This document shows positions 1 to 64,000 of a DNA stretch of 64,000 nucleotides, piece after piece. How positions within the stretch are numbered: the first letter of the stretch is position 1; each line of letters opens with the position of its first letter. Below the pieces are notes generated by a model, which saw only the letters and a program-made list of their open reading frames with translations, had not been told where the DNA came from and made no database searches. A program made the position numbers and the translations under genes. The stretch lies in assembly GCF_000710615.1 (NCBI RefSeq), contig NZ_JDTH01000002.1:860082-924081 (forward strand), read 5' to 3'. The DNA comes from Haladaptatus cibarius D43. GTDB lineage: Archaea; Halobacteriota; Halobacteria; Halobacteriales; Haladaptataceae.

Positions 1-270
1 AACCAGCAACCACAAGCGCAGGACAACCGTCGCAAAAACGAGAGTTCGTCGAACTGGCTCGCGAAGACCGGCATGATGTCGGGACTCGCAGTCGTTGGCT
101 TCGTGTTGTTGCTGTTCGCACTCGGCCAGGCCGTCGGTTTCGACCTGCTGGGGCTGTTCGCGGAAGCGGTCAGTTCCCAGACGGGACGCTGGCTCGTCGT
201 CGCGCTCTTCGCCCTGCTCCTCATCGGAGTAGCTGAGCGGGGACTTCGCGGCACGCTTCGCCGCGTCTAA
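1..270 (+). CDS. Membrane protein, N-terminus outside window
   Basis: The frame is open to the left edge, so only the last 89 residues are seen. They start with a polar Asn/Gln/Lys-rich stretch, followed by two hydrophobic segments (near SGLAVVGFVLLLFALG and WLVVALFALLLIGV) separated by a short loop, and end in a basic tail (GLRGTLRRV). This looks like the C-terminal membrane part of a small integral membrane protein. I do not recognise the family. An internal ATG pair at 73-78 could be a start, but the coding pattern continues upstream of it, so I treat the gene as truncated by the window. Confidence 0.6.
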   Translation, partial: NQQPQAQDNRRKNESSSNWLAKTGMMSGLAVVGFVLLLFALGQAVGFDLLGLFAEAVSSQTGRWLVVALFALLLIGVAERGLRGTLRRV

Positions 271-319
271 CGTTCCCCGGCTCGATTTTGTTAAAAGTGA
301 ACGCTGGCACGCGGTTTTC

Positions 320-535
320 TCAATCCATTCGAACCGTCGCACAGCCGCAGGTGACGACCGGGTCGAGTAACTCATTGACCGGCATCGCCTCTCCACAGTC
401 TGTGCAGACGACATGTGGCTCCGAACGTCGCTGTCGTTCTCGATAGTATTTGACTGCCCGTGTGCCGATTACTGCGACGGCACCTGCTCCAACCGCGCCC
501 ATCAAAATCGTGTCAAGTGTGCTTTCGCGTGCCAT
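320..535 (-). CDS. Small membrane-anchored zinc-ribbon protein
   Basis: A 71-residue protein starting at the ATG whose complement lies at 533-535. The open frame extends further upstream, but a TATA-like TTTAAG at 559-567 sits about 25 nt before this ATG and fits a nearly leaderless transcript. One hydrophobic segment (about residues 7-27, Gly/Ala/Val rich) is followed by a basic stretch (KYYRERQRR) and a C-terminal Cys cluster (CTDCGEAM, then TCGCATV) that could bind zinc. The family is not recognised. Small CxxC proteins of this kind are common in haloarchaea. Divergent from the next gene. Confidence 0.55.
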   Translation of the reverse strand: MARESTLDTILMGAVGAGAVAVIGTRAVKYYRERQRRSEPHVVCTDCGEAMPVNELLDPVVTCGCATVRMD

Positions 536-558
536 GGTGAGGCAAGGATAGGCCAGTA

Positions 559-567
559 CCTTAAAGC
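559..567 (-). promoter_or_regulatory. TATA box for the zinc-ribbon gene
   Basis: On the minus strand the sequence reads GCTTTAAGG, about 25 nt before the start at 535. This is the usual archaeal TATA spacing for a leaderless mRNA. Confidence 0.5.
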
Positions 568-631
568 TACTGCTGGATTTATACATAATATACTTTTCGG
601 CCACGAACACCCTTCCGAAAGACAAGCGGTT

Positions 632-645
632 CATATAAAAATAGG
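632..645 (+). promoter_or_regulatory. TATA box for the 666 membrane protein gene
   Basis: CATATAAAAATAGG lies about 27 nt before the ATG at 666, consistent with an archaeal TFB/TBP promoter and a very short leader. Confidence 0.5.
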
Positions 646-665
646 TTCGCCGTAGAACGATTCGT

Positions 666-1022
666 ATGATATCCCTCACTGGGTCAGTTGTCGGGTTCGT
701 CGTGAGCCTGCTCATCGGCGCGCTCGGCATCTACATCGGTGCACGAGTCGTGACGGGAACCGACGACTACGGATACGCGCTCATCACGGCCATCGTCGGG
801 TCGATAGTTGGCGTCATCGTCGCGTTCCTCCTCGGTTGGCTGTTCGGTTGGATAGTCGTCCTCATCGCGTGGATTTGGGTCATCAACTTCCGCTATCCCG
901 GCGGATGGGGCAACGCGATTGGAATCGCGCTCATCGGGTGGCTGTCGGTCGTCGCCATCACCTACGCGTTGGCCATTCTGGACGTTCTGACGTTCAACAC
1001 GCTCGGCATTCCGGCGGTCTAA
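666..1022 (+). CDS. Polytopic hypothetical membrane protein
   Basis: 118 residues, almost entirely hydrophobic. About four membrane segments can be drawn: residues 5-27, 37-58, 62-78 and 88-110. They are Gly-rich (GSVVGFVVSLLIGALGIYIG; GSIVGVIVAFLLGWLFGW), with a short polar loop around TGTDDYGYA. No catalytic or metal-binding motif is visible. Family unknown. It overlaps the end of the convergent flavoprotein gene by four bases, so the two transcripts meet tail to tail. Confidence 0.6.
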   Translation: MISLTGSVVGFVVSLLIGALGIYIGARVVTGTDDYGYALITAIVGSIVGVIVAFLLGWLFGWIVVLIAWIWVINFRYPGGWGNAIGIALIGWLSVVAITYALAILDVLTFNTLGIPAV

Positions 1023-2155
1023 TCGCCTAATTCTTCTCCGAGCAAATCCACCGCATTCCGAACAGCGCCGACTGAGGACAGATACCCCGCGCCGACCGTC
1101 GTTTTGAGTGCTTTCGCTGGCCTCCCAGTCACGACCGTCGGGCCGACTTGGGCAACTGCACCGTCCCCCACGGAAACCAGCCATCCCGGCGAGTTGAACG
1201 AAAACTGGTCGAGTCGCGGTTCGAATACGTCATCATCGTCGTCATTCGTGTCCTCCACCAGTCGCGCGATATTCGTTGCGACGACTCTCGCCTCTCGAAT
1301 CGCGGATTGGGCGCTCGCCGGAACCGCTTCCCCCTCGGCGTCCACGACTGTTCCAGCATCGCCGACGACGAAGGTTCCGTCGCCGAGTCGGAGCGTGCTA
1401 TCGACCTGCGGCCGGTCGCCGCCGAGTGCATCCGGGCCGCGAATGCCGCCCGTCCAGATGAACTGGTCGTAGAGAAGCGCGGTTCCGTCGGCCAGCGTGA
1501 TTTTTTCGTCTTCTGCACGTTCGACGGCGGTTCCGGTTCGAATCTCCACATCGCGCTTTTCCAGTTCTTTTTGGACTGCCTGCTGGAAATTGGCGGGGAA
1601 CGAGGGCGCGACGTTGCCGAACTGCTCAAGAAGCACGATTTCCGTGTTCATTTCCTCCTCGCGGGCGAGCGCGGCGAGTTCGCCCGCGACCTGCACGCCC
1701 GACAGTCCTGCACCGCCGACCACGATACGACCGCCGTCGTTGTCGAAGAACTCCTCCCGAATTGCTTCGGCGTGGTGTAATCGCTTCAGGGGAGTTGCGT
1801 ACTCTTCGACACCCGGTAGGTCGTAGAAGGCGGTTTCCGCGCCGAGACAGACTCCGGCGTAATCGTATTCGAGTACGTCGGTATCTCCGTCCGACCCCAG
1901 TATGATTCGGTTTTCATCCACGTCCATAGATTCGACTCTCGCCTCTCGAACTTCGCAGCCAAGTACGTCTTCGAGGGGAATCGAAATATCGTCGGCCAAG
2001 GACGGTCTGCGGATGACGCGGTGAAGTTCGTGTTGCACCAGATGCTTCCCGGTCTGCTCGACGACGACGAGGTTCGCGTCGTCCGGAAGGGAGCGTTCGA
2101 GCTTTCTGGCGAGGGTAAGACCGGCGTAGCCAGCGCCGAGGACAGCAACCTGCAT
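1019..2155 (-). CDS. Type II NADH dehydrogenase-like FAD oxidoreductase
   Basis: 378 residues, the usual size for NDH-2-like pyridine-nucleotide disulfide oxidoreductases without a CxxC site. The N-terminal FAD motif is GAGYAGLTLARKL (about 7-19), the second nucleotide-binding motif is GGAGLSGVQVAGEL (about 147-160), and the third FAD motif is VGDAGTVVD (about 265). Such enzymes pass electrons from NADH to the quinone pool at the inner membrane face without pumping protons. The window also encodes menaquinone synthesis and a bc-type complex that could use the quinol. Sulfide:quinone reductase is less likely because the paired redox cysteines are absent. Monocistronic, with TTTAG about 25 nt before the start. 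Confidence 0.75.
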   Translation of the reverse strand: MQVAVLGAGYAGLTLARKLERSLPDDANLVVVEQTGKHLVQHELHRVIRRPSLADDISIPLEDVLGCEVREARVESMDVDENRIILGSDGDTDVLEYDYAGVCLGAETAFYDLPGVEEYATPLKRLHHAEAIREEFFDNDGGRIVVGGAGLSGVQVAGELAALAREEEMNTEIVLLEQFGNVAPSFPANFQQAVQKELEKRDVEIRTGTAVERAEDEKITLADGTALLYDQFIWTGGIRGPDALGGDRPQVDSTLRLGDGTFVVGDAGTVVDAEGEAVPASAQSAIREARVVATNIARLVEDTNDDDDDVFEPRLDQFSFNSPGWLVSVGDGAVAQVGPTVVTGRPAKALKTTVGAGYLSSVGAVRNAVDLLGEELGD

Positions 2156-2246
2156 AGAAGAAGATAGGTACAGGAGGGCTAAAGGCGTACTCCCCGCTAG
2201 AACTGGGATTCTGTTTCAGTGATAGAACAGAGGTTCGGGTTCGTCT

Positions 2247-3221
2247 TCAGAACAGAGCTTCACTTTCGGGGAGAATTTCGGCAGGGCCGCCGACCTTCCA
2301 GCGCATGGTTTCGACGCCGCAGTCGGCAATGACCTCTTCCACATGCTCTTCGTGTTCCGCCGTCGTGTTGACGTAGACGCTCGCGCCCGTGTCGGTGGAG
2401 AAGTAGACCGGAACGTCTTCTTTTTCGCGCAGTCGCCGCACTTCGTTGAAGATTTTGATGGTTTCCGGTTTCCAGTACACCCACCCCGCCGGGCCGGTCA
2501 TGGTCGTCGCGGCGAGGGAAAGCGAGTCGTGTTCCGCCGTTTCGAAGACGCGGTCGAAGTCGCCCTCGCGCAAGGCGTCGCGCATCTCCACGAGTTGGTC
2601 GTGGATGTGCGCCAATCTGGCCTCGAACATGTGGCTGTCGGCGGCCTCGCGGTGGGCTTCCTCGGTTTCCTTGTACGCCGGAACCAGTCCGGCGACGATT
2701 CGCACGTCGTCTTCGAGCGGCGATTCGAGTCGTTCGGAACGGCAGTCCTCGTCGTTCAGTCCCATGTGCAGGTCGGAGAAGCCACCCGTCACAGCGCGCG
2801 CCGCGGAGGATGACCCGAGGCGCGCGATAGTCGAAATGTCGGGGCGCGAGAGGTCGAGTCCCGCGGCCTCCGCGCTGGCCATCGCGGCGGCGGCGAACCC
2901 GGACGAGGAAGAACCGAGGCCGACGTTCGACGGGAAACTGTTCTCGCTTTCGAGGCGGACGCGAGTGTCGATGTTCGCGAGTTCACGCACACGCGAGACG
3001 ACAGTCTCGACGCGCTCCGACTTGCGGCCAGTCAGTTCCTCGCCGTCAACGACGAAGGTGTCGGAGTCGAGTGATTCGTCGAACTCAACGGTCGTTTTCG
3101 TGTGGCTTGGGGCGGTACAGACGCTGATGCTGTCATGATAGGGGTAACGCTCTTCTTCGTCGCGCATTCCGTGGTACTTGACGAGTCCCTGAATCGGGTG
3201 GGCCTTCGCGGTCGCTTTCAT
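2247..3221 (-). CDS. mvaD: (Di)phosphomevalonate decarboxylase, GHMP family
   Basis: 324 residues of GHMP-kinase-fold decarboxylase. The N-terminus (AKAHPIQGLVKYHG) resembles the substrate-binding start of mevalonate diphosphate decarboxylases, and the phosphate loop PSNVGLGSSSSGFAAAAMA (around residue 97) is characteristic. In Haloferax volcanii the homologue was shown to decarboxylate phosphomevalonate to isopentenyl phosphate, which IPK then phosphorylates. The IPK and mevalonate kinase genes at 10.9-12.6 kb make that activity likely here too. Sequence alone cannot separate mono- from diphosphate specificity. Transcribed alone from a TTTAAA promoter at 3245-3252, giving a nearly leaderless mRNA. 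Confidence 0.85.
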   Translation of the reverse strand: MKATAKAHPIQGLVKYHGMRDEEERYPYHDSISVCTAPSHTKTTVEFDESLDSDTFVVDGEELTGRKSERVETVVSRVRELANIDTRVRLESENSFPSNVGLGSSSSGFAAAAMASAEAAGLDLSRPDISTIARLGSSSAARAVTGGFSDLHMGLNDEDCRSERLESPLEDDVRIVAGLVPAYKETEEAHREAADSHMFEARLAHIHDQLVEMRDALREGDFDRVFETAEHDSLSLAATTMTGPAGWVYWKPETIKIFNEVRRLREKEDVPVYFSTDTGASVYVNTTAEHEEHVEEVIADCGVETMRWKVGGPAEILPESEALF

Positions 3222-3244
3222 ACGTCGATGGGTGTGTGACGGGC

Positions 3245-3252
3245 GTTTAAAC
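3245..3252 (-). promoter_or_regulatory. TATA box for mvaD
   Basis: The palindromic GTTTAAAC lies 24-31 nt upstream of the mvaD start at 3221. Confidence 0.5.
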
Positions 3253-3349
3253 TCTCTGGAATACGGTAAGGGGAGAACGAAGGAGAAACGTGTGGATTTG
3301 TGACCGTCTTTGCGAAAACTGTATTCAGGAGAACAGAAACCACTGCGAC

Positions 3350-3720
3350 TGCAGAAGTCACGACTCCAAACACGCCCTCGCTCGGGCAGTCACTCGTGGC
3401 TTCACCACTCGTTCCGTTCTCGCTCGCCCGAATCCACCAGGCCGCCGGGCCGGGCGCGCCAGCGCGCCCGGCCAACCCAAGTTCGGCCTGCCGCTTTCCT
3501 GGAAACTCGCCTTCCGACAAACGAGAGCAAGCCAATCAGTCACTTGGCGGGGCCGAGGGCAGTCGCTCTCGGCCCCGCCTGCTGTTCCTGGTGTCTCAAA
3601 ATCGCCGAGCGATTTTGATGGCAGGGAAGAGCTTGCCTCTTCCCGTGGCAACGGGCGAGCGAAGAGTAAGCGACTGCAAGGAGCGAATGATGAGCGAGGG
3701 CGTGACGTAGAGTCGTGATT
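3350..3720. repeat. Nested inverted-repeat element with four hairpins
   Basis: A gene-free stretch (3222-3844) contains a multi-branched palindromic structure. The outer stem pairs 3358-3366 with 3710-3718 (9 bp), 3371-3383 with 3692-3704 (13 bp) and 3421-3430 with 3652-3661 (10 bp), with a possible GCAGTC/GACTGC pair between them. Inside lie four perfect hairpins: 3448-3458/3463-3473 (11 bp, 4-nt loop), 3547-3557/3568-3578 (11 bp, 10-nt loop), 3597-3604/3610-3617 (8 bp) and 3624-3631/3637-3644 (8 bp). Several frames are open across it on both strands, but they read as low-complexity Arg/Ser/Pro peptides. It could be a structured RNA, a MITE-like element or a decayed repeat. I know of no named family that fits. 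Confidence 0.65.
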
Positions 3721-3844
3721 TGCAAACGACTCGGCTACACCAACCCTGTCCCCACCAATCACAAACAAACCAGTCTCACGAGCGAGCCATCGTTTTTCTC
3801 GCAAACATCGAACGACTGAAACCCCATCCCGCTAACCACATCCC

Positions 3845-4531
3845 ATGGGCGTCCAACTCGACACGCAAGAAGAACAGTTAGCGGAAATTCTGGAGCGACT
3901 CTACGACGAATATCCGGACGCGACCATCTCGCTCAACTTCTCGACGCGCCACGAACTGCTCATCGCGGTGATGCTCTCGGCCCAGTGTACCGACGAGCGT
4001 GTGAACAAGGAGACGGAACACCTGTTCGAAAAGTACCAGTCGGTGTCTGATTTCGCCGAGGCCGACGTGGACGAACTGGCCGAGGATTTGAACTCGATTA
4101 CCTACTACAACAACAAGGCGAAGTGGATAAACAGCGCGTGCCAGACCATCATCGAGGAACACGACGGCGAGGTGCCGGACACCATGAGCGAACTCACCGA
4201 CCTGACTGGCGTCGGGCGGAAGACGGCCAACGTGGTTCTTCAGCACGGCCACGACGTGGTCGAAGGAATCGTGGTCGATACGCACGTTCAACGTCTTTCG
4301 CGGCGACTGGGACTGACGGAGGAAAAGACGCCGCAGAAAATCGAAACCGACCTGATGTCGTTCGTGGACGAAGATGACTGGCAGTGGCTGACCCACCTGT
4401 TCATCAGCCATGGACGAGCAACCTGTACGGCCCGGAATCCCGACTGTGACGACTGCGTGCTGGAAGACATCTGTCCGTCTTCGAAGGTCGATAATGAGAT
4501 TGACCTCGCCAGCGGCGAGGCGTGGGGATAG
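3845..4531 (+). CDS. nth: Endonuclease III (DNA glycosylase/AP lyase)
   Basis: 228 residues, close to the family length. The helix-hairpin-helix motif LTGVGRKTANVVL spans about 120-132, with the catalytic lysine at K126 and the catalytic aspartate at D145 (VVDTHV). The four cysteines of the [4Fe-4S] loop are C194, C201, C204 and C210 (C-X6-C-X2-C-X5-C). The enzyme removes oxidised pyrimidines and cleaves the abasic strand in base excision repair. All key residues are present. It stands alone between the inverted-repeat element and a DUF1917 gene. Confidence 0.93.
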   Translation: MGVQLDTQEEQLAEILERLYDEYPDATISLNFSTRHELLIAVMLSAQCTDERVNKETEHLFEKYQSVSDFAEADVDELAEDLNSITYYNNKAKWINSACQTIIEEHDGEVPDTMSELTDLTGVGRKTANVVLQHGHDVVEGIVVDTHVQRLSRRLGLTEEKTPQKIETDLMSFVDEDDWQWLTHLFISHGRATCTARNPDCDDCVLEDICPSSKVDNEIDLASGEAWG

Positions 4532-4606
4532 AACTCAGGAATCGTTTTTTGGTTTCACTTTCAGTTTACGGAGAGGGCTTATTCGAAATTAGTCAGTAAT
4601 ACAAAC

Positions 4607-5155
4607 ATGTTCACTCAGCAGTCTCCAACCGAAATCACGGAAGAAGGAACGTATTGGCTACGAAGTCGGGACGTAAGCGACAGTCCACGAATCGGCGGGG
4701 ATGGATATTTTTCGAAGTACAGCGTGACCCACCCGGAGAATGTGACGGCCGATGACCTTCCGCCCGCGAACGGAGACGCCGTTGGAAAAATCGACCGCGA
4801 AGCACTCGAACAGGAGAAAACGATCGGAAAGTGGCAACTCACCGGCTCGGCGGAAACCATCGATGATCTGTGGCCCAAAATCGTCGTAGACGCCAGCGAG
4901 GGCGTGATTTGGGCCGCCAAGGTCATGACTGCGTTCGGTTACGAGGAACTGCCCTACGACGACTACATGATCGTCGTCTACACCCCCAACTACTTCGCAA
5001 AACACGACGTTGACCGCGTCCGGGAGCATCTCCGGGACGAACACGATGTGACACACGAACTGTTCTACAAACCGGACATCTACACAGCTAAAGGAATCGT
5101 CGCCGAGACGGCCGAGGAGTGGGAGCTTTCGATGCCCGCTCGATACCGGGCGTAG
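4607..5155 (+). CDS. DUF1917/Bles03-like protein
   Basis: 182 residues, soluble and acidic. The pattern of Trp-rich segments (YWLRSRDV, GKWQLTG, DDLWPKI) followed by an EGVIWAAKVMT-type helix and a YDDYMIVVYTPNY strand matches, in my judgement, the DUF1917 family (human BLES03). Haloarchaeal members are often labelled putative phosphothreonine lyase domain proteins, a weak structural inference. No activity is established. A CTTATTC-type TATA element lies about 25-30 nt before the ATG. Convergent with the membrane protein gene that follows. Confidence 0.55.
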   Translation: MFTQQSPTEITEEGTYWLRSRDVSDSPRIGGDGYFSKYSVTHPENVTADDLPPANGDAVGKIDREALEQEKTIGKWQLTGSAETIDDLWPKIVVDASEGVIWAAKVMTAFGYEELPYDDYMIVVYTPNYFAKHDVDRVREHLRDEHDVTHELFYKPDIYTAKGIVAETAEEWELSMPARYRA

Positions 5156-5177
5156 CAATGTGGCGGAAAACTCCGAT

Positions 5178-5663
5178 TCAGAAGTAGTCGGTGTGGAGGA
5201 TAAGAAACCGAGCCATGCCGAGCACCCACGTCAGAAGCCAGAAGACGATGTAGCCCGCGACACCGGCGCGAAGTCGCCAGCGCCACGAATCCATGTTTTC
5301 GTGGAGGTCGCTGATGTCCATGCCGGGATTCGGCGTGCCGTACAAATCGTGGGCGCGCTTGACCTGAAAGATTCTGACGATACCCGTGAGCGCGAGAATT
5401 AGCATCGCGTAGGCTTGCAATCCGAGGAAGGCGTGAACCGCCGCGAGGCCGCCGAACTGGCGCTCGAATCGGGGAATCATCCACACCACTGCGGGAACCG
5501 TCGTCAGCAGGAGGCCGGTAACGATGAACTTCAGATGATGCGTGAGAACGTTCCACGTCACCGTTTCGGCTTCGATAATTATCCACGCGCCGTAGAGGTA
5601 GAACGGAAGACTCGCCGTCACGACTAGCGCGACCACTGATGCAATCGCCGCGTCGCTTACCAT
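5178..5663 (-). CDS. Four-helix membrane protein beside the bc-type locus
   Basis: 161 residues with four predicted membrane helices (about 5-30, 42-63, 74-97 and 134-157). Histidines near helix ends (THHLKF, VHAFLG, KRAHDLYG, ILHTDYF) raise the possibility of haem b binding, as in b561-type proteins, but no defined motif proves it. Probably one of the haloarchaeal DUF7321-type proteins that accompany the halocyanin/Rieske/cytochrome b genes. It is divergent from the DUF7319-like gene, and the two share a short promoter region at 5664-5752. Confidence 0.5.
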   Translation of the reverse strand: MVSDAAIASVVALVVTASLPFYLYGAWIIIEAETVTWNVLTHHLKFIVTGLLLTTVPAVVWMIPRFERQFGGLAAVHAFLGLQAYAMLILALTGIVRIFQVKRAHDLYGTPNPGMDISDLHENMDSWRWRLRAGVAGYIVFWLLTWVLGMARFLILHTDYF

Positions 5664-5752
5664 AGTCGGTGGTTAGGCTGGGGCGCGTTAAACCGTCCGA
5701 AACGTCGGTCAGGACAGAAGATGTTTAGCCGTCGAAGCGTAACGTCCGAACA

Positions 5753-6541
5753 ATGGCTGACTCCGACAGTGGGACGCAGGGCGCAGGGGAAGACGCGCCG
5801 GAGGAATCCCGCGAGGAACTTCGCCGCGAGGTCGATGAGAAGTACGACTTCGAGGATTTCGGCCCGGAAGATATGGCGGAGATGTCGCTCGAAGAGTGGG
5901 AGGCCGCGTTCGACCCGGATACGTGGATTACGGGCAGGGAACTGCTCGACCGGGTCGAGGCCGACCTGAAACATCGCGTCGCAATTCGGGAGGTATTCGC
6001 CGTCATCGAGCGAACTTCACACGAAGGGGAACCATTGTTGGTCGCCTATTCGGACGAAGGCTACGCCGTGGTCTATCCCGACGGAAGCGTCGAAGGGCGC
6101 GGAACCGTCCTCCGCGACGTGAAACCGACGGTTGCGCTGGCGTCGATGGAAGAGTACGACGTGCCGGAGATGCCGGAAGGCGAGCAACTGCCCCACCCCG
6201 ACGAGGTACCGGAGGGGAGCGGCGAACTCGGCAACAAGTTGATGCAGACGATTGCGGCCATCCACGTCGTCGCCGGATTCGGGATGATGATTGCGTGGTT
6301 CCTCGTCTACTTCGAAATCGTTAGCGTTTCGGACAATATCCAAGACGGCGCACCACTGTTGGCACTCGTCGGCGGGGGCTTTTTCGTCTTCGGATTTTTC
6401 GTCCTGCTCATCGTGGCGAATGCCCGACTTTCCGACAGATTCCGGTCGGAAGAGTACCGAAATCGCCTGCGTTCCGCTGGCGTGGATTCCGACTATCGAC
6501 CCGACTTTCTCCGGGAAGAAGAAGAGGAACGAGACGACTGA
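5753..6541 (+). CDS. DUF7319-like membrane protein of the bc locus
   Basis: 262 residues. The N-terminal two thirds are soluble and very acidic: a charged start (EESREELRREVDEKYDFEDF) leads to a compact domain with an ITGRELLDRVE helix and a strand run GEPLLVAYSDEGYAVVYPDG. Two membrane helices follow (about 158-183 and 195-220), then a charged C-terminus with arginine and glutamate tracts. No cofactor motif is visible. It lies 88 bp before the halocyanin gene on the same strand, so it is probably an accessory protein of the electron transport complex. The DUF number is from memory. Confidence 0.5.
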   Translation: MADSDSGTQGAGEDAPEESREELRREVDEKYDFEDFGPEDMAEMSLEEWEAAFDPDTWITGRELLDRVEADLKHRVAIREVFAVIERTSHEGEPLLVAYSDEGYAVVYPDGSVEGRGTVLRDVKPTVALASMEEYDVPEMPEGEQLPHPDEVPEGSGELGNKLMQTIAAIHVVAGFGMMIAWFLVYFEIVSVSDNIQDGAPLLALVGGGFFVFGFFVLLIVANARLSDRFRSEEYRNRLRSAGVDSDYRPDFLREEEEERDD

Positions 6542-6595
6542 ACCGGCGGGAGCAGTTCCCAAACTGTCGATGTGGGCACTCCCGGGGCATCGGTG

Positions 6596-6604
6596 GGTTT
6601 AAGC
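6596..6604 (+). promoter_or_regulatory. TATA box for the halocyanin-Rieske-cytochrome b operon
   Basis: GGTTTAAGC lies 26-34 nt upstream of the ATG at 6630, which supports a leaderless mRNA. It indicates that the operon can be transcribed separately from the preceding DUF gene. Confidence 0.55.
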
Positions 6605-6629
6605 AAGTCCCATCCTGACCAACACATGT

Positions 6630-7325
6630 ATGAAGAGGCGGGAATTTCTACTGGCGGCCAGCGGCGTTGCTGGCGGAACTGCCGCGGCGGCGGTACCCGC
6701 TGGTGCGCAGCAGACGACAACGTCTGGAGGTGGCAACCAGTCCGGCGGCAACGGGACTGGCGGCACCCAGACGACGACGTCAGGCGGTGGCAACCAGTCA
6801 AATGGAAACCAGTCTAGCGGCAATCAATCACAAGGAGGCGGCGGCGGTGGCGGCGGAACGGAGACGGTTATCGTCGGCCCGGGCGGCGAACTCGTGTTCG
6901 AACCGGCCGACCTCCAAATTTCACCCGGCACCACCGTCGAGTGGGTATGGGAATCCGACACGCACAACGTGATTCCGACGAGCCAACCCGACGGGGCTGG
7001 CTGGGAAGGAAGCGGCAGTGAAGGAGAGACGTTCGACACGGGTCACACGTACAGTCACACCTTCGACACCGAAGGCTCCTACGAGTACGTCTGTATTCCA
7101 CACGAAACCGCTGGCATGACCGGCACAATCACGGTCGGTAGTGGTGGCGGTGGCGGTGGCGGCGGCGGTGGCTCTGCGGAAGCCGACCCGGAACACATGG
7201 GCGTGCCGTTTCAGGCACACTACGTTGGAATTGCGACGATTCTGATGATGATCATGTCGCTCATCTTTACGTTCTTCTTCCTGAAATACGGCGAATCACC
7301 ACACACCAGCGGAGGGAACAGATAA
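6630..7325 (+). CDS. Halocyanin (membrane-anchored blue copper protein)
   Basis: 231 residues. A Tat signal (KRREFLLAASG) opens the protein, followed by a low-complexity Gly/Ser/Thr/Gln linker with two copies of a Q-T-T-T-S-G-G-G-N-Q-type unit. The plastocyanin-like domain spans about 77-168 with copper ligands H111, C154, H157 and M162 (CIPHETAGM). A poly-glycine spacer follows, then a C-terminal membrane helix (about 197-219). The protein would carry electrons on the outer membrane face, here probably as acceptor from the Rieske/cytochrome b complex encoded directly downstream. The downstream gene starts immediately after the stop. The domain is nearly identical to the halocyanin at 33509-34186. 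Confidence 0.9.
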   Translation: MKRREFLLAASGVAGGTAAAAVPAGAQQTTTSGGGNQSGGNGTGGTQTTTSGGGNQSNGNQSSGNQSQGGGGGGGGTETVIVGPGGELVFEPADLQISPGTTVEWVWESDTHNVIPTSQPDGAGWEGSGSEGETFDTGHTYSHTFDTEGSYEYVCIPHETAGMTGTITVGSGGGGGGGGGGSAEADPEHMGVPFQAHYVGIATILMMIMSLIFTFFFLKYGESPHTSGGNR

Positions 7326-7712
7326 ATGTCCTCGTCAGGAAGCACATACGGCGACATACACCGATACGAACCGGCGCGAGAAAGCACGACGGCCGCCATC
7401 GCAATCGTCCTGTTGACGATTATCGAAGTGGTGTTCGTCGGCTTGTTCACCTACGGTCTTCTCAACGGATGGGGACTGACCGAACTCGGTAACATGTACC
7501 TTGGTGGCGTTCTCGCCGTCATCTTCGTCGACCTCGCGTTCATCCTCATGCTGTATCGCAAGGAGTTCCTCCCCGACGTGATGATCGTCAAAAAGCGTCG
7601 TCGCAAGTGGGAAGACCTCTACGTGCGTGAGGAAGAGCAGTACGGAACCGAGTCGTTCGGAGACGCATGGGAACAGTTCAAACGAGCAGTGTACCCCTAC
7701 TACAAACGATAA
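7326..7712 (+). CDS. DUF7318-like small membrane protein
   Basis: 128 residues with two membrane helices (about 22-45 and 57-77) and a long basic/aromatic C-terminal tail (VKKRRRKWEDLY, FKRAVYPYYKR) predicted to lie in the cytoplasm. It sits without a gap between the halocyanin and Rieske genes in a tightly packed operon, so it is likely a structural or assembly subunit of the bc-type complex. It has no similarity I recognise to canonical bc1 or b6f small subunits. The DUF label is from memory. Confidence 0.6.
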   Translation: MSSSGSTYGDIHRYEPARESTTAAIAIVLLTIIEVVFVGLFTYGLLNGWGLTELGNMYLGGVLAVIFVDLAFILMLYRKEFLPDVMIVKKRRRKWEDLYVREEEQYGTESFGDAWEQFKRAVYPYYKR

Positions 7713-7715
7713 ACT

Positions 7716-8564
7716 ATGGCAGGAGACGACAAATATCCAGAGAGCACAGGTCGCCGCCGATTCGTCAAAGGCGTCGTCGGAAGCGCGACGCTCGCCAGTG
7801 TTGGCACTGCGGGTGCCGCTTCGCTCACGACGACGACGGCTTCCGCGGGTGCCGGTGGTGGTATTACACAGTTCATGGGGATGGAAAACACGGCAGGGCC
7901 TGCACCGCGTGCAATGCCTCAAATCCCTATCGAAATAGACGACGAAGGGTATGTCAAGGGATTCTTCCCGGAAGCATCGACGCGAACGGAGCAGGGTCGA
8001 GAAATCACCGTTGCCGAGGCCGACATCGGTGGCATGACCTACTCGGCAAACTGGTTCCAGTACTGCGGCGTCCAGACCTACAAAGGCATCAAGCCGGACG
8101 CCGACATGGACAACTACTTCCGCTACAAGGAAGGCGCGAAGTACGAATGGCAGGCGAACGACGTCAACGCCGGGGACAAAGTCCACATCGACGACTTCAG
8201 CGATTACCAGTCGTGGGGCAACGGCATCGGTAAATCCGGCCTCGGTAAACCGGCGATGGTAACGTGGCGTTCACAGGACGTTCCCCCGAGCCAGACGATG
8301 ACCGTCCAGCTCATTCGAAGCACGAACGTCGAACAGATGTCGGGCGAAAGTGAGTGGCTCAAAGCGAGTACCAAAGAAGGCTTCATCGCCAATCTCAACA
8401 AATGCACACACTTCTGCTGTGTGCCGATGTTCAAGGGCCTCTCAAACGCCGCGAAGTTCGGTGCCGCGGACGAGATTTACTGTCCGTGCCACCAGTCGGT
8501 GTACGACCCCTTCAGCATCGTTAGAAAATCATTCGTGGCGTTGCCACGGCCGGAGGGTGAGTAA
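7716..8564 (+). CDS. Rieske iron-sulfur protein of a bc-type complex
   Basis: 282 residues. An N-terminal Tat signal (GRRRFVKGVVG) precedes a Rieske domain. Box 1 is C230-T-H232-F-C-C235 and box 2 is C256-P-C258-H259-Q-S. C230, H232, C256 and H259 would bind the [2Fe-2S] cluster, and C235/C258 form the usual disulfide. The canonical glycines (CTHLGC, CPCHGS) are replaced by C234 and Q260, which could shift the redox potential. A long insertion precedes the cluster domain. The stop overlaps the next start (TAATG), so translation is probably coupled with cytochrome b. Confidence 0.9.
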   Translation: MAGDDKYPESTGRRRFVKGVVGSATLASVGTAGAASLTTTTASAGAGGGITQFMGMENTAGPAPRAMPQIPIEIDDEGYVKGFFPEASTRTEQGREITVAEADIGGMTYSANWFQYCGVQTYKGIKPDADMDNYFRYKEGAKYEWQANDVNAGDKVHIDDFSDYQSWGNGIGKSGLGKPAMVTWRSQDVPPSQTMTVQLIRSTNVEQMSGESEWLKASTKEGFIANLNKCTHFCCVPMFKGLSNAAKFGAADEIYCPCHQSVYDPFSIVRKSFVALPRPEGE

Positions 8565-9358
8565 TGAGTATCGAACGCAAGGACGAACACGACCACGGTG
8601 AGTGGCTCCGTGAGAAAGAACTCACCCCCATCGAGACGACGTTCCTCACGACGCTCATCTGGATGGACAAACGGTTCCGCATCGTGGACTACCTCGAAAT
8701 ACTGGAGACGTTGTACTATCGCGTCAACCTCCAGATGCCAAAAAGCCACACCGAGCAGTACGGACTGGACAACAAATTCTGGTACTGGTATCCGCTGTAC
8801 GCACTGGGTAGCTTCTCGACTATCGCATACGTAGTGGCCGCAGTCAGCGGTGCGCTGCTCGGGTTCTACTACTCGCCATCGACGGCGGGCGACCCCACGG
8901 CGGCGTACAACCAGTTGGCGTACATCATGGCCGACCTCAACTTCGGATTCATGCTCCGGAGTATTCACCGCTGGGCCGCACAAGTGATGGTGGCGGCGGT
9001 ATTCCTTCACATGCTCCGTGTCTACTTCACGGGCGCGTACAAGGAGCCACGCGAGGTCAACTGGATTCTCGGCATCATCCTCATCAGCTTGACGATGGTG
9101 TTCGGGTACACGGGCTACCTACTCCCGTGGGACCAGTTGGCGTTCTGGGCGGGACAGATCGGCGTCGAAATGAGCCTGTCGGTGCCACTCGTCGGCGAGT
9201 GGGTTGCACAGCTCCTATTCGGCGGCTTCAGCCTGAGCCAGGCGACACTGCAACGGATGTACATCCTGCACGTGTTCTTGCTCCCGTTCGTCGTGACTAC
9301 GCTCATCGCGGTACACATCGGCATCGTCTGGATGCAGGGCATCGCAGAACCACACTGA
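8564..9358 (+). CDS. petB: Cytochrome b, N-terminal four-helix half (b6 type)
   Basis: 264 residues with the four haem-bearing helices of cytochrome b. The histidine pairs are H135/H149 (14 apart) and H236/H251 (15 apart). The 15-residue spacing on the second helix is the b6f pattern; mitochondrial-type bc1 has 14 on both. No cysteine is present, so the covalent haem c(n) of plant b6 is unlikely. An N-terminal extension of about 70 polar residues precedes the first helix. The C-terminal half of cytochrome b is a separate gene just downstream. The protein would oxidise menaquinol in the membrane. Confidence 0.92.
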   Translation: MSIERKDEHDHGEWLREKELTPIETTFLTTLIWMDKRFRIVDYLEILETLYYRVNLQMPKSHTEQYGLDNKFWYWYPLYALGSFSTIAYVVAAVSGALLGFYYSPSTAGDPTAAYNQLAYIMADLNFGFMLRSIHRWAAQVMVAAVFLHMLRVYFTGAYKEPREVNWILGIILISLTMVFGYTGYLLPWDQLAFWAGQIGVEMSLSVPLVGEWVAQLLFGGFSLSQATLQRMYILHVFLLPFVVTTLIAVHIGIVWMQGIAEPH

Positions 9359-9362
9359 TACC

Positions 9363-10127
9363 ATGACCGACGAAAACGAACCCGAACCCCGAACCGACGG
9401 AAGCGGTACCGGCATCGTCTCGCCGGACGACGAGACTCCCTCGTGGCTTGAGCGGAAGCAGCGCACGCAGGGACTCTCCCGGCTGACATACGAATACTTC
9501 GAGCGCTCGCGCAGGGAAGACGAAGACCTGCGACAGGAATCGAGCTACGTCGAACGCGACGTGCTCGCGTTCCCGACGTGGCCCCACGAGATGATTCGTA
9601 ATCTCTCGATTACGAGTTTCTTCGTCGGGATGATTCTGTTCCTCGCCGCTGCGCTCCCACCTCACCTCGGCCCACCGGCCGACCCGAGTTCGACGCCAGC
9701 GATTATCCTGCCCGACTGGTATCTGTACTGGTCGTTCGGCCTGCTGAAGCTAGGGCCACTGAACCCCGAACTCGCCATCCTCGGTGGCGACAAACTGATG
9801 GCAGACCGAACCTACGGTGTCGTCGCAAACGGCGTCGTCGTCGGTATCATCGCCATCGTACCGTTCCTGAACAAGGGGAGCGCTCGTCGACCGGTCGAAC
9901 AACCGTTCTGGGCCGCGGTCGGTATGTTCGGCGTGGTCTTCTCGCTCACTATCAGCACGCTCGCCATCAAGAACCTGATGCCTATCGACTCGCACCTGCT
10001 CTTCGACTTGACGTTCCTCCTGCCCATCGCAGCAGGAACCATCACCTACGCGGTGTTGAAGTCGATGCGTGAAGGGTACATGTTCAGCCTCAACCGCCGG
10101 TACTACCGCCTGCGACCGCCGAAATAA
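9363..10127 (+). CDS. petD: Cytochrome b C-terminal half (subunit IV-like)
   Basis: 254 residues. After a polar N-terminal segment of about 75 residues come roughly four hydrophobic helices. The quinol-site motif PDWYLYW corresponds to the PEWY motif of cytochrome b/subunit IV, with Asp in place of Glu as in several b6f-like proteins. It starts four bases after petB ends. Together they make a b6f-type split cytochrome b. The split is not a frameshift: both halves have their own starts and soluble extensions. Confidence 0.88.
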   Translation: MTDENEPEPRTDGSGTGIVSPDDETPSWLERKQRTQGLSRLTYEYFERSRREDEDLRQESSYVERDVLAFPTWPHEMIRNLSITSFFVGMILFLAAALPPHLGPPADPSSTPAIILPDWYLYWSFGLLKLGPLNPELAILGGDKLMADRTYGVVANGVVVGIIAIVPFLNKGSARRPVEQPFWAAVGMFGVVFSLTISTLAIKNLMPIDSHLLFDLTFLLPIAAGTITYAVLKSMREGYMFSLNRRYYRLRPPK

Positions 10128-10140
10128 CCCGACTTTCTTT

Positions 10141-10521
10141 ATGTCTTCACGCGACGACGAATCAGAGACTAGCTACTCGGCTTTCGACGACGAGAGCGAT
10201 GGGAACGGCGAATCGAACGCGAATGAAAGTTCGACCGGTATCGCGTCCCGCGACGTCGTCGTCCCGCTACAACTGTACAAAATCGTCACCGTCTTTTCGA
10301 CGATGTTCGCGGTCTTCACCGTCGTCGGTGGGTTCATCGCACTGGATTTTGCAACTAACCGGGCGAGCGCGCCGATTTCGGAGGTCAACTATCCGCTTGC
10401 GATTTTCGGACTCCTCCTCATCGTGGCGGGGACGGTCGTGTACGCGTTTTCCACTCGCTTCCGCGCTGAGGGAATGGGAAAGTCTAAAGACGACTCCGAC
10501 GAACCGTCAAACAATGGCTGA
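10141..10521 (+). CDS. DUF7315-like membrane protein of the bc operon
   Basis: 126 residues from the ATG at 10141. An upstream ATG in the same frame lies inside petD and is unlikely. A hydrophilic Ser/Asp/Glu-rich head of about 45 residues is followed by two membrane helices (about 46-70 and 82-104) and a charged tail. No cofactor motif. It lies 13 bp after petD and overlaps the next gene by eight bases, so it belongs to the operon, probably as a small subunit of the complex. DUF number from memory. Confidence 0.6.
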   Translation: MSSRDDESETSYSAFDDESDGNGESNANESSTGIASRDVVVPLQLYKIVTVFSTMFAVFTVVGGFIALDFATNRASAPISEVNYPLAIFGLLLIVAGTVVYAFSTRFRAEGMGKSKDDSDEPSNNG

Positions 10522-10768
10522 CGAATTCATAAAGGGACTCAGTATTGCCACCTGTGCGGGGTTCGCGTGGATGGTTCTTTCGGGCTGGTACACGACACCC
10601 GGGTTCGAAGACACGCAACTCATCGGTGAGGTTCCGACTGGCCTCGACATGTACGGTAGCCTCGCCATCATACTCCGCGAAGCGTTCTTCTGGTTCGCCA
10701 TCCTCGGTATGCTGTTCTTCTGGGTCATCATCCCCGGCATTCGCCAACTTCGACTGGCACGACAGTAA
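10514..10768 (+). CDS. DUF7314-like small membrane protein of the bc operon
   Basis: 84 residues starting at 10514, inside the end of the preceding gene (8-bp overlap), which implies translational coupling. Two membrane helices (about 7-25 and 48-75) are connected by a loop with TPGFEDTQLIGEVPTG. It is the last gene of the operon; nothing on this strand follows for over 1.9 kb. No family beyond the haloarchaeal DUF is recognised. Confidence 0.6.
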   Translation: MADEFIKGLSIATCAGFAWMVLSGWYTTPGFEDTQLIGEVPTGLDMYGSLAIILREAFFWFAILGMLFFWVIIPGIRQLRLARQ

Positions 10769-10914
10769 TCGCGGCGTCGAACCGAAAACGAACTACCAGC
10801 AAAACGCATCTACCCTTCTTTCGTCTTCTAACACGTAGCTGTTAGAGTACGCACGTAGCCATCAGTTCCAAAGAAATTGGCTCAACTCGCGCGTAAACTC
10901 GGTCTTCAGTATGG

Positions 10915-11664
10915 CTACTCGCCTGCGGCGTCGATTCGCGTTCCGGGCGTTTCCCCATCGAGAAACGAAGATACGTCGTCCGGGGAGAAAATCGACGCCG
11001 GAGCGCCGAGTTCGAGAAGCGAGCGAACTTTTCCGGCCATGCCGCCGGTCACGTCGGTCGATTCGCTCTCGCCGAGTACGTCCGCGACAGCTTCGTAGGC
11101 CGTGATTTCGGGGATGACCTCGTCGTTTTCGTCCAACACTCCCGGAACCGTCGAACAGAAACCAACGCGGTCGGCGTCGAGGTGGCGTGCCACCGAGACG
11201 ACGAGTTCGTCGCCGCTGACGACGGTGACGCCTTCGCCCTCGTGGGCGACCACGTCGCCGTGGAGAACAGGGACGAATCCCTCTTTCAGCATCGTCTCGA
11301 TTTGTTCGGTCGGGAGGGTGAGAGACGCGACTGCGTCTCTCACCGCGGCGGAGAACGGATGGACGGGAACGGCTGGAATTCCTCGGTCGTGAAGCCACGA
11401 GAGGACGAAGTTGTTCAGGGTCTTCATCGCGCCGTGGATGTCGGTGACCGCGTCGATGTCGCTACTCCCGCTCGTTTTCGACACGCCGTGTTCGCTCGCG
11501 TGGTGGTGGCCGAAACTGCCGCCGCCGTGAACCAACACGAGGTCGTCCACGCTCGCGTCGCTGATTGCATCGCTGACTTTCCCGAGGGTCTCGCCATCGA
11601 GCGTGTCGGCACGGTCTTTGTCCGTGATGACGCTTCCGCCGAGTTTGAGGACGGTGAGACTCAT
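10915..11664 (-). CDS. ipk: Isopentenyl phosphate kinase
   Basis: 249 residues of the amino-acid-kinase fold. Motifs are LKLGGSVITDK at the N-terminus, LVHGGGSFGHHHA (the histidine here matches the catalytic substrate-binding His of IPKs), a GDVV loop, and DVTGGMAGKV near the C-terminus. It converts isopentenyl phosphate to IPP with ATP, the last step of the alternate mevalonate pathway. Its ATG overlaps the mevalonate kinase stop (ATGA), so the two are one translationally coupled unit. Glutamate 5-kinase is an alternative fold relative, but the HHHA motif and neighbour argue for IPK. Confidence 0.9.
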   Translation of the reverse strand: MSLTVLKLGGSVITDKDRADTLDGETLGKVSDAISDASVDDLVLVHGGGSFGHHHASEHGVSKTSGSSDIDAVTDIHGAMKTLNNFVLSWLHDRGIPAVPVHPFSAAVRDAVASLTLPTEQIETMLKEGFVPVLHGDVVAHEGEGVTVVSGDELVVSVARHLDADRVGFCSTVPGVLDENDEVIPEITAYEAVADVLGESESTDVTGGMAGKVRSLLELGAPASIFSPDDVSSFLDGETPGTRIDAAGE

Positions 11665-12644
11665 TCTTCGCGCACCCCCTCGGTGTCGAGTTCGGCACGG
11701 AACGCATCTTCACATCCGGGCGTAAATCGAAGTGCCGTCTCGGTTTCGTCGGTCGGGTCGAGGGCGACGATACAGCCGCCGCCACCTGCACCCGTGAGTT
11801 TCGCGCCGAGCGCGCCCGCGTCGCGGGCCGCCCAGACCATATTGTCGAGCGAGCGCGAGGAAACGCCGAGCGCTTCCAGCAGGCCGTGATTGAAGTTCAT
11901 CAGCTTACCGAGCTCTTCGGTGTCTCCCTCGGTCAGCGCGCGCTCTCCTTTCCGGACGATGTCGCCGATGCTTTTCACTGTCTCCCCCGCAAACTCGTAC
12001 TCATCGCGGAGCGCGCGAACGCCAGCCACGAGTTTGCCCGTATCGCCAGCACCGCCGTCGAAGCCGACGACGATGGGTAACTCCGGCGATTCGACGGCTC
12101 GACAGTCGTCTCCTTCCACGCGAACCGCGCCACCAGTTGCAGAGCAGAACGTGTCCGCACGCGAAGCCTCGCCGTCCTGTACCGCGAGTTCCGCCCGATA
12201 CGCTCTGTCTGCGATTTCGTCGCTCGAAAGCGATACGCCGAGTTCGCGCGTTGCGGCGTCGATTGCGGCGACGGTCACCGCCGCGGAGGAACCGAGCCCG
12301 GCACCCAGCGGAATGTCGCTTTCGACGGTGATGTCGAAACCAGCGTCCGGCCTATCAGTCGCATTGCGGGCCTGTTCGATTGCGGCGTCGATGTAGCCGA
12401 TTCCGGCCTGAACGAGCGATTCCGAGACGTTCACGTCGGGCGTTTCGTCGGTGCTGCCGCTGTATTCGACGGTGAATCCGTCGATGCTAAGGTCTGATAG
12501 ATGAACACGAAGGCGGTCGTCGTCGCGTGATTCGACTGTCACCGTCGCCCGGCGCTCGATGGCACAGGGGACGGCGGGTTCGCCATACACTACGGCGTGT
12601 TCCCCGAATAGATACACCTTCCCCGGGGCGCTCGAAACGGTCAT
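11661..12644 (-). CDS. mvk: Mevalonate kinase
   Basis: 327 residues starting at 12644 (APGKVYLFGEHAVVYGE follows immediately, the classical N-terminal GHMP motif). The frame continues upstream to 12722 but without conserved residues and into the divergent promoter. The ATP loop is PLGAGLGSSAAVTVAAID and the C-terminal motif is LTGAGGGGCIVAL. It phosphorylates mevalonate to 5-phosphomevalonate, the substrate for the decarboxylase at 2247-3221. Overlaps ipk by four bases. Confidence 0.93.
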   Translation of the reverse strand: MTVSSAPGKVYLFGEHAVVYGEPAVPCAIERRATVTVESRDDDRLRVHLSDLSIDGFTVEYSGSTDETPDVNVSESLVQAGIGYIDAAIEQARNATDRPDAGFDITVESDIPLGAGLGSSAAVTVAAIDAATRELGVSLSSDEIADRAYRAELAVQDGEASRADTFCSATGGAVRVEGDDCRAVESPELPIVVGFDGGAGDTGKLVAGVRALRDEYEFAGETVKSIGDIVRKGERALTEGDTEELGKLMNFNHGLLEALGVSSRSLDNMVWAARDAGALGAKLTGAGGGGCIVALDPTDETETALRFTPGCEDAFRAELDTEGVREE

Positions 12645-12756
12645 GTCGTACTCTCGGTGAGCGGGGGGTATCACTTTTTTCGAATGGATTGCGTCGCTGG
12701 TGTCCCTGCGTGCAAGAGTCAACGCATATATCGTCGGGGAGAACCATCGTCGTACT

Positions 12757-13431
12757 ATGACTGCAACTGTGGTCGAAGTCGAAATCCCTCCAGATGAATT
12801 TGCACTACATCAGTCACTCGCCGCACTCGACGACCTGAACTTCGAAATCGAGCGCGTCGTCGCCCACGACGACGACCAAGTCATGCCGTTCGTCTGGATT
12901 AGCAGCGAGAAAAGTAGCCACGAAGAAATCCAAGCGGCGCTCGAAGACGATCCGACCGTCGAAGACATCGAACTGCTCACCGATTTAGACGACGAGTGGC
13001 TCTATCGAATGGGCTGGGTAGACCAGATAGACGCCCTTATCCAAATCCTCGTCAAAGAGGACGGAACGATTCTCGCGGCAATGGGCAACGACAACTGTTG
13101 GAATTTCCGCATCGTCTTTCCTGAACGAGATTCCCTCTCGCGTACCTACGACTACTGCGAAAATCACGGACTCACCCTCGATATTCTCAACATCTACCAG
13201 TTAGAGGACGGACGAAAGGGTCGGTTCGGACTCACGGAAGACCAGCAGGATACACTCACGCTGGCCTACGAACACGGCTACTATCAGGTTCCCCGCAAGG
13301 CGACGGCCGACGACCTCTCCGAAGAACTCGGAATCTCACACCAAGCCGTTTCCGAGCGACTCCGCCGCGGCCACGGCAGTCTCGTGGAAAACGCGCTCAT
13401 CCTCGGCGAGGGTGCGGACTCATCCAAATAA
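12757..13431 (+). CDS. Bat-type HTH transcriptional regulator
   Basis: 224 residues from the ATG at 12757. The C-terminal 50-60 residues are an HTH_10 (bacterio-opsin activator) domain: TEDQQDTLTLAYEHGYYQVP, then ATADDLSEELGISHQAVSERL. The N-terminal part (about 1-160) is a sensor-like region with several ILVKEDGTILAAMGND-type strands, similar to the Bat N-terminal regulatory domain. It is divergent from mvk/ipk with starts about 110 bp apart, so it may regulate that pair or itself; this is inference. No ligand can be named. Confidence 0.8.
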   Translation: MTATVVEVEIPPDEFALHQSLAALDDLNFEIERVVAHDDDQVMPFVWISSEKSSHEEIQAALEDDPTVEDIELLTDLDDEWLYRMGWVDQIDALIQILVKEDGTILAAMGNDNCWNFRIVFPERDSLSRTYDYCENHGLTLDILNIYQLEDGRKGRFGLTEDQQDTLTLAYEHGYYQVPRKATADDLSEELGISHQAVSERLRRGHGSLVENALILGEGADSSK

Positions 13432-13452
13432 CGGACCGACGGAATCGGTTGG

Positions 13453-13668
13453 TCACTCCGGAGCAAAATATCGAATCGAAAACGCACGAAACGAGTGTTC
13501 GTGTTTGTGACACGCAATCGGATGGCCGGTTTCACGAAAATGCGCTATCGCTCGTCGATTCGACTCTTCGCGTCCGCTCATTGCTGGATCGACGACCCAT
13601 TCACACACTCGGCAGTTTAGAATCCGTCTCCCACCCATCATCGTGTATCTGTCGCGGTTCGTGGTCAC
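13453..13668 (-). CDS. Small C2H2-like zinc-finger protein
   Basis: 71 residues if started at 13668, or 62 from a second ATG at 13641. The motif CRVCEWVVDP, then a basic helix, then IAHFRETGHPI gives a Cys-x2-Cys...His-x5-His arrangement like a small zinc finger, followed by a His-rich CHKHEHS. Such mini zinc-finger proteins are frequent in haloarchaea and some act in regulation. It lies downstream of rps2 on the same strand, 151 bp after its stop. No other gene explains this 388-bp gap. Function unknown. Confidence 0.55.
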   Translation of the reverse strand: MTTNRDRYTMMGGRRILNCRVCEWVVDPAMSGREESNRRAIAHFRETGHPIACHKHEHSFRAFSIRYFAPE

Positions 13669-13819
13669 TGCATTGGTTGCACCATCAAGCGCTTTTACAC
13701 GAGGGTACCGTCCACCGGCAGTTTTGAACGAACCCCCACCGACGAACGAGATGCCTCTCCGAGTGCTGTATCAGTACGAACAATCCGGAAAACAGCGCAG
13801 TTCGAAGTCGAAAATGCGA

Positions 13820-14593
13820 TTAAATCTCGCTCTCGAAGTCGTCGAGCGAGTAGGCGGGTTCGGCACCGCGGCGGTCGAGCGTCTCGTTGGCCAGCAGCCA
13901 GTAGACGACCGACAGCGCCTTGCGACCTTTGTTGTTCGTCGGAACGACGAGGTCAACGTTGCTCGTGTTGTTGTTGGAGTCACACATTGCGATGACAGGG
14001 ATGCCGACCGTGATGGCCTCCTTGACCGCCTGTGCGTCTCCGATTGGGTCGGTGACGACGACGACGTCGGGTTCGATGTAGCCGTCGTACTTCGGGTTCG
14101 TTAGCGTGCCCGGGATGAATCGACCCGTGCGAGCGCGTGCGCCGACCGCTTCGGCGAATTTCTCGGCTGGGAAGCGACCGTACTGGCGCGAGGACGTGAC
14201 CAACATCTGTTCTGGGTTGTAGTTGGACAGGAAGTCCGCGGCCGTGCGGATTCGCTGATCGGTCTTGCTCACGTCGAGGACGTACAGGCCGTCCGTTCGA
14301 ACGCGGTGGATGAACCGCTCCATGTCCTCGGTTTTCTGTTGCGTACCGATGTGGACACCAGCGCCGAGGTAGTCCTCGACGGGAATGAGAAGGTCTGCCT
14401 CCTCGTCGCCGAGCACGTCCTCGTCGAACTGCGGTTCTTCTTCGGTCTCGTCCGCCTGTGCGCCGACATCCTCGTCGGGGTCAACGTTGGGTTCCGCACC
14501 GGACTCGCCGGTCGGTTCCGCATCGACTTCCGCTTCCGCGGCGTCGAGACCGTCCGTTTCTTCTTCTACCTGTTCTGATTCGTTATCGCTCAT
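13820..14593 (-). CDS. rps2: 30S ribosomal protein S2
   Basis: 257 residues. The core starts near residue 67 with [18 protein letters not shown] and includes [20 protein letters not shown] and [19 protein letters not shown], all typical of archaeal S2 (SA). The first 65 residues form a strongly acidic Glu/Asp-rich extension without sequence conservation, as often seen in haloarchaeal ribosomal proteins. It overlaps the enolase stop by four bases and is the last ribosomal gene of the block that begins with S13. Confidence 0.95.
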
Positions 14594-15795
14594 AATCGTG
14601 ATACGTTCTGCTCGATTCGGATGAGTTCGTTGAGTTTAGCGGTTCGCTCGCCGCCGACCGACCCCGTTTTGATGAACGGGGCGCCGGTCGCAACAGCGAG
14701 GTGTGCGATGGTCGTATCCTCGGTTTCGCCGCTTCGGTGGGAAATGACGGGGTCGTAGCCGTTCTCGACGGCGAGTTCGATGGCGTCGAACGCATCCGAG
14801 AGCGTGCCGATTTGGTTCGGCTTGATGAGGATGCTGTTTCCGGCATCCTGCTCGATACCGTCACCCAGTCGTTCGACGTTGGTGACGAACAGGTCGTCAC
14901 CGCAGATGAGCGTCTGGTCACCGACGCGGTCGGTGAGTTCGGCGAAGCCTTCGTAGTCGTTCTCGTCCAGTGGGTCTTCGACGTAGACGAGGTCGTACTC
15001 GTCCACGAGGTCTGCGATGTACGCTATCTGCTCGTCGGTCGAGCGCGTCTGGTCGCGGTAGTGGTACTCGCCGTCCTCGTACATCTCGGCACCGGCCACG
15101 TCGAGGCCGAACCGAATGTCGAAGCCGAAGTCGTCGGAAACGGCCGAAACCGCTTCGTCCATCACTTCGAACGCTTCGTCGTCGTCGATGGACGGTGCCC
15201 ACGCACCCTCGTCACCTTTTGCCGAGGGGACGCCACGCTCATCGAGAATGTTCGCGGCTTCCTGATGCACTGCGGCGTTGGCGAACACCGCGTCCTGCAC
15301 GCTCGGAGCGCCGACGGGTGCCGCGAGGAACTCCTGAATCGCGGTCGCGTCCGCGGCGTGTTCGCCACCCCCGATGACGTTTCCGAGTGGCACCGGGAAG
15401 GTGTCACCGCGGAACGCACCACCGAGATGTTGATACAGCGGCGCGCCAATCACGTCAGCCGCAGCCTTCGCGGCGGCCATGCTGATTGCGACGGCGCTGT
15501 TCGCACCGATTTCCGAGAAGTTGTCCGTGCCGTCCGCCGCACGAAGGGTGGTGTCAACGTCGCGCTGGTCGCCAACGTAGACGTTCCCTTCGAGGCGTGG
15601 AACGGCGTGTTCCCGGGCCGAGGCGATTGCCTCGCCGGGGTCGAGTTCTATCGCTTCGTACTCGCCCGTGCTCGCGCCGCTCGGCGCGGCGGCACGACCG
15701 AAGCCACCGCTCTCGGTCAGCACGTCCGCCTCGACCGTCGCGTTGCCGCGCGAGTCGAGGATTCGGCGGAGTCTGACGCTTTCGATGCGCGTCAT
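14590..15795 (-). CDS. eno: Enolase
   Basis: 401 residues with the full enolase architecture: [16 protein letters not shown], the GASTGEYEA loop, metal ligands in [22 protein letters not shown] and [11 protein letters not shown], the catalytic lysine in [10 protein letters not shown], and [19 protein letters not shown] near the C-terminus. It interconverts 2-phosphoglycerate and phosphoenolpyruvate. Coupled to rpoK upstream and rps2 downstream by ATGA overlaps, an operon arrangement widely conserved in archaea. Confidence 0.96.
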
Positions 15796-15974
15796 TGCTC
15801 CTCCTGACGACGCACGGAGAACGGCAGCACACCGGCGTCGTACTCTTCGGCCGCGATGAGAATCGGCTGTGACTCCTCCGTTTCGATGAGCACTGGCGCG
15901 CCGTATGACACTTGCAGCGCTCTCGCACCGAGGATTCGGGCTTTTTCGTATCGGGAGTATTGTTGTTGAGCCAT
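15792..15974 (-). CDS. rpoK: DNA-directed RNA polymerase subunit K
   Basis: 60 residues, the normal length of archaeal RpoK (Rpb6/omega homologue). [20 protein letters not shown] and the C-terminal [15 protein letters not shown] are the family signature. It supports RNA polymerase assembly. Its ATG shares one base with the rpoN stop and its stop overlaps the enolase start. Confidence 0.95.
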
Positions 15975-16174
15975 TACTGGTACGGGGCGACGATGTCCAC
16001 GAGGTCTTTGTGTGACACTATCATTCGACGGCAGCAGTGACGTTCGACGCCGAGTTCGTCGAGAACCTTTCCGGGGTCTTCGTTCCCCATCTGGGTTTCG
16101 GCGCGCGCCTTGTACTCCTGCCAGTGTTCACCGACGACCTTGCCGCACGTGAAACACCGGACTGGAATCATCAT
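15974..16174 (-). CDS. rpoN: DNA-directed RNA polymerase subunit N
   Basis: 66 residues, or 65 if the second methionine at 16171 is used, which matches the usual [11 protein letters not shown] start. The zinc-binding cysteines are in CFTCG and RHCCRRM, the standard CX2C...CC pattern of Rpb10 homologues. A structural subunit of RNA polymerase. Lies between rps9 and rpoK. Confidence 0.95.
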
Positions 16175-16187
16175 GGGTTAAACCACC

Positions 16188-16583
16188 TCAACGGTAGGAC
16201 TTCTGGTAGCGGGCACGGGCACCGGGGCCGCCCCACTTTTTGGGTTCGGACTGGCGAACGTCGTTGACCAGCAGGGAACGGTCGAACTCCATGAACGCGT
16301 CACGGAGTTCTGCGTCGTTCATATGCTGGACGAGTCCGCGTGCAATCGCGGTGCGGACTGCGTCTGCCTGTCCGGTGATACCGCCGCCCGAAACGTCAAC
16401 GTTGACGTCGACGGCGTCGCGCTCGTCGTTCGCGATGCGGAACGGTTCGAGCATCTTGAGTCGGGCCATCTCCGGCTCGACCAGTTCGACTGGTTTCGAG
16501 TTGATTCGCACACGACCTTCGCCCTCCGTAACCGTGGCACGGGCGATTGCCGTTTTCTTCTTTCCGCTCGTGTTCGTTACCAT
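16188..16583 (-). CDS. rps9: 30S ribosomal protein S9
   Basis: 131 residues. [22 protein letters not shown] at the N-terminus and the conserved basic C-terminus [17 protein letters not shown], which reaches the decoding-site P-site tRNA, identify S9. Its start lies inside the last codons of rpl13 (7-bp overlap). Confidence 0.96.
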
Positions 16584-17014
16584 GTGACGTTAGCACCTAG
16601 GTATTCGCTGACTTCGCCCAGTTGGACGAAACGGATGTTCGAGAGTCGGTCCAGCGACGTTCCATCGAGGATTTCGCCATCCTCGTCGTATGGGTTGCCG
16701 ACGTAGACACGAATGTTCTCGAAAGCCTCCCGGCCGCGCGACTTCTTGTACGGAAGCATGCCGCGAATCGAGCGCTTTGCTATCATGTCCGGTCGCTTCG
16801 GGTAGTACGGACCTTGGTCGGAGCTGAGGTTGAACCTCGTCTCGAACTTGTCCAGTATGTCCTGTTTGCCACCGGTGATGATAGCTTCCTCGGCGTTGAC
16901 GACGGCGACTCGCTCGCCGTCCATTGCCTTCTGTGCGACCTTGCTCGCCACGCGACCGAGAATGCAGTCGCGGGCGTCAACGATGACATCAGCGTCATAC
17001 TCTGCGATACTCAT
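16577..17014 (-). CDS. rpl13: 50S ribosomal protein L13
   Basis: 145 residues. [20 protein letters not shown] and [21 protein letters not shown] are typical of archaeal L13. ATGA overlap with rpl18e upstream. Confidence 0.96.
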
Positions 17015-17364
17015 CGAATCACTCGCACGTTAGCGCCGTTGGGGTTCTGTTCAATTGCCTGTTCGAGTTGGATCGGATCGCCGTTTGCCTGCTCTATCTT
17101 CGTCTCCGCGGTCGATGAGAAATCGACTGCGGCAACAGTGACGTTCTTTTGCAGGACACCGCTTCCGAGAACCTTACCGGGTACGATGACGGTTTCGTCT
17201 TCCTGTGCGTATCGTTCGATACGGCCCAGGTTAACCTCCGCGTGCGTACTCCGTGGTTTCTCGAGGCGGGTCGCAACGTCGTTCCACACGTCGGTTTCTT
17301 CGCTGCGCGAAACCGACTTGAGTTCGGCGATGAGACTACTAAGCCTCGGGTTAGTTTTACTCAT
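17011..17364 (-). CDS. rpl18e: 50S ribosomal protein L18e
   Basis: 117 residues. [19 protein letters not shown] at the start and [13 protein letters not shown] in the middle identify the archaeal/eukaryal L18e family. First protein gene of the L18e-L13-S9-RpoN-RpoK-enolase-S2 segment; tRNA-Leu lies 30 bp upstream on the same strand and may be processed from the same transcript. Confidence 0.95.
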
Positions 17365-17394
17365 GCTACTTCCTCCAAGTACTGAGAACTGAAG

Positions 17395-17479
17395 TGCAGG
17401 GAGCAGGATTTGAACCTGCGGACTCCTACGAGACAGCGCCCTGAACGCTGCGCCGTTGGCCAGACTTGGCTATCCCTGC
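17395..17479 (-). tRNA. tRNA-Leu (anticodon CAG)
   Basis: An 85-nt class II tRNA on the minus strand. The acceptor stem GCAGGGA (17479-17473) pairs with TCCCTGC (17402-17396) with discriminator A. The anticodon arm is CAGCG-TTCAGGG-CGCTG with CAG at the centre. The T-loop is GGTTCAAATCC. A long variable arm confirms a Leu-type tRNA. No intron and no encoded CCA. It lies between rpoD and rpl18e. Confidence 0.95.
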
Positions 17480-17529
17480 ACGTTGAGAATACGTGCGCGC
17501 CCTCGTGGGCATCACACAGTTGTCCGCGG

Positions 17530-17540
17530 CCCTTAAAACC
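17530..17540 (-). promoter_or_regulatory. TATA box upstream of tRNA-Leu
   Basis: On the minus strand GGTTTTAAGGG lies about 50-60 nt before the tRNA. This predicts a start near 17510 and a short 5' leader removed by RNase P. It would let the tRNA-Leu/L18e segment be transcribed independently of rpoD. Confidence 0.5.
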
Positions 17541-17623
17541 ACTTTCGGTTGGCCGATTCCGAGAGTCGACACTCTCCGTCGAATCGGCGAACGCGTCAGG
17601 GGTGTTCCAAGGGCCTGTCATTG

Positions 17624-18370
17624 TTATAGTTGAATTGCCTGTTCGAGTTCGTCCGCGCGTTCGACCAACGAATCGACCGCCTGCGTGACCAACTCTTCGA
17701 CGGTAAACGAACCGTCGCTTTCGACGTCGAACACGAATGCGTTCGGAACGTCGTGAACCTCGACCTCCTTTCCGGGGAACCGGTTAGTCAGGTCGTGGTC
17801 GAACGATTCCGTCGGAACGAGTTCACCATCGTCTTCGATGATGCCGCGGAGAATCTGGGGTTCTTCTTCTCCGAACTCGTCCCGGTCGCCGACGACTTCG
17901 ACGCGTTGCAGGTGACGGTAGCCGACCGCGACGCCACCTTGATGCCGTGCGTGTTCCTTCCCCGTCCCGATGACTGCGTCAGCCTCCAGTTCAAGGCGCT
18001 GACTGTCCTTCAGGTCGATAATCGGAACGTTGTCCTCGGCGGGTTGTACCATCTCATCGGAACTGATGAGGTCGCCGGAGAACGCGGTTCCCGGCCCGGA
18101 AACGTCGAGGCTGAGCGTTACGGTGTCGCCCTCCTCGAACTCGCCGGGCGGCGTGGTTAGCGGAACCAAGCCGAGACGCAGTCCAATCTGCTCGTCGAAC
18201 ATCACCGAGGAGTTCTCGATGACGCGGAGCGTCTCGATGGACAGCGTCGGAACGTCCGCAATCATGGCCCGGCGGATACCGTTGGCGAACGCCGGGGTGA
18301 CGTTGCGAACGAGGAACCGCGCCTTGCGTTCGTCGCCGTCGATGAACTCTACGTCGAAGTCTTCGGTCAT
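17624..18370 (-). CDS. rpoD: DNA-directed RNA polymerase subunit D
   Basis: 248 residues. [22 protein letters not shown] and [14 protein letters not shown] are the Rpb3/alpha-type motifs of archaeal RpoD, which nucleates polymerase assembly with subunit L. The insertion domain that binds a [4Fe-4S] cluster in some archaea is present as sequence but contains no cysteine at all, so no cluster can form. This is expected for haloarchaea. Three bases separate it from the S11 stop. Confidence 0.95.
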
Positions 18371-18373
18371 ATG

Positions 18374-18760
18374 TTAGAATCCACTACCTTTCGGTGCGCG
18401 GGTACCGTCGTGCGGAATCGGCGTTACGTCCTCGATGCGGCCGATTTCGATTCCGGCACGAGCGAGTGCGCGAATCGTCGCCTGCGCACCCGGTCCCGGG
18501 TTCTGCTGGAGATTGCCACCGGGGCCTCGCACGCGGACGTGCAGGCCGTCGATGCCAGCGGCTTTGACTTCGTCCGCGACCGTTTCGGCCATCTGCATGG
18601 CCGCGTACGGCGAGGACTCGTCTCGATTCTGTTTCACGACCGTCCCACCGGAGGACTTCGCAATCGTCTCGGCACCGGTGAGGTCGGTAATCGTGATAAT
18701 CGTGTTGTTGAACGATGCGTGTACGTGGGCGATTCCCCACTTTTCGTCGTTGTCGTTCAT
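18374..18760 (-). CDS. rps11: 30S ribosomal protein S11
   Basis: 128 residues. [24 protein letters not shown] in part, the VRGPGGN loop and the C-terminal [18 protein letters not shown] define S11. Overlaps the S4 stop by four bases. Confidence 0.96.
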
Positions 18761-19278
18761 TCGTTACCCTCCGCGCGTTCTGGATGAAGTTCGTCTGCAA
18801 GCGGGCTGTTCTCGTCGAAGGCGACGCTGCCTTCCTCGACGATTTCGACCTTGTACGACGGAATCGACACGCGTCGGTCGTCCACCGTAACGTGGCCGTG
18901 GGTGATGAACTGGCGCGCCTGCTGTGGCGTGTTTGCCAGTCCTTTCCGGTAGGCAACGGTTTGGAGACGTCGCTCAAGCACGTCCGTAATTTCGAGGAGC
19001 AGAACGTCGCCGAGTTCGTCGCCGTCGTCGAGGACGCCGATTCGCTTCAGGCGCGAGAGGAACTCGCCACCGTCTGCGGATTCGTCGCCCGTGATGTTGC
19101 CGAGCAGTCGTCGGGCCTCACGGCGGTAGCTGCGGAGTTCACTCTGGGCGCGCCAGAGCTCTTCCTTGTTCTTCAGGCCGTATCGGTCCATCAGACCGCG
19201 TTCTTCGCCGATTCGCTCGCCCTGGAACGGGTGATTCGGCGTCTCGTAGAATTTGGTGTTCTCACCGGGGAGCGACAT
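18757..19278 (-). CDS. rps4: 30S ribosomal protein S4
   Basis: 173 residues. [20 protein letters not shown], the S4 RNA-binding domain ([33 protein letters not shown]) and the acidic C-terminus fit archaeal S4 (S9e). Shares one base with the S13 stop (TAATG). Confidence 0.96.
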
Positions 19279-19781
19279 TATTCTTCGTCACCCTCCGCGG
19301 CGGCTTCTTCCTTGATAGCTTCGACGTTCACGCCAATCGTACCCTCTGTACGACCAGTGGACTTGGTTCGCTGTCCGCGAACTTTCTGTCCGCGCTTGTG
19401 TCGAATGCCTTTGTAGGAGCTAATCATCTTCATCCGGTTGATGTCCTGTCGCCGCGACATGGACAGGTCGTTACCGGTTTCGTGGGTTGTCTCGCCGGAG
19501 AAGTATCCGTCTCGGTGGTTTGCGAGCCACCCGGGAACTTCGTCGGCGTAATTTTCCACGGCCTCGACGACGCTCTGAATGTCGTCCTCGTCGAGTCGAC
19601 CGAACGTCGCGGTTCGGTCGATGCCCGCCTTCTCGGCGAGCAGTCGTGCCGTGCGACGACCGATTCCGTTCATATCGGAAAGCGACCGCTCTACGGACTT
19701 CGTCCCATCGAGGTCTGTTTGCCCGATGCGGACGAAGTACCGAAGGTCGTCGTCTTCGTCCTGTGGTTGTTCCGTACTCAT
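19278..19781 (-). CDS. rps13: 30S ribosomal protein S13
   Basis: 167 residues. [37 protein letters not shown], the basic [20 protein letters not shown] and an acidic C-terminal tail identify archaeal S13 (S18e). First protein gene of the S13-S4-S11-RpoD cluster, 17 bp after tRNA-Ser. Confidence 0.96.
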
Positions 19782-19797
19782 GGTTATAGGTTTGGAG

Positions 19798-19882
19798 CGT
19801 CGAGGGAGGGATTCGAACCCTCGAGGCTTGACGCCACAGAGTTAGCAACCCTGCGCCGTGGGCCAGACTAGGCTACCTCGAC
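19798..19882 (-). tRNA. tRNA-Ser (anticodon GCT)
   Basis: An 85-nt class II tRNA. The acceptor stem GTCGAGG pairs with CCTCGAC, with discriminator G. The anticodon arm is CAGGG-TTGCTAA-CTCTG with one G-T pair and anticodon GCT for AGC/AGU. The T-arm carries GGTTCGAATCC, and a long variable arm fits serine. It lies directly in front of rps13, so it is probably excised from the ribosomal transcript. Confidence 0.95.
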
Positions 19883-19960
19883 ACGCGTTCATATGTTCGC
19901 CCTTCCGGACTCGGGACGCGTGTCCCTACAGGTGTCTGCAACTCAACGTACCGGTGGTTA

Positions 19961-19970
19961 CTATTTAAAC
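19961..19970 (-). promoter_or_regulatory. TATA box for the tRNA-Ser/S13 operon
   Basis: On the minus strand GTTTAAATAG, which includes the TAG stop codon of the upstream gene (19961-19963), sits about 80 nt before tRNA-Ser. A start near 19940 would give a 5' leader of some 55-60 nt. The promoter is embedded in the 3' end of the neighbouring coding region. Confidence 0.5.
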
Positions 19971-20263
19971 GCAACGAATGTCTCTCGAACTGCACGATAC
20001 GCCGCCGCAAGGCCCACCGAGATGAGGTACATTCCGACGAAAAACGGTGCCCAGAACACCCATAGCTCGAAGGTCGGAAAGAGGTAGCTTCCGAAGGAGC
20101 TTCCGAGCGTCAGAATCAAATACCCCGGCAGGGCGATTGGCGTCATAAATCGGGTATCCAACGCACCGACGACGACTGGAACGACCAACAGCAGATACCA
20201 ACCCCACACTGCCCGCCCCGCCAAAATTTTGCTAACGTTTATCCGTCGATTCTCCGAGTTCAT
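19961..20263 (-). CDS. Small hypothetical membrane protein
   Basis: 100 residues with two to three hydrophobic segments (about 19-36, 45-65 and 68-90). There is a short basic N-terminus and a C-terminal AAYRAVRETFVAFK. No motif is recognised. Its ATG overlaps the stop of the deacylase-like gene upstream (20260), so the two are probably co-translated. The 3' end contains the promoter of the ribosomal cluster. Confidence 0.55.
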   Translation of the reverse strand: MNSENRRINVSKILAGRAVWGWYLLLVVPVVVGALDTRFMTPIALPGYLILTLGSSFGSYLFPTFELWVFWAPFFVGMYLISVGLAAAYRAVRETFVAFK

Positions 20264-21042
20264 CGCCCTTCCCTCCGCTCGATTTCGTGCCGGGAAAGTA
20301 AATCTTCGGTGGCTTTCTTCGTCCAGCGAACTCTCGTTTCGGTGTCGACGAAAAATTCCGTCGTCTCGAAGATGTATCCCGGTCTGCTCAAATCGCCCGC
20401 AACTTTGTGAACGAGCATGGAACTCGTCCCCGTTATCTCACCACCACGACGAAACGCGTGGAGCGGCATCGACCACGGGACGACCGATTCGTTCAGATAC
20501 TCCGTCGTCTGCTTCGCATACTCGCTCGCCTTTCCTGCATCCGTCGGCCAAATAACTTGCCCGACCGACGATTCGTGATAGCCGTAAATTCCGACCGAGC
20601 GGTGCAAATCCAGCACGACATCAGGGTCGTGACGGGAAACCACGTCCCAGATTGCCCGTGCGAGTTCCGTTTCAGGTTCTTCACCGGGTGGGAACTGCCG
20701 GTTCAAATCGCCGTTTTCCCCCTCGCGACTGTTCGCTCGAATCGCCACTTGATTCGCTTTCGGGAGGACGACGAGCGTCCCACCTGCAATTTGCCACTCC
20801 GCGATGTCGGTTGCGGCGCGGTAGCCGCTTTCTTCATCACCGTGCATTCCGCCGACGACCAGCGCCGTCGGGCCGTTTCCTTCCTCCCGGACGAACACGT
20901 CTGTCGCGTGTTCTGTTCCAGACAGAATCGTGTACGCGGGTTCTGCCGCGGTCTGACTCGCCCGACCACCGCCAACCATCGAAACGCTCGCTCCAGCGAT
21001 AGAAAGCCCACCGACTTTCGTCAAAAATGCCCGTCGTCGCAT
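20260..21042 (-). CDS. Secreted AstE/aspartoacylase-like zinc deacylase
   Basis: 260 residues with a twin-arginine signal (MRRRAFLTKVGGLSIAGAS). The zinc site of the succinylglutamate desuccinylase/aspartoacylase branch of M14 is visible: GGMHGDEESGY (His and Glu ligands) and DLHRS (third ligand), with NREGENGDLNRQFPPG-like substrate loop residues between them. Such enzymes hydrolyse N-acyl or peptide bonds. The Tat signal places it outside the membrane, unlike cytoplasmic AstE, so the substrate is probably an external peptide or acylated compound; this is inference. Confidence 0.7.
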   Translation of the reverse strand: MRRRAFLTKVGGLSIAGASVSMVGGGRASQTAAEPAYTILSGTEHATDVFVREEGNGPTALVVGGMHGDEESGYRAATDIAEWQIAGGTLVVLPKANQVAIRANSREGENGDLNRQFPPGEEPETELARAIWDVVSRHDPDVVLDLHRSVGIYGYHESSVGQVIWPTDAGKASEYAKQTTEYLNESVVPWSMPLHAFRRGGEITGTSSMLVHKVAGDLSRPGYIFETTEFFVDTETRVRWTKKATEDLLSRHEIERREGR

Positions 21043-21175
21043 ACGAGAAGGCGAGTAGCCAGTCCGTATTAACTTTGTTACCGCTCGGGCGAAATTCGTT
21101 CGACGGCCGTGGAACGAATTTCAGGAACGATACTGAGCGATTCGAATGTCTGACTCTGGCGTCGATGATGCCTGT

Positions 21176-22135
21176 TCAGGCGTCGATGTACCGGTCATTT
21201 ATTTCCCACTCGCCATTGCCGTTTCGAATCATATACTCGCCGTAGTACGGCACTCGATTTGCGACCGTTTCCCGGAACGTTTCCCTGATTTCGGGCTTGG
21301 TCATTTCGCCCATCGATCGCAGGTCATCGTTGCGGTTCAGACATCCCTTGAGGTATCCTTCGTGCGTCACGCGCACGCGATGGCAGTTAGAACAGAAGCT
21401 CGGATTCTCGACCGGGTCAACGATTTCTACCATTCCGCCGTTTATCCAGTACCGCTTTCGCCCGTGCATTTCGCGGATTTCGATTTCGTCGGCCTGTTCT
21501 TTGAGCCAATCGTGAACGCGTTGGATGTCGATTGCCCACTCCGGTTTTCCCGTCAACTCGGGCATGTACTCGATGAGTTGCAGTTGGAGGCCGTCGTTTT
21601 CCGCAACGTGATCTACCATCTGCGGAACGTACCCTGCCGTCGCCTCGAACACGACCATGTTGAGCTTTACCGGGTCGAGTCCGACGTCGAGGGCGGTTTC
21701 GACACCTTCCATCACTTTGTCGTAGGCTCCGCTCTTCGTCACTTCTGCGAAGGCTTTCGGGTCGAGCGCGTCCTGCGAGACGTTCACTCGCGATAGTCCT
21801 GCCTCGCGGAGTTCCTCCGCTCGGCCCGGGAGGAACGTTCCGTTCGTCGTCAGGGACGTTTCCATCCCATCCGGCGTCCGGCGGATTATTTCCTCCAAAT
21901 CCTGCCGGAGCATCGGTTCTCCACCCGTAAACTTCACTTTCTGCACGTCGAACTCGCGGGCCACTTCCAGAAACCGAACCACGTCGTCGGCGCTCATTTC
22001 GTCGTCCTGTGGATCCATCGGGCCTCGCGTGTCCCCAAGCCCCTCGTTGTGACAGTAGACGCAGTCGAAATTGCACCGATCGGTGAGAGAGATTCGTACC
22101 CCCGTGACCTCGCGCTCGAACGAATCTTCGAGCAT
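21176..22135 (-). CDS. moaA: GTP 3',8-cyclase MoaA
   Basis: 319 residues from the ATG at 22135. The frame extends 17 codons upstream, but a TTTAATAATG element at 22158-22169 fits this start. The radical-SAM motif [14 protein letters not shown] (CX3CX2C) is N-terminal; [10 protein letters not shown] follows. The C-terminal second cluster has [18 protein letters not shown] (CX2C...C). The enzyme makes the cyclic intermediate of molybdopterin synthesis. A molybdopterin-type oxidoreductase is encoded at 52.8 kb. Divergent from the Mrp gene. Confidence 0.93.
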
Positions 22136-22157
22136 TATCCGTACCTTTCGGACGAGC

Positions 22158-22169
22158 ATTATTAAACTC
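22158..22169 (-). promoter_or_regulatory. TATA box for moaA
   Basis: On the minus strand AGTTTAATAATG lies about 24-34 nt upstream of the moaA start at 22135. Confidence 0.45.
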
Positions 22170-22326
22170 GTGGGAGTCAGCAACACGGATGTAACCAGAT
22201 TGGGTTACTCTATCGTCCAAAAGAAACTGACCTCAGTAACGAAACGAAAGTCCGAATCAAATTCCAGCATTCACAGGGTTACCCAGTTCACAAGCCTTAT
22301 CGACAGGTCACACCCTAGCCGAAAGC

Positions 22327-23367
22327 ATGGACGAAGCTGACGTTCGAGATCACCTTCGAACCGTCGAAGACCCCGACCTCGGCGAGGACATCGTTTCGCT
22401 TGGACTCGTCAACGACATCTCTGTCGATGGCGACACCGCACAAATTTCGCTCGCCCTCGGGGCACCGTATGCACCCCACGAAACCGAAATCGCAAATCGC
22501 GTCCGTGAGGTACTCAGCAATGAGGGCATCAACGCCGAACTCTCCGCTCGCGTCGATAGCCAGCACTCCCCAGAAGAACAGGTTTTGCCCGGCGTGAAAA
22601 ACATCATCGCCGTCGCCTCCGGAAAGGGTGGCGTCGGCAAGAGTACCGTCGCAGTCAACCTTGCCGCTGGACTCTCCAAACTTGGTGCCCGCGTCGGCTT
22701 GTTCGACGCCGACGTGTACGGCCCGAACGTTCCACGGATGGTCGCCGCCGACCAGCGACCACAGGCAACCGAGGAAGGCAAACTCGTCCCGCCGGAGAAG
22801 TTCGGCGTGAAACTGATGAGCATGGCATTCCTCGTCGGCGAAGACGACCCCGTTATCTGGCGCGGCCCGATGGTTCACAAGGTTCTCACCCAACTTTGGG
22901 AGGACGTAGAGTGGGGCCAACTCGACTACATGGTCGTTGACCTTCCACCGGGAACCGGCGACACGCAACTCACCCTCCTCCAGAGCGTCCCCGTCACTGG
23001 GGCAGTTATCGTCACGACGCCACAGCAAGTCGCGCTCGATGATGCACAGAAGGGACTCCAGATGTTTGGCAAACACGAAACCCCCGTCCTCGGCATTGCC
23101 GAAAACATGAGTTCGTTCGTCTGCCCCGACTGTGGCGGCGAACACGACATCTTCGGACACGGTGGCGGTGCGGCGTTCGCCGAAGAGCAGGATATGCCGT
23201 TCCTCGGCGGTGTCCCCCTCGACCCTGACGTTCGAACCGGTGGCGACGAGGGAACCCCAATCGTCCTCGACGAAGACAGCGAAACCGGAGACGCGTTCCG
23301 CATCTTGACTGAAAACGTCGCCAACAACGTCGGGATTATCAACCGGCGCAAGCAAAAGCAGAAATAA
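22327..23367 (+). CDS. Mrp/NBP35-type iron-sulfur carrier ATPase
   Basis: 346 residues. An N-terminal DUF59/MIP18-like domain (about 1-85, EDPDLGEDIVSLGLVNDI) precedes a ParA/MinD-type P-loop ATPase with the deviant Walker A motif GKGGVGKSTVAVNLA and FDADVYGPNVPRM. A CxxC pair (FVCPDCGGEHDIF) near residue 260 is the site for a bridging cluster. These proteins assemble and deliver [4Fe-4S] clusters, for which the window has several clients (Nth, MoaA, PorB). Followed three bases later by a small gene. Confidence 0.9.
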   Translation: MDEADVRDHLRTVEDPDLGEDIVSLGLVNDISVDGDTAQISLALGAPYAPHETEIANRVREVLSNEGINAELSARVDSQHSPEEQVLPGVKNIIAVASGKGGVGKSTVAVNLAAGLSKLGARVGLFDADVYGPNVPRMVAADQRPQATEEGKLVPPEKFGVKLMSMAFLVGEDDPVIWRGPMVHKVLTQLWEDVEWGQLDYMVVDLPPGTGDTQLTLLQSVPVTGAVIVTTPQQVALDDAQKGLQMFGKHETPVLGIAENMSSFVCPDCGGEHDIFGHGGGAAFAEEQDMPFLGGVPLDPDVRTGGDEGTPIVLDEDSETGDAFRILTENVANNVGIINRRKQKQK

Positions 23368-23370
23368 CAC

Positions 23371-23598
23371 ATGTCCGGCGAAACTGAGACATTCGAACCG
23401 AACCCGGAACGAGTCGAAATCCTCAGAGAAATTGCGGACGACATCCGCGGCGAGAGCAGCGAGAGCAAACTCGTCGCCGCGATTCTCTACCGAATCAGCG
23501 ACCTCTACGACCCAAATGAGGAGACTTCCCCGAAAGACATCTATATCAACATGCGCGAAATCATTCGGACGAAAGACGCCGGTGGGAAGGGTTCGTGA
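23371..23598 (+). CDS. Small conserved-looking soluble protein
   Basis: 75 residues, charged and probably helical (ERVEILREIADDIRGESSES, KLVAAILYRISDLYDPNE). No cysteine or known motif. Its start is three bases after the Mrp stop, so it is very likely co-transcribed and may assist the iron-sulfur carrier, but that is only guilt by association. Confidence 0.6.
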   Translation: MSGETETFEPNPERVEILREIADDIRGESSESKLVAAILYRISDLYDPNEETSPKDIYINMREIIRTKDAGGKGS

Positions 23599-23616
23599 GC
23601 CAGAAAACAGATCGCT

Positions 23617-24564
23617 TCACCGCAATCGACGAATAACGACGAAGACACCGAACAGGGAAAATACGAGATAGGCGAGCGGAATTCCCTCGATTTCGTGTCC
23701 CCCGCTGAGCTTTTCACCGAAACTCGGCGCGTGGGTTTTGTTCTTGTACTTGTAGTGGCTGTCCATCCAGGTGGGCCGCACCGGTTCGAACGATTCGTTC
23801 CACGTTTCGGTTTGTTCACCTGCCGTTCCGACGAATCCCATCTGGTCGAGACCGCCGTCCGATTCCGTGAGGTTCCCCGAGTACAATCGTGCTTCACCCG
23901 CTATTTCTTGTCCATCTTCGTCCAACAATTCGACTTTTATCGTTCGCGTTCCACCCGGTCGGATGGATGCGGGGTAGAAGCTTCCTTCTGTACCGAGTGT
24001 ATGAACGAACAGTTTCGAGGAGTACGTTTGAATCGACGGGTTCGCAAGCGTAACGTATGCGACTGCGGACTGCTCTCCATCTATCGTTCCGTTGGCGACG
24101 GTGACGTTTTTGATGTACGGCGTTAGAACTTCTGGAGAGTCCGAGGCATCGATCTCTTTGGTAAAGTTGTAGGTCGTGTTGTCACCGAATGTTGAGACGA
24201 AGACCGAGTGATTGTCTTGGAAGGCGTATAGTCCTTGAGTGATGTTGACTTCTTTTCTGAAGGATTCTCCAGGGCGAAGACTAGACATTCTAGCATATGC
24301 TTTGTAACTATTTATTGTGATTACAGCACCCGTACTTTCTACATATTCCGAAGTAGGATTACTAACAACCAAATCTACCGTTTCATTCTCAAAGTGAGAT
24401 TTGATACATACTCCTTGGAATGATTCGATAACTCTTGTCTCACCTTGTTTTGAAACAGGGCAATCAGATGCATCCGAACCGTTTGTATCGGCACTTGCCA
24501 CGGAAACGGCCGCCGAAGACAAGACGATGAGAACGACAAAGACGAGTGATACTGTTCTGCTCAC
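23617..24564 (-). CDS. Secreted N-glycosylation-rich membrane-anchored protein
   Basis: 315 residues. A Sec signal (SLVFVVLIVLSSAAVSVASA) opens the protein, and a C-terminal membrane helix followed by RRLR ends it (IPLAYLVFSLFGVFVVI). The extracellular part is beta-rich, with many N-x-S/T sequons (NGS, NET, NIT, NHS, NTT, NFT, NVT, NGT, NLT, NES, NKT) and one cysteine pair, DCPV/GVCI. No enzyme motif. It follows the 1111-residue PKD gene in the same direction but has its own AT-rich promoter at 24587-24598. Likely a surface partner of that protein. The C-terminus resembles sorting-type tails, but the PGF motif is absent. Confidence 0.65.
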   Translation of the reverse strand: MSRTVSLVFVVLIVLSSAAVSVASADTNGSDASDCPVSKQGETRVIESFQGVCIKSHFENETVDLVVSNPTSEYVESTGAVITINSYKAYARMSSLRPGESFRKEVNITQGLYAFQDNHSVFVSTFGDNTTYNFTKEIDASDSPEVLTPYIKNVTVANGTIDGEQSAVAYVTLANPSIQTYSSKLFVHTLGTEGSFYPASIRPGGTRTIKVELLDEDGQEIAGEARLYSGNLTESDGGLDQMGFVGTAGEQTETWNESFEPVRPTWMDSHYKYKNKTHAPSFGEKLSGGHEIEGIPLAYLVFSLFGVFVVIRRLR

Positions 24565-24586
24565 ACAACCGTTTTCTACCTTACTA

Positions 24587-24598
24587 ATATTTAAATAT
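24587..24598 (-). promoter_or_regulatory. TATA box for the 23617-24564 gene
   Basis: The palindromic ATATTTAAATAT lies 23-34 nt before the start at 24564, in a strongly AT-rich gap after the PKD gene stop. Confidence 0.5.
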
Positions 24599-24604
24599 AA
24601 TGTG

Positions 24605-27600
24605 TTACATTATACAGTGTAATTTATTCTTGCAACCTTCTTCTGCTTCCCCGTTCTGATTTCGGAGTCTGTTCTTGATTTCTGCTGTACTTACCAGACC
24701 GGAATACGACTTGTCCACGGTTTTCGTTCCAGTAGTTTCGTTTTTCACCGTTTCTCCGACAACGTACTGTTGAGTCACATCGACATCCGCAGTTACGTAG
24801 GTGTCGAGGACTGTATCTCCCTCAAAGTGAATATCGACAGTGGTAGTTTTACTCCCCGTCTGTTCTTGCATATCCCATTTGAGGTTTGGCCCATACTTCC
24901 CGATTCGCCAGTTGTCCGCCGATATGAGCGATTCGACGTCCATCCGGTCTGTCGTGGTCATTCTTTCTTGCCACGCGTACTTTGCGTCACTAACTTTCTC
25001 GCGAGTTTTCACTTCGTATGTGTGAACAACATCCGTGTACTCTTCTTGATACTCGTACAGATACTGGGTCTTGTATTCGGCATCACTAACTTTCACTTTC
25101 CTCTGATCTCCGGTAGACCAGTGATCCCATCCGAGTCTCTGAGGTGCCCAATACGTTTCCGTTCGGGTAACTGTGTAGGTGTACTCCTCTGTCGTTGTAT
25201 ATGTTCTTTCCACAGTCGTCGTGTATGTGTAGGTTTTCGGAACTTCGAAGCAAATTCCTTCGAATCCACATTTCATGACGTACATCGTGTCCGTCTTGGT
25301 TACTTCGACTTCTCTCGTCTTCGTAACTGTTCTCGTTCCCGTTTTTTCGACATCGTATTCATATGCGTACTCTTTTTGGGTTTGATACCGCGCTGGTTCC
25401 GTTTCTACTCGACGAGTCTCATCGAGGAACGTTCCATCACCGGTTTTCGAATCTCGCCATTCCCGTTCGGTTCTCGTCTGTGTTCGTTTCTCGCTTTCGC
25501 GGCCACCAGACCACCAGTCAGAATGGGTTTGGAGGAATGCAGAGTGCAGAAGCTTTGTCGAGAACGTTTTCGATTTGATTTCGTACTGGGCATCTTGAAC
25601 CTTGACACGCTCTTCGAGCGTATATTCGAAACCATCGCGCTCGGTATCCACGACTGAGTATCCATCCGCGAGATAGTCATCACGTTCGTCCGCTGACGTA
25701 GCGCGCGCCCAATTGTACGTCGATCTTTCTACTTTGTATTTAGTGTCTTTGATGGAAATATTCGTCCAAACTGTTCCGTACTGTCTGTATATCTCTAGAT
25801 CTGGTATGGATGTTTCTTCGTATGTCGCCACTTTCTTCTCGTTATACACCCGAAGTTTTGGCTTCTCCGGCGTGTTTGCCAATTCAGACGCTTCGATTTC
25901 GATGATACCAATGTATCTTCTCGGGTCATCCATCTGTGGCGTGTGACCGGATTTCGACACTATTTGTTCCTCCCATTTAACGACGTTTCCACTGACTCCT
26001 ACCGGAGTAACACCTAATTCAAATTGGTCGTGATAGGTGTTCTTGGTAAATCTGTATGGTTCCGTGGTAACACGAAGACGCACAGTGTCGTTCGGTTTGT
26101 ATGGACCTTCCGAGAGAACTTTTACCTCATCGATTTCAGGAGAGTATTCTTCAAGATAGTTGAACTCTTTTGAGGTCGTTAGCTCGTATCTGTCTTCGAG
26201 TTTCAATCTGGCAAGTTCGACTGAGCGGAACTTCCCCGTTTTGTTATCTGGCGTGATTGGTTCTGCACCGAACTTCCAAATGTATTTGAGTTTTGTTCCA
26301 TCTGGATCAAATGAATCACCTGCGTCTACAACGATTCCCCAACTAGGTCCCTTGTAACCGCTTGTTCCGTCGTTTATTACATCTACTCGGAGTTCTGGGG
26401 GACTGGGTTTTATTCGCAATTTGGAATCAACAATATTAGCATGATTATTTAATTTAATCAATCTGGTAATATTATATGTTCCTGGTGACTGACCAACCCA
26501 ATACGAATCTAATACTATTTGGTTATTCAGTACCTGTTTATTTGAGGATACTCTTTCAATACCGTTTCTCATTCCTACAGAAGCTACTTCCACATCATCC
26601 GGATCAACCCCATTCAAATCGATTTTCACTACGTGGTGCGCAGTGTATCGCTCGGAGTCAATCCGCTCGTGATAGGAGTCCACTGGGCCGTTGACGAACC
26701 CTGATTCGATGATTTCCGGTTCCTTTGTCGGTGTGACCTCCTTTTCCAGCACGTTGGTCTGTCCACGAGCATCGACCGCAGTGACAGTTAGCGCGCACGT
26801 TTCACCAGAGTCGAAATCGGAGTAGTCGAACGACGACACCTGTCGGCGTTGCATCGCTCCGGGCGTTCCGTCCATCTGTAAGCGACCGATAGCGGTTCCG
26901 TCAAGCCGAACCGTTATCGAGCGTAGATTCTCGTATTTATCAGTCGCAACCGCACTACCGGAAACCGCTGTGTAGCTATCGAGGGACGACAGTTCGACCA
27001 CCGGTTTCGGGTCGGCGACGACCGTGGTTGACCCATCCGAAAACCGAGCCACGTCACGCGAGCTATCGACATACGTAACGATAGCGTAGAGTGTGTGGTC
27101 GCCGGGTTCCCAGTTCGTTGCCAACGTTTGTCCGCTTCCAAGGGTACTTGCATCCCCAACCCATCTGATGGTGTCTATTTGGCTCGAACTTGCGGTTGAC
27201 TGCAAACTGTAGCTTCCGCGAAGCGGCGTCGAACCGGTAACGACGTCGTCTCCGCCAATCGTCGAAGCGTACTGGTCTGCAAGTGTGTTTTCGGAGGGTG
27301 CAGTCCGAGCAGGCTGAACCGCAATTTCAAACGAATCGGATGCGGTTTGTCCATCTGAATCGGACACTGTCGCGGTGATCGTTCGTGACCCGGCGTTCGC
27401 AAACGTTTGGGTAATCGTATCGGATGAGTCGATGTTCGATAGCGACTGCGTTTCGACCGTTTCGCCGTCAACTGACCATACGATTCGGTGTAGCGGTGCG
27501 GCACCGGTCTGAATGTCTGCGGAGTACACGGACTGTTCGCCGACACGAGGTTGCTGTGGCCCGGAGACACTTACTTCTGGTTTTTCACCCGGTGATACGG

Positions 27601-27940
27601 AAACGTATAGTGTGTCTCGGCTGCTTGCCCCGTCTTCGTCTGTTGCGGTTAGAGACACGGTATAGGTTCCTACCGAGTTCGGGCGGAATCGTGTTCGCGG
27701 ACAGGTTTCACAGTCGGGTGTCCTCGTCGTTCCGTCGGGCATCGTTATCGACCATTCGTATCGTTCGATTTCCCCGTCAGGGTCGTAGGAACCCTGCGCG
27801 TTGAGAAGAACTGTTGCGCCTCGTGTAACGCTCTGGTCGAGTCCAGCGTCTGCGAGTGGCGATTCGTTCGCCGTCGTTGTTGGCGGAACGAGCGATGTAG
27901 TGAGGAGAAGTATGAGTACACCTGAAACGGCTCGATTCAT
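24605..27940 (-). CDS. Giant secreted PKD-domain protein
   Basis: 1111 residues. After a Sec signal (GVLILLLTTSLVPPTTTANE) come PKD-type domains: about 28-115 (ARGATVLLNAQGSYDPDG-like, GTYTVSLTATDEDG), about 120-210 (GSRTITATVSDSDG), a weaker one about 235-330, and another near 540-590 (VVDAGDSFDPDGTKLKYIW). From about residue 728 the chain becomes Tyr/Thr/Glu-rich, with recurring V-x-D-A-x-Y units (near 733, 783, 850, 953 and 985) and runs of alternating Thr/Tyr. There is no C-terminal membrane helix; the chain ends in a cysteine-containing GCKNKLHCIM. The domain set suggests a cell-surface or matrix protein. The gene is AT-richer than its neighbours. No catalytic domain was found. Confidence 0.75.
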   Translation of the reverse strand: MNRAVSGVLILLLTTSLVPPTTTANESPLADAGLDQSVTRGATVLLNAQGSYDPDGEIERYEWSITMPDGTTRTPDCETCPRTRFRPNSVGTYTVSLTATDEDGASSRDTLYVSVSPGEKPEVSVSGPQQPRVGEQSVYSADIQTGAAPLHRIVWSVDGETVETQSLSNIDSSDTITQTFANAGSRTITATVSDSDGQTASDSFEIAVQPARTAPSENTLADQYASTIGGDDVVTGSTPLRGSYSLQSTASSSQIDTIRWVGDASTLGSGQTLATNWEPGDHTLYAIVTYVDSSRDVARFSDGSTTVVADPKPVVELSSLDSYTAVSGSAVATDKYENLRSITVRLDGTAIGRLQMDGTPGAMQRRQVSSFDYSDFDSGETCALTVTAVDARGQTNVLEKEVTPTKEPEIIESGFVNGPVDSYHERIDSERYTAHHVVKIDLNGVDPDDVEVASVGMRNGIERVSSNKQVLNNQIVLDSYWVGQSPGTYNITRLIKLNNHANIVDSKLRIKPSPPELRVDVINDGTSGYKGPSWGIVVDAGDSFDPDGTKLKYIWKFGAEPITPDNKTGKFRSVELARLKLEDRYELTTSKEFNYLEEYSPEIDEVKVLSEGPYKPNDTVRLRVTTEPYRFTKNTYHDQFELGVTPVGVSGNVVKWEEQIVSKSGHTPQMDDPRRYIGIIEIEASELANTPEKPKLRVYNEKKVATYEETSIPDLEIYRQYGTVWTNISIKDTKYKVERSTYNWARATSADERDDYLADGYSVVDTERDGFEYTLEERVKVQDAQYEIKSKTFSTKLLHSAFLQTHSDWWSGGRESEKRTQTRTEREWRDSKTGDGTFLDETRRVETEPARYQTQKEYAYEYDVEKTGTRTVTKTREVEVTKTDTMYVMKCGFEGICFEVPKTYTYTTTVERTYTTTEEYTYTVTRTETYWAPQRLGWDHWSTGDQRKVKVSDAEYKTQYLYEYQEEYTDVVHTYEVKTREKVSDAKYAWQERMTTTDRMDVESLISADNWRIGKYGPNLKWDMQEQTGSKTTTVDIHFEGDTVLDTYVTADVDVTQQYVVGETVKNETTGTKTVDKSYSGLVSTAEIKNRLRNQNGEAEEGCKNKLHCIM

Positions 27941-27965
27941 GAGGTTAGCGGGTCTTGTTTCTTTT

Positions 27966-27977
27966 CACTTTAAAAAG
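27966..27977 (-). promoter_or_regulatory. TATA box for the PKD protein gene
   Basis: On the minus strand CTTTTTAAAGTG lies about 26-37 nt upstream of the ATG at 27940. Confidence 0.5.
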
Positions 27978-28318
27978 TTACTTGATAAGTTTGCTAAAAA
28001 AGAGGGTGTGCCAGTTGAATCTATATTTCAGTGTAAAAATGCAAGTGTGGTGGAGACAGAATAGTGGGATAGCCGATATTTGACTATACAAAAACAAAAC
28101 AGTTCTGGAGAATTATTAATTAAGAATATGCACTTATCTATCGTTTGTTCTCAAGAGATTGTATGCACGTTCGTAGTCATCTATTCTCCACTCAAACTCC
28201 GAAACCAGTAGCGAGACGCCATCTATCACAATAGTTCCTTGCTAATCTATGGCAAAGGCTTTACCACCTTGCCGCGCAACTGTTATTCACTAGGCCAGGG
28301 AGGCCAGGAGCTACACTT
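27978..28318. other. AT-rich intergenic region before porA
   Basis: About 340 bp without a credible gene. It is distinctly AT-rich (for example GAATTATTAATTAAGAATA near 28110-28128), unlike most of the window. Close to porA it contains a possible TATA element (GGCTTTACC around 28257) and a short direct repeat, AGGCCAGG at 28293 and again at 28302, just before the ATG at 28319; the second copy could serve as a ribosome binding site. One small plus-strand frame reaching into this region from 27801 is antisense to the PKD start and looks spurious. Confidence 0.45.
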
Positions 28319-30208
28319 ATGACGGATGACGAACTAATCTGGCGAATCGCAGGGGGTTCCGGGGACGGAATCGACTCGACGAGTCAGAACTTCGCAAAAG
28401 CCCTGATGCGGTCGGGGCTGGACGTATTCACGCATCGACACTATCCGTCGCGCATTCGCGGTGGCCACACGTACGTGGAGATTCGCGCGTCGGATGAGGA
28501 AGTAAAATCGCGGGGGGACAACTACAACTTCCTCCTCGCACTGGGTGACAGTTTCGCTCGAAACCCACAGGAAGAAGCCTACTACGGCGACGAGGAAATC
28601 AAGCCCCTAACGGAGAACTTGGACGAACTCCGTGAAGGCGGAGTCATCATTTACGACTCCGGACTGCTCGACACGGACGACGTTCCGAACTTCGATCAGC
28701 GCGTCGAGGAGAACGACTGGCACGTCTTCGACCTAGACCTTCGCGGTCTGGCCAAGGAGTACGGCCGTGAAATCATGCGAAACACGGCCGGTATCGGCGC
28801 GACCTGCGCCATCATCGGCCTCGAACTCGACGTGGTCGAGGAACTGATGACCGACGCCATGCCGGAGAAAATCCTCGAACCTAACCTCGAAATCCTTCGT
28901 GAGTCCTACGAGGATGTCAAGGAGAACTACGACACCGACGTTGGCGTGACGGTTCCCGAGAGCGAGCACGAGGAAGAACCCGTGCTCATTTCCGGCAGTC
29001 ACGGTATCGCATACGGTGCCATGGACGAAGGGTGCCGGTTCATCGCTGGATACCCCATGACGCCGTGGACAGACGTGTTCACAATCATGACCCAGCACCT
29101 CCCCGACCTCGGTGGAATTTCCGAACAGGTCGAGGACGAAATCGCCGCCGCCGCGCTCGCAATCGGTGCGAGTCACGCAGGAGCAAAGGCGATGAGTGGG
29201 TCGTCCGGTGGCGGATTCGCGCTGATGTCCGAACCGCTCGGACTGGCCGAAATCACCGAAACGCCGCTCGTTCTCGTCGAATCGATGCGCGCAGGGCCTT
29301 CGACGGGAATGCCGACGAAACCGGAACAGGGAGACTTGGAACACGTCCTGTACACGAGTCAGGGCGACTCGAACCGCGTCGTCTTCGCGCCAGGTGACGC
29401 GCGCGAATCGTACATCCAGACGCGAAAGGCGTTCGAACTCGCCTACAACTACCAGATTCCAACAATCGTCCTCTACGACCAGAAACTCTCGGGTGGACAC
29501 CAGACGGTGCCGGAATCGGTCTTCGACGAGGAACCGAACCCGGACATCGGAAAGGTCGTCACAGAAGAGGAAATCGAGGAAGGAGAACGCCTCGCCGGTC
29601 GATTCAAGCGATATCGCTACGACGGCGAAGACGGCGTCAGCCCACGCTCCCTGCCGGGACAGAAGGGCGGCAACTACCTCGCCTCCGGTAACGAACACAA
29701 CGAGGCCGGACACATCAGCGAGGACGCGGACAACCGCGTCACGCAGATGGATCGACGGATGTCCAAACTCGACGCCATCCGCGACGAACTCGACGCGATG
29801 GACGAGTCCCACCAGACCGTGTACGGCGACGAGGATGCCGACTACGCTATCCTCAACTTCGGTAGCACGAAAGGCGCTGTCGAGGAAGCCGTGGACGTGC
29901 TGAACGACGACGGCCACTCGGTCAAGGCCATGAACGTCAGCGACATGCTTCCGTTCCCGAAAGGCGAAGTCAATTCGTTCCTCGAAGATGTGGACGAGGC
30001 GCTTGTCGTCGAGATGAACGCCACGGCGCAGTTCCGTCGCCACATTCAGGGCGAAACCGGTCGCCACGGCGACATTCTGTACAGCCTGCTGAAATACGAC
30101 GGTAACCCGTTCGAGCCAGCCGACATCGTGGACGGTTTCGAGTCGCAACTCGACGGCAGTGCCGAGCCAGCACACAACACGCGGATTGAATCCGCACGGG
30201 GTGACTGA
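28319..30208 (+). CDS. porA: Pyruvate:ferredoxin oxidoreductase, alpha subunit
   Basis: 629 residues, a gamma-alpha fusion as usual for halobacterial 2-oxoacid:ferredoxin oxidoreductases. The gamma domain opens with RIAGGSGDGIDSTSQNFAKA and HYPSRIRGGHTYVE. The alpha domain starts about residue 220 with SGSHGIAYGAMDEG and AGYPMTPWTD. With PorB it oxidises pyruvate with CoA to acetyl-CoA and reduces ferredoxin. The size, the 311-residue PorB partner and the adjacent Lrp gene match PorAB of Halobacterium rather than KorAB, whose alpha subunit is shorter. Substrate preference is not provable from sequence. Confidence 0.9.
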   Translation: MTDDELIWRIAGGSGDGIDSTSQNFAKALMRSGLDVFTHRHYPSRIRGGHTYVEIRASDEEVKSRGDNYNFLLALGDSFARNPQEEAYYGDEEIKPLTENLDELREGGVIIYDSGLLDTDDVPNFDQRVEENDWHVFDLDLRGLAKEYGREIMRNTAGIGATCAIIGLELDVVEELMTDAMPEKILEPNLEILRESYEDVKENYDTDVGVTVPESEHEEEPVLISGSHGIAYGAMDEGCRFIAGYPMTPWTDVFTIMTQHLPDLGGISEQVEDEIAAAALAIGASHAGAKAMSGSSGGGFALMSEPLGLAEITETPLVLVESMRAGPSTGMPTKPEQGDLEHVLYTSQGDSNRVVFAPGDARESYIQTRKAFELAYNYQIPTIVLYDQKLSGGHQTVPESVFDEEPNPDIGKVVTEEEIEEGERLAGRFKRYRYDGEDGVSPRSLPGQKGGNYLASGNEHNEAGHISEDADNRVTQMDRRMSKLDAIRDELDAMDESHQTVYGDEDADYAILNFGSTKGAVEEAVDVLNDDGHSVKAMNVSDMLPFPKGEVNSFLEDVDEALVVEMNATAQFRRHIQGETGRHGDILYSLLKYDGNPFEPADIVDGFESQLDGSAEPAHNTRIESARGD

Positions 30209-30209
30209 A

Positions 30210-31145
30210 ATGAGTGTATTCAACGCAATCGACGAAGAACGAGACATCGACGTGAACGAGTTCACGCCCAGCCTCGAACCACAGGCGACGTGGTGCCCGG
30301 GCTGTGGTGACTTCGGCGTCCTCAAGGCGCTGAAACAGGCCATGCCTGAAGTCGGTCGAACACCGGACGAGACGCTTCTCGTCACCGGTATCGGCTGTTC
30401 CGGGAAGCTGTCCAGCTACTTCCAGAGCTACGGCTTCCACTCGATTCACGGGCGTTCCCTGCCGGTCGCACGCGCGGCCAAACTCGCCAACCCTGACCTC
30501 GAAGTCATCGCCGCAGGCGGTGACGGTGACGGGTACGGCATCGGTGGCAACCACTTCATGCACACCGCCCGCGAGAATCATGACATGACCTACATCGTCT
30601 TCGACAACGAAATCTTCGGCCTGACGAAGGGGCAGACCTCGCCCACGTCGCCGAAGGGACACAAATCGAAGACGCAACCGCACGGCAGTGCGAAAAGTCC
30701 GATTCGACCGCTGTCGCTCGCGCTCACCTCGGGTGCAAGCTACGTCGCCCGAACCGCGGCGGTCAACCCGAATCAGGCGAAAGAAATCCTCGCGGAAGCG
30801 ATGGAACACGACGGGTTCGCACACGTGGACTTCCTCACGCAGTGCCCGACGTGGAACAAGGACGCAAAGCAGTACGTCCCGTACATCGACGTGCAGGACA
30901 GCGACGACTACGACTTCGACGTTCACGACCGACGTGAAGCGGCCGAAGCGATGCAGGAAGCCGAAGAGTCGCTCTACGATGGACAGGTGCTGACTGGCCG
31001 GTTCTACATCGACGAAGACCGACCGTCCTACCAGCAGGAAAAGCAGTCGACTGGCGACATGCCGGAGACGCCGCTCGCGGAGCGGTACTTCGACGACGAC
31101 TACGAGTGGGAGCGAAGCTACGACCTGCTCGACCGTCACAAATAA
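30210..31145 (+). CDS. porB: Pyruvate:ferredoxin oxidoreductase, beta subunit
   Basis: 311 residues from the ATG at 30210, one base after the porA stop. An upstream ATG within porA is in frame but not conserved. The TPP-binding motif is AAGGDGDGYGIGGNHFMH with the later FDNEIFGLTKGQ. Four cysteines (WCPGCGD gives two, GIGCSG and TQCPTW one each) can hold the single [4Fe-4S] cluster. The last residues are very acidic. Confidence 0.92.
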   Translation: MSVFNAIDEERDIDVNEFTPSLEPQATWCPGCGDFGVLKALKQAMPEVGRTPDETLLVTGIGCSGKLSSYFQSYGFHSIHGRSLPVARAAKLANPDLEVIAAGGDGDGYGIGGNHFMHTARENHDMTYIVFDNEIFGLTKGQTSPTSPKGHKSKTQPHGSAKSPIRPLSLALTSGASYVARTAAVNPNQAKEILAEAMEHDGFAHVDFLTQCPTWNKDAKQYVPYIDVQDSDDYDFDVHDRREAAEAMQEAEESLYDGQVLTGRFYIDEDRPSYQQEKQSTGDMPETPLAERYFDDDYEWERSYDLLDRHK

Positions 31146-31249
31146 TCTCGTTTCACCGCTTCCGTCGCTTCGACTAACCTTTTCGCGGCTGGCAATGTGT
31201 TTTCCACTTCGCAAGGTATTTTTTCCTGTGAGTGAAACATCCTGATAAC

Positions 31250-31678
31250 ATGAGTACTGAATCGACAGAAGACCGAATCCTTCAGGTGTTAGAGAGCGAT
31301 GCGCAGGCGTCGTACTCCGAAATCGCGAACCGCGCGGGGGTTTCGAAACCGACGGTTCGAAAGTATATCGAGAAGTTAGAGGACGAAGGCGTTATCGTCG
31401 GCTACTCGGCGGAAATCGACCCGAAGAAGCTTTCGAGCCAAAGTATCGCACTCGTCGGAATCGACGTAGAAAGCGAACGCTACGTAAAAGCGACACGGTT
31501 GCTCAAGGAGCTATCGGACATCGAAACGCTGTACACGTGCAGCGGCGACCACATGCTGATGGCGGAAGTTCGCGCGCCGAACGGTGACGCGGTCGGCGAT
31601 GTCATCAGCGACGAAATCCTCTCCATCGACGGCGTTTCCGCGGCACATCCATCGTTCCTCCAAGAGCGTCTCAAATAG
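31250..31678 (+). CDS. Lrp/AsnC-family transcriptional regulator
   Basis: 142 residues from the ATG at 31250. The N-terminal winged HTH (SYSEIANRAGVSKPTVRKYI) is followed by a RAM/AsnC effector domain (ALVGIDVES, YTCSGDHMLMAEVRA). Located 104 bp after porB on the same strand, as in Halobacterium where lrp neighbours porAB, so it may regulate the oxidoreductase in response to an amino acid. The ligand is unknown. Confidence 0.88.
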   Translation: MSTESTEDRILQVLESDAQASYSEIANRAGVSKPTVRKYIEKLEDEGVIVGYSAEIDPKKLSSQSIALVGIDVESERYVKATRLLKELSDIETLYTCSGDHMLMAEVRAPNGDAVGDVISDEILSIDGVSAAHPSFLQERLK

Positions 31679-31698
31679 GTCGATTTACGGAAGCCGAT

Positions 31699-32292
31699 TC
31701 ACGAAAGTTGTATCGAAGGTAGCCCCCGTTCTATTTCCTCGCCAGTATCTATTTCCGTTAGTGCAGACGGCGGCTCGGGTCGTTCGGCGTTCTCCTCGGT
31801 CGAAACGAGTTGCAGATGCCACCAGCCAACGTCGTGCCACGCACCGTGTTTGTAGCCGACGGCTTCGTAGGTGCCGACTTGCTCGAACCCGAGCGATTCG
31901 TGGAGACTGACGCTGGCCGGATTCGGAAGCGCGATTCCGGCGTAGGCGTTGTAAAATCCCTGTTTTCTGAGGAGTGCGAACAGCGATTCGTACAGTCCAC
32001 GCCCAATTCCAGAGCGACGATAGGAGTCGTGGACGTACACGGATACGTCCACCGACCACTGGTAGGCCTCGCGTGTGCGATGATTTGTTGCGTAAGCATA
32101 GCCGCAAATATCGCCTTCGTGTTCGCAGACCAACCACGGATAGTTCGGGAGCGTGTTCCGGATCCGGCTTGCCATCTCTTTTTCGTTCGGTGGGGTCGTT
32201 TCGAACGAGATGATAGTATCGCGGACGATGGGTGCGTAGATAGACGTGATTTGTGGGGCGTCGTCCACCTCTGCGCGACGAATGGTCGGCAT
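31699..32292 (-). CDS. GNAT N-acetyltransferase (Pat/MnaT-like)
   Basis: 197 residues from the ATG at 32292; longer upstream readings are not conserved. IRRAEVDDAPQITSIY, the SFETTPPNEKEMASRI strand-helix, VSVYVHDSYRRSGIGRGLYE (acetyl-CoA loop RRSGIG) and the WHDVGWWHLQL ending resemble the phosphinothricin/methionine sulfone acetyltransferase subgroup. A role in acetylating small amino-acid-like compounds is likely, but the substrate is not known. The Glu-rich tail of about 25 residues is extra. Confidence 0.8.
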   Translation of the reverse strand: MPTIRRAEVDDAPQITSIYAPIVRDTIISFETTPPNEKEMASRIRNTLPNYPWLVCEHEGDICGYAYATNHRTREAYQWSVDVSVYVHDSYRRSGIGRGLYESLFALLRKQGFYNAYAGIALPNPASVSLHESLGFEQVGTYEAVGYKHGAWHDVGWWHLQLVSTEENAERPEPPSALTEIDTGEEIERGLPSIQLS

Positions 32293-32424
32293 CGTCTTGG
32301 GATATGTGATTCGTTGTGATAAACTATATAGACATAACTCTTGGCGTATCTCGAATCGGTGAACTCTGCCCTCTATTTTTCCCTGGCCGAGCAAATGAAG
32401 ATGATTGCGACCACATATCCGATA

Positions 32425-32898
32425 ATGGCAACGTACCAGCGTGAGGTGTGGGTTGATGCGCCGTTCGACGACGTGTGGAAGTTTTACTCCACCACAGACG
32501 GATTGGAGGCACTTACCCCCGAGTGGATGAACCTCCGCGTCGAAGGCATAAAAGGGCCGGACGGTGACCCAAACCCAGACGTGTTGGAGACGGGGACCCA
32601 GATTCGGTTGTCGCTCCTACCGTTCGGCGTTGGGCCACGACAGCGATGGATTTCGACGATTGTGCGACGGGAGGAAAAAGACGGGGCCGCCATGTTCGAG
32701 GACGAAATGAGAAACGGCCCGTTTCCGGAGTGGACGCACATCCATCAGTTCTATGCGGGAGACGGACGGACGCTCGTACGTGACAAAGTAAAATACCGGT
32801 TCCCGGCGCTCGGCGAAACGGGAAGTCCACTCGCCAAAGTCGGCTTCGAACCCATGTTTCGGTACCGCCACGAGAAGACGAAGAAACTGCTGGAGTGA
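32425..32898 (+). CDS. SRPBCC (START-like) family protein
   Basis: 157 residues from the ATG at 32425. The pattern YQREVWVDAPFDDVWKFYS at the start, then DGLEALTPEWM, GTQIRLSLLPFG and DKVKYRFPALG, is typical of the ligand-binding helix-grip fold (polyketide cyclase/dehydratase-like). These proteins bind hydrophobic ligands. The role here is unknown. Followed 37 bp later by a flavoprotein gene on the same strand. Confidence 0.75.
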   Translation: MATYQREVWVDAPFDDVWKFYSTTDGLEALTPEWMNLRVEGIKGPDGDPNPDVLETGTQIRLSLLPFGVGPRQRWISTIVRREEKDGAAMFEDEMRNGPFPEWTHIHQFYAGDGRTLVRDKVKYRFPALGETGSPLAKVGFEPMFRYRHEKTKKLLE

Positions 32899-32935
32899 CG
32901 AGATTTATATCGAATAGTGTGCTATCAGATAGCGC

Positions 32936-33508
32936 ATGCCAGACGTAGCCATCATCGGCGGCGGTCCCGCCGGACTGAGTGCCGCACTGTTCACTGCGAA
33001 AAACGGCCTCGACACGGTCGTCTTCGATACGGACGAAACTGCGATGCACGCCGCCCACCTGTGGAACTATCTGGGCATCAAAAGCATCGACGGCAGTGAA
33101 TACATGGGAATCGCACGCGAGCAGGTGGACGAACAGGGTGCGGAACGAAAACAAGGTGAGGAAGTAACCAGCGTCGAGAAGTCGGACGAAGAATTCACGA
33201 TTACGGCGGAGTCCGGCGAATCCAACGACTCCAACGAATACGATGCGAAATACATCGTATTCACGACTGGTCGCGCTCGGGATATGGCGGAAGAACTGGG
33301 CTGTGAATTGAACGACGACGGCACGGTGAAAATAGACATGGACAACGCGACGACGGTGGAGAACGCCTACGCCGCCGGGTGGACGGCGCGCGCTGACAAA
33401 ATCCAAGCGGCAATCTCCGTCGGCGGCGGCGCGGCCGCCGGGCTGGATATTTTGAGCGCGGAAAAGGGACGTGCGTTCCACGACTTCGATACGCCGGAGG
33501 ACGCGTAG
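32936..33508 (+). CDS. Truncated thioredoxin-reductase-like flavoprotein
   Basis: 190 residues. The N-terminal FAD motif IIGGGPAGLSAALFTAKNG and the C-terminal FAD/flavin segment NAYAAGWTARADKIQAAISV are those of thioredoxin reductases. The NADPH-binding domain and its redox CxxC are missing; the protein jumps from a short Glu/Ser-rich region to the C-terminal FAD part. The only cysteine, in EELGCELN, is not a CxxC. It is an intact gene of a size seen repeatedly in haloarchaea, so a separate FAD-only family is likelier than decay. Its stop abuts the stop of the convergent halocyanin (TAGCTA). Confidence 0.7.
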   Translation: MPDVAIIGGGPAGLSAALFTAKNGLDTVVFDTDETAMHAAHLWNYLGIKSIDGSEYMGIAREQVDEQGAERKQGEEVTSVEKSDEEFTITAESGESNDSNEYDAKYIVFTTGRARDMAEELGCELNDDGTVKIDMDNATTVENAYAAGWTARADKIQAAISVGGGAAAGLDILSAEKGRAFHDFDTPEDA

Positions 33509-34186
33509 CTAGTCGTCGAACTCGCCGTAGTCGCCGCCGAACTTCATGAAGAAGTAGGCTAGTCCGAGGGTGAACGCCATCGCGCCGGTCGATGCGACGC
33601 CGAGCGTTTTCGCGCTCTCGGGAATTGCAGGGCCAGCCGGTTCGCCCCCGCCTTCACTGCCACCAACTGTGATGGTGCCGGTCATACCGGACGTCGCGTG
33701 CGGAACACACTCGTACTCGTAGGAGCCTTCGGTGTCGAAGGTATGGCTGTACGTGTGACCCGTGTCGAACGTTTCGCTCTCGCTTCCGCTTCCTTCCCAG
33801 CCAGCCCCGTCGGGTTGGCTCGTCGGAATCACGTTGTGCGTGTCGGATTCCCACACGAACTCGACGGTAGTGCCGGGTTGAATCTGGAGTTCGGCCGGTT
33901 CGAACACGAGTTCGCCGCCCGGGCCGACGACGACTGTCTCGGTTCCGCCGCCACCACCGCCGCTGGTGGTCGTTCCGCCGGAGGTGCCGTTACCACCGCT
34001 GGTCGTGGTTCCGTTGGTGGTTGTTCCGGTGGTTGTACCGTTGCTGGTGGTCGTCGTCCCACCACTGGTGGTGGTTGTACCATCCTGCGCGGCGGCTGTT
34101 CCGGCCGCGCCGACAGCCGCGACGCCCGCAGAACCGAGGAGAAATCCGCGTCGGGTGACTGACTCGTCCGCTTCCCCATCTGTCAT
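33509..34186 (-). CDS. Halocyanin, second copy
   Basis: 225 residues from the ATG at 34186; the frame to 34318 runs through an inverted repeat and is not coding. A Tat signal (TRRGFLLGSAGVAAVGAAG) is followed by a Thr/Gly/Ser linker built of TTTSGG/NGTT-like units, a plastocyanin-like domain with SDTHNVIP, CVPHATSGM supplying Cys, His and Met ligands, and a C-terminal membrane helix (LGVASTGAMAFTLGLAYFFM). It stands alone rather than in a bc operon, so it may serve another oxidase. The domain shares a 68-nt identical tract with the halocyanin at 6630. Confidence 0.88.
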   Translation of the reverse strand: MTDGEADESVTRRGFLLGSAGVAAVGAAGTAAAQDGTTTTSGGTTTTSNGTTTGTTTNGTTTSGGNGTSGGTTTSGGGGGGTETVVVGPGGELVFEPAELQIQPGTTVEFVWESDTHNVIPTSQPDGAGWEGSGSESETFDTGHTYSHTFDTEGSYEYECVPHATSGMTGTITVGGSEGGGEPAGPAIPESAKTLGVASTGAMAFTLGLAYFFMKFGGDYGEFDD

Positions 34187-34256
34187 GCGCGAGGGTTGGA
34201 ACCGGTGGGTACTGAATACTTTGGTTTCACCCCACCACCTTTTGCCGCGGTCGGGA

Positions 34257-34291
34257 GTCGAATCCGGCGTCACAATGACGCCGGATTCGAC
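34257..34291. repeat. Perfect 16-bp inverted repeat upstream of halocyanin
   Basis: GTCGAATCCGGCGTCA (34257-34272) is followed by a three-base loop and its exact reverse complement (34276-34291). It lies about 70 bp before the halocyanin start. It could be an operator, or a transcript-end hairpin for the upstream M42 peptidase gene on the same strand. Confidence 0.7.
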
Positions 34292-34550
34292 CTTCCCCCC
34301 TGACAAAATCTGAACCAAAACCTCGGTGCTCCTTTCCGTCCCCGCCGAGTCCGCTCATTCGTCGCTGTCGCTCCTCATTCGCGGTGGGTGGGCTGGCCGC
34401 TAGCGGTTGCGTCGATTGCTGTTTCTGGCGACTGTGTCCATTTCGACTTCTGTGGGTGCCCTGTTTGCTGTTTCTGGCGGTTGTGTCACCAACCTATCGC
34501 TCGAATCGACTCGTTTCACGAGTCAATTCGTCGCTAAAAAATAGCCGAAG
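34292..34550. other. Gene-free region with a 23-bp direct repeat
   Basis: Between the inverted repeat and the M42 peptidase stop, no credible gene is seen. TTGCTGTTTCTGGCG-A/G-C/T-TGTGTC occurs at 34416-34438 and again at 34465-34487 with two mismatches. Near 34500-34530 a small palindrome (GACTCGTTTCACGAGTC) occurs. Confidence 0.5.
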
Positions 34551-35600
34551 CTATAGTCGATAATCGTGCTCGCCGGTTTCTGTTTCGAGGAACGCGGTGA
34601 GCAGGTCGATAGTTGCTGAAATGTCGTCGCCGTGGGCGCTTTCGGTTACGGTGTGCAGGTAGCGCGTTGGAATGGAAATCGCGCCGACCGGCTTTGCACC
34701 GTGGGTGTTCTGAAATCCGGCGGTGTCGGTGCCGCCGGATGGAAGCACTTCGAGTTGGTGTTCGATGTCGCGTTCCGCGGCCAGTTCGCGCATTCGTCGG
34801 TGAACTTTGGGCGACGTGACGACGCTTCCGTCTTTGAGTTTGATGGCGGTTCCCTCGCCGAGACGAGTGACGTAGTCCTTTTCGTACTTGACTTTGGGAA
34901 TGTCGTTTGCGACCGTCACGTCGAGCGCAACGGCGAGGTCTGGGTCAACGTCCACACCGAGTGCTTCCGCTCCTCTGAGGCCGATTTCCTCCTGCACTGT
35001 GGCACAGAAATGAATCGTCACGCTCGGATTCTCGATTCGTTTTGCGGCTTCGAGCATTGCGAAGAGACAGACGCGGTCGTCCAACGCCTTCCCGGAGACG
35101 TGGTCGCCGACCCGCGTCGTCGTCTGTTCCATCGTGACGATGTCGCCGACGGAGACGCGGGATTCGGCTTCCTCGGCGGAAAGCCCGAGGTCGATGTAGA
35201 CGTCCGAAACGTCCTGTTCGTCCTCGTCGTCGTCCAACAGGTGCGGCGGCGTCGAACCGATGACCCCGGTCAAATCTTCGTCTTCTGCGTGAACCGTAAC
35301 GCGCTGTGCGCGGAGAATTCGGGAGTCCCACCCACCCAGTGAGTCAATCGAGAGAAAGCCGTCCTCGTTTACGTGCGTGACCATGAACCCGATTTCGTCC
35401 ATGTGGGCCGGAACGGCGACTTCGTAGTTGCTTTCGCCCTCAATTGTCCCGACGACGTTGCCCATCGCGTCGGTGCGAATTTCGTCCACTTCCTCTTCCA
35501 ATTCCCGGCGGACGACGTTCCGGATTCGGTCTTCGTACCCCGGTGCACCACTTGTTTCGGTCAGTTCTCGCAACAGTTCGAAATCGAAATCAAACGCCAT
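34551..35600 (-). CDS. M42-family metalloaminopeptidase
   Basis: 349 residues, the family size. Metal-site segments are VAVPAHMDEIGFMV (His, Asp), ALDDRVCLFAMLEA (bridging Asp), CATVQEEIGLRGAE (catalytic Glu pair), VALDVTVAN and the final SIPTRYLHTVTES (His). TET-type peptidases of this family form dodecamers that trim peptides after proteasomal cleavage. A negatively charged insertion (LLDDDEDEQDVSD) lies in the PDZ-like domain. Transcribed toward the second halocyanin. Confidence 0.88.
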   Translation of the reverse strand: MAFDFDFELLRELTETSGAPGYEDRIRNVVRRELEEEVDEIRTDAMGNVVGTIEGESNYEVAVPAHMDEIGFMVTHVNEDGFLSIDSLGGWDSRILRAQRVTVHAEDEDLTGVIGSTPPHLLDDDEDEQDVSDVYIDLGLSAEEAESRVSVGDIVTMEQTTTRVGDHVSGKALDDRVCLFAMLEAAKRIENPSVTIHFCATVQEEIGLRGAEALGVDVDPDLAVALDVTVANDIPKVKYEKDYVTRLGEGTAIKLKDGSVVTSPKVHRRMRELAAERDIEHQLEVLPSGGTDTAGFQNTHGAKPVGAISIPTRYLHTVTESAHGDDISATIDLLTAFLETETGEHDYRL

Positions 35601-35774
35601 GTCCCACCTGCGGCGTATCGTAGTATAAAACTCGCTGAACCGGAGAACTGGTGACCCGGCAAGACAGCAAATTGAGAGTTGGCAGATGGATACCCCGATG
35701 CCTCGGCCAAAAACTCACAACTTGTTTATCGTGGTTCCGGAACGTTTTTGCCAGTTACACACACAGACATTGAC

Positions 35775-36029
35775 ATGGCTGACGAAGCAGAATTTAGACA
35801 GCAGTTTCACGACGCATTCGAAGGTGCAGATTACCCAGTGAGCAGTCCGATGGACCTCGTTCCGGCGCTCCCGAACGGCCCGGGAACGCGCTTCGAATCC
35901 GGCGACACGAGTTTCACCGCGATGGAGCTGGCGACGAAAATGAACGATACGCAGGACTTCCCGTACGACGACGTTGACGCCCTCGTCGATGACCTCATCG
36001 AAGGGCTGAAACAGAAGGATATGCTGTAA
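35775..36029 (+). CDS. MTH865-like family protein
   Basis: 84 residues from the ATG at 35775. FRQQFHDAFEGADYPVSSPM, DLVPALPNGPGTRFESGD and FPYDDVDALVDDLIEGLKQK match the small MTH865-like helical family found in methanogens and haloarchaea. Function unknown. Its TAA stop abuts the convergent hypothetical gene. Confidence 0.75.
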   Translation: MADEAEFRQQFHDAFEGADYPVSSPMDLVPALPNGPGTRFESGDTSFTAMELATKMNDTQDFPYDDVDALVDDLIEGLKQKDML

Positions 36030-36269
36030 TTACTCTTCGTCCGATTTTTCTTCCGGAAACGCAACGAGCAGTACCTCCCACACGTCGTGCTGTTCGTTGA
36101 ATTTGCTGTCGAGAACCCGGTCGTTCTCACCGATTGGTATCGGCTGTTGTGGCCGCGATAGTTCGAGCCACGTCAGCGTCGGCTCTGTAATTTCCATCTC
36201 GGCAATATCCGCGATTTCCTCTGTTTCGGCTCCGTACTCCCCCGTCTGTGTTTCGTGACTCTCCATCAT
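36030..36269 (-). CDS. Small acidic hypothetical protein
   Basis: 79 residues, or 78 from the second ATG at 36266. Very acidic (EYGAETEEIADIAEMEITEP) with a central TWLELSRPQQPIPIGENDRV and a C-terminal WEVLLVAFPEEK. No known motif. The absence of another gene in this gap and the plausible composition favour a real gene. Confidence 0.5.
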   Translation of the reverse strand: MMESHETQTGEYGAETEEIADIAEMEITEPTLTWLELSRPQQPIPIGENDRVLDSKFNEQHDVWEVLLVAFPEEKSDEE

Positions 36270-36359
36270 TTTCCCCGTGCGGGGTACCACAGGCCAACAC
36301 ATAACTGTGCTGGCGGCCCCGTGGAGTATCCACGTTTCCCCTGTTTTTCCTCTCTTCCC

Positions 36360-37421
36360 TTATCGTTCGACTTGCGGGTTTTCCGGAACCGCGGCGCGTT
36401 GGCGGTCGTATCGTGGATGCTCGCCAGCATACACGTGGTCGAAGATGGCGTCGGTGTCGTAGCCCTCGTGGGATTCGGCGGCCTCGACTGCTTCCGCGAC
36501 GTGTTCTTTCGTTTCCTTGCGGAGTTCTTTTTCGTCCGCCTCCGTCCATCCGTGTTCGGATTCGAGATACTCCCGGGTTCGGTCGAGCGGGTCTTTCTTC
36601 GCCCACGCCTCGACTTCTGCTTCGTCTCGGTACTTCGTCGGGTCGTCGGTCGTGGTGTGAGCACCCTGCCGATACGTGACGGCTTCGATGAGTATCGGTT
36701 CGCCGCCGTCCGCTCGTTCGAGCGCGTCGCTCACCGCGCGGTACACTGCAAACACGTCGTTGCCGTCCACGCGGACGCCCTCGAAACCGTAGGCCTGTGC
36801 CTTCTGCGCGATGGTCGCGCTCGCGGTCTGGCGCTCTCTTGGCACCGAAATCGCCCATTGGTTGTTCTGGCAGAAGAACACCGTTGGCGTCTCGAAGACG
36901 CCAGCGAAGTTCATCGCCTCGTGGAAATCCCCTTCGCTGGTGGCTCCATCGCCGAAACTCGCCAGCACGGCGGTGTCGTCGTCTTTGTAGTTCGAGGCCA
37001 TGCCGACACCCACTGCGTGGGGCAGTTGCGTGGCGATTGGAATCGTCGGCGGGAAGGTTCGAAGTCCCTCGGCATCTTCGCGGTCAACGTAGTTGCCCGC
37101 TCCCGAGAGATGCAGGAGGATGTCCCGCATCGCGTGCCCGCGGGTGAGATATATCGCATGGTCACGATAGGTCGGGAAACAGTAATCGTCGGGAGAGAGG
37201 GCGTAGGCCGCACCGACCTGTGCCGCTTCCTGTCCTTGCAGTGGCGCATACGTCCCGATGCGCCCCTGTCGGTGGAGTGAGACGGCTTTCTGGTCGAACG
37301 TGCGTGCGAGTACCTGCAATCGGTACATGTTCTCTACGTCGGATGCCGAAAGGTTCACGTCCTCTTCGACAGTTCCATCGAGTCCAACCACGCGCGTCAT
37401 ATCTGGTGCTTGTGAAGCCAT
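36360..37421 (-). CDS. pdhA: 2-oxoacid dehydrogenase E1 alpha subunit (orphan)
   Basis: 353 residues from the ATG at 37421. The TPP motif runs from SFGDGATSEGDFHEAMNFA to FFCQNNQWAIS. Also seen are LARTFDQKAVSLHRQGRIG, APLQGQEAAQVGA and EAVTYRQGAHTTTDDPTKYR, the usual E1-alpha segments. In a normal complex it pairs with E1 beta, E2 and E3, but none is adjacent: an M28 peptidase gene lies upstream and a hypothetical gene downstream. The substrate is therefore uncertain (pyruvate or branched-chain oxoacids). Confidence 0.85.
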   Translation of the reverse strand: MASQAPDMTRVVGLDGTVEEDVNLSASDVENMYRLQVLARTFDQKAVSLHRQGRIGTYAPLQGQEAAQVGAAYALSPDDYCFPTYRDHAIYLTRGHAMRDILLHLSGAGNYVDREDAEGLRTFPPTIPIATQLPHAVGVGMASNYKDDDTAVLASFGDGATSEGDFHEAMNFAGVFETPTVFFCQNNQWAISVPRERQTASATIAQKAQAYGFEGVRVDGNDVFAVYRAVSDALERADGGEPILIEAVTYRQGAHTTTDDPTKYRDEAEVEAWAKKDPLDRTREYLESEHGWTEADEKELRKETKEHVAEAVEAAESHEGYDTDAIFDHVYAGEHPRYDRQRAAVPENPQVER

Positions 37422-37632
37422 ATTTGTGTAACTCCGAACGTCTATCGGCGAGACAACGTCTTTCATTATAAAACATCGCTACAATATGAATATCCGAAAC
37501 AATCGGTAGGTGACTTAAATACCTTGATTATAAATCGTCGAGATTGTCGGCGGACAAGGGTGTATTTCCGACGAATCATCGAGATGTTACGTTTCGAAAC
37601 ACTTACGCTGAAACCACGAGACGTGTCTGCGT

Positions 37633-38943
37633 ATGTCACAGTGGATTGGCCGAACGTTCACGAGCGATGCAGGATGGGATTTCCTCGAAACGATAGTCGA
37701 TGTTGGCGACCGAATGGCCGGAAGCGACGGCGAACGACGCGGTGCAAAAGCGGCCCGCGACGCGCTCGAATCGGTCGGCGCGCGAAACGTGCGGCTGGAC
37801 GAGTACGACATTCAGGGCTGGGAACGCGGAACCAGTGCGATTCACGCCGGGGACACGACGCAGGATTCTATTGCGCTTCCGCGCAGTCCGTCAGGAAACG
37901 CCGACGGGGAGTTCGTCAACCTCGGCTACGGGCTGCCCGCCGATTTCGAGGAAAACGATATCGAGGGAAAAGTCGTGATGGTCGCTTCGAACGTTCCGGG
38001 TCACTACGACCGTTTCATCCACCGCCGCGAAAAGTACTATTACGCGGTCGAAGGCGGTGCAGCGGCGTTCGTTTTCCGAAACCACGTCGAAGGTTGTCTG
38101 CCACCGACCGGAAGCGTCGGCACCGAAGCCGACCCAATCGGTGATATTCCCGCAGTCGGCGTCAGCAAAGAAGTTGGCTCGCGTCTCGCCCGACGATGGG
38201 AGGGTGACGACGTGACTGTCGAAGTCGAGGCGAACATCCACGACGCGACCAGCCAGAACGTTCACGCGGAACTCGGGCCGGACACGGACGAACGGATTCT
38301 CGTCAGTAGCCACATCGACGGTCACGACATCGCGGAAGGTGCGATGGACAACGGTGCCGGGAGCGCCATGGTCGTCGAATTGGCACGCGCACTCGCAGAG
38401 CGCGAGGACGAACTCGAAACCAAAGTTCACTTCGTCGCCTTCGGTTCCGAGGAAGTCGGTCTCGTCGGGTCGGGACACATGGCCGAGGAAACCGACCACG
38501 ACAGCATCAAAGCCATCGTGAACAACGACGGCGTCGCCCGCGGGCGAACCCTCTCGTTTTACACCCACGGCTTCGACGAACTGGAAGACGCCGCGAACGA
38601 AATTGCGGACGAGTTCAGTCACCCAATCACGACGATTCCACAGCAAGGGCCACACAGCGACCACTGGCCGTTCGTCAAGTGGGGCGTTCCGGGCTATCAC
38701 GTCATGAGCGAAACCGGAAGCGAAGGCAGAGGCTGGGGTCACACCTTCGCCGACACGCTGGACAAGGTAGAAGTCCGCGACCTCCGCGAACAGGCCATCC
38801 TGCTCACCGAACTCACGGTGCACCTCGCGAGCGACGAGTTCGAAGTCAGCCACAAAGACCCCGAAGAAATCGCGGACGCACTGGAAGCCGAAGACCAAGC
38901 CGCGGGCATGAAAATCATCGGCGACTGGCCCTACGACGAATAA
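37633..38943 (+). CDS. M28-family zinc peptidase with PA domain
   Basis: 436 residues. An N-terminal helix region leads into a PA-like insert (about 80-190, DIEGKVVMVASNVPGHYDRF, AAAFVFRNHVEG). The M28 metal site follows: SSHIDGHDIAEGAMDNGAGS (His, Asp), FVAFGSEEVGLVGSGHM (Glu-Glu), NNDGVARG (Asp) and the final GHTFADTLDKVE (His). No signal peptide is visible, so it is probably cytoplasmic. It would release N-terminal amino acids. Divergent from the E1-alpha gene. Confidence 0.88.
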   Translation: MSQWIGRTFTSDAGWDFLETIVDVGDRMAGSDGERRGAKAARDALESVGARNVRLDEYDIQGWERGTSAIHAGDTTQDSIALPRSPSGNADGEFVNLGYGLPADFEENDIEGKVVMVASNVPGHYDRFIHRREKYYYAVEGGAAAFVFRNHVEGCLPPTGSVGTEADPIGDIPAVGVSKEVGSRLARRWEGDDVTVEVEANIHDATSQNVHAELGPDTDERILVSSHIDGHDIAEGAMDNGAGSAMVVELARALAEREDELETKVHFVAFGSEEVGLVGSGHMAEETDHDSIKAIVNNDGVARGRTLSFYTHGFDELEDAANEIADEFSHPITTIPQQGPHSDHWPFVKWGVPGYHVMSETGSEGRGWGHTFADTLDKVEVRDLREQAILLTELTVHLASDEFEVSHKDPEEIADALEAEDQAAGMKIIGDWPYDE

Positions 38944-39052
38944 CGCCGGAAACAGACCTCCCTCCAACGACCAGCGCGGTATCCTTTTCAAGACAGACCG
39001 AGACTGTTCAGGTAATGACCGAAACAGGTGACAACCGCACGGAGGAACTCCG

Positions 39053-39796
39053 ATGCGGATAGGCCTCGTACCGAGCGAAAACGCCGACTCGGCACTCGTC
39101 GCGCGAATCGAAGACGCGCTGTCAGAAGAAACCACTACGACGGACGAGAGCGCTCGAACCGTCCTTGGTGCAAACCCGACAGTCGTCATCGCTATCGGCG
39201 AGTCAGCAGTCACCGACCTCGTTCGTGCTGACGTGTCGGTTCCCGTCCTCCCGGTCGATGCTGGAACAGGTCTGGAAAGCATGCCCGCGGAGAACGTCGA
39301 ATCGGCCATCGAAACCCTGCTTTCGGGCGACTGGACGACGACGGAGCGACCCCTGCTTTCGGCGTCGGTCGATGGCAAACACGTTGCCAACGCGCTGTTC
39401 GACGCGACCCTCGTGACGAGCGAACCCGCGCGAATCTCCGAATATGCGGTGAAAGCGGACGGTGAATCGGTCGCCCAGTTTCGGGCTGACGCAGTCGTCA
39501 CGGCCACACCTGCCGGAAGCCGAGGCTATTCGCGCAATGCTGGCGGCCCGGTCGTCCAACCCGGTTCCGGGGTCGTTTCCGTCGTCCCGGTCGCGCCGTT
39601 CGCCATCCACGTCGATAACTGGGTGCTCGGCGGCCCGGTCACGCTCTCGGTCGAACGCGACGAGGACGCGGTGGTGCTGCTCGCCGACGACCGCGAGGTG
39701 TGTCCCGTTGAACCCCACAAACCCGTCGAACTGGCGTTCGACGGGGTGATTTCCGTTCCAGCCGTGTCATCCCAACGGAGTTTCTTCGAGCCGTGA
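39053..39796 (+). CDS. NAD-kinase-like protein with altered ATP motif
   Basis: 247 residues. The C-terminal half has the NAD-kinase beta-sandwich signature TATPAGSRGYSRNAGGPVV (normally TPTGSTAYSLSAGGPI) and later VPVAPFAIHVDNWVLGGPV. The N-terminal GGDGT motif that holds ATP is absent: the matching strand reads VVIAIGESAVTDLV. Length is about 80 percent of a typical NAD kinase. It may be an inactive or re-purposed paralogue. A 15-codon reading frame at 39015-39062 overlaps its start. Confidence 0.7.
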   Translation: MRIGLVPSENADSALVARIEDALSEETTTTDESARTVLGANPTVVIAIGESAVTDLVRADVSVPVLPVDAGTGLESMPAENVESAIETLLSGDWTTTERPLLSASVDGKHVANALFDATLVTSEPARISEYAVKADGESVAQFRADAVVTATPAGSRGYSRNAGGPVVQPGSGVVSVVPVAPFAIHVDNWVLGGPVTLSVERDEDAVVLLADDREVCPVEPHKPVELAFDGVISVPAVSSQRSFFEP

Positions 39797-39849
39797 GTGG
39801 GCGAGCGAATTGGAAAGAATATAATACGCTGTCCTACTGAGTTTCGGAC

Positions 39850-40284
39850 ATGCAAGCGCTATCGTTGCTCGGGCCACTCGATGTGCTCGAACCTTACGTG
39901 GAGTTCATCGTCCTCGGACTTGTGTTGGTCAACATGGGGACTCGGATGCTCGCGTTCCGAAACTACAGGAAGCAAGCGCGAGATGACGACCGTGAGACGA
40001 TTGACCGCTGGGTTCCACACGAACTCTCGAACGTTCTCCTCGTCCTCGCATCGTTCTACTTCCTGACGCTCCAGCACCACGGCGGGATGGTTCTCTCGAT
40101 GCTCGTGCTGGGACTGTTCATCACCGACTTCTTCGAAGTCGAAGCGCGCTCCGTCGAAATGCGACGGGGCGTCCCGTTGGACAAACCGAAGGCGGCAGTT
40201 ACCGCATCGTTCGTCGTCTTCCTCTATGCGGCCTACCAGAGCGTTTTCTCCGTCATCGAACCGCTCTGGAACGCTATCGTCTGA
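39850..40284 (+). CDS. DUF7313-like membrane protein
   Basis: 144 residues with about four hydrophobic segments (about 16-31, 59-74, 79-95 and 115-136). DRWVPHELSNVLLVLASFYFL and LTLQHHGGMVLSML include an HH pair. No enzyme motif. It follows the NAD-kinase-like gene by 53 bp on the same strand. DUF number from memory. Confidence 0.6.
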   Translation: MQALSLLGPLDVLEPYVEFIVLGLVLVNMGTRMLAFRNYRKQARDDDRETIDRWVPHELSNVLLVLASFYFLTLQHHGGMVLSMLVLGLFITDFFEVEARSVEMRRGVPLDKPKAAVTASFVVFLYAAYQSVFSVIEPLWNAIV

Positions 40285-40376
40285 GGCGAGTTTACGCGAC
40301 CGATTTCTTTCTGCATTCTCGTTTCGACTCCGTTCGAAGAGCACCAGCAAATCGAATGTAAAAACCGAAATTGCTG

Positions 40377-41348
40377 CTATTCGTTGCTCTCGTCGCTCTC
40401 GTTGTCTTCGACTGTTTCTCCCGCGCTTTTCGTTTCGATTTGTTCACTCTGATTGGCTGGCGTTTGCTCGTTCGCGTTTCGTCGCCGCCAGACGAAGATG
40501 CCAGCGACCGGCGCGCCGAGGACGACGAGATACGGGAGCAGATACGCCGTACCGACGACGATTGCCCGAAGCATGACGAATGCCCCGTCAACCGAATCGA
40601 GGAATGCGGCCACCACACCCGTCTCGTGCCACGATTGCTGTTCCGGCGTCTTCGTCTCCGCGTCGGGCCGTGGTTCCTGCATTCGCACCGTAACCGTAGA
40701 GTAGGCGACTCGGTCTTCGAGCGACTGCTGTTTCGCTTCTAATCGCTCGATTTCGCCCTGCACGTCCGAGAGTCGTTTCTGCACCGATAGCACGGCCTCC
40801 GTATCGCTGGCATTTTCGTACAGTCCACGAAGTTGCTCGCGCTGCGACCGAAGGTTCGTCAGTCGCGCTTCGACATCGACCAGTTGGTCGGTCACGTCCT
40901 TCGCTCCGGTGTCCGATTTTTCGACCTCGCCAATCCGTTTTGCCTCCTCGAAGAACGCCGAAAAGTTCTCGGCCGGAACTCGGAAGACGATTGTTCCGGT
41001 CGTCCACGTTTGGTTGCCGTTGCGATGAACGCGCTCGCTCGAATCGCTGACGAAACCGCCCTGTTCGCGGGCCAATCGGGTGACGTTTACGTTCGCCGTC
41101 TCGAAATTCTCGACTTCGACCGTTAGGTTCCCCGTTCGGATGAGCGCCCGTTGCTGAACCGCAAGCGCGTTTCGCTCTTGTCCCCCGGTCGTCGCCGAAT
41201 CCGCCGACTGGATGTTCGCACTTCCGCCGTTCCCGGCATTCGGTGTGCCATTCGAGGCGTCGGAATCGTTTCCACCCGTTCCGGCACACCCGGCGAGAGC
41301 GACGAGGACGACCAACGAAAAGGCGAGCAGTTGTTTTCGTGCTATCAT
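40377..41348 (-). CDS. DUF4349-like lipoprotein
   Basis: 323 residues. A lipoprotein signal (LLAFSLVVLVALAGC) ends in the cysteine to be lipidated. After a Ser/Asn/Gly linker comes a DUF4349-type domain (QQRALIRTGNLTVEVENFET, VRVPAENFSAF-like), a coiled coil (about 165-215, RSQREQLRGLYENA, LEAKQQSLEDRVA) and a C-terminal membrane helix (LLPYLVVLGAPVAGIFVW) with an acidic tail. It may sense or span the envelope. Function unknown. Confidence 0.8.
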   Translation of the reverse strand: MIARKQLLAFSLVVLVALAGCAGTGGNDSDASNGTPNAGNGGSANIQSADSATTGGQERNALAVQQRALIRTGNLTVEVENFETANVNVTRLAREQGGFVSDSSERVHRNGNQTWTTGTIVFRVPAENFSAFFEEAKRIGEVEKSDTGAKDVTDQLVDVEARLTNLRSQREQLRGLYENASDTEAVLSVQKRLSDVQGEIERLEAKQQSLEDRVAYSTVTVRMQEPRPDAETKTPEQQSWHETGVVAAFLDSVDGAFVMLRAIVVGTAYLLPYLVVLGAPVAGIFVWRRRNANEQTPANQSEQIETKSAGETVEDNESDESNE

Positions 41349-41473
41349 ACTGGGTACTGGTTATCCTACCGACAAATGTATTGGGGAGGGTGAAAGAGGC
41401 GTTTCACCCTTCTCCATCCGTAAAACGACTCCCTGCCGGGTTCTCATTCGGTTCTATCTCCCCCTCGTTTTCG

Positions 41474-42451
41474 CTACAACCACTCCATCTTCCGAAAGTA
41501 GGCCAGCAAAATCAGAGTTACCGACAGCATTCCGACCATCACGGCGGGGTAGCCATACGTCCACCCGAACTCGGGGATGTTGTACGGACTATTCTCAAAG
41601 TTCATGCCGTACAGTCCGACGACGAAGGTGAGGGGCAGAACGATGGTGGCAACCACGGTGAGCTTTTTCATCACCTCGTTGGTCGAGACGGAAAGCGAGT
41701 TGAGATAGATGTCACGCGCGCCGCTGGCCAACTCCCGATACGTTTCGGTCAAATCCACGAGTTGAAACAGATGGTCGTACACGTCGCGGAAGTATTTCTC
41801 CGTCTCCGGTTGCATCCCCTCCGGGTCGCCCCGGGCGAGAGAACCGACTGCTTCGCGGGTCGGCCAGACGAGTTTTCGAAAAGAGAGCAGTTCCCGCCGA
41901 ACGTTGTTTATCGACTCCAGGGTTGCGATGCTCGTGTCCGCGATGACGGCGTCCTCCACGGTTTCGATTTGCGCCTCGATTTGGTCGAGAACGTCGAAAA
42001 AGTCGTCCACCAGACCATCACAGATTCGATAGACAATGAAATCCGGGCCGCGAAGGATTCGCTGGTCGCCGTCGAGCGCGGCCTGCCAGATGCGTCCAAC
42101 TGCGTCGATGTCGTGTTCCGAGAGGCTCACCAGCCAATCCTCGCCGATAAACAGGCCGACTGATTCGATGTCGATTTCCTCTCGAAACGTCGTGTCTTCG
42201 GGGACGAGTGTCGCGGTTTTGAGCAGAACGAACGTGTAATCGTCGAACACCTCAGTTTTCGGTCGCACGTCGCTTCGAATATCCTCGACGGAAAGGTGAT
42301 GGATTGAAAATACGTCTGCGACGTGTTCGAGTTCGGCGTCGGTGGCATCGCTCGCTCGCACCCACACCGCGCCCGGTTTGTCGCGGGCGGTTCGAATGTT
42401 GTCGAACGTTTCGACGGTGCCGTCTGCAAACGCGAGTGCTGAAACGGTCAC
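41474..42451 (-). CDS. corA: CorA-type magnesium/cobalt transporter
   Basis: 325 residues. A long cytoplasmic funnel domain is followed by two C-terminal helices with the signature YGMNF between them (about 285-320). The start is GTG at 42451, overlapping the stop of the small upstream membrane protein as GTGA, so the two should be co-translated. It forms a pentameric Mg2+ channel. Confidence 0.92.
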   Translation of the reverse strand: MTVSALAFADGTVETFDNIRTARDKPGAVWVRASDATDAELEHVADVFSIHHLSVEDIRSDVRPKTEVFDDYTFVLLKTATLVPEDTTFREEIDIESVGLFIGEDWLVSLSEHDIDAVGRIWQAALDGDQRILRGPDFIVYRICDGLVDDFFDVLDQIEAQIETVEDAVIADTSIATLESINNVRRELLSFRKLVWPTREAVGSLARGDPEGMQPETEKYFRDVYDHLFQLVDLTETYRELASGARDIYLNSLSVSTNEVMKKLTVVATIVLPLTFVVGLYGMNFENSPYNIPEFGWTYGYPAVMVGMLSVTLILLAYFRKMEWL

Positions 42452-42627
42452 GCGGTTTCACCCAGTTGTGTCGCGTTGCCGATGGCGAGAAACGTGATGC
42501 CAACCATGACGCCGGTAATCGAAAACGCCCGTCCCGGATACGGTGCGACCAATCCGGCCAGATAGCCCGCCAACCCGAGAACCGTGAAGGCGATTCCGGC
42601 GACGAGAGAACGATTCATAGCCGTCAT
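42448..42627 (-). CDS. 59-residue membrane protein coupled to corA
   Basis: A short frame reading MTAMNRSLVAGIAFTVLG at its start, then GYLAGLVAPYPGRAFS and VMVGITFLAIGNATQLGETA. The alternative start is at 42618. Two membrane helices. Its TGA overlaps the GTG of corA, which supports it as a real gene. It may assist the channel; no family is recognised. Confidence 0.6.
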   Translation of the reverse strand: MTAMNRSLVAGIAFTVLGLAGYLAGLVAPYPGRAFSITGVMVGITFLAIGNATQLGETA

Positions 42628-42681
42628 AGCGACAGCGAGAGGAAAAAATGTTGCCCGACGAAGTCGGCCAGAGCGAAGGGG

Positions 42682-43320
42682 TTACTCTCCTTCGTGTTCG
42701 ACGCCTTCGATGAGTCGGGAGACGTTATCGGATTCGTCTAACTGTTTCGGATGGACGGCCATTACGACGACGATGTCGTCACCGTGTTCGACTTTGGTGA
42801 CGTGGATGTTCACCTCGACACTCGCGCCGTTCGACTGCGCCGTCCCGGTGAACGTCGAAACTTCCGTTTCGGAACCGAGCATGGTCACGTTTCTCGTATC
42901 GGTTTCCTGAATATTCCTGACGTTGCCGTAGCCCGAAACGAACTTTTGGACTAACTGCCTGTTGTTGTAGCGAGCCAGCGGATTGACCGATTCGCCCGCA
43001 AGTTCGAATCGTGGGCTGCTAAGCACGGTGAACGTCGCTACCGTCCCCTCCCCGACGCCCGAGACCCCGACGGATTTCTCGTACTGGGTAATCCAGTTCG
43101 TCACCTCCACGTCCCGGCTTTCTCCGGCGACTTCGAACGACCGCTCCGTGTTCAGTTGTTCTTCGTTTGCCTTGTCGTAGCTCGTCTCCGAAAGCGCGTT
43201 GTCGCCGACAGTTGCCTTGTTGGCGCTATATGAGAGCGTATCCCCGAGAATGAATCCGAGACAGCCGCTCGTCAACACGAGAACAGCCACGAGCGCGCCA
43301 GCCAGTAATTTACGTGCCAT
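42682..43320 (-). CDS. DUF6517-like lipoprotein
   Basis: 212 residues. A signal with lipobox (VLVLTSGC) precedes a soluble beta-rich domain with conserved-looking WITQYEKSV and GAVE-like strands (FEVAGESRDVEVTNWI; HVTKVEHGDDIVVVMAVHPK). I place it with the haloarchaeal DUF6517 family of secreted lipoproteins. Role unknown. It lies upstream of the corA pair on the same strand. Confidence 0.75.
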   Translation of the reverse strand: MARKLLAGALVAVLVLTSGCLGFILGDTLSYSANKATVGDNALSETSYDKANEEQLNTERSFEVAGESRDVEVTNWITQYEKSVGVSGVGEGTVATFTVLSSPRFELAGESVNPLARYNNRQLVQKFVSGYGNVRNIQETDTRNVTMLGSETEVSTFTGTAQSNGASVEVNIHVTKVEHGDDIVVVMAVHPKQLDESDNVSRLIEGVEHEGE

Positions 43321-43373
43321 ATCGAAAACGGATACACGACCCGTTGGTATAAATCCGACGACTGTCGCTACCG

Positions 43374-44864
43374 TTAGGGAAGCGTAAATGACGCGCCCGA
43401 ATCGGTATCCTGCACCTCGACGCCGAGTTCCTGTAGTTCGTCGCGGAGGGCGTCAGCACGCTCGTAGTTGCCCGCTTCGCGCTCCTGTTCGCGCAGGTCG
43501 AGGACGAGTTCCACGATGTCCTCGGCGAGTCGCACGTCGCCGCCGGTTTCGCCACCGAACGCAAAGCCAAGAACTTCGACGCCCAGTTCCTCGAACGTCT
43601 CGATGGCCCGCTTAAGGCCGTCGTAGTCGTATTCGTCGTGTTCATCGACATGGCGGTTTACTGCGGTCACGAGGTCGAGTAGGGCCGCCAGCGCGCGCCG
43701 CGTGTTGAAGTCGTCGTTCATCGCGGATTCGAACTCGGCGCGAGTCGTCTCGACTTCCTCACGAAGTTCGTCGTCTTCGACTTTCGTCCGGGCGTCCGGG
43801 CTGTCGAGTGCGTCCACTGCACGGTTGTAGCCGCCGGAAACTCGCTCCCAGCGGTCAACTGCCTCGCTCACGGTTTCGTCGTTGAACGTCTGGCGGTTCG
43901 AGTAGGACGTGGACAGCAGGAACATCCGAACCGCGTTCGGGCCGATTTCGGCCATCGCGCCGCGAACCGTCGAATAGTTGCCGAGGCTCGAACTCATCTT
44001 CTCGCCGTCGGTTTCCAGCAGTCGGACGTGAAGCCAGTAGCGCGCGAACTGGTGGCCGGTCGCGGCCTCGCTCTGGGCCACCTCGTTTTCGTGGTGCGGG
44101 AAGACGAGGTCTTGACCGCCGACGTGGATGTCGATGGTTTCCCCGAGATGTTTCATGCTCATTGCGGAACATTCGATGTGCCATCCCGGTCGTCCCTCGC
44201 CCCACGGCGATTCCCACGTTTGGCCGGAGGGGTGGGAAACCGCATACTCCGTATCCGATTTCCGGTGTTCGTCGATGGAGCCGTCGCTTACGCCATCTGC
44301 CTTCCAGAGCGCGAAATCGGCGTGGTTTCGCTTCTCACCCTGCTCGTCGGAGTCGCCGCCCTGCGCTTCCATCTCCTCGACCTTCTGATTCGAGAGTTTG
44401 CCGTACTCCTCGAACGTCGTCACGTCGAAGTAGACCGACCCGTTCGATTCGTAGGCGTAGCCTTTTTCGACCAGCGTTTCGATGAGGTCTACGATTTCCG
44501 GAACGTGTTCGCTGACCCGCGGATACACGTCCGCGCGCTTCAGGTTCAAATCGCGCATGTCGCGGATAACTTCCGTCATGAAGGTCTGTGCGACTTCGGC
44601 CTCGTCGTCGCCGAGGTCGTCTTCGCCTGCGCGCGCCGTGATTTTCTCGTTCACGTCGGTGAAGTTCTCGACGTGGCGCACGTCGTAGCCGAGGTGTTCC
44701 AGCCAGCGGTGCATCACGTCGGTGTGTATCCATCCTCGCGCGTGGCCGAGATGCGCATAGTCGGAGACGGTCAGCCCGCAGTAGTAGAGGAGAACCGAAT
44801 CGGGGTCGCCCGGTTCGAACGGTTCTCGCTCACCCGAGAGCGTGTTGCTTACGGAGAGTGTCAT
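43374..44864 (-). CDS. cysS: Cysteine-tRNA ligase
   Basis: 496 residues from the ATG at 44864; 42 extra codons upstream are open but not conserved. The HIGH region reads [10 protein letters not shown], preceded by YYCGLTV with the first zinc cysteine. [10 protein letters not shown] and [11 protein letters not shown] give the remaining zinc ligands. The second class I signature is EKMSSSLGN. The C-terminal anticodon-binding domain ends with [18 protein letters not shown] and a short beta tail. It charges tRNA-Cys. Upstream lies a DUF7523-like gene, 43 bp away. Confidence 0.95.
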
Positions 44865-44907
44865 GGGAAATCGTAGAATGAGCAACCGTTTTAAATCGTC
44901 GGAAGCG

Positions 44908-45423
44908 TCATCGTCCGCCGAGTTTCGGCACCGAATCCAGTGCGTTCTCGACGGCGCGAACCGCGTTTGCGCCGTCTCTTCGCCCGACAACCACTATGAG
45001 TGATTCGTCGGCGACGGCGGCGGCGACGACCGAAATATCGTCAACTGCGAGTCGGGAAAGGGCGTGTGCCAGTGCGGTCGCATCGACGTTCCCGGTCGCA
45101 AGCACGGCGGTCATCGAACCTGTATCCGGCGCAAATCCGGTGTCGCCGACCGTGAGAATCGGACGTTGGTCTGATTCTCCCAATCCATCCTGTTCTCCTA
45201 AGCCGCTCTGCATGGTGACGCGAACGTCCCGCGAATCGGTGTCATACTCCGGAACCTCGTCGGAAAATCGGTTCAGCGCGGTGGCAATCGCGTCCGTGTC
45301 GTCGCCGATTTCGTCCGACAGATATCGGGCTGTCGCGGTGTAGTTCAGCACGCCAGCGCGGAGCGCCGAGTAGAGAAAGGGATGGCGACGAACCGCTTCC
45401 CGTGTGGTTTCAGCGAGTGACAT
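44908..45423 (-). CDS. Conserved haloarchaeal protein (DUF7523-like)
   Basis: 171 residues. The N-terminal half begins with MSLAETTREAVRRHPFLYSA and a winged-helix-like TARYLSDEIGDDTDAIATAL. The C-terminal half is ACT-like (LTVGDTGFAPDTGSM, VDDISVVAAAVADESLIVVV). This could be a small regulator with an effector-binding domain, but no DNA-binding motif is proven. It precedes cysS on the same strand. Confidence 0.65.
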   Translation of the reverse strand: MSLAETTREAVRRHPFLYSALRAGVLNYTATARYLSDEIGDDTDAIATALNRFSDEVPEYDTDSRDVRVTMQSGLGEQDGLGESDQRPILTVGDTGFAPDTGSMTAVLATGNVDATALAHALSRLAVDDISVVAAAVADESLIVVVGRRDGANAVRAVENALDSVPKLGGR

Positions 45424-45491
45424 TATCGACGCGGACGCAGGGAACGCGCAAAAGGAGTACGATTATCGAGTCGGAAAACCGATTCCGTGGG

Positions 45492-46055
45492 TTACTGAAG
45501 CAGGAAATAGGCCGCCGCGCCCAGCCCGACCAACACGACGAATGTGCCGAACAGCGCGATGCCACTATCCACGACCAGTCCCGCACCGAACGCCAACACC
45601 AGCGCGAACAGACCGAGAAGCACGAGCGGAAGGTTTTTCAGCAGATTCGAACTCGACGGTTCGGATTCCATTGGACGCGTTCGCTGGGGTTTCGAGAGCG
45701 ACTCGTCCACCGGAATCGAATCCTGCTGTTCGTCGCGTTCGTGAATCTCCACGTCAACGTAGGCGGCTTCAGCCCCGTATCCCGTAACGATTTTTAGTTT
45801 GCCGCTGGCGGGTGCATCCCGAACCGTGACGGTGACGTGACGGGTGTCGTCTGCTTTGACGTAGTGGTTCGTCGCGCTAAGCGAGGCCACTTCCGAGAGG
45901 TCGTCGTCCAGATGAAGATGGGCGTGAATCGGCGCACCGTGATTTTTCAGCGCGATGGTGAACGAGTCGTCAACCTCGAACGACTGCGCTACGTCGATGT
46001 CGTGCAGGCCGTCGCGGTTGACGTGAATCGGTAGCGTTTCCGACACTATTCTCAC
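45492..46055 (-). CDS. DUF7524-like beta-domain protein with membrane tail
   Basis: 187 residues. The first 110 residues look like an Ig-like beta domain (IHVNRDGLHDIDVAQSFEVD, TRHVTVTVRDAPASGKLKIV). A linker (DESLSKPQRTRP) leads to two C-terminal helices (LPLVLLGLFALVLAFGAGLV, IALFGTFVVLVGLGAAAYFLL). No N-terminal signal is seen, so the domain may face the cytoplasm. Function unknown. Confidence 0.65.
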   Translation of the reverse strand: MRIVSETLPIHVNRDGLHDIDVAQSFEVDDSFTIALKNHGAPIHAHLHLDDDLSEVASLSATNHYVKADDTRHVTVTVRDAPASGKLKIVTGYGAEAAYVDVEIHERDEQQDSIPVDESLSKPQRTRPMESEPSSSNLLKNLPLVLLGLFALVLAFGAGLVVDSGIALFGTFVVLVGLGAAAYFLLQ

Positions 46056-46079
46056 CTCATACTGTCAGTACAAAAATGT

Positions 46080-46265
46080 TCAGGCTTCTCGCATATCCGG
46101 CGGGAGAAGGTTCGGAATTCCGTCTTCGATGGGGTAGCGCTCGCCGCACTGCGTGCAGGTGAGGGTTCCGAAGATGACTTCCTCCGCTTCTTCCTGTCGG
46201 ACGTCGAGTTCGAGTTCCTGTTTATCCAGTGGACAGCAGATGATGTCCATCAGGGATTTCTTCAT
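46080..46265 (-). CDS. Trm112-like methyltransferase activator
   Basis: 61 residues from the ATG at 46265. MDIICCPLDKQELEL, then TCTQCGERYPIEDGIPNLLP, is the Trm112 zinc-ribbon pattern (CP...C-x2-C...YPI-x-DGIP). In archaea and eukaryotes Trm112 binds and activates several tRNA, rRNA and release-factor methyltransferases. Convergent genes lie on neither side; it follows the DUF7524-like gene in antiparallel spacing. Confidence 0.85.
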   Translation of the reverse strand: MKKSLMDIICCPLDKQELELDVRQEEAEEVIFGTLTCTQCGERYPIEDGIPNLLPPDMREA

Positions 46266-46365
46266 ATCCGGGTGGACGAAGGGACGGGGCAAAAACGTGA
46301 CGGGTTCGATGGGTCAGCATTTCCGCTTTCGAAACGACTCTCACCCCCTGCGCGAAACGCACGCC

Positions 46366-46782
46366 ATGAACTACATCGGCTGGGCAATCGTCGCCCTCAT
46401 CGGCTACACGGCACTGCCGCCGCTCGTCAGCATCGCAACGCAAGATATTCCGGATACGGTCGCGGCGCTGGTGGCGAACGGTATCCTCGTCGTCGCGGCC
46501 CTCGCCGTGACGATGTACGAAGGCGAACAAATCGCGCCGTATCTCGTGAGCGACAAAGCGCCGTACATGTACCTCGCGGGCGTGTTTCTGGCAATCGGTA
46601 TCCTCGCATACTATCGCGCACTGGCGTCCGGGCCGGTCAGCGTCGTCGTGCCGATTTTCGGCCTGTTCATCGCCACGAGTTCGGTTCTCAGTATCGCGTT
46701 CTTGGACGAACCCCTCACGGCGCGAAAAGTCGCAGGAATCGGGTTCGCACTGGCCGCAATCTATCTCACGGCGGTCGAATAG
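46366..46782 (+). CDS. EamA/DMT-like single-domain transporter
   Basis: 138 residues from the ATG at 46366; an upstream frame lacks conserved residues. Five membrane helices in one EamA repeat: NYIGWAIVALIGYTALP, AALVANGILVVAALAVTMY, YLAGVFLAIGILAYYRAL, SGPVSVVVPIFGLFIATSSV and KVAGIGFALAAIYLTAVE. Full drug/metabolite transporters have two such repeats, so this one probably dimerises. Substrate unknown. Confidence 0.8.
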   Translation: MNYIGWAIVALIGYTALPPLVSIATQDIPDTVAALVANGILVVAALAVTMYEGEQIAPYLVSDKAPYMYLAGVFLAIGILAYYRALASGPVSVVVPIFGLFIATSSVLSIAFLDEPLTARKVAGIGFALAAIYLTAVE

Positions 46783-46820
46783 GAAACGAAAAATTCGAGA
46801 GACGGAGAAACCGTTGCCGC

Positions 46821-48185
46821 TTACTCCAGCGGATTCGTCAGCACGATGGTTTCCTCTCGGCCCGGGCCGACGCCGACGGCGTAGACGGGCGCGTCGAGTT
46901 CCTCGCTGATGTAATCGAGGTAAGCGCGTGCGTTCTCCGGAATCGCCTCGTAGCCTTCTTCTACGACTTCAGACCAATCGACTTCCGGCCAGCCGTCGAA
47001 GCTTTTGAGATTCGGTTCACAGCGACCCCAGCGCTCCGTCGTCGCTGGCATGGTGAAGATTTCTCCGCCGTCCACCTCGTAGCTGTGGCCGACGTTCAGT
47101 TCGTCGATGCCAGCGAGCACGTCGAGATGGTTGACGGCGAGGCCGGTGAAACCGTTCGCTCGGGCGGCGTGGCGGAGCATCGGCATGTCGAGCCATCCGA
47201 CGCGGCGTGGCCGACCGGTGACGGTTCCGTACTCCCCACCTTCTTCGCGGATGTACTCCGCGAGTTCCTCGTTTTCGCCTGCGCCCTGTTCGTCGTAGCC
47301 GGGCGTGTCGCCGACGACGCCGCCGAGCTCGGTCGGAAGTGGCCCCCTCCCCACGCGCGTGAGGTAGGCTTTCACGATGCCGACGATTTCGCCGTCACCG
47401 ACGACGCCGGGACTGAGGCCGGTTCCCGTGGCGGCCCCGCCCGCAGTCGGATTCGAGGAGGTGACGTAGGGGTAGTTGCCGTGGTCGATGTCAATGATGG
47501 TTCCCTGCGCACCTTCGAATATCGCCTCGTCGCCGTCGTCGAGGCGCGAAGAGAGGAACTCTCCGGCGTTGACGGTCATGTTCCCGTCCTTGAGGCGCTG
47601 GCCGTAGCGTTCGTACTCCTCGTGGAGCGCGTCGATGTCGAACGCGTCGCCAATTTCGACGCCAAAGACGTCTTCGGCGAGCGCACGCTTCTGCGGGACG
47701 ACGTATTCGAGTTGCTCGCGGAGGCGGTCGGAGTCGAGCAGGTCACCGATTCGGATACCGCGCCGACCGGCTTTGTCCTCGTAGGTCGGGCCGATACCCC
47801 GACCCGTCGTCCCCACTTCGCGGTCGGACTCGCTTTTCACGTCCTCTTCGATACCGTCTAGAACGCGGTGGTACGGAAGGATGACGTGTGCGCGTCGTGC
47901 GACTCGAACGTCGGGGTCGAGTCCCCGTTCGCGGAGGGCGTCTATTTCGCTGAACAGCGTCTCCGGATTGACGACACAGCCGTTTCCGAGGACGCCGACT
48001 TTGCCCCGGATAACCCCGCTCGGAACGAGGGAGAGTTTGTATTCGGTGCCGTCCTCGACGACGGTGTGGCCTGCGTTGTCGCCGCCCTGATAGCGAGCGA
48101 CAACGTCGGCGGCGTCGCCGAAGAGGTCGACGGCGCGGCCTTTGCCCTCGTCGCCGAGTTGCGAACCGACGATGGTTACGGTCAT
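46821..48185 (-). CDS. purA: Adenylosuccinate synthase
   Basis: 454 residues from the ATG at 48185. GSQLGDEGKGRAVDLF (catalytic Asp), GGDNAGHTVV, TTGRGIGPTYEDKAGRRGIR and FEGAQGTIIDIDHG are the IMP/GTP-site motifs. It condenses IMP and aspartate with GTP, the first step toward AMP. Divergent from the regulator at 48419 with a 233-bp gap. Confidence 0.96.
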   Translation of the reverse strand: MTVTIVGSQLGDEGKGRAVDLFGDAADVVARYQGGDNAGHTVVEDGTEYKLSLVPSGVIRGKVGVLGNGCVVNPETLFSEIDALRERGLDPDVRVARRAHVILPYHRVLDGIEEDVKSESDREVGTTGRGIGPTYEDKAGRRGIRIGDLLDSDRLREQLEYVVPQKRALAEDVFGVEIGDAFDIDALHEEYERYGQRLKDGNMTVNAGEFLSSRLDDGDEAIFEGAQGTIIDIDHGNYPYVTSSNPTAGGAATGTGLSPGVVGDGEIVGIVKAYLTRVGRGPLPTELGGVVGDTPGYDEQGAGENEELAEYIREEGGEYGTVTGRPRRVGWLDMPMLRHAARANGFTGLAVNHLDVLAGIDELNVGHSYEVDGGEIFTMPATTERWGRCEPNLKSFDGWPEVDWSEVVEEGYEAIPENARAYLDYISEELDAPVYAVGVGPGREETIVLTNPLE

Positions 48186-48382
48186 TCCGGAGGTTGCTTC
48201 TCGCGCACATCCTAAACCGATTACGGTCTTCGGAGAGGAATGATACACGTTTATGCATAGAATACGATTCTTTCCACCCTGTTTCTTGCAGTTTCGACGA
48301 TACTGTCATCGAGAAGTCGGAAGTGTTAACTCGTCTCATTAAAAATCCCTTATCTGCACTTCTGCATGCGATGCGGACAACA

Positions 48383-48395
48383 ACCTTTAAAAGGT
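48383..48395 (+). promoter_or_regulatory. Near-palindromic TATA region of the 48419 regulator
   Basis: ACCTTTAAAAGGT lies 24-36 nt before the ATG at 48419. It serves as a TATA box and is nearly a perfect palindrome, so a dimeric regulator could bind over it. Confidence 0.45.
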
Positions 48396-48418
48396 ACGAA
48401 GACAAGTTAACACATGCC

Positions 48419-48718
48419 ATGATAGATCGACTGGAGAAGGAAGTCGATATGCTGGAACGTCACTTGCAGGTCCTGAAGATGGTTATCGAAAACGAGCCCA
48501 TCGGCATCGTCAAGATGTCGAACGAGACGGGCTATCCTCATCACAAGGTTCGATACTCTCTCCGTGTCCTCGAAGAAGAAAATCTCATCTCGCCCTCGAA
48601 TCAGGGCGCAATCACGACCGACCGAACTGAGGAGTTCGTCGCCGAGCTTGACGAGAAGTTGACGGAAATCACCGACAAACTCGACACGATGAAAATCGGC
48701 GAAAAACCCGAAGCTTAG
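48419..48718 (+). CDS. Small winged-helix-type regulator
   Basis: 99 residues from the ATG at 48419 (frames reading in from further upstream are unlikely given the promoter). A helical start (DRLEKEVDMLERHLQVLKMV) is followed by a winged-helix-like segment: GIVKMSNETGYPHHKVRYSL, RVLEEENLISPSNQGAITTD, then a C-terminal coiled coil. It resembles short haloarchaeal transcription regulators. The target is unknown; purA, divergently transcribed, is a candidate. Confidence 0.7.
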   Translation: MIDRLEKEVDMLERHLQVLKMVIENEPIGIVKMSNETGYPHHKVRYSLRVLEEENLISPSNQGAITTDRTEEFVAELDEKLTEITDKLDTMKIGEKPEA

Positions 48719-50739
48719 AGTTCTGGAACAGTTAGGTGGAACTCGCCGTTACGCGATTCGACCAGACACAGATGGTATCCCCGCTTTCGGGATAGCTTGA
48801 CGAAACTTTCTCGTTTTTCTCGCGTCAGCAGTCCGCCACTGGTTGCGTCCTCCGTCGTCTCCAACGCCGCCGGTTCGAAGAAGCTCTTCGTTACTTGGAA
48901 GGCCGCGCTCAGTTCGTTGTTCGCGCTGGCAACGTCGCTCGATGCGTCCACGAGCGACCCGAGCATCTCGCCGGTCGCCGGGTCGCGCGAATCGTTGATG
49001 TTCGCCACGACGAGCGGATTGCCCATCCGGTCGCGGAGGATGACGTCGAACGACAGTTCGCGTTCCTCGCCCTCCTCGGTTTCCGCGGTGAGAGTTCCCT
49101 GCAGTTCTGCACGGTCGATTTCCTGAATCCCTTCGAAGAGGTCTTTGAGTCCGCGCTGGTGGCCGGTTTCTATGATTTCGTACAGCAGGTCAACGACCAG
49201 CCACGAAACGAACTGGTACTCCATCGACTCGTGGAGGAACGTTTCGTACTCCTTTCCATCCACAGCGATACCGTCCACGTCGAACTGCGTATGATGTTCG
49301 AGTTTCAGGTTGGATTCTATCGTCTCCCGACTGGCGTCGCCCGCCGCGGCGTCGGCCAGCGTCCCCTTGCCTTTCGAGCCGTAGCGAACGAACAGATTCG
49401 TCTCGGTAAACGCCTGTTGTGGCGTAATCTGTCGCTCCGCGGTCACGCCGGGACTGTTCTGTCGAACCGTTTCGAGTTCGATTCGCAGTTGGTCGAGTTC
49501 GTTCTGCAACCGGTCGCGCTCCTGTTTTAGTTCGTCGCGCTCGACCTCGACGGATTTGAGTTCGGTTTGAAGCGCCTCGATTTTCTTCGCGCGCGCGGTC
49601 AGTTCGGCCTCCAACTCTTTCGTCCGGTTGGAACTGGACGCGGGCGCGCCGCGAGAATTCCGATTTTGGCTCTGTCGCTGCGGCGACTGGCGCGTGTTCC
49701 GCCGCTGTTTGACGCCCGTGTTGCGGGATTTCGAGGAGCTACTCTTTTCGGGGTCGAGCGACGGAATCGTCGTCGTCTCCCGCCACTGCTGTTCGTCGGA
49801 AAACGAGGCGGGCGTTTTGGTTTCGCTCGCGGAATCGGACGACTGCGGTGACTGGGTCGGTTGGGACGACTGGGACTGTTTCTGTTCCCGCTTTTCTTCC
49901 GGAGTCGCGCGCCGGGGACTATCCTGAGTTTGTGTTGGTTCCGTTTCCGGCGTCGGTTCCGATTCAGACGCCGTCGTTTGTGACGGCGGCGTCTGCGGGC
50001 TGGACGCTTGCGATGGTTGTGACGACGGAGCAGGTTGTCTGTCGTTCGGAGGGGATGGCACCGAATCGTCGTCGGATTCTGGTGGTGAATCGGGAACAGG
50101 TTCCGAATCAGCTTCCGATTCCGACCCCGATTCGGCGGCTGACTCCGACGGTTGGCGCTCGGTCGGTGTCGGTTCCGGTTCGGGTTCCGGCGGCGTTTCC
50201 GGTTCCGGAATATCGATGATGTCCACGTCTGCGGCGACGACTTCGTAAATACCGACTTCGTCGTTCGCGCGCTGGAACGCTTCGTCCCCCGTCAAAAGCT
50301 TTTCGCTCTCGCCGACGTAGGCGACGTTCATCGACCGACCGCCGTGATAGACGACGTAGTAGTCGCCGCTCAGGACGTTTTCACTGAGTTCGACGTACCC
50401 CGTGAACTTGTTCGAAGAGAGCGTACTGCTCGCCTCTTCGAGCGGCGTATCGTTGGTGTAGTACTTCGCCTGCGTCTTTCCGCCGCGCTCCTGCATGCTG
50501 AACAACAGCGGAAGCGAGGGGTGTGGGGCTTCGTATGCCTCTCCGTTCGCGTCCTCGAAGCTATCGATATTCCCGTCGAAAATGCCGACGACGCGACCGT
50601 TCAACATGAACAGCCACGCGCCGCCCACTTTGACGGCACCGGAAAAGTCGGCGTCGGCGAAGTCTCTGAGTGCCTCGAAGCCTCCGGAGAAGGGGCGTGA
50701 ATCCCACTCGGTTATCTGTTCGACCGTGCGCGCATCCAT
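48715..50739 (-). CDS. Large multi-part coiled-coil protein (DUF7527-like)
   Basis: 674 residues in four parts. About 1-175 is a compact domain (AVKVGGAWLFMLNGRVVGIF, YVVYHGGRSMNVAYVGESEK). About 176-385 is disordered, rich in Pro/Ser/Glu/Gln with ATPEEKREQKQ-type segments. About 385-440 is a coiled coil (ELEAELTARAKKIEALQTEL). About 450-674 is a second folded domain (FVRYGSKGKGTLADAAAG; SFDVILRDRMGNPLVVANIN; KLSRKRGYHLCLVESRNGEF) that reminds me of PD-(D/E)xK-like alpha/beta folds, without proof. Overlaps the 48419 gene tail to tail by four bases. Function unknown. Confidence 0.65.
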   Translation of the reverse strand: MDARTVEQITEWDSRPFSGGFEALRDFADADFSGAVKVGGAWLFMLNGRVVGIFDGNIDSFEDANGEAYEAPHPSLPLLFSMQERGGKTQAKYYTNDTPLEEASSTLSSNKFTGYVELSENVLSGDYYVVYHGGRSMNVAYVGESEKLLTGDEAFQRANDEVGIYEVVAADVDIIDIPEPETPPEPEPEPTPTERQPSESAAESGSESEADSEPVPDSPPESDDDSVPSPPNDRQPAPSSQPSQASSPQTPPSQTTASESEPTPETEPTQTQDSPRRATPEEKREQKQSQSSQPTQSPQSSDSASETKTPASFSDEQQWRETTTIPSLDPEKSSSSKSRNTGVKQRRNTRQSPQRQSQNRNSRGAPASSSNRTKELEAELTARAKKIEALQTELKSVEVERDELKQERDRLQNELDQLRIELETVRQNSPGVTAERQITPQQAFTETNLFVRYGSKGKGTLADAAAGDASRETIESNLKLEHHTQFDVDGIAVDGKEYETFLHESMEYQFVSWLVVDLLYEIIETGHQRGLKDLFEGIQEIDRAELQGTLTAETEEGEERELSFDVILRDRMGNPLVVANINDSRDPATGEMLGSLVDASSDVASANNELSAAFQVTKSFFEPAALETTEDATSGGLLTREKRESFVKLSRKRGYHLCLVESRNGEFHLTVPEL

Positions 50740-50794
50740 ATTACGTCAAAACGGAATCCCCCTCAAATACTTTCGGGTTGCCGGAATACGTCCG

Positions 50795-51601
50795 TCAGAC
50801 GGAGTTCAACAAAAATACCTGTTCGTCACTCGCCACATCGAATCCATGTTCGACCACGGTTCCATACTCCGGCGTGGACGAATCCGCGACCGGATTGGTG
50901 TGATTCAGATGAGTGAAATGTAGGTCGGTTTCACAGTCCTCGAACCGCTTCATCGTCGTCGGAACTGTCGGGTGAGGAACGTTTCTCCCGACGACTTCGG
51001 CCGTCTCGCCAATCTCGTCCATCGAGTAGAACGTTCCATCGACCAACGCAACGTCGCTCTTTCTGACCGCTCGCTCCGCCTTCCGCGTCCAGTGGTCGAT
51101 GTCCGGAATGTAGATGAGAGAGGAACCGTTTTCCTCGAATCGGAATCCGACCGTATCGGCGTCCTCGTTCCTGTGCGGGACGGAAATCGGGCGGCAGGTT
51201 AGTCCGTCGAGTTCGAACGGTTCGTCGGGCGCGAACGGACGCAGTTCGACGTTCTCGCGCGCGACGAGATGGTGATAGGCTTTGTTTCCGTTGCGGAGCC
51301 ATGCCGCCATTTTTTCCGAGCAGTACAGCGGTTTACGCTCTGTGTCGTATCCCTCGCGCCCGAAGTAAAACAGGCCGCCGTAGTGGCCGATGTGGGCGTG
51401 CGTAAGAAGAATCGAATCGACCGTCGTCAACCCAACCGTTTGCTTTACGTCGGGCGGCGCATCGACCAGAATCGTCCGCTCGTTCGATTCGACCGCAATG
51501 GCTGGCCCGTGACGGACGACGCCCGCAGAACACTGATTGCACTCACAGTCCAGTCGAGGGATGCCTTCGTCCTGCGCCGTTCCGAGAACACGGATTTGCA
51601 C
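50795..51601 (-). CDS. PqqB-like metallo-beta-lactamase-fold hydrolase
   Basis: 268 residues. The start LGTAQDEGIPRLDCECNQC is very close to PqqB proteins (AQDGGxPxxxC-x-C). The metal motif reads THAHIGHYGG, with the usual Asp of THxHxDH replaced by Gly (THAHIGH); other ligands are in SVPHRNED, YIPDIDHW and FTHLNHTNP. No other pqq gene is present, so cofactor synthesis is unproven. An arginine/zinc hydrolase of unknown substrate is the safe reading. A UPF0058 gene lies 18 bp upstream. Confidence 0.78.
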   Translation of the reverse strand: MQIRVLGTAQDEGIPRLDCECNQCSAGVVRHGPAIAVESNERTILVDAPPDVKQTVGLTTVDSILLTHAHIGHYGGLFYFGREGYDTERKPLYCSEKMAAWLRNGNKAYHHLVARENVELRPFAPDEPFELDGLTCRPISVPHRNEDADTVGFRFEENGSSLIYIPDIDHWTRKAERAVRKSDVALVDGTFYSMDEIGETAEVVGRNVPHPTVPTTMKRFEDCETDLHFTHLNHTNPVADSSTPEYGTVVEHGFDVASDEQVFLLNSV

Positions 51602-51619
51602 GTCGCGTCGGCCGAAAAA

Positions 51620-51898
51620 TCAGATTTTGCTCTCGGCGTCGTCGGCGAGTTCTTCCATTCGCTTGCCGATTCGACCGGCCTCGCTGAACTCGTCTTCGCT
51701 CATGACGCTCGCGAGCGAGTTTCCAAGCACGAAAACGGCGTGTTTGTGTTCGCTCTTGGATTTGTGAACGTGCGAGGGGTCAACGTCGAGCTGGTCGTAT
51801 GCGTCGAACGCGCCGGTCGGAATGTCTTCTTGTTCCTTGAAGTACTCCATGATGGTGACCATCTGTTCGTGGAGTTCAAGGAGGTCATCCTTATGCAT
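51620..51898 (-). CDS. UPF0058-family protein
   Basis: 92 residues. KDDLLELHEQMVTIMEYFKE, GAFDAYDQLDVDPSHVHKSK and EHKHAVFVLGNSLA are the hallmarks of the archaeal UPF0058 family. The fold is helical and the function unknown. It lies 18 bp upstream of the PqqB-like gene and probably shares its transcript. Confidence 0.85.
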   Translation of the reverse strand: MHKDDLLELHEQMVTIMEYFKEQEDIPTGAFDAYDQLDVDPSHVHKSKSEHKHAVFVLGNSLASVMSEDEFSEAGRIGKRMEELADDAESKI

Positions 51899-51968
51899 GA
51901 GTTCTGGTTGGTAGCTATGCGGTTTAAGAGTTTCTGAGAACTATTCACACGTCGAGGTGAAAACGGTG

Positions 51969-52184
51969 TTAGAAGACGTACTCGTCTTCGTGCCCCATCA
52001 TCCCCTCGTCTTCAAGACCCGGATCTCTGTCGTTGTCCATCGGCCCACTCGTCTTGTATGCCTTGAGACCGGTTGCAAGCAAATCCTCGATAGCTTCTTC
52101 ACGGTTGACGAACTCACCCTGTTCGACCATCTGGGCGATTTGCATTTCGAGATGCTCTGGGACGGTGATCTCTACCTTTGGCAT
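51969..52184 (-). CDS. Ribbon-helix-helix protein (DUF7120-like)
   Basis: 71 residues from the ATG at 52184. MPKVEITVPEHLEMQIAQMV followed by NREEAIEDLLATGLKAY is a ribbon-helix-helix pattern: an N-terminal strand and two helices. A Met/Asp-rich tail (GPMDNDRDPGLEDEG) follows. Probably a small DNA-binding regulator; target unknown. Confidence 0.75.
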   Translation of the reverse strand: MPKVEITVPEHLEMQIAQMVEQGEFVNREEAIEDLLATGLKAYKTSGPMDNDRDPGLEDEGMMGHEDEYVF

Positions 52185-52365
52185 TGGAACAGTTGCAGGC
52201 TTCGGGAGGGGTGTTCTTAAGTCTGACGGGTAGATAGTACGACGCTTGTGGAAGAGAAATTCCAATTCTATAAATTTGTTTTTGATGAAATCGTATAAAA
52301 ACTCTCAACCTCAGAAATGGCTCCTCGCTGTGGTGTCGAAGAAAGGAAAAGTTTCCGTCTACGTC

Positions 52366-52656
52366 TCAACGGTTGCCGAACATCTGGTCGAGCGAGTCGA
52401 TGATGCTACTCGGTTTCAGGGATTCGAGACGCTGTTGCATTCGCTTCTGGTTGAAGTAGCTAGCGAACGCGAGGATGGTCGGCGGCCACAGACCGATAAA
52501 GAGTCCTCGTTCTCGGTTCCCTCTGATGAAAAACTGGTGCCACGCGAGGAGGACGGAGACGCCTGATGCGAGTATTGCTACGTCGCGTGTCGATTCCTCT
52601 GCCGCCTCCATCGTTGGGCGCTCGCGCATTCTCGTCTGTTGTTCTGACTCGGACAT
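52366..52656 (-). CDS. Small membrane protein
   Basis: 96 residues. A charged Glu/Arg-rich N-terminus (ESEQQTRMRERPTMEAAEES) is followed by two hydrophobic segments (VAILASGVSVLLAWHQFFI; RGLFIGLWPPTILAFASYF) and a basic amphipathic C-terminus (NQKRMQQRLESLKPSSIIDS). No known family. The orientation of charges suggests both ends are cytoplasmic. Confidence 0.6.
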   Translation of the reverse strand: MSESEQQTRMRERPTMEAAEESTRDVAILASGVSVLLAWHQFFIRGNRERGLFIGLWPPTILAFASYFNQKRMQQRLESLKPSSIIDSLDQMFGNR

Positions 52657-52842
52657 GCGTCAGTTGCTATGCGTCACATCGTTCTTTGTTATTCAGCGAG
52701 TACTGACGTGCCGAATTACGATACGGCGATTACGCGAGAATAAGGGCTGCTTTCTCGCGTCGTAATCGAGATTATTCCGCCTGCTCTCGTACCACTCTCC
52801 GCAGTCGTTACACTGACGGTTTCGCGCCTACTGTGTCCACTT

Positions 52843-53439
52843 ATGAGCAGTACGGACGTTACACATCTCCACGAAGAGTTCGACGGCGAGCGACTGCCGC
52901 CGGGACAGCGCGAGACGAACAAATTTCCCGTCCTCTCCAAGGGAAGCACGCCGGACTGGAACCCCGAGACGTGGGAATTTTCGGTAACTGGTGCGGTCGA
53001 AGACGAACTCTCCTTCTCGTGGGACGAGTTCCGCGACCTGCCGAGCGAAACGCAAAAACAGGACTTTCACTGCGTCACGGGGTGGAGCAAGTTCGACTGC
53101 GAGTTTACCGGCGTCACGTTCACCACGCTCGCGGAACTGGCAGGCGTGAAAGACGACGCAGTTCACGTCATGTTCTCCGCGCTCGACGACTATACGACGA
53201 ACCTCCCGCTTGCCGACTGTATGCGTGACGAGGTGCTGTTCGCCTGGGATTTCGACGGCGACTCGCTTCCGCGCGAACACGGCGGCCCCCTTCGGGTACT
53301 CACGCCGCACAAATACGCCTACAAAGGGGCGAAATGGGTGGACGGAGCCGAATTTCTCACCGAGCCGAAACGAGGATACTGGGAGAGACGAGGTTATTCC
53401 AACACTGCAAATCCATGGAATGAGGAGCGATATAGTTAG
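52843..53439 (+). CDS. Sulfite-oxidase-like molybdopterin protein (YedY type)
   Basis: 198 residues. It holds the molybdopterin-binding fold of the sulfite oxidase/MsrP family: WEFSVTGAVEDELSFSWDEF, DFHCVTGWSKFDCEFTGV (the Cys of FHCVTGW is the probable Mo ligand), and LPREHGGPLRVLTPHKYAYK with the pterin-contacting segment near the C-terminus. No signal peptide is visible, so it may be cytoplasmic, unlike MsrP. No C-terminal dimer domain of true sulfite oxidases is present. Depends on MoaA-type cofactor synthesis encoded at 21 kb. Confidence 0.85.
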   Translation: MSSTDVTHLHEEFDGERLPPGQRETNKFPVLSKGSTPDWNPETWEFSVTGAVEDELSFSWDEFRDLPSETQKQDFHCVTGWSKFDCEFTGVTFTTLAELAGVKDDAVHVMFSALDDYTTNLPLADCMRDEVLFAWDFDGDSLPREHGGPLRVLTPHKYAYKGAKWVDGAEFLTEPKRGYWERRGYSNTANPWNEERYS

Positions 53440-53472
53440 GCTGAAGGGTTATCGCTCCTGAGTTCTCTTTCA

Positions 53473-54801
53473 ATGCCACCGCACCGTGACGGCCAACTGT
53501 CGGCGGGAAGTTCCCTCGTAACCCGAACCTGCCGAATATCCGACGTTTCGTTTCGCGCGTTTCTCGCCGGGCGGCCGGCACCGAGAATCTACTGGACGAC
53601 ACCCGACGGACTCGAAATCGCCGCGAGTGGCGCTGTCGCTCGCGTTACGGCGGAGGGTTCCGACCGATTCGAGACCATCCGCGACCAAGCGAGCGACTGC
53701 TTCGCCTCGGTCGATACGGAGGGTGGGACTGAAGCAACCCGTCCCCGCCTCTTCGGCGGGTTTTCGTTTCACGCCGAACACGAACCGACTCCGCCATGGA
53801 ATGGCTTCCCCGGCGCGGAGTTCGTCCTCCCCGAAATCCAGTTGACCCGAACGGAGACGGAGACGTGGCTCACGGTTTCCGCCCGCAACAGGACACCCGA
53901 CGAAGTCGAAGCAACGTTGGCAGAACTGCGGGCCGAACTGGACGAACTGCCGGGAATGCGCCCGCGCGAGGAGTCTCCCGGCGTGAAATCGACTCGTCAC
54001 ACCACCGCACGCGAAGAGTGGGGAGAACAGGTTCGACAAGCAACCGAGCAAATCCGCGCTGGCGAACTACAGAAAGTCGTTCTCGCAACCGCGCTCGAAG
54101 TCGAACTGGAAAACCCCGTCGCGGTTCCGGACACGCTCGAACGACTGCGAACGTCCTACCCGGAATGTTACCGGTTCCTCTTCGAACCCACGACGGCGGG
54201 CGGATTTTTCGGCGCGCCGCCGGAACGACTCGTTTCGCTCCGCGGTCAGACGGTCGAAACCGAGGCCCTCGCCGGGTCGATTGCCAGAGGCGAAACACCC
54301 GAAGAGGACGACGAACTGGCCGAACTGCTGGCCGAAAGCGAGAAAGTGCGCGAGGAACACGAACTCGTCGCCGAAACCATCCATGACGGACTCGAACCGC
54401 TCGCATCGTCCGTCATCGTCGCAAATCGGCAGGTCAAGCGACTTTCGAACATCCAACACCTTCAGACGCCGATTTCGGCGACGCTCGACGGCGACGAACA
54501 CGTTCTGTCGGTGGTCGAAGCACTTCACCCGACGCCCGCGGTCGGCGGCCTGCCGCCTGAAATGGCCAAACGAACCATCCGCGAGACGGAGACGTTCGAC
54601 CGCGGATGGTACGCATCGCCGGTCGGGTGGTTCGACGCAAACGGCGACGGCGAGTTCGCTGTCGGGATTCGTTCCGGCGTCGCCGCCGAATCGCGCGTGA
54701 CCCTGTTTGGCGGCAACGGCATCGTCGCCGACAGCGACCCGGACGACGAGTGGGACGAAGTGCAGTTGAAATTCCTCCCGATTTTGGACGAACTCGAATG
54801 A
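53473..54801 (+). CDS. menF: Isochorismate synthase
   Basis: 442 residues of the chorismate-utilising fold. LQKVVLATALEVELENPV, YRFLFEPTTAGGFFGAPPER, TEALAGSIARGETPEEDDEL, KVREEHELVAETIHDGL, LEALHPTPAVGGLPPEMA-type and GNGIVADSDPDDEWDEVQLK (C-terminal Mg2+ site) are the family motifs. It converts chorismate to isochorismate, the first step of menaquinone synthesis. Its TGA overlaps the menD ATG (ATGA), so the two are translationally coupled. Confidence 0.92.
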   Translation: MPPHRDGQLSAGSSLVTRTCRISDVSFRAFLAGRPAPRIYWTTPDGLEIAASGAVARVTAEGSDRFETIRDQASDCFASVDTEGGTEATRPRLFGGFSFHAEHEPTPPWNGFPGAEFVLPEIQLTRTETETWLTVSARNRTPDEVEATLAELRAELDELPGMRPREESPGVKSTRHTTAREEWGEQVRQATEQIRAGELQKVVLATALEVELENPVAVPDTLERLRTSYPECYRFLFEPTTAGGFFGAPPERLVSLRGQTVETEALAGSIARGETPEEDDELAELLAESEKVREEHELVAETIHDGLEPLASSVIVANRQVKRLSNIQHLQTPISATLDGDEHVLSVVEALHPTPAVGGLPPEMAKRTIRETETFDRGWYASPVGWFDANGDGEFAVGIRSGVAAESRVTLFGGNGIVADSDPDDEWDEVQLKFLPILDELE

Positions 54802-56552
54802 ACCATCCGAACAGAAATACGCTGTGGGCCGAGACGTTCGTAGACGAGTTAGCGAAGGCGGGCATCGACGCGGTGTGTCTCGCTCCCGGTAGTCGCTCGA
54901 CGCCGCTGACGGTGGCGTTTGCAACTCACGGCGACATCGAAGTGTTCTCCCATTTGGACGAGCGGTCTGCCGCCTTTTTCGCGCTCGGACGGGCAAAGCG
55001 CACGGGGAAACCGACGCCAATCGTCTGTACCTCAGGAACCGCGGCGGCGAACTTCCACCCTGCAATAATCGAGGCCGACAGGGCGCGCGTGCCGATGCTC
55101 GTCTGCACCGCAGACCGGCCCCCGGAACTGCGGGACAGCGGCGCGAATCAGACCGTTGACCAAGAGAAACTGTACGGCGATGCAGTTCGCTGGTATGCAG
55201 ACCTCGCGGAACCCGAGGCGAACGCGCGCAAACTGCGGTATCTCCGGACGACGACCGCCCGCGCGCTCGGGTCGGCCACCGGAACGCCACCGGGGCCGGT
55301 GCATCTCAACTTCCCGTTCCGGAAACCGCTGGAACCGACCGAAGTTTCTGGCGACGTGCCGGAGAATTTCGAGGACGAAGAATTATTCGCGGCGTCGGGA
55401 CGCGACGGCCCGTTCGTTCGGGTGTCGCAGGGCGTTCCCGAACTGGATTCCGCACGGCTTGCGGACATCGCCGAACCCGTTTTGAATGCGGAGCGGGGCC
55501 TGCTGATTGCAGGCCCCGCCGACGCACCGACGCCGACACGAACCGCGCTTGCGAAGTTGGCCGACGAAACCGGGTTTCCGATTCTTGCAGACCCACTGTC
55601 GGGCCATCGATTCGGCCACGACAGAACCGTCATCGGGGGATACGACTCGTATCTCGTTCCGGAAGTGACCGAGGACTGGCCAGATCCGGATGTCGTCCTG
55701 CGATTCGGAGCCTCGCCGACTTCGAAGGTTCTGCGGAACTATCTCGAACGAACCGACGTACAGCAGTACCTCGTGGATTCCGCGGGCGGATGGCGCGAAG
55801 CGACGTTTACCGCGACAGACCTCGTTGTAGCCGACCCGACGCGGTTCGCCCGCCAATTGGCGGGCGAACTCGCGGGAGGAGACCCATCCGACGAGACGTG
55901 GACATCCCGCTTCGGGCGCGCGGAGTCGTGCCACTGGAAATCGGTCGCGGAATCGAATGCCCACTTCGAAGGTGGTGTCCTCGCTTCGGTTGCCGAACTC
56001 CTCCCCGACCCGGCGACCCTGTTCGTCTCGAACAGCATGCCGGTTCGGGACATCGATCGGTTCGGAAGACCGCACTCGGCCGACGTAACCGTCCTCGGCA
56101 ACCGCGGCGCGAGCGGTATCGACGGCATCGTCAGTAGCGCGCTCGGGGCGGGCAGCGCCACCGACGACCCGCTGGTTCTCGTGACCGGCGATGTTGCCTA
56201 CTACCACGATATGAACGGACTGCTCGCGCTCGCGCGCTGTGGCGTCGATGCGACCATCGTGGAAATCAACAACGATGGCGGGGGAATCTTTCATATGCTC
56301 CCCATCGAATCGTTCGACCCGCCGTTCACCGGCCAGTTCAAAACGCCACACGGACTCGATTTCGAGGCGACGGGTGAACTCTATGACTTCGATTTCGACC
56401 GCGTGGAGTCGCTTTCGGCGTTCTGTGAGCGATTCCGGGCATCCATCGACCGGACGGGAACACAGGTCATCGAAGTCGTGACTGATGCGGAAGCGAGCCA
56501 TCGAACGCGCGAGTCGTTACAAAAATCCGTCGTTCACGAACTATCAGACTAA
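54798..56552 (+). CDS. menD: SEPHCHC synthase MenD
   Basis: 584 residues from the ATG at 54798. TPP-family features: DAVCLAPGSRSTPLTVAFAT, HLDERSAAFFALG (catalytic Glu), CTSGTAAANFHPAIIEA, GANQTVDQEKLYG and the C-terminal VTGDVAYYHDMNGL with INNDGGGIF for Mg-TPP. It adds 2-oxoglutarate-derived succinic semialdehyde to isochorismate in menaquinone synthesis. The quinone would feed the NDH-2 and b6f-like enzymes of this window. Confidence 0.95.
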   Translation: MNHPNRNTLWAETFVDELAKAGIDAVCLAPGSRSTPLTVAFATHGDIEVFSHLDERSAAFFALGRAKRTGKPTPIVCTSGTAAANFHPAIIEADRARVPMLVCTADRPPELRDSGANQTVDQEKLYGDAVRWYADLAEPEANARKLRYLRTTTARALGSATGTPPGPVHLNFPFRKPLEPTEVSGDVPENFEDEELFAASGRDGPFVRVSQGVPELDSARLADIAEPVLNAERGLLIAGPADAPTPTRTALAKLADETGFPILADPLSGHRFGHDRTVIGGYDSYLVPEVTEDWPDPDVVLRFGASPTSKVLRNYLERTDVQQYLVDSAGGWREATFTATDLVVADPTRFARQLAGELAGGDPSDETWTSRFGRAESCHWKSVAESNAHFEGGVLASVAELLPDPATLFVSNSMPVRDIDRFGRPHSADVTVLGNRGASGIDGIVSSALGAGSATDDPLVLVTGDVAYYHDMNGLLALARCGVDATIVEINNDGGGIFHMLPIESFDPPFTGQFKTPHGLDFEATGELYDFDFDRVESLSAFCERFRASIDRTGTQVIEVVTDAEASHRTRESLQKSVVHELSD

Positions 56553-56620
56553 TTTTCACCGAAGATAATCGCGGCAAGATTAAAGATATTGTCCAGCGAA
56601 AAACCAGACGGATGGTCTGT

Positions 56621-57001
56621 ATGACTGGAACTGTTACCGAATCCAAAGAGTTAGTTACGTTTTTGCGGGAGAAAGTCGGTGACCACCTTCGAAGCGTACT
56701 GTACTACGACGACGACGCACGGGATTTACTGTACATCCGCGACGACGTTGCCGATGCATACGACGAACGAGGACGTGCGGATGTTCTCCGTGATATGCGC
56801 CTCGAAGCTATCGAGAAGGCCCATCAGGAAGACCTTTACATCCATGGTTCGCTCGACTGCACGATTCGCTGTTTCGACGACGCCGTCGAAATGCATTTCA
56901 TTCACGGCGAAGCCTGCGGAACCGCGGTCGCGCTCGACAGCGAAGTGTTCGCCGTTCACAACACGTTCGTCGGCCACTGTCTCGACGTGATGGGTCAGTA
57001 G
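56621..57001 (+). CDS. DUF7522-like soluble protein
   Basis: 126 residues from the ATG at 56621; a second in-frame ATG at 56612 is possible. KELVTFLREKVGDHLRSVLY, DDARDLLYIRDDVADAYDER and a beta-rich C-terminal half (LYIHGSLDCTIRCFDDAVEM, CGTAVALDSEVFAVHNTFVG) suggest a small alpha/beta protein. Haloarchaea have families of such proteins, often near regulators. No activity is known. The start follows menD by about 70 bp. Confidence 0.65.
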   Translation: MTGTVTESKELVTFLREKVGDHLRSVLYYDDDARDLLYIRDDVADAYDERGRADVLRDMRLEAIEKAHQEDLYIHGSLDCTIRCFDDAVEMHFIHGEACGTAVALDSEVFAVHNTFVGHCLDVMGQ

Positions 57002-57023
57002 TCCCAAAACTTCAGACGTCACC

Positions 57024-57263
57024 TCATCGCTCTCGGTCTTTCGTTTCGACCTGTTCACGCAGCTCCGACACTTCTCGTTTGAGTTCCTCCATGTCCTCCT
57101 TCGAACGTTTGTGCGCCACAAACAGTCCGCCGAAGATGGTGAGCGGCAGGCCGAACAGCATCAGGGCCATGATGAAAATGACGAACAGTTCCATGCCGCC
57201 GGGGATCGGGCCGAACAGCGGAACCGATTCGAATAGGGAAACCGACCCGAACTGGGGAATCAT
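57024..57263 (-). CDS. Single-helix membrane protein with coiled coil
   Basis: 79 residues from the ATG at 57263. An N-terminal segment with several hydrophobic residues leads to a membrane helix (GGMELFVIFIMALMLFGLPL, TIFGGLFVAH) and a charged coiled-coil tail (KEDMEELKREVSELREQVET). It recalls a TatA-like layout, but the characteristic FG hinge is not clearly present. Function unknown; convergent with the DUF7522-like gene. Confidence 0.6.
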   Translation of the reverse strand: MIPQFGSVSLFESVPLFGPIPGGMELFVIFIMALMLFGLPLTIFGGLFVAHKRSKEDMEELKREVSELREQVETKDRER

Positions 57264-57315
57264 ACAGGTGGGTTGACAACCCTCCGGCAAAAGTTTCGTG
57301 GTCGAATTTCGTTTA

Positions 57316-58557
57316 TCAGGTTCCGAGCGCGAGCGGCCCCATCAACACGCCCATCAGGTGTACCCGGCGACAGCCAACTCGTGGAGGAAGCAGACCGAGG
57401 AGAATACTCACGAGGAAGATGCCAATGCCGACGATTCCCGCGAACAGGAACGAGGCCACGACTAACAAAGAAAGAACGCCGAATGAAAGGGTTCGATACT
57501 CCATCCGTCCGACCGTTTCGAGATACGTATCACCCAGCACGAGAACGAGGACGAATCCGACGATTCCGGCGACTGCGACACTGACCAACAGTGTCGGCAG
57601 ATGAAGCGGTGTATTCGTCTCCCGAAGTGCGACCATCACGCCGGTTCGGGGCGTACCGAGGGCGACGAGTGCAAATAAAGCAAAAACCGTGTTCGCCGTG
57701 TTGACGCCGCTCGTCGCTACGATGAAACCTCGCCCGCCGGTTCGCCCCGGAACGAGCGCGAGCGCGATGACCGCCGCAATCGCGCTCGAAACGCCGGGTA
57801 GGTAGCCGACGATTGCGCCAGCGACCGCACCCGCGAGCGCGGTTTGCCCCACGTCCCGCCGTGGAGTTGTAACGGTCGCCGACGACTGCTTTGGCACGCC
57901 TGCTCCGTCCATCGCATCGACCAAGACGGGTGCACCGAACAACCCGGCAAAGAGCGGGGTCAGCACGCCGCCCGCGTCCAGCGGTGCGGCGGGCGACAGG
58001 TCGAGCGTCACGACGCCGAGTAGCACGCTCGAACAGAAAGAAACGAGGCCGCCGACTCGCCCGCGCATCGTGGCCTCGGTGACGATGAGAAATCCCGCAA
58101 CTCCGGCGAGGACGAACGGCATGTTTTCCCTGACGAACGGATACGCCGTGGTCATGAGTTCCGTCACGGGAATTGCGAGTGGAACGGCGAACGCAACCGC
58201 CAGACCGCTTCCCAGGGCCGAGAGGCAAATCGCCTCTCGGCCCTGTCCCTCGATGACGAGTCGATGGCCGGGGAGCGCCGACACCGCCATCACGGGGTCG
58301 GGAACCCCCAACGCGAGCGTCGGCACGACATCGAGAAACGAATGAACGACGCCCGCGGCCAGCATCGACGCACCGACGAGTTCCGGCGGCCCGGGAACCG
58401 CCGGAGCGACCGACGCGAGCAGCAAGGCGAGGTTGTTGACGTGAATTCCCGGCGTCAGCCCGCTGATTGTTCCGAGCGTGACGCCTCCAAGAACGAACGC
58501 GAGCGTCGTTACCGTCATCGCCGGAGCAACCACCAACCGCGTTCCGAACACCTCCAT
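57316..58557 (-). CDS. TctA/DUF112-family membrane permease
   Basis: 413 residues with about ten membrane helices. The N-terminal TISGLTPGIHVNNLALLLAS and the central GYLPGVSSAIAAVIALALVP are the duplicated glycine-rich motifs of the tripartite tricarboxylate TctA (DUF112) fold. Archaeal members stand without TctB/TctC, and none is found nearby. A promoter GTTTAAATAC lies at 58581-58590. Substrate unknown. Confidence 0.8.
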   Translation of the reverse strand: MEVFGTRLVVAPAMTVTTLAFVLGGVTLGTISGLTPGIHVNNLALLLASVAPAVPGPPELVGASMLAAGVVHSFLDVVPTLALGVPDPVMAVSALPGHRLVIEGQGREAICLSALGSGLAVAFAVPLAIPVTELMTTAYPFVRENMPFVLAGVAGFLIVTEATMRGRVGGLVSFCSSVLLGVVTLDLSPAAPLDAGGVLTPLFAGLFGAPVLVDAMDGAGVPKQSSATVTTPRRDVGQTALAGAVAGAIVGYLPGVSSAIAAVIALALVPGRTGGRGFIVATSGVNTANTVFALFALVALGTPRTGVMVALRETNTPLHLPTLLVSVAVAGIVGFVLVLVLGDTYLETVGRMEYRTLSFGVLSLLVVASFLFAGIVGIGIFLVSILLGLLPPRVGCRRVHLMGVLMGPLALGT

Positions 58558-58580
58558 CGACCCGGAGTGGTTCCATGTTC

Positions 58581-58590
58581 GTATTTAAAC
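58581..58590 (-). promoter_or_regulatory. TATA box for the TctA-like gene
   Basis: On the minus strand GTTTAAATAC lies 24-33 nt upstream of the ATG at 58557. Confidence 0.5.
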
Positions 58591-58697
58591 GTTCGTGGGC
58601 GGGTGGCGGTCGTGGCGATGGCTGTCGTTCGGACTACGGAAAAAGGCGACTGCGTAGCCCTCGGCTACGCGGTCGCTCTCCAACTCGATTCGCACAC

Positions 58698-58711
58698 GAA
58701 AGAAAAATTGG
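58698..58711 (-). terminator. T-rich transcript end after rpl12
   Basis: Downstream of the rpl12 stop (58735) the minus strand reads CCAATTTTTCTTTC, with GGTCAGACC just before it. Oligo-T tracts of this kind end archaeal transcripts, so this is the likely terminator of the L1-L10-L12 operon. Confidence 0.5.
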
Positions 58712-58734
58712 TCTGACCGGTGTGGTGTCGTCGT

Positions 58735-59064
58735 TTAACCGAAGAGTTCGCCGAGACCTTCGCCGTCTGCTTCGTCGTCTTCGTCGTCTTCTTCTTCTTC
58801 TTCAGCGGCCTCTTCCTCTTCGGCTTCGTCGTCGCCACCCTCGTCGCCACCTGCAGCACCGCCTGCAGCGGCTCCACCGGCGGGAACAGCGGCGGCCTGT
58901 TCGACGGCCTCGTCGATGTCGACGTCTTCGAGTGCGGCGACGAGCGCCTTGACACGCGATTCTTCGACATCGACGCCAGCGGCGTCGAGGACGTTGGTGA
59001 GGTTTTCTTCGTTGAGTTCTTCGCCCGATTCGTTCAAGATGAGTGCAGCGTAAACGTATTCCAT
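58735..59064 (-). CDS. rpl12: 50S ribosomal protein L12 (P1)
   Basis: 109 residues. [20 protein letters not shown], an alpha-helical N-terminal dimerisation domain, an Ala/Gly hinge and a strongly acidic tail ending GEGLGELFG. The tail binds elongation factors; L10 ends with the same kind of motif (GEGLGAMFG). Last gene of the L1-L10-L12 operon, six bases after rpl10. Confidence 0.96.
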
Positions 59065-59070
59065 TGGTAG

Positions 59071-60096
59071 TTATCCGAACATTGCGCCGAGGCCTTCTCC
59101 GCCTGCGTCTTCGTCTTCGTCGTCGTCATCGTCGTCTTCAGGCTCGGCGTCAGTTGTTTCTTCGTCAGTCGATTCTTCTTCGTCAGCACCGCCCGCGGCA
59201 GGCGCTTCGATTCCGCGAAGCTCCTCGGGGAGTGCCTCTTCGTCGTCGATTTGTGCAGCCAGTGTGCGAACTTGCGCGTCCGCCTTGCTCACGAGATCCG
59301 GAGCGAGGTCCGGGCTTTCGATGGCGGCTTGAAGACCAAGGCTCTTGGCCTCGCCAGTCGCCTTCGAGACGAGCAGGGGTGCGGTCTGTTCGGTCGGGAA
59401 CACCGCGTTGACGGAGAGGTTGCGACCGAAGGCGGCCGCTCGCTCGACGTCTGCGCGGTACTCGTCCACGTCGATGGCGAGTTCGTCCGACTCGAACATC
59501 ACGCCGTCCGAATAGACGGCGCGCAGGTCAAGTCCGACCTCTTTCGGCTCCATGCCGAGTTCGGCGAGCACGTTCGCCAGTTCCGACGACACCTCGTCGC
59601 CTTCCTCCGCGACGAGGCTGTCCTCGGTCACGTGGATGGAGCCGTCCATAATCCGTGCGGCGGCACCGGCCTGCTGGAGTTCACCAACGAATGGGCCGGG
59701 GTCAACGCCCGTGTCTCCTTCCGGAATCGTGATTTCGTTCGGGGCGATTTCGCCCGCCGAAATCGGTGCCGGACTTTTGGACGCTTCGAGTTCCTTGTAC
59801 AGACCGAACGGGTTGTCGTTCGTTCCGATGAGGCCAACCTGTCCGGAGATGTACTCTTCGAGGTCTTCGAAGCCGTCACCGACCGAGTCCAGTGCGCGCT
59901 CTACCAGCGTATTTCGGCTGACGCGGAGTTCCGCGCTACCGTGGAGACTGCGGCGCATATTCTGGAGCTGTTTGCTCGGGATGCCGGTGATGTTGACGAC
60001 GCCGACACTGCTGTAGTTGTCGACGAAATCCGTCAGCTCAGCGACTTCCGTTTCTTTCCACTTCGGAATCGTCTCGGTCTTACGTTCTGCGGACAT
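59071..60096 (-). CDS. rpl10: 50S ribosomal protein L10 (P0)
   Basis: 341 residues. [20 protein letters not shown], then a long P0-type insertion domain, the C-terminal helical L12-binding spine, a low-complexity Ala/Asp/Glu hinge and the final [10 protein letters not shown]. It builds the stalk base on 23S rRNA. One base separates it from rpl1. Confidence 0.96.
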
Positions 60097-60097
60097 C

Positions 60098-60736
60098 TTA
60101 GGCCACCTCCACGGACGGTCCCATCGTCGTTTTCACGAAGATGGTGTCGACGTTGAGCGGGCCTTTCTCCAAGTTGGAGTGAAGACGCCGGACGATAACG
60201 TCGATGTTGTCCGAGATATCCTCCGCGGACATATCTTCCGCGCCGACGCGCGTGTGGAACGTGCGTCGGTCACCGCTTCGAAGTTGGACGGTGTTTTTCA
60301 TCCGGTTGACGGTTTCGACGACGTCGTCGTCGGGCTGAAGCGGTGTCGGCATCTTACCGCGCGGGCCGAGGACGGTACCGAGGTATCGACCGATGTCCTG
60401 CATCATCGACGCTTCGGCGATGAAGAAGTCGGTCTTACCAGCGAGGTCTTTTGCGGCGTCGTCGTCGCCACCCAGTTCTTCCAACTCATCGCCTGAGAGA
60501 ACGTCGTCGGCGACGTCTTCGGCGCGGAGGGCGGTTTCGCCCTCCGCGAACACGATGATTTGGGTTTCTTGTCCAGTTCCGGACGGGAGTACGATACTCT
60601 CGTCGACACGATTCGACGGATCGTTTAAATCGAGGTCGCGCAGGTTAATCGCGAGGTCGACCGTTTCGCGGAAATTCCGCTCAGGTGCGTCCTCGAGTGC
60701 GCGAGAGACTGCTTGCTCTATCTCATTATCTGCCAT
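60098..60736 (-). CDS. rpl1: 50S ribosomal protein L1
   Basis: 212 residues. [20 protein letters not shown], the LPSGTGQ loop and [18 protein letters not shown] with the C-terminal [16 protein letters not shown] are the L1 signatures. In archaea L1 represses its own operon by binding mRNA that mimics its 23S rRNA site. The 5' leader here is short and folded, which fits such control. Confidence 0.95.
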
Positions 60737-60802
60737 CGTTCACCTCCGTAGTACGCAGGAATGCTCCTACGGGTCAGTGAAACAGGCGATGCCTGTCTCA
60801 CC
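60737..60802 (-). promoter_or_regulatory. Structured leader of the L1-L10-L12 operon
   Basis: The leader has two stem-loops. Stem A: 60777-60801, GTGA-ACAGGC arms paired across a single-base mismatch with a three-base loop, right at the predicted 5' end. Stem B: 60746-60751 paired with 60767-60772 (CCGTAG/CTACGG); its 3' arm in the mRNA runs into the GGAGGTGA ribosome binding site (60740-60747). It is a candidate site for autogenous control by L1. Confidence 0.55.
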
Positions 60803-60819
60803 GGAAATTGACGCATGTC

Positions 60820-60831
60820 GAACTTAAACCC
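60820..60831 (-). promoter_or_regulatory. TATA box for the L1 operon
   Basis: On the minus strand GGGTTTAAGTTC predicts transcription from about 60800, giving a leader of about 64 nt. Confidence 0.55.
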
Positions 60832-60902
60832 GTCGAACCAGTACGCATCGTGGTAGTCGCCGACACCGGTTTGAGGCGTGCTATCGAACCAGTACACTCC
60901 AC

Positions 60903-61616
60903 ATGGTGTCCCTTTCGGGTCTGTTGGCGCTCCTCCTCGCGCTGGTGCATCTCGTGACTGGAAACGTACAGTCGTTCCGCGCGACTCCACGGAGTCGGTG
61001 GCTCTCGATAGCAGGCGGCGCGTCGGTTGCCTACGTCTTCGTCCACCTCCTTCCGGAACTCGAAGGCGGGACGGTGCTCGCGTCCGTCCCATTATTCGTC
61101 GGCTTTCTCGAACGACACGTCTACATCGTCGCGCTGATTGGATTTTCGCTGTTCTACGGATTGGAAGTCCTCGCGCGCGAGTCCGGACGAGAAGCCGATG
61201 GGAAACGAACCGACGACGAAATATTCTGGCTCCATATCGGAACGTTCACCGCGTACAACGCACTCATTGGCTATCTGCTCGTCCATCGGGAGCAACCGGG
61301 ACCGGTAAATCTCATGCTGTATGCCGTCGCAATGGGCCTCCATTTCGTCGTGAACGACTATGGACTTCGGGAGTTCCACGAAGATAGCTACGACCGACTC
61401 GGACGCTGGCTGCTCGCCGGGGCAGTCATCGTCGGCTGGGCCATCGGAAACGCGACGGAAGTCGATGAAGCCGTGGTAAACACTCTATTCGCATTTTTGG
61501 CTGGTGGCGTCATCCTCAACGTCATCAAAGAAGAACTGCCCGAGGAGCGCGAAAGCCGTTTCTGGTCGTTTGCGCTCGGAGCGGGAAGCTACACGCTGCT
61601 CTTACTATTCGTCTGA
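60903..61616 (+). CDS. ZIP-like polytopic membrane protein
   Basis: 237 residues with about seven or eight helices. Features that resemble ZIP metal transporters: AYVFVHLLPELEGG, a central charged loop (RESGREADGKRTDDEIFWLH), MGLHFVVNDYGLREFHEDSY and GGVILNVIKEELPEERESRF near the C-terminus. The standard ZIP HS/HE pairs are not exact, so metal transport is inference. It is inserted in the opposite direction between rpl1 and rpl11. Confidence 0.6.
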   Translation: MVSLSGLLALLLALVHLVTGNVQSFRATPRSRWLSIAGGASVAYVFVHLLPELEGGTVLASVPLFVGFLERHVYIVALIGFSLFYGLEVLARESGREADGKRTDDEIFWLHIGTFTAYNALIGYLLVHREQPGPVNLMLYAVAMGLHFVVNDYGLREFHEDSYDRLGRWLLAGAVIVGWAIGNATEVDEAVVNTLFAFLAGGVILNVIKEELPEERESRFWSFALGAGSYTLLLLFV

Positions 61617-61638
61617 TTTGAAAACGGAAAAACCCGGA

Positions 61639-62115
61639 TTAGGCTTCGAGCGCGTCGTCGTATTCGCCAGCATCGACCTTCGCTTTGAACTCTCGCGCGT
61701 CCACGCCTTCGACGGTGACGCCGAGTGACGCACAGGTACCGACGACTTCCTTCGCCGCGTTCTTCGTGTCGTAGGCGAGGAGGTCGGGGTGTTTCTGCTC
61801 CGCAATCGTTTTCACTTGGTCGATGGAGAGGTCGGCGACGAAGTTCTTCTGGGGTTCGCCACTGCCCGTCTCGAATCCGGCCTCGTCCTTGATGAGCGCC
61901 GCCGTCGGCGGGACACCGATTTCGAGGTCGAAACTGCCGTCCTCCTCGATGGAGATGGTGACGGGCACTTCCGTGCCGTCGAATGCAGCAGTCTGCTCGT
62001 TGATTTCGTTGACGACTTCTTGCACGTTGACCGCGGTCGGGCCGAGTTCCGGGCCGAGCGGTGGGCCGGGGTTGGCCTGCCCTCCGGGTACGAGGACTTC
62101 GATTGTATCAGCCAT
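61639..62115 (-). CDS. rpl11: 50S ribosomal protein L11
   Basis: 158 residues. VLVPGGQANPGPPLGPELGP at the N-terminus and the C-terminal rRNA-binding domain (DLLAYDTKNAAKEVVGTCAS, LGVTVEG) identify L11. It sits at the GTPase centre. Here it has its own transcription unit because the ZIP-like gene separates it from rpl1. Confidence 0.96.
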   Translation of the reverse strand: MADTIEVLVPGGQANPGPPLGPELGPTAVNVQEVVNEINEQTAAFDGTEVPVTISIEEDGSFDLEIGVPPTAALIKDEAGFETGSGEPQKNFVADLSIDQVKTIAEQKHPDLLAYDTKNAAKEVVGTCASLGVTVEGVDAREFKAKVDAGEYDDALEA

Positions 62116-62243
62116 ACCCGAACGAAATCTCGCTGGAGTTTTAAGGATTACCTTTTCGGGCGTTCGGAAGCGGTTCGTAGAAATTTTTTCATCATCGAAT
62201 GGTGGGTTCGCTTCCGACGAGGAGTAAGAAGAAACGATGTGGG

Positions 62244-62447
62244 TTAGGGCAGACTTACGCCGTGTCGTCCGAGAAACTTGTTCGCCTGCTTGATTTCGAC
62301 CGGACTTCCGACGACACGGCAGTACTCTTCTCCGAGCGGAACGATGCTGACTATGAACTGCCGCTCCAACTCGCGTCGAATCTCACCGAGTGCGTCACAG
62401 GGGAGGACGATTTGAGTGCTGTCGCGGAGGCGGGCAGGATCCGGCAT
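62244..62447 (-). CDS. VNG_1110C-family small protein
   Basis: 67 residues. LRDSTQIVLPCDALGEIRRE, LERQFIVSIVPLGEEYCRVV and EIKQANKFLGRHGVSLP match the small protein found next to rpl11 in Halobacterium (VNG_1110C). A compact alpha/beta fold with two cysteines is likely. Function unknown. It is divergent from the DRG GTPase gene. Confidence 0.75.
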   Translation of the reverse strand: MPDPARLRDSTQIVLPCDALGEIRRELERQFIVSIVPLGEEYCRVVGSPVEIKQANKFLGRHGVSLP

Positions 62448-62558
62448 TACGTATAGTCGTTACGATGGCCGAAACGTATTAACGTACCGAAACCATCGGC
62501 TGTTTCCCGTTGACGCGAAGGAACAAGTTTTTCGGCAATCACGGCTGACGTGTTTCTA

Positions 62559-63668
62559 ATGGGACTGGAGGAGGAAATCGAAGCACTCCGCGAGGAGATA
62601 ACCAACACGCCGTACAACAAGTCCACCGAGTCGCACATCGGACGGCTGAAGGCGAAACTCGCGGAGAAAAAGGAAAAGTTGGAAAACCAGTCCTCTGCTG
62701 GCGGTGGCGAAGGCTACGCAGTCGAGAAAACGGGCGACGCGACGGTTGCCTTCGTCGGATTCCCGAGCGTCGGCAAATCGACTTTGTTGAACTCGCTCAC
62801 CGCCGCAGAGAGCGAAGTCGGCGCATACGAGTTCACGACGCTGAACGTGAATCCGGGCATGTTGCAGTACAACGGTGCGAACATCCAACTGCTCGACGTG
62901 CCGGGACTCATCGAAGGTGCGGCCCACGGACGCGGTGGTGGACAGGAAGTGCTCTCCGTCGTCCGCGCCGCAGACCTCGTGGTGTTCGTCCTCTCCGTCT
63001 TCGAAATCGACCAGTACGAACGGCTCAGCAAGGAGTTGTACGAGAACAAGATTCGGCTGGATTCTACCCCACCGAGCATCTCGATTGCGAAGAAAGGACG
63101 AGGTGGGATCAGAGTCACGTCCAGCGTTGACCAAGACCTCTCCGAGAACGTCATCAAGGAAATTCTCCGCGAGCGTGGGTACGTGAACGCAAACGTGACG
63201 CTTCGGGAGAAGATGGACATCGACCGCCTGCTCGACGGTATCATGGACAACCGCGAGTACATCCCGTCGATGGTGACGGTGAACAAGGTCGACCTCATCG
63301 AACCCGACTACGCCGAGAAAGTCAAAGCCGACCTACGTGACCACGATATCGACCCCGACGAAGCGGTGTTCATCAGCGCGGAAAAGGAGAAAGGATTGGA
63401 TGCACTGCGCGAGAAAATCTGGGACGAACTCGGCCTGATGCGAATCTACATGGATAAACCGGGTCGTGGTGTCGATTACGACGAACCGCTCGTTCTCCCC
63501 AAGGAGAGTACCATCGAAGACTCGTTCGACAGACTCGGCGGCGACATGCGCCAACGGTTCCGATTCGCGCGCGTCAGTGGCCCGAGTGCGAAACACGACG
63601 AACAACAGGTCGGGAAGGAACACGAACTTGCCGATGAAGACGTGCTTCGGATGATTCTCCGGAAGTGA
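62559..63668 (+). CDS. drg: DRG-family GTPase
   Basis: 369 residues from the ATG at 62559. A helical N-terminus (GLEEEIEALREEITNTPYNK) precedes the G domain: G1 FVGFPSVGKSTLLNSL, G3 DVPGLIEGAAHGRGGGQ, G4 VNKVD. The C-terminus is a TGS domain (RIYMDKPGRGVDYDEPLVLP). DRG proteins associate with translating ribosomes, which suits the ribosomal neighbours. The stop overlaps the GTG of the next gene (GTGA). Confidence 0.92.
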   Translation: MGLEEEIEALREEITNTPYNKSTESHIGRLKAKLAEKKEKLENQSSAGGGEGYAVEKTGDATVAFVGFPSVGKSTLLNSLTAAESEVGAYEFTTLNVNPGMLQYNGANIQLLDVPGLIEGAAHGRGGGQEVLSVVRAADLVVFVLSVFEIDQYERLSKELYENKIRLDSTPPSISIAKKGRGGIRVTSSVDQDLSENVIKEILRERGYVNANVTLREKMDIDRLLDGIMDNREYIPSMVTVNKVDLIEPDYAEKVKADLRDHDIDPDEAVFISAEKEKGLDALREKIWDELGLMRIYMDKPGRGVDYDEPLVLPKESTIEDSFDRLGGDMRQRFRFARVSGPSAKHDEQQVGKEHELADEDVLRMILRK

Positions 63669-64000
63669 GGCTTCTGTCGCGTTCTCTCTCCGATTTGGCC
63701 ACGTCTCGACGCCTCGTGTTGCTATCGCTGTTCGCACTCCCGTGGGTGGTTCTCGTCGCGCCGAGCGGGACGACGCTGATTTTTCCGTGGGGATTGGTGA
63801 ACCCTGCATCACTGCACGTCACGACGCTTCCGGAGTATCTGTTCGTCCTGACCGTCGGATTACCGCCGCAACTTCTCGCGTGGCCGCTAAGCGTGCTCTT
63901 CTATCTACTTGCGCTCGTAAGCGCGTTTTCGGGGCGAGTCGAAGATCGACGGGTAACCGGTGGACTCCTCGTTCTGGCGGGCGTGACCCAATTGAACTTC
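63665..64000 (+). CDS. Membrane protein, truncated by window end (TIGR04206-like)
   Basis: The frame from GTG at 63665 is open to the end (112 residues seen). Two or three hydrophobic segments are visible (LVLLSLFALPWVVLVAPSG; LLAWPLSVLFYLLALVSAF), with a conserved-looking FPWGLVNPASLHVTTLPEYL between them. I believe it belongs to the haloarchaeal TIGR04206 membrane family, but the rest of the gene is outside. The GTGA overlap with drg indicates coupled translation. Confidence 0.55.
   Translation, partial: MRLLSRSLSDLATSRRLVLLSLFALPWVVLVAPSGTTLIFPWGLVNPASLHVTTLPEYLFVLTVGLPPQLLAWPLSVLFYLLALVSAFSGRVEDRRVTGGLLVLAGVTQLNF

Follow-up and report, generated by a model that had tools for sequence, protein, structure and literature searches.

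At least one haloarchaeon is rich in repeats that lack a transposase (PMC3119063). The published class nearest to the element described here is that of the small mobile repeats (SMRs) of Haloquadratum. SMR-A and SMR-B of Haloquadratum walsbyi have terminal inverted repeats, are free of transposase and have an enigmatic mode of mobilisation; they measure about 80–110 bp, are mostly more than 95% identical and lie within other mobile elements. ‘SwitchRepeats’, in which one and the same position carries different or inverted repeats, are listed as well (PMC3119063). The PATEs are without terminal inverted repeats and have near-terminal palindromes related to IS605-type ends (PMC3119063), and the REPINs need a RAYT (Y1) transposase (PMC3116915).

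The element lies in a window of 64,000 nucleotides from Haladaptatus cibarius D43, in a non-coding gap between two divergent genes, and is about 370 bp long. A sequence-only reading had placed at 3350–3720 a long stem that encloses four hairpins in a row. Both stem and hairpins were found to be present in the sequence and the gap to be non-coding, with the element slightly wider than that span. Of the three stem arms, given earlier as 9, 13 and 10 bp, the first two were found at these lengths and the third at 11 bp. The hairpins, reported as 8 to 11 bp and all perfect, include one (hairpin 2) of 15 bp with a single mismatch.

Table 1. Features of the element and its surroundings, in window coordinates.
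Feature	Position	Strand	Basis or detail
Whole element, with both end motifs, the beta and alpha arms and blocks X and Y	3345–3724 (approximate)		fold z −10.5, dispersed homologues, ends from copy comparison
Left end motif, variant GACTGCAGAAGTCACGACTC	3347–3366	+	terminal in other copies too, e.g. L063 and L067; H. litoreus and H. pallidirubidus share the flank
Right end motif TGCAAATCACGACTC	3710–3724	−	71 matches in the H. cibarius genome at ≤2 mismatches; reversed control 0			
Left arm, type beta: CACGCCCTCGCTC ... local GTGGCTTCACCAC ... CTCGCCCG	3371–3435	+	stem and arm analysis
Right arm, type alpha	3647–3704	−	stem and arm analysis
Stem, outer arm 1	3358–3366/3710–3718		9 bp perfect within a 12-bp arm (92%)
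Stem, outer arm 2	3371–3383/3692–3704		13 bp perfect
Stem, third arm	3420–3430/3652–3662		11 bp perfect within an 18-bp arm (83%)
Block X: CACCAGG, hairpin 1, conserved linker, hairpin 2, CCTGGTG	3436–3593	+	model R1, covariation, inversion
Hairpin 1: GGCCGGGCGCGC / GCGCGCCCGGCC	3448–3473	+	11–12 bp; stem search, covariation
Hairpin 2: GGCGGGGCCGAGGGC / GCTCTCGGCCCCGCC	3546–3579	+	15 bp, single G-T mismatch; stem search, covariation
Block Y: hairpins 3 and 4	3594–3646	+	stems, copy comparison
Hairpin 3: TCAAAATCGC	3596–3618		10 bp
Hairpin 4: GGGAAGAG	3624–3644		8 bp
Neighbouring gene, presumably a mevalonate-pathway GHMP enzyme	3221–2247	−	translation
Neighbouring gene, presumably nth (endonuclease III)	3845–4531	+	translation

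The anatomy of the family was derived from 60 loci. Copies terminate in the end motif or its variant, and the terminal inverted repeats of the window copy (AAGTCACGACTC / GAGTCGTGATTT, 92%) have ends that other copies share. The arms, about 60 bp each, have a common outer part (CACGCCCTCGCTC) and a common inner part (CTCGCCCGTTGCC) and differ in the middle, which reads TCACTCGCTCCTTGCAGTCGCTCACTCC in type alpha and AGTCACTCGTGGCTTCGCCACTCGTT in type beta. Both arms were recognised in 17 elements, many of which carry an alpha arm opposite a beta arm. For this reason the arms of a given element resemble each other no more than arms paired at random (0.29 in both cases), and concerted evolution of an element's two arms is not supported. 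In block X a conserved linker (CCAACCCAAATTYGG ... CACTTG) connects two GC-rich hairpins; the block was found in both orientations relative to the arms. Block Y is missing from some other copies or stands reverse-complemented next to X, and further hairpins occur elsewhere in the family (GCGAAAGAC, GGAAAACC, GCAAACG and GGAAATC).

Like the SMRs, the element is haloarchaeal, too short for a transposase and bounded by terminal inverted repeats apparently unrelated to those of a known transposon. No target duplication was evident for the SMRs, nor for the element at the inspected sites. It differs from them in its size, in being a mosaic of hairpins, in the 70–90% likeness of its copies and in its position between host genes with conserved coding flanks; neither a length of about 80–110 bp, nor an identity above 95%, nor insertion into other mobile elements was found.

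MITEs are marked by terminal inverted repeats, by an autonomous transposon with matching ends and by a target-site duplication. The element resembles them in being short, non-coding and dispersed and in its terminal inverted repeats, but it has at least four internal hairpins that switch class, and no transposon with the same ends was found in its genome at ≤2 mismatches. Target-site duplication was not evident at the inspected sites, which offered no clean empty site from which the junction could be read; the two apparent candidates seem to be deletions, L055/L183 resembling a loss of the core with fused ends and L077/L200 apparently lacking one arm. Among the interpretations given by the sequence-only reading, the MITE-like one comes nearest, as to dispersal, ends and lack of coding capacity, and falls short as to the partner transposon. 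A decayed repeat array, also proposed there, is unsupported.

With the PATEs (PMC3119063) the element has in common that it is haloarchaeal, transposase-free and palindromic and that its copies are heterogeneous; it differs in its terminal inverted repeats and in a host genome without a Y1 transposase. The BOX elements of streptococci (PMC3049150) are alike in build only, with end modules around a variable middle, an intergenic position and a predicted fold, whereas the modules of the present element invert and are each a hairpin, and no sequence relation is expected with a host from an archaeal genus. REPINs and BIMEs (PMC3116915) are likewise dispersed extragenic palindromes in inverted pairs, with a single-strand hairpin and solo ends as remnants, but the present element is larger, with several different hairpins. 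The literature searched, which was mostly outside subscription journals and curated IS databases, holds no description of this 370-bp repeat family.

A BLASTN search of the H. cibarius genome with the element as query gave 83 matches at E ≤ 10, a threshold reaching chance level. They resolve into at least 20 well-supported places, of which contigs C1 and C2 contain nearly all. In the other genomes of the genus, dozens of matches were obtained in H. litoreus CGMCC 1.7737 and H. pallidirubidus YIM 93656 and none to three in the rest, the copies in the own genome and in relatives being 70–90% identical. A covariance model of module X, R1, had 38 matches in H. cibarius, 55 in H. litoreus and 24 in H. 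pallidirubidus, some of which are both strands of one palindrome. In some other Haladaptatus genomes R1 matched one to four times and in other genera with weak E-values only; across 195 genomes of the order, its matches at E ≤ 1e-5 were confined to Haladaptatus. No match came from plasmid, phage or viral collections, nor from scanning named genomes for exact patterns.

The copies occupy sites that are conserved between species. Each of the 21 H. cibarius sites examined has syntenic flanks in H. litoreus, and most of them also in H. pallidirubidus; the element is carried at at least 14 of the 21 in the former and at least 11 of the 21 in the latter, with a flank identity mostly of 85–94%. Since most copies stand at sites shared by the three species, the spread of the family is placed in their ancestor. 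Interiors are colinear at L064/L085, L069/L076 and L070/L081. At the nth site, block X has the reverse orientation in H. litoreus, positions 102–293 of the compared H. cibarius stretch matching 421–230 of its counterpart at 83%. The core is also inverted between L090 and L103 (245 bp, 88%), between L070 and L098 and between L080 and L100, and at other sites it is swapped or missing. In H. pallidirubidus, the nth site has similar ends and a similar left arm, and a right side with four different hairpins. In four further genomes, G001, G005, G007 and G008 (L139, L136, L138 and L137), the nth gap holds no element and contains a small predicted membrane-protein ORF, which is absent from the three element-bearing species.

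Inspection of 20 sites with the end motif placed most of them in a second hairpin family, GCAAATCACGACTCCAATGAAAACCGC ... CTCCCCAACCGATTC ... CATCCCTCGCGCG with hairpins and a mirrored arm, which has the same ends and a different interior and was matched in 25 of 28 genomes of the archaeal family. The occurrence of two unrelated interiors between the same ends suggests a common machinery acting on these ends. Copies of the second family are about 315 bp long, with the end motif GCAAATCACGACTCC and their own arms and core (L119:731–1045; L113–L132; contigs C1 and C2 of H. cibarius). At L114, L131 and L132 (e.g. L132:680–751), pairs of outward-facing end motifs surround a similar AT-rich spacer of about 28–30 bp, like TGAAACACGATATAATCAAATGGGGATGA; this spacer is possibly a junction, a target or a promoter.

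Two candidate drivers were rejected. Facing pairs of end motifs within 3 kb of each other in the H. cibarius genome (≤2 mismatches) all lie about 300 bp apart and none spans a transposase, so a transposon with the same ends was not found there. The Y1/RAYT transposase (PF01797) is present in H. litoreus and H. pallidirubidus and has no match in H. cibarius.

The feature is probably one of many palindromic DNA repeats, modular, non-coding and dispersed, that were once mobile without being autonomous and that multiplied in the ancestor of the three Haladaptatus species. Each copy is built from terminal motifs of the TGCAAATCACGACTC type and alpha and beta outer arms, with exchangeable near-perfect hairpin blocks (X, Y and others) between them. 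The copies would have been spread by a trans-acting machinery that recognised the common ends and is now lost or yet to be recognised. This mobile step is one we infer: no transposition event was seen, and the own genome yielded no autonomous partner. Present change would take place mainly at the existing sites. The inner inverted repeats beside X, CTCGCCCGTTGCCACCAGG and its complement, may recombine or allow template switching and so invert the core, the simplest route given that the outer arms keep their orientation, and hairpins may be swapped through recombination with other copies. At the DNA level, templated repair of extruded hairpins, selection for a DNA strand able to fold, or both would preserve the complementarity of the stems.

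The rates of change within block X bear on the last point. In seven orthologous pairs compared in register, about 6% of stem sites and about 22% of linker sites differ, the latter value being inflated to some extent by alignment error; L058/L087 and L067/L092 (out of register), L060/L109 (not orthologous) and L057 (truncated) were excluded. Stems slower than linkers are not what one would expect of a purely neutral repeat. Unbiased arm-to-arm repair would not slow them this strongly either, so that the likely cause is GC-biased repair or purifying selection for the palindrome, two processes that are not separable here.

Slow stems are also in line with a host function. We consider it rather unlikely that the copies form a domesticated, invertible set of multi-branched DNA structures, in which modules flip or are exchanged at fixed sites and a host protein reads the selected fold together with an end motif common to the second, widespread haloarchaeal family. 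It also seems unlikely that the repeat is domesticated in a broader sense, as a DNA element that owes only its origin to movement and whose cruciform or folded single strand is under selection as a site for binding or recombination, for instance in the organisation of chromosomes or in supercoiling linked to transcription. Such a role would fit the maintenance of sites in three species while their interiors change, as well as the distribution of the copies: all 60 loci lie between predicted genes without overlapping any, and the H. cibarius sites, window copy included, comprise 6 convergent, 3 divergent and 10 co-directional gaps, more convergent ones than expected from gaps in general in that genome (59, 126 and 236). 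However, the core has been lost at some sites, as at L055 in both H. litoreus and H. pallidirubidus, copies are scarce or absent in six further Haladaptatus genomes, and GC-biased repair could also slow the stems.

The preferred reading, a DNA repeat once mobile, also has to be weighed against a multi-copy family of structured RNAs or UTR modules, with stem and hairpins selected in the transcript. The compensatory changes that the sequence-only reading had proposed to look for are abundant. In a model-based alignment of 42 copies of block X, paired cells amount to 91.3% and 21 of the 28 pairs are doubly changed; the covariation score of 0.268 (0.097 when shuffled) was reached in none of 500 shuffles, and sliding the pairing partner by one base destroys the covariation. 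Hairpin classes alternate as wholes (GGCCGGGCGCGC, GGGCGGGCAGGCC, AACGGGCGGGCC and GGGCGGGCGCGCC), each self-complementary. This very strong covariation, the conserved sequence of the linkers between hairpins and the lower variation of stems among orthologues would all suit an RNA.

For an RNA under selection, the transcribed strand is expected to show more G-U than A-C mismatches. The two long hairpins have 16 G-U and 17 A-C mismatches, and therefore no strand signal. A control with 16 tRNAs of this material, in which mismatches were read position by position because ARAGORN brackets cannot show A-C mismatches, gave 8 and 0; the difference is in the expected direction (Fisher p = 0.013), the control being small. 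Moreover, block X occurs either way round, both when orthologous sites are compared and with respect to the arms, the window copy lies between two divergent genes, and Rfam, searched at threshold and permissively, returned no family, with weak matches far under the gathering scores. Within the reach of these data, it is on the DNA that complementarity is maintained. The lack of a strand signal and the inversion of X in situ favour a palindromic mosaic repeat at the DNA level over a structured RNA, and the new structured RNA suggested earlier, to which the covariation alone would point, is quite improbable.

The segment 3340–3730 folds with z = −10.5 on the plus strand and −8.4 on the minus strand, none of 100 dinucleotide shuffles being as good, and 60 sampled loci of the family have a mean fold z of −5.0, compared with −1.4 in other intergenic gaps and −1.0 in coding segments. 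The arms are rich in CTCGCTC-type sequence, but that GC-rich low-complexity sequence folds on paper by chance or composition is refuted by the z-score of the window copy, by many homologous copies with covarying stems and by coding segments and most other gaps without such folding, and deserves next to no credence. The earlier statement that chance cannot easily give such stems was therefore sound; the outcomes it had named as fatal to its case, a lack of homologues, a lack of covariation and stems due to GC bias, are clearly not what was observed.

Strong covariation by itself is accordingly no proof of a structured RNA. Counting G-U against A-C mismatches and looking for inversion in situ provide a simple test that separates the maintenance of palindromes at the DNA level from selection on RNA. 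The family is a tractable case, with dozens of orthologous-site copies in three relatives, inversions and swaps that can be read site by site, and a defined end motif common to two element families.

Other hairpins were observed in the window. A perfect hairpin of at least 16 bp, GTCGAATCCGGCGTC ... GACGCCGGATTCGAC, is located at 34224–34300 in a gap between genes, and perfect hairpins of 11–14 bp lie inside predicted genes at 58213–58245, 55493–55519, 55844–55869 and 11317–11344.

Follow-up and report, generated by a model that had tools for sequence, protein, structure and literature searches.

The window is a stretch of 64,000 nucleotides from Haladaptatus cibarius D43 (contig NZ_JDTH01000002.1, positions 860,082 to 924,081), and it carries two genes, A and B, for membrane-anchored halocyanin-like proteins. 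Gene A has a twin-arginine-type leader, a Gly/Thr-rich linker, a copper domain, and a C-terminal hydrophobic anchor, the leader and the anchor being read from the sequence. It lies within a cytochrome-b/Rieske operon, ahead of the Rieske-like and cytochrome b genes. Gene B encodes 225 residues counted from the Met codon at 34184-34186, and its leader and anchor are unlike those of A. The features of the two loci are as follows.

5753..6541, + strand: DUF7319 gene upstream of A, a marker of A context
6630..7325, + strand: gene A, membrane-anchored halocyanin-like blue copper protein, 231 aa (Pfam PF00127, translation)
6867..7136, + strand: copper domain of A, the homogenised unit, 270 nt
6948..7015, + strand: 68-nt tract of A, identical to B
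7326..7712, + strand: DUF7318 gene downstream of A, a marker of A context
7716..8564, + strand: Rieske-like protein gene (NCBIfam TIGR01416, E 1e-10, under its cut-off)
8564..9358, + strand: cytochrome b N-terminal part (PF00033)
9363..10127, + strand: cytochrome b C-terminal part (PF00032)
32936..33508, + strand: pyridine-nucleotide oxidoreductase-like gene on the other flank of B (PF07992)
33509..34186, - strand: gene B, second membrane-anchored halocyanin-like protein (Pfam PF00127, orthologue starts)
33665..33934, - strand: copper domain of B
33786..33853, - strand: 68-nt tract of B, identical to A
34551..35600, - strand: M42 peptidase gene adjoining B, a marker of B context that adjoins B in other genomes too (PF05343)

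By Pfam score and four ligands, A and B are predicted type-1 blue copper proteins. Both pass the curated cut-off of 21.2 bits for Pfam PF00127 (Copper-bind), A with 65.6 bits and B with 63.7 bits, and the four residues His, Cys, His, and Met, taken here to be the type-1 copper ligands, are invariant in 92 of 92 A and B sequences. The NCBIfam halocyanin domain TIGR03102 is the best NCBIfam match for each (A 66.4 bits, B 62.2 bits), although both scores fall under its cut-off of 93.8. Because the Pfam Copper-bind cut-off is passed and the NCBIfam halocyanin cut-off is missed, the proteins are termed halocyanin-like. The operon context suggests that A and B may act as carriers between a bc-type complex and terminal oxidases. 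One genome of the genus Haladaptatus, G007 (L120, L121), is without A, B, and a Rieske-like match, and its DUF7318 match is marginal. It has possibly lost the bc-type complex along with both carriers, and this single genome weakly suggests a place for B in the electron chain of the bc-type complex. The window genome also contains a second Rieske-like gene (G000:C6:53561-54394), which shares 66% identity with that of the window. Three genomes of family f5 (G083, G130, and G121; L104, L105, and L114) have no Rieske-like gene between DUF7318 and cytochrome b, and each has a Rieske-like match elsewhere in its genome.

An earlier note, made from the window sequence, had claimed that positions 6948-7015 are the reverse complement of 33786-33853, and the identity holds at 68 of 68 positions. 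Genes A and B share further exact inverted matches of 40 nt (6871-6910/33891-33930), 31 nt (7059-7089/33712-33742), and 26 nt (7029-7054/33747-33772), and the only repeats of at least 20 nt in the window are the A/B matches and one 22-nt self-match at about 55.85 kb. In the window genome, all 31 A/B differences in the copper domain fall among the 202 positions outside the tract, which itself has 0 in 68. Conversion runs were judged by purpose-made run-length permutations in place of GENECONV/RDP; a run as long as 68 nt has P = 0.0015 when columns are weighted by their variability between Haladaptatus orthologues and P = 0.0036 with uniform column weights. Across the 46 genomes compared, the permutation gives 0.05 or more in 20, some of which are near-identical throughout, so that the test has no power, and others plainly diverged. 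The tract had been said to span the copper-ligand His region; this applies to the first His ligand, whose codon (6963-6965) lies inside it, but the codons for the other three, Cys, second His, and Met (7092-7118), fall beyond it.

On the A side, the block of A/B DNA similarity covers about 6838-7155, and it stops 29 nt ahead of the copper domain and 19 nt past it, which agrees with the earlier statement that linkers and anchors have diverged. Similarity is likewise domain-sized in all 27 genomes of the family search, with medians of 29 nt before and 17 nt after the domain, and outside the domain region no other A/B match occurs in these 27 genomes save a second hit in G020 and G023. Since A/B similarity stops about 30 nt before and about 20 nt after the domain, the converting unit would be the domain itself. 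The 68-nt patch had been read as a sign of recent gene conversion; it is a recent patch, but homogenisation takes in the entire domain, about 270 nt, and recurs in at least four families.

The comparison covers 46 haloarchaeal genomes with an A/B pair, which form a non-random sample. A family search supplied 27 of its 28 genomes, with G007 excluded as lacking both genes, and an order-wide search of 117 genomes, 76 of them matching (12 in the family besides the window genome, G000), supplied 19 more from families f5, f6, f7, and f13, hand-picked among the matches listed for visible A-like and B-like hits. G104, with a B-like gene only, and G122, with two A-like genes and no B, are uncounted. 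The two A-type-anchor genes of G122 (L118, L119) have strongly different copper domains, so an A-type pair need not homogenise. G025 was excluded from the neighbour-gene tree, as it meets a contig end, and the B gene of G026 from the leader comparison. The leader of the latter (L082) reads as frame-shifted while domain and anchor are intact, and a sequencing error or a broken start is possible. Among Haladaptatus genomes, the leader of A (first 30 codons, 6630-6719) has a median synonymous difference of only 0.078, far lower than the remainder of gene A and its neighbours, a 5'-end constraint without an explanation. G003, G004, and G021 are indicated as Haladaptatus litoreus CGMCC 1.7737, H. 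pallidirubidus YIM 93656, and Halorussus ruber YC25. Identity to the window genome along the window is 92.2% for G003, 88.0% for G004, and 82.9% for G001. The bc operon region (5178-12703) is about 93% identical to G004, as against 82-90% for most other aligned window segments, which hints at between-species exchange of the operon.

Copper domains and anchors give different trees. In the codon-level domain DNA tree, 16 of the 27 family genomes have their A and B domains as sisters, and a single clade holding every A domain is rejected (AU p 3e-7 with the 27 genomes, 1e-99 with the eight Haladaptatus). The domain tree of 92 sequences from all 46 genomes changes the A label 40 times and has A+B sister pairs in 23 genomes, whereas the anchor tree of the same genomes changes it once, with support of 100/100 for the split and 0 A+B sister pairs. 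Typing of A and B relied on the anchors, which makes the anchor tree partly circular, and gene context serves as the independent check. DUF7319 and DUF7318 flank A in all 19 extra genomes; in the family, the 3-kb A locus yielded DUF7319 in 27 of 27 genomes and DUF7318 and the Rieske-like gene in 26 of 27, the A context being intact save for DUF7318 in G025, where the contig ends. B adjoins the M42 gene in genomes of f1, f6, and f13. A and B are old paralogues that predate the species and have kept their contexts, and domain-based halocyanin trees group by genome while C-terminal anchors group by gene. The earlier note had favoured gene conversion and had proposed that the patch should group by genome and its flanks by orthologue; the trees came out in this way and support that reading.

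The A/B sister domains in half of the 46 genomes could also arise if B had been remade from A by recent, independent duplication in each lineage. Such duplications are highly unlikely, as the leaders, anchors, and neighbours of A and of B are each conserved across families and the anchors fall into one A/B split at 100/100. This single clean split, together with the conserved contexts, led to rejection of the duplication model.

Synonymous sites follow the same grouping by genome. For Haladaptatus, A and B of a single genome have a median synonymous difference of 0.13 (range 0.061-0.306, with the window genome at 0.306), compared with orthologue medians of 0.544 for A and 0.585 for B and with 0.39-0.52 for neighbour genes. 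Within-genome grouping at 0.13 against 0.54-0.58 rules out codon constraint. In the larger genus g3 the corresponding medians are 0.282 within genomes and 0.463 and 0.437 between orthologues. The own partner is the closest sequence for both copies in 24 of 46 genomes by protein identity and in 24 of 46 by synonymous difference; by protein identity, this is not the case in 22 of 46. In 45 of 46 genomes, the own synonymous value lies under the median that the genome shows for same-type comparisons. Lineage-specific insertions and deletions are common to both copies in G009, the f7 genomes, and others, and the A and B genes of G004 share a run of 240 identical nt. The pattern fits recurrent concerted evolution by gene conversion, for which at least five such species were required, and it includes synonymous sites.

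The strength of homogenisation differs among families. Median A/B protein identities within genomes and between orthologues are 0.901 and 0.689 in f1, 0.811 and 0.667 in f5, and 0.79 and 0.53 in f6; in f7, amino-acid identity is 0.953 within genomes and 0.535 between orthologues. Family f13 shows the reverse (0.586 within genomes, 0.756 between orthologues), and its copies are just 8-9 kb apart, yet diverged. Homogenisation has been escaped by f13, by G117 and G127 of f6, and, at the protein level, by G121, where A and B are 267 kb apart; in some genomes they lie on different contigs. Median synonymous difference is 0.248 for the 37 pairs separated by less than 100 kb and 0.445 for the nine others (Mann-Whitney P 0.03 for synonymous difference and P 0.008 for protein identity), an exploratory contrast that ignores relatedness and uses hand-entered distances. 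Against a simple effect of linkage, G014 and G018 are homogenised with their copies on different contigs, and the linked f13 pairs are not homogenised. The homogenisation does not extend to other copper domains in the window genome: 27 other pairs among eight domains have protein identities of 0.27-0.54 and synonymous differences of 0.52-0.82, compared with 0.86 and 0.37 for A/B on the same slightly longer stretch.

Identity in the tract might simply reflect slow evolution of a copper site that cannot change. The four ligands are invariant in all 92 sequences, and the domain is better conserved around the tract: the codon identity of Haladaptatus orthologues is 0.55-0.56 in codons 31-50, compared with 0.39-0.42 in five of the other eight bins. 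The earlier note had held that the same identity pattern in other species would speak for slow evolution. A and B are identical in the tract (0/68) in G004, G006, and G008, but the tract sequence itself varies between species, by up to 23 of 68 positions. The 68 columns differ at 3-5 positions between the window and the closest species and at 18-23 between the window and four other Haladaptatus, while the A/B difference inside any one of those four is only 0-7, and the pattern is carried by synonymous sites. Slow evolution cannot explain tract differences of this size between species; it is refuted by them and is regarded as most improbable.

The earlier note had also offered selection on the DNA. 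A regulatory or structural element acting at the DNA or RNA level would account for the identity itself, and nothing further was found in its favour; no conserved sequence or structure was seen at the tract across species in the alignments made. The tract sequence is free to change between species while staying equal within a genome, and identical runs occupy different places of the domain in different genomes. With a tract that varies and runs that move, selection of this kind finds no support and is scarcely credible.

Alternatively, the domain could have been imported from another species, followed by conversion between A and B. The domains of G002 and G006 stand next to other genera in the 92-row tree, and the unusual closeness of the G004 bc operon to the window indicates that between-species exchange may occur. 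Nonetheless, the AU test does not reject a single clade of Haladaptatus domains (p 0.44), these domains do form one clade in the 54-row tree, the divergence of domain orthologues is near that of neighbour genes, and import by itself cannot equalise A and B. Import from other genera is not supported, given the AU p of 0.44 for the Haladaptatus clade, and a contribution from imported domains is considered unlikely.

The best reading, and a very probable one, is recurrent gene conversion confined to the copper domain across at least four families. Copying between the loci is what remains, given the equality of synonymous sites in single genomes, the species-specific domain versions, and the conserved anchors and contexts. 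A and B would be old paralogues that keep their own leaders, anchors, and neighbourhoods while the shared copper domain is copied repeatedly between them, probably by non-reciprocal homologous recombination (gene conversion). Repeated copying would leave both genes of a species with a domain version particular to that species. The molecular event is presumed to be gene conversion and not double crossover, no sign of crossover at A having been seen among the A-locus neighbours checked in the 27 family genomes, and either gene may serve as donor. Both proteins may still stand in for each other as carriers linking the bc-type complex with terminal oxidases, which would be the reason that selection tolerates or favours the copying.

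In the window genome itself, homogenisation is patchy and recent, with only patches recently converted. Over the whole domain, the orthologues of G003 (H. litoreus) are nearer than the paralogue, and 14 informative sites group orthologues while 6 group paralogues; 3 of these 6 sit in the 68-nt tract, clustered in a span of six bases. At two of these three, columns 100 and 102, both copies of G003 show the same changes relative to G000 and G004. G004 equals the window at these columns, so the changes arose in the G003 line and reached both copies. Over the tract, the window and G003 are separated by 5 differences in A and 3 in B, compared with 0 between the window's own A and B. The 68-nt tract would be the longest recently homogenised patch in the window. 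At the 14 sites with an A/B difference on which G000 and G003 agree, G004 is part A-like and part B-like, and these mixed states mean that no single donor can be named.

A broader model is put forward tentatively, as possible but less likely than not to hold in full. In it, two fixed frames of leader, anchor, and regulation would surround one exchangeable copper-domain cassette that has been copied since before the families split; shared partners would select for joint change, and the coupling would end with unlinking or at a divergence threshold. Few prokaryotic cases of long-lasting, domain-restricted gene conversion are documented, and A/B adds a respiratory electron carrier to them. Haloarchaea include tractable polyploid laboratory species, and the lineages that keep or lose the coupling are natural replicates, which makes the causes that sustain or end it testable. 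For annotation, gene trees built on the copper domain of halocyanins mislead, and orthologue calls are better made from anchors and gene context.

The halocyanin of Natronomonas pharaonis is described, in the text available of two papers, as a one-electron carrier of the blue copper type and a presumed donor to terminal oxidases (PMC8305020, PMC3062577). The title of a work cited in PMC8305020 gives it as predicted to be lipid-anchored, whereas A and B have C-terminal hydrophobic anchors and sub-cut-off halocyanin scores. No report of A/B-type homogenisation in halocyanins was found in the literature searched, most subscription papers being outside the search.

In the polyploid Haloferax volcanii, intermolecular gene conversion is very efficient and includes diverged genes, according to the available text (PMC8223754). 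That process equalises chromosome copies at the same site in kilobase tracts (PMC8223754), whereas A and B are different loci with tracts of at most about 0.3 kb. By analogy, the same haloarchaeal conversion machinery that acts between chromosome copies may act on A and B.

A survey of recurrent concerted evolution in prokaryotes lists 26 genes, including tuf, psbA, and amoCAB (PMC6053082). As with A and B, its paralogues are nearer to each other than to orthologues at synonymous and non-synonymous sites in many species. Unlike A and B, most of its cases are near full-length; in the available text of the survey, halocyanin is absent, and haloarchaeal orders are absent from its archaeal Table 2 (PMC6053082).

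The closest precedent for the A/B pattern is the mtrA-1/mtrA-2 pair of methanogens, ancient paralogues whose soluble domain is homogenised while the transmembrane parts differ, as set out in the available part of that report (PMC4632066). Both systems are archaeal paralogues in which one domain is homogenised within species, over the long term and in more than one lineage. The two mtrA copies lie in one operon and serve methanogenesis (PMC4632066), whereas A and B are blue copper carriers of haloarchaea at separate loci about 6-158 kb apart.
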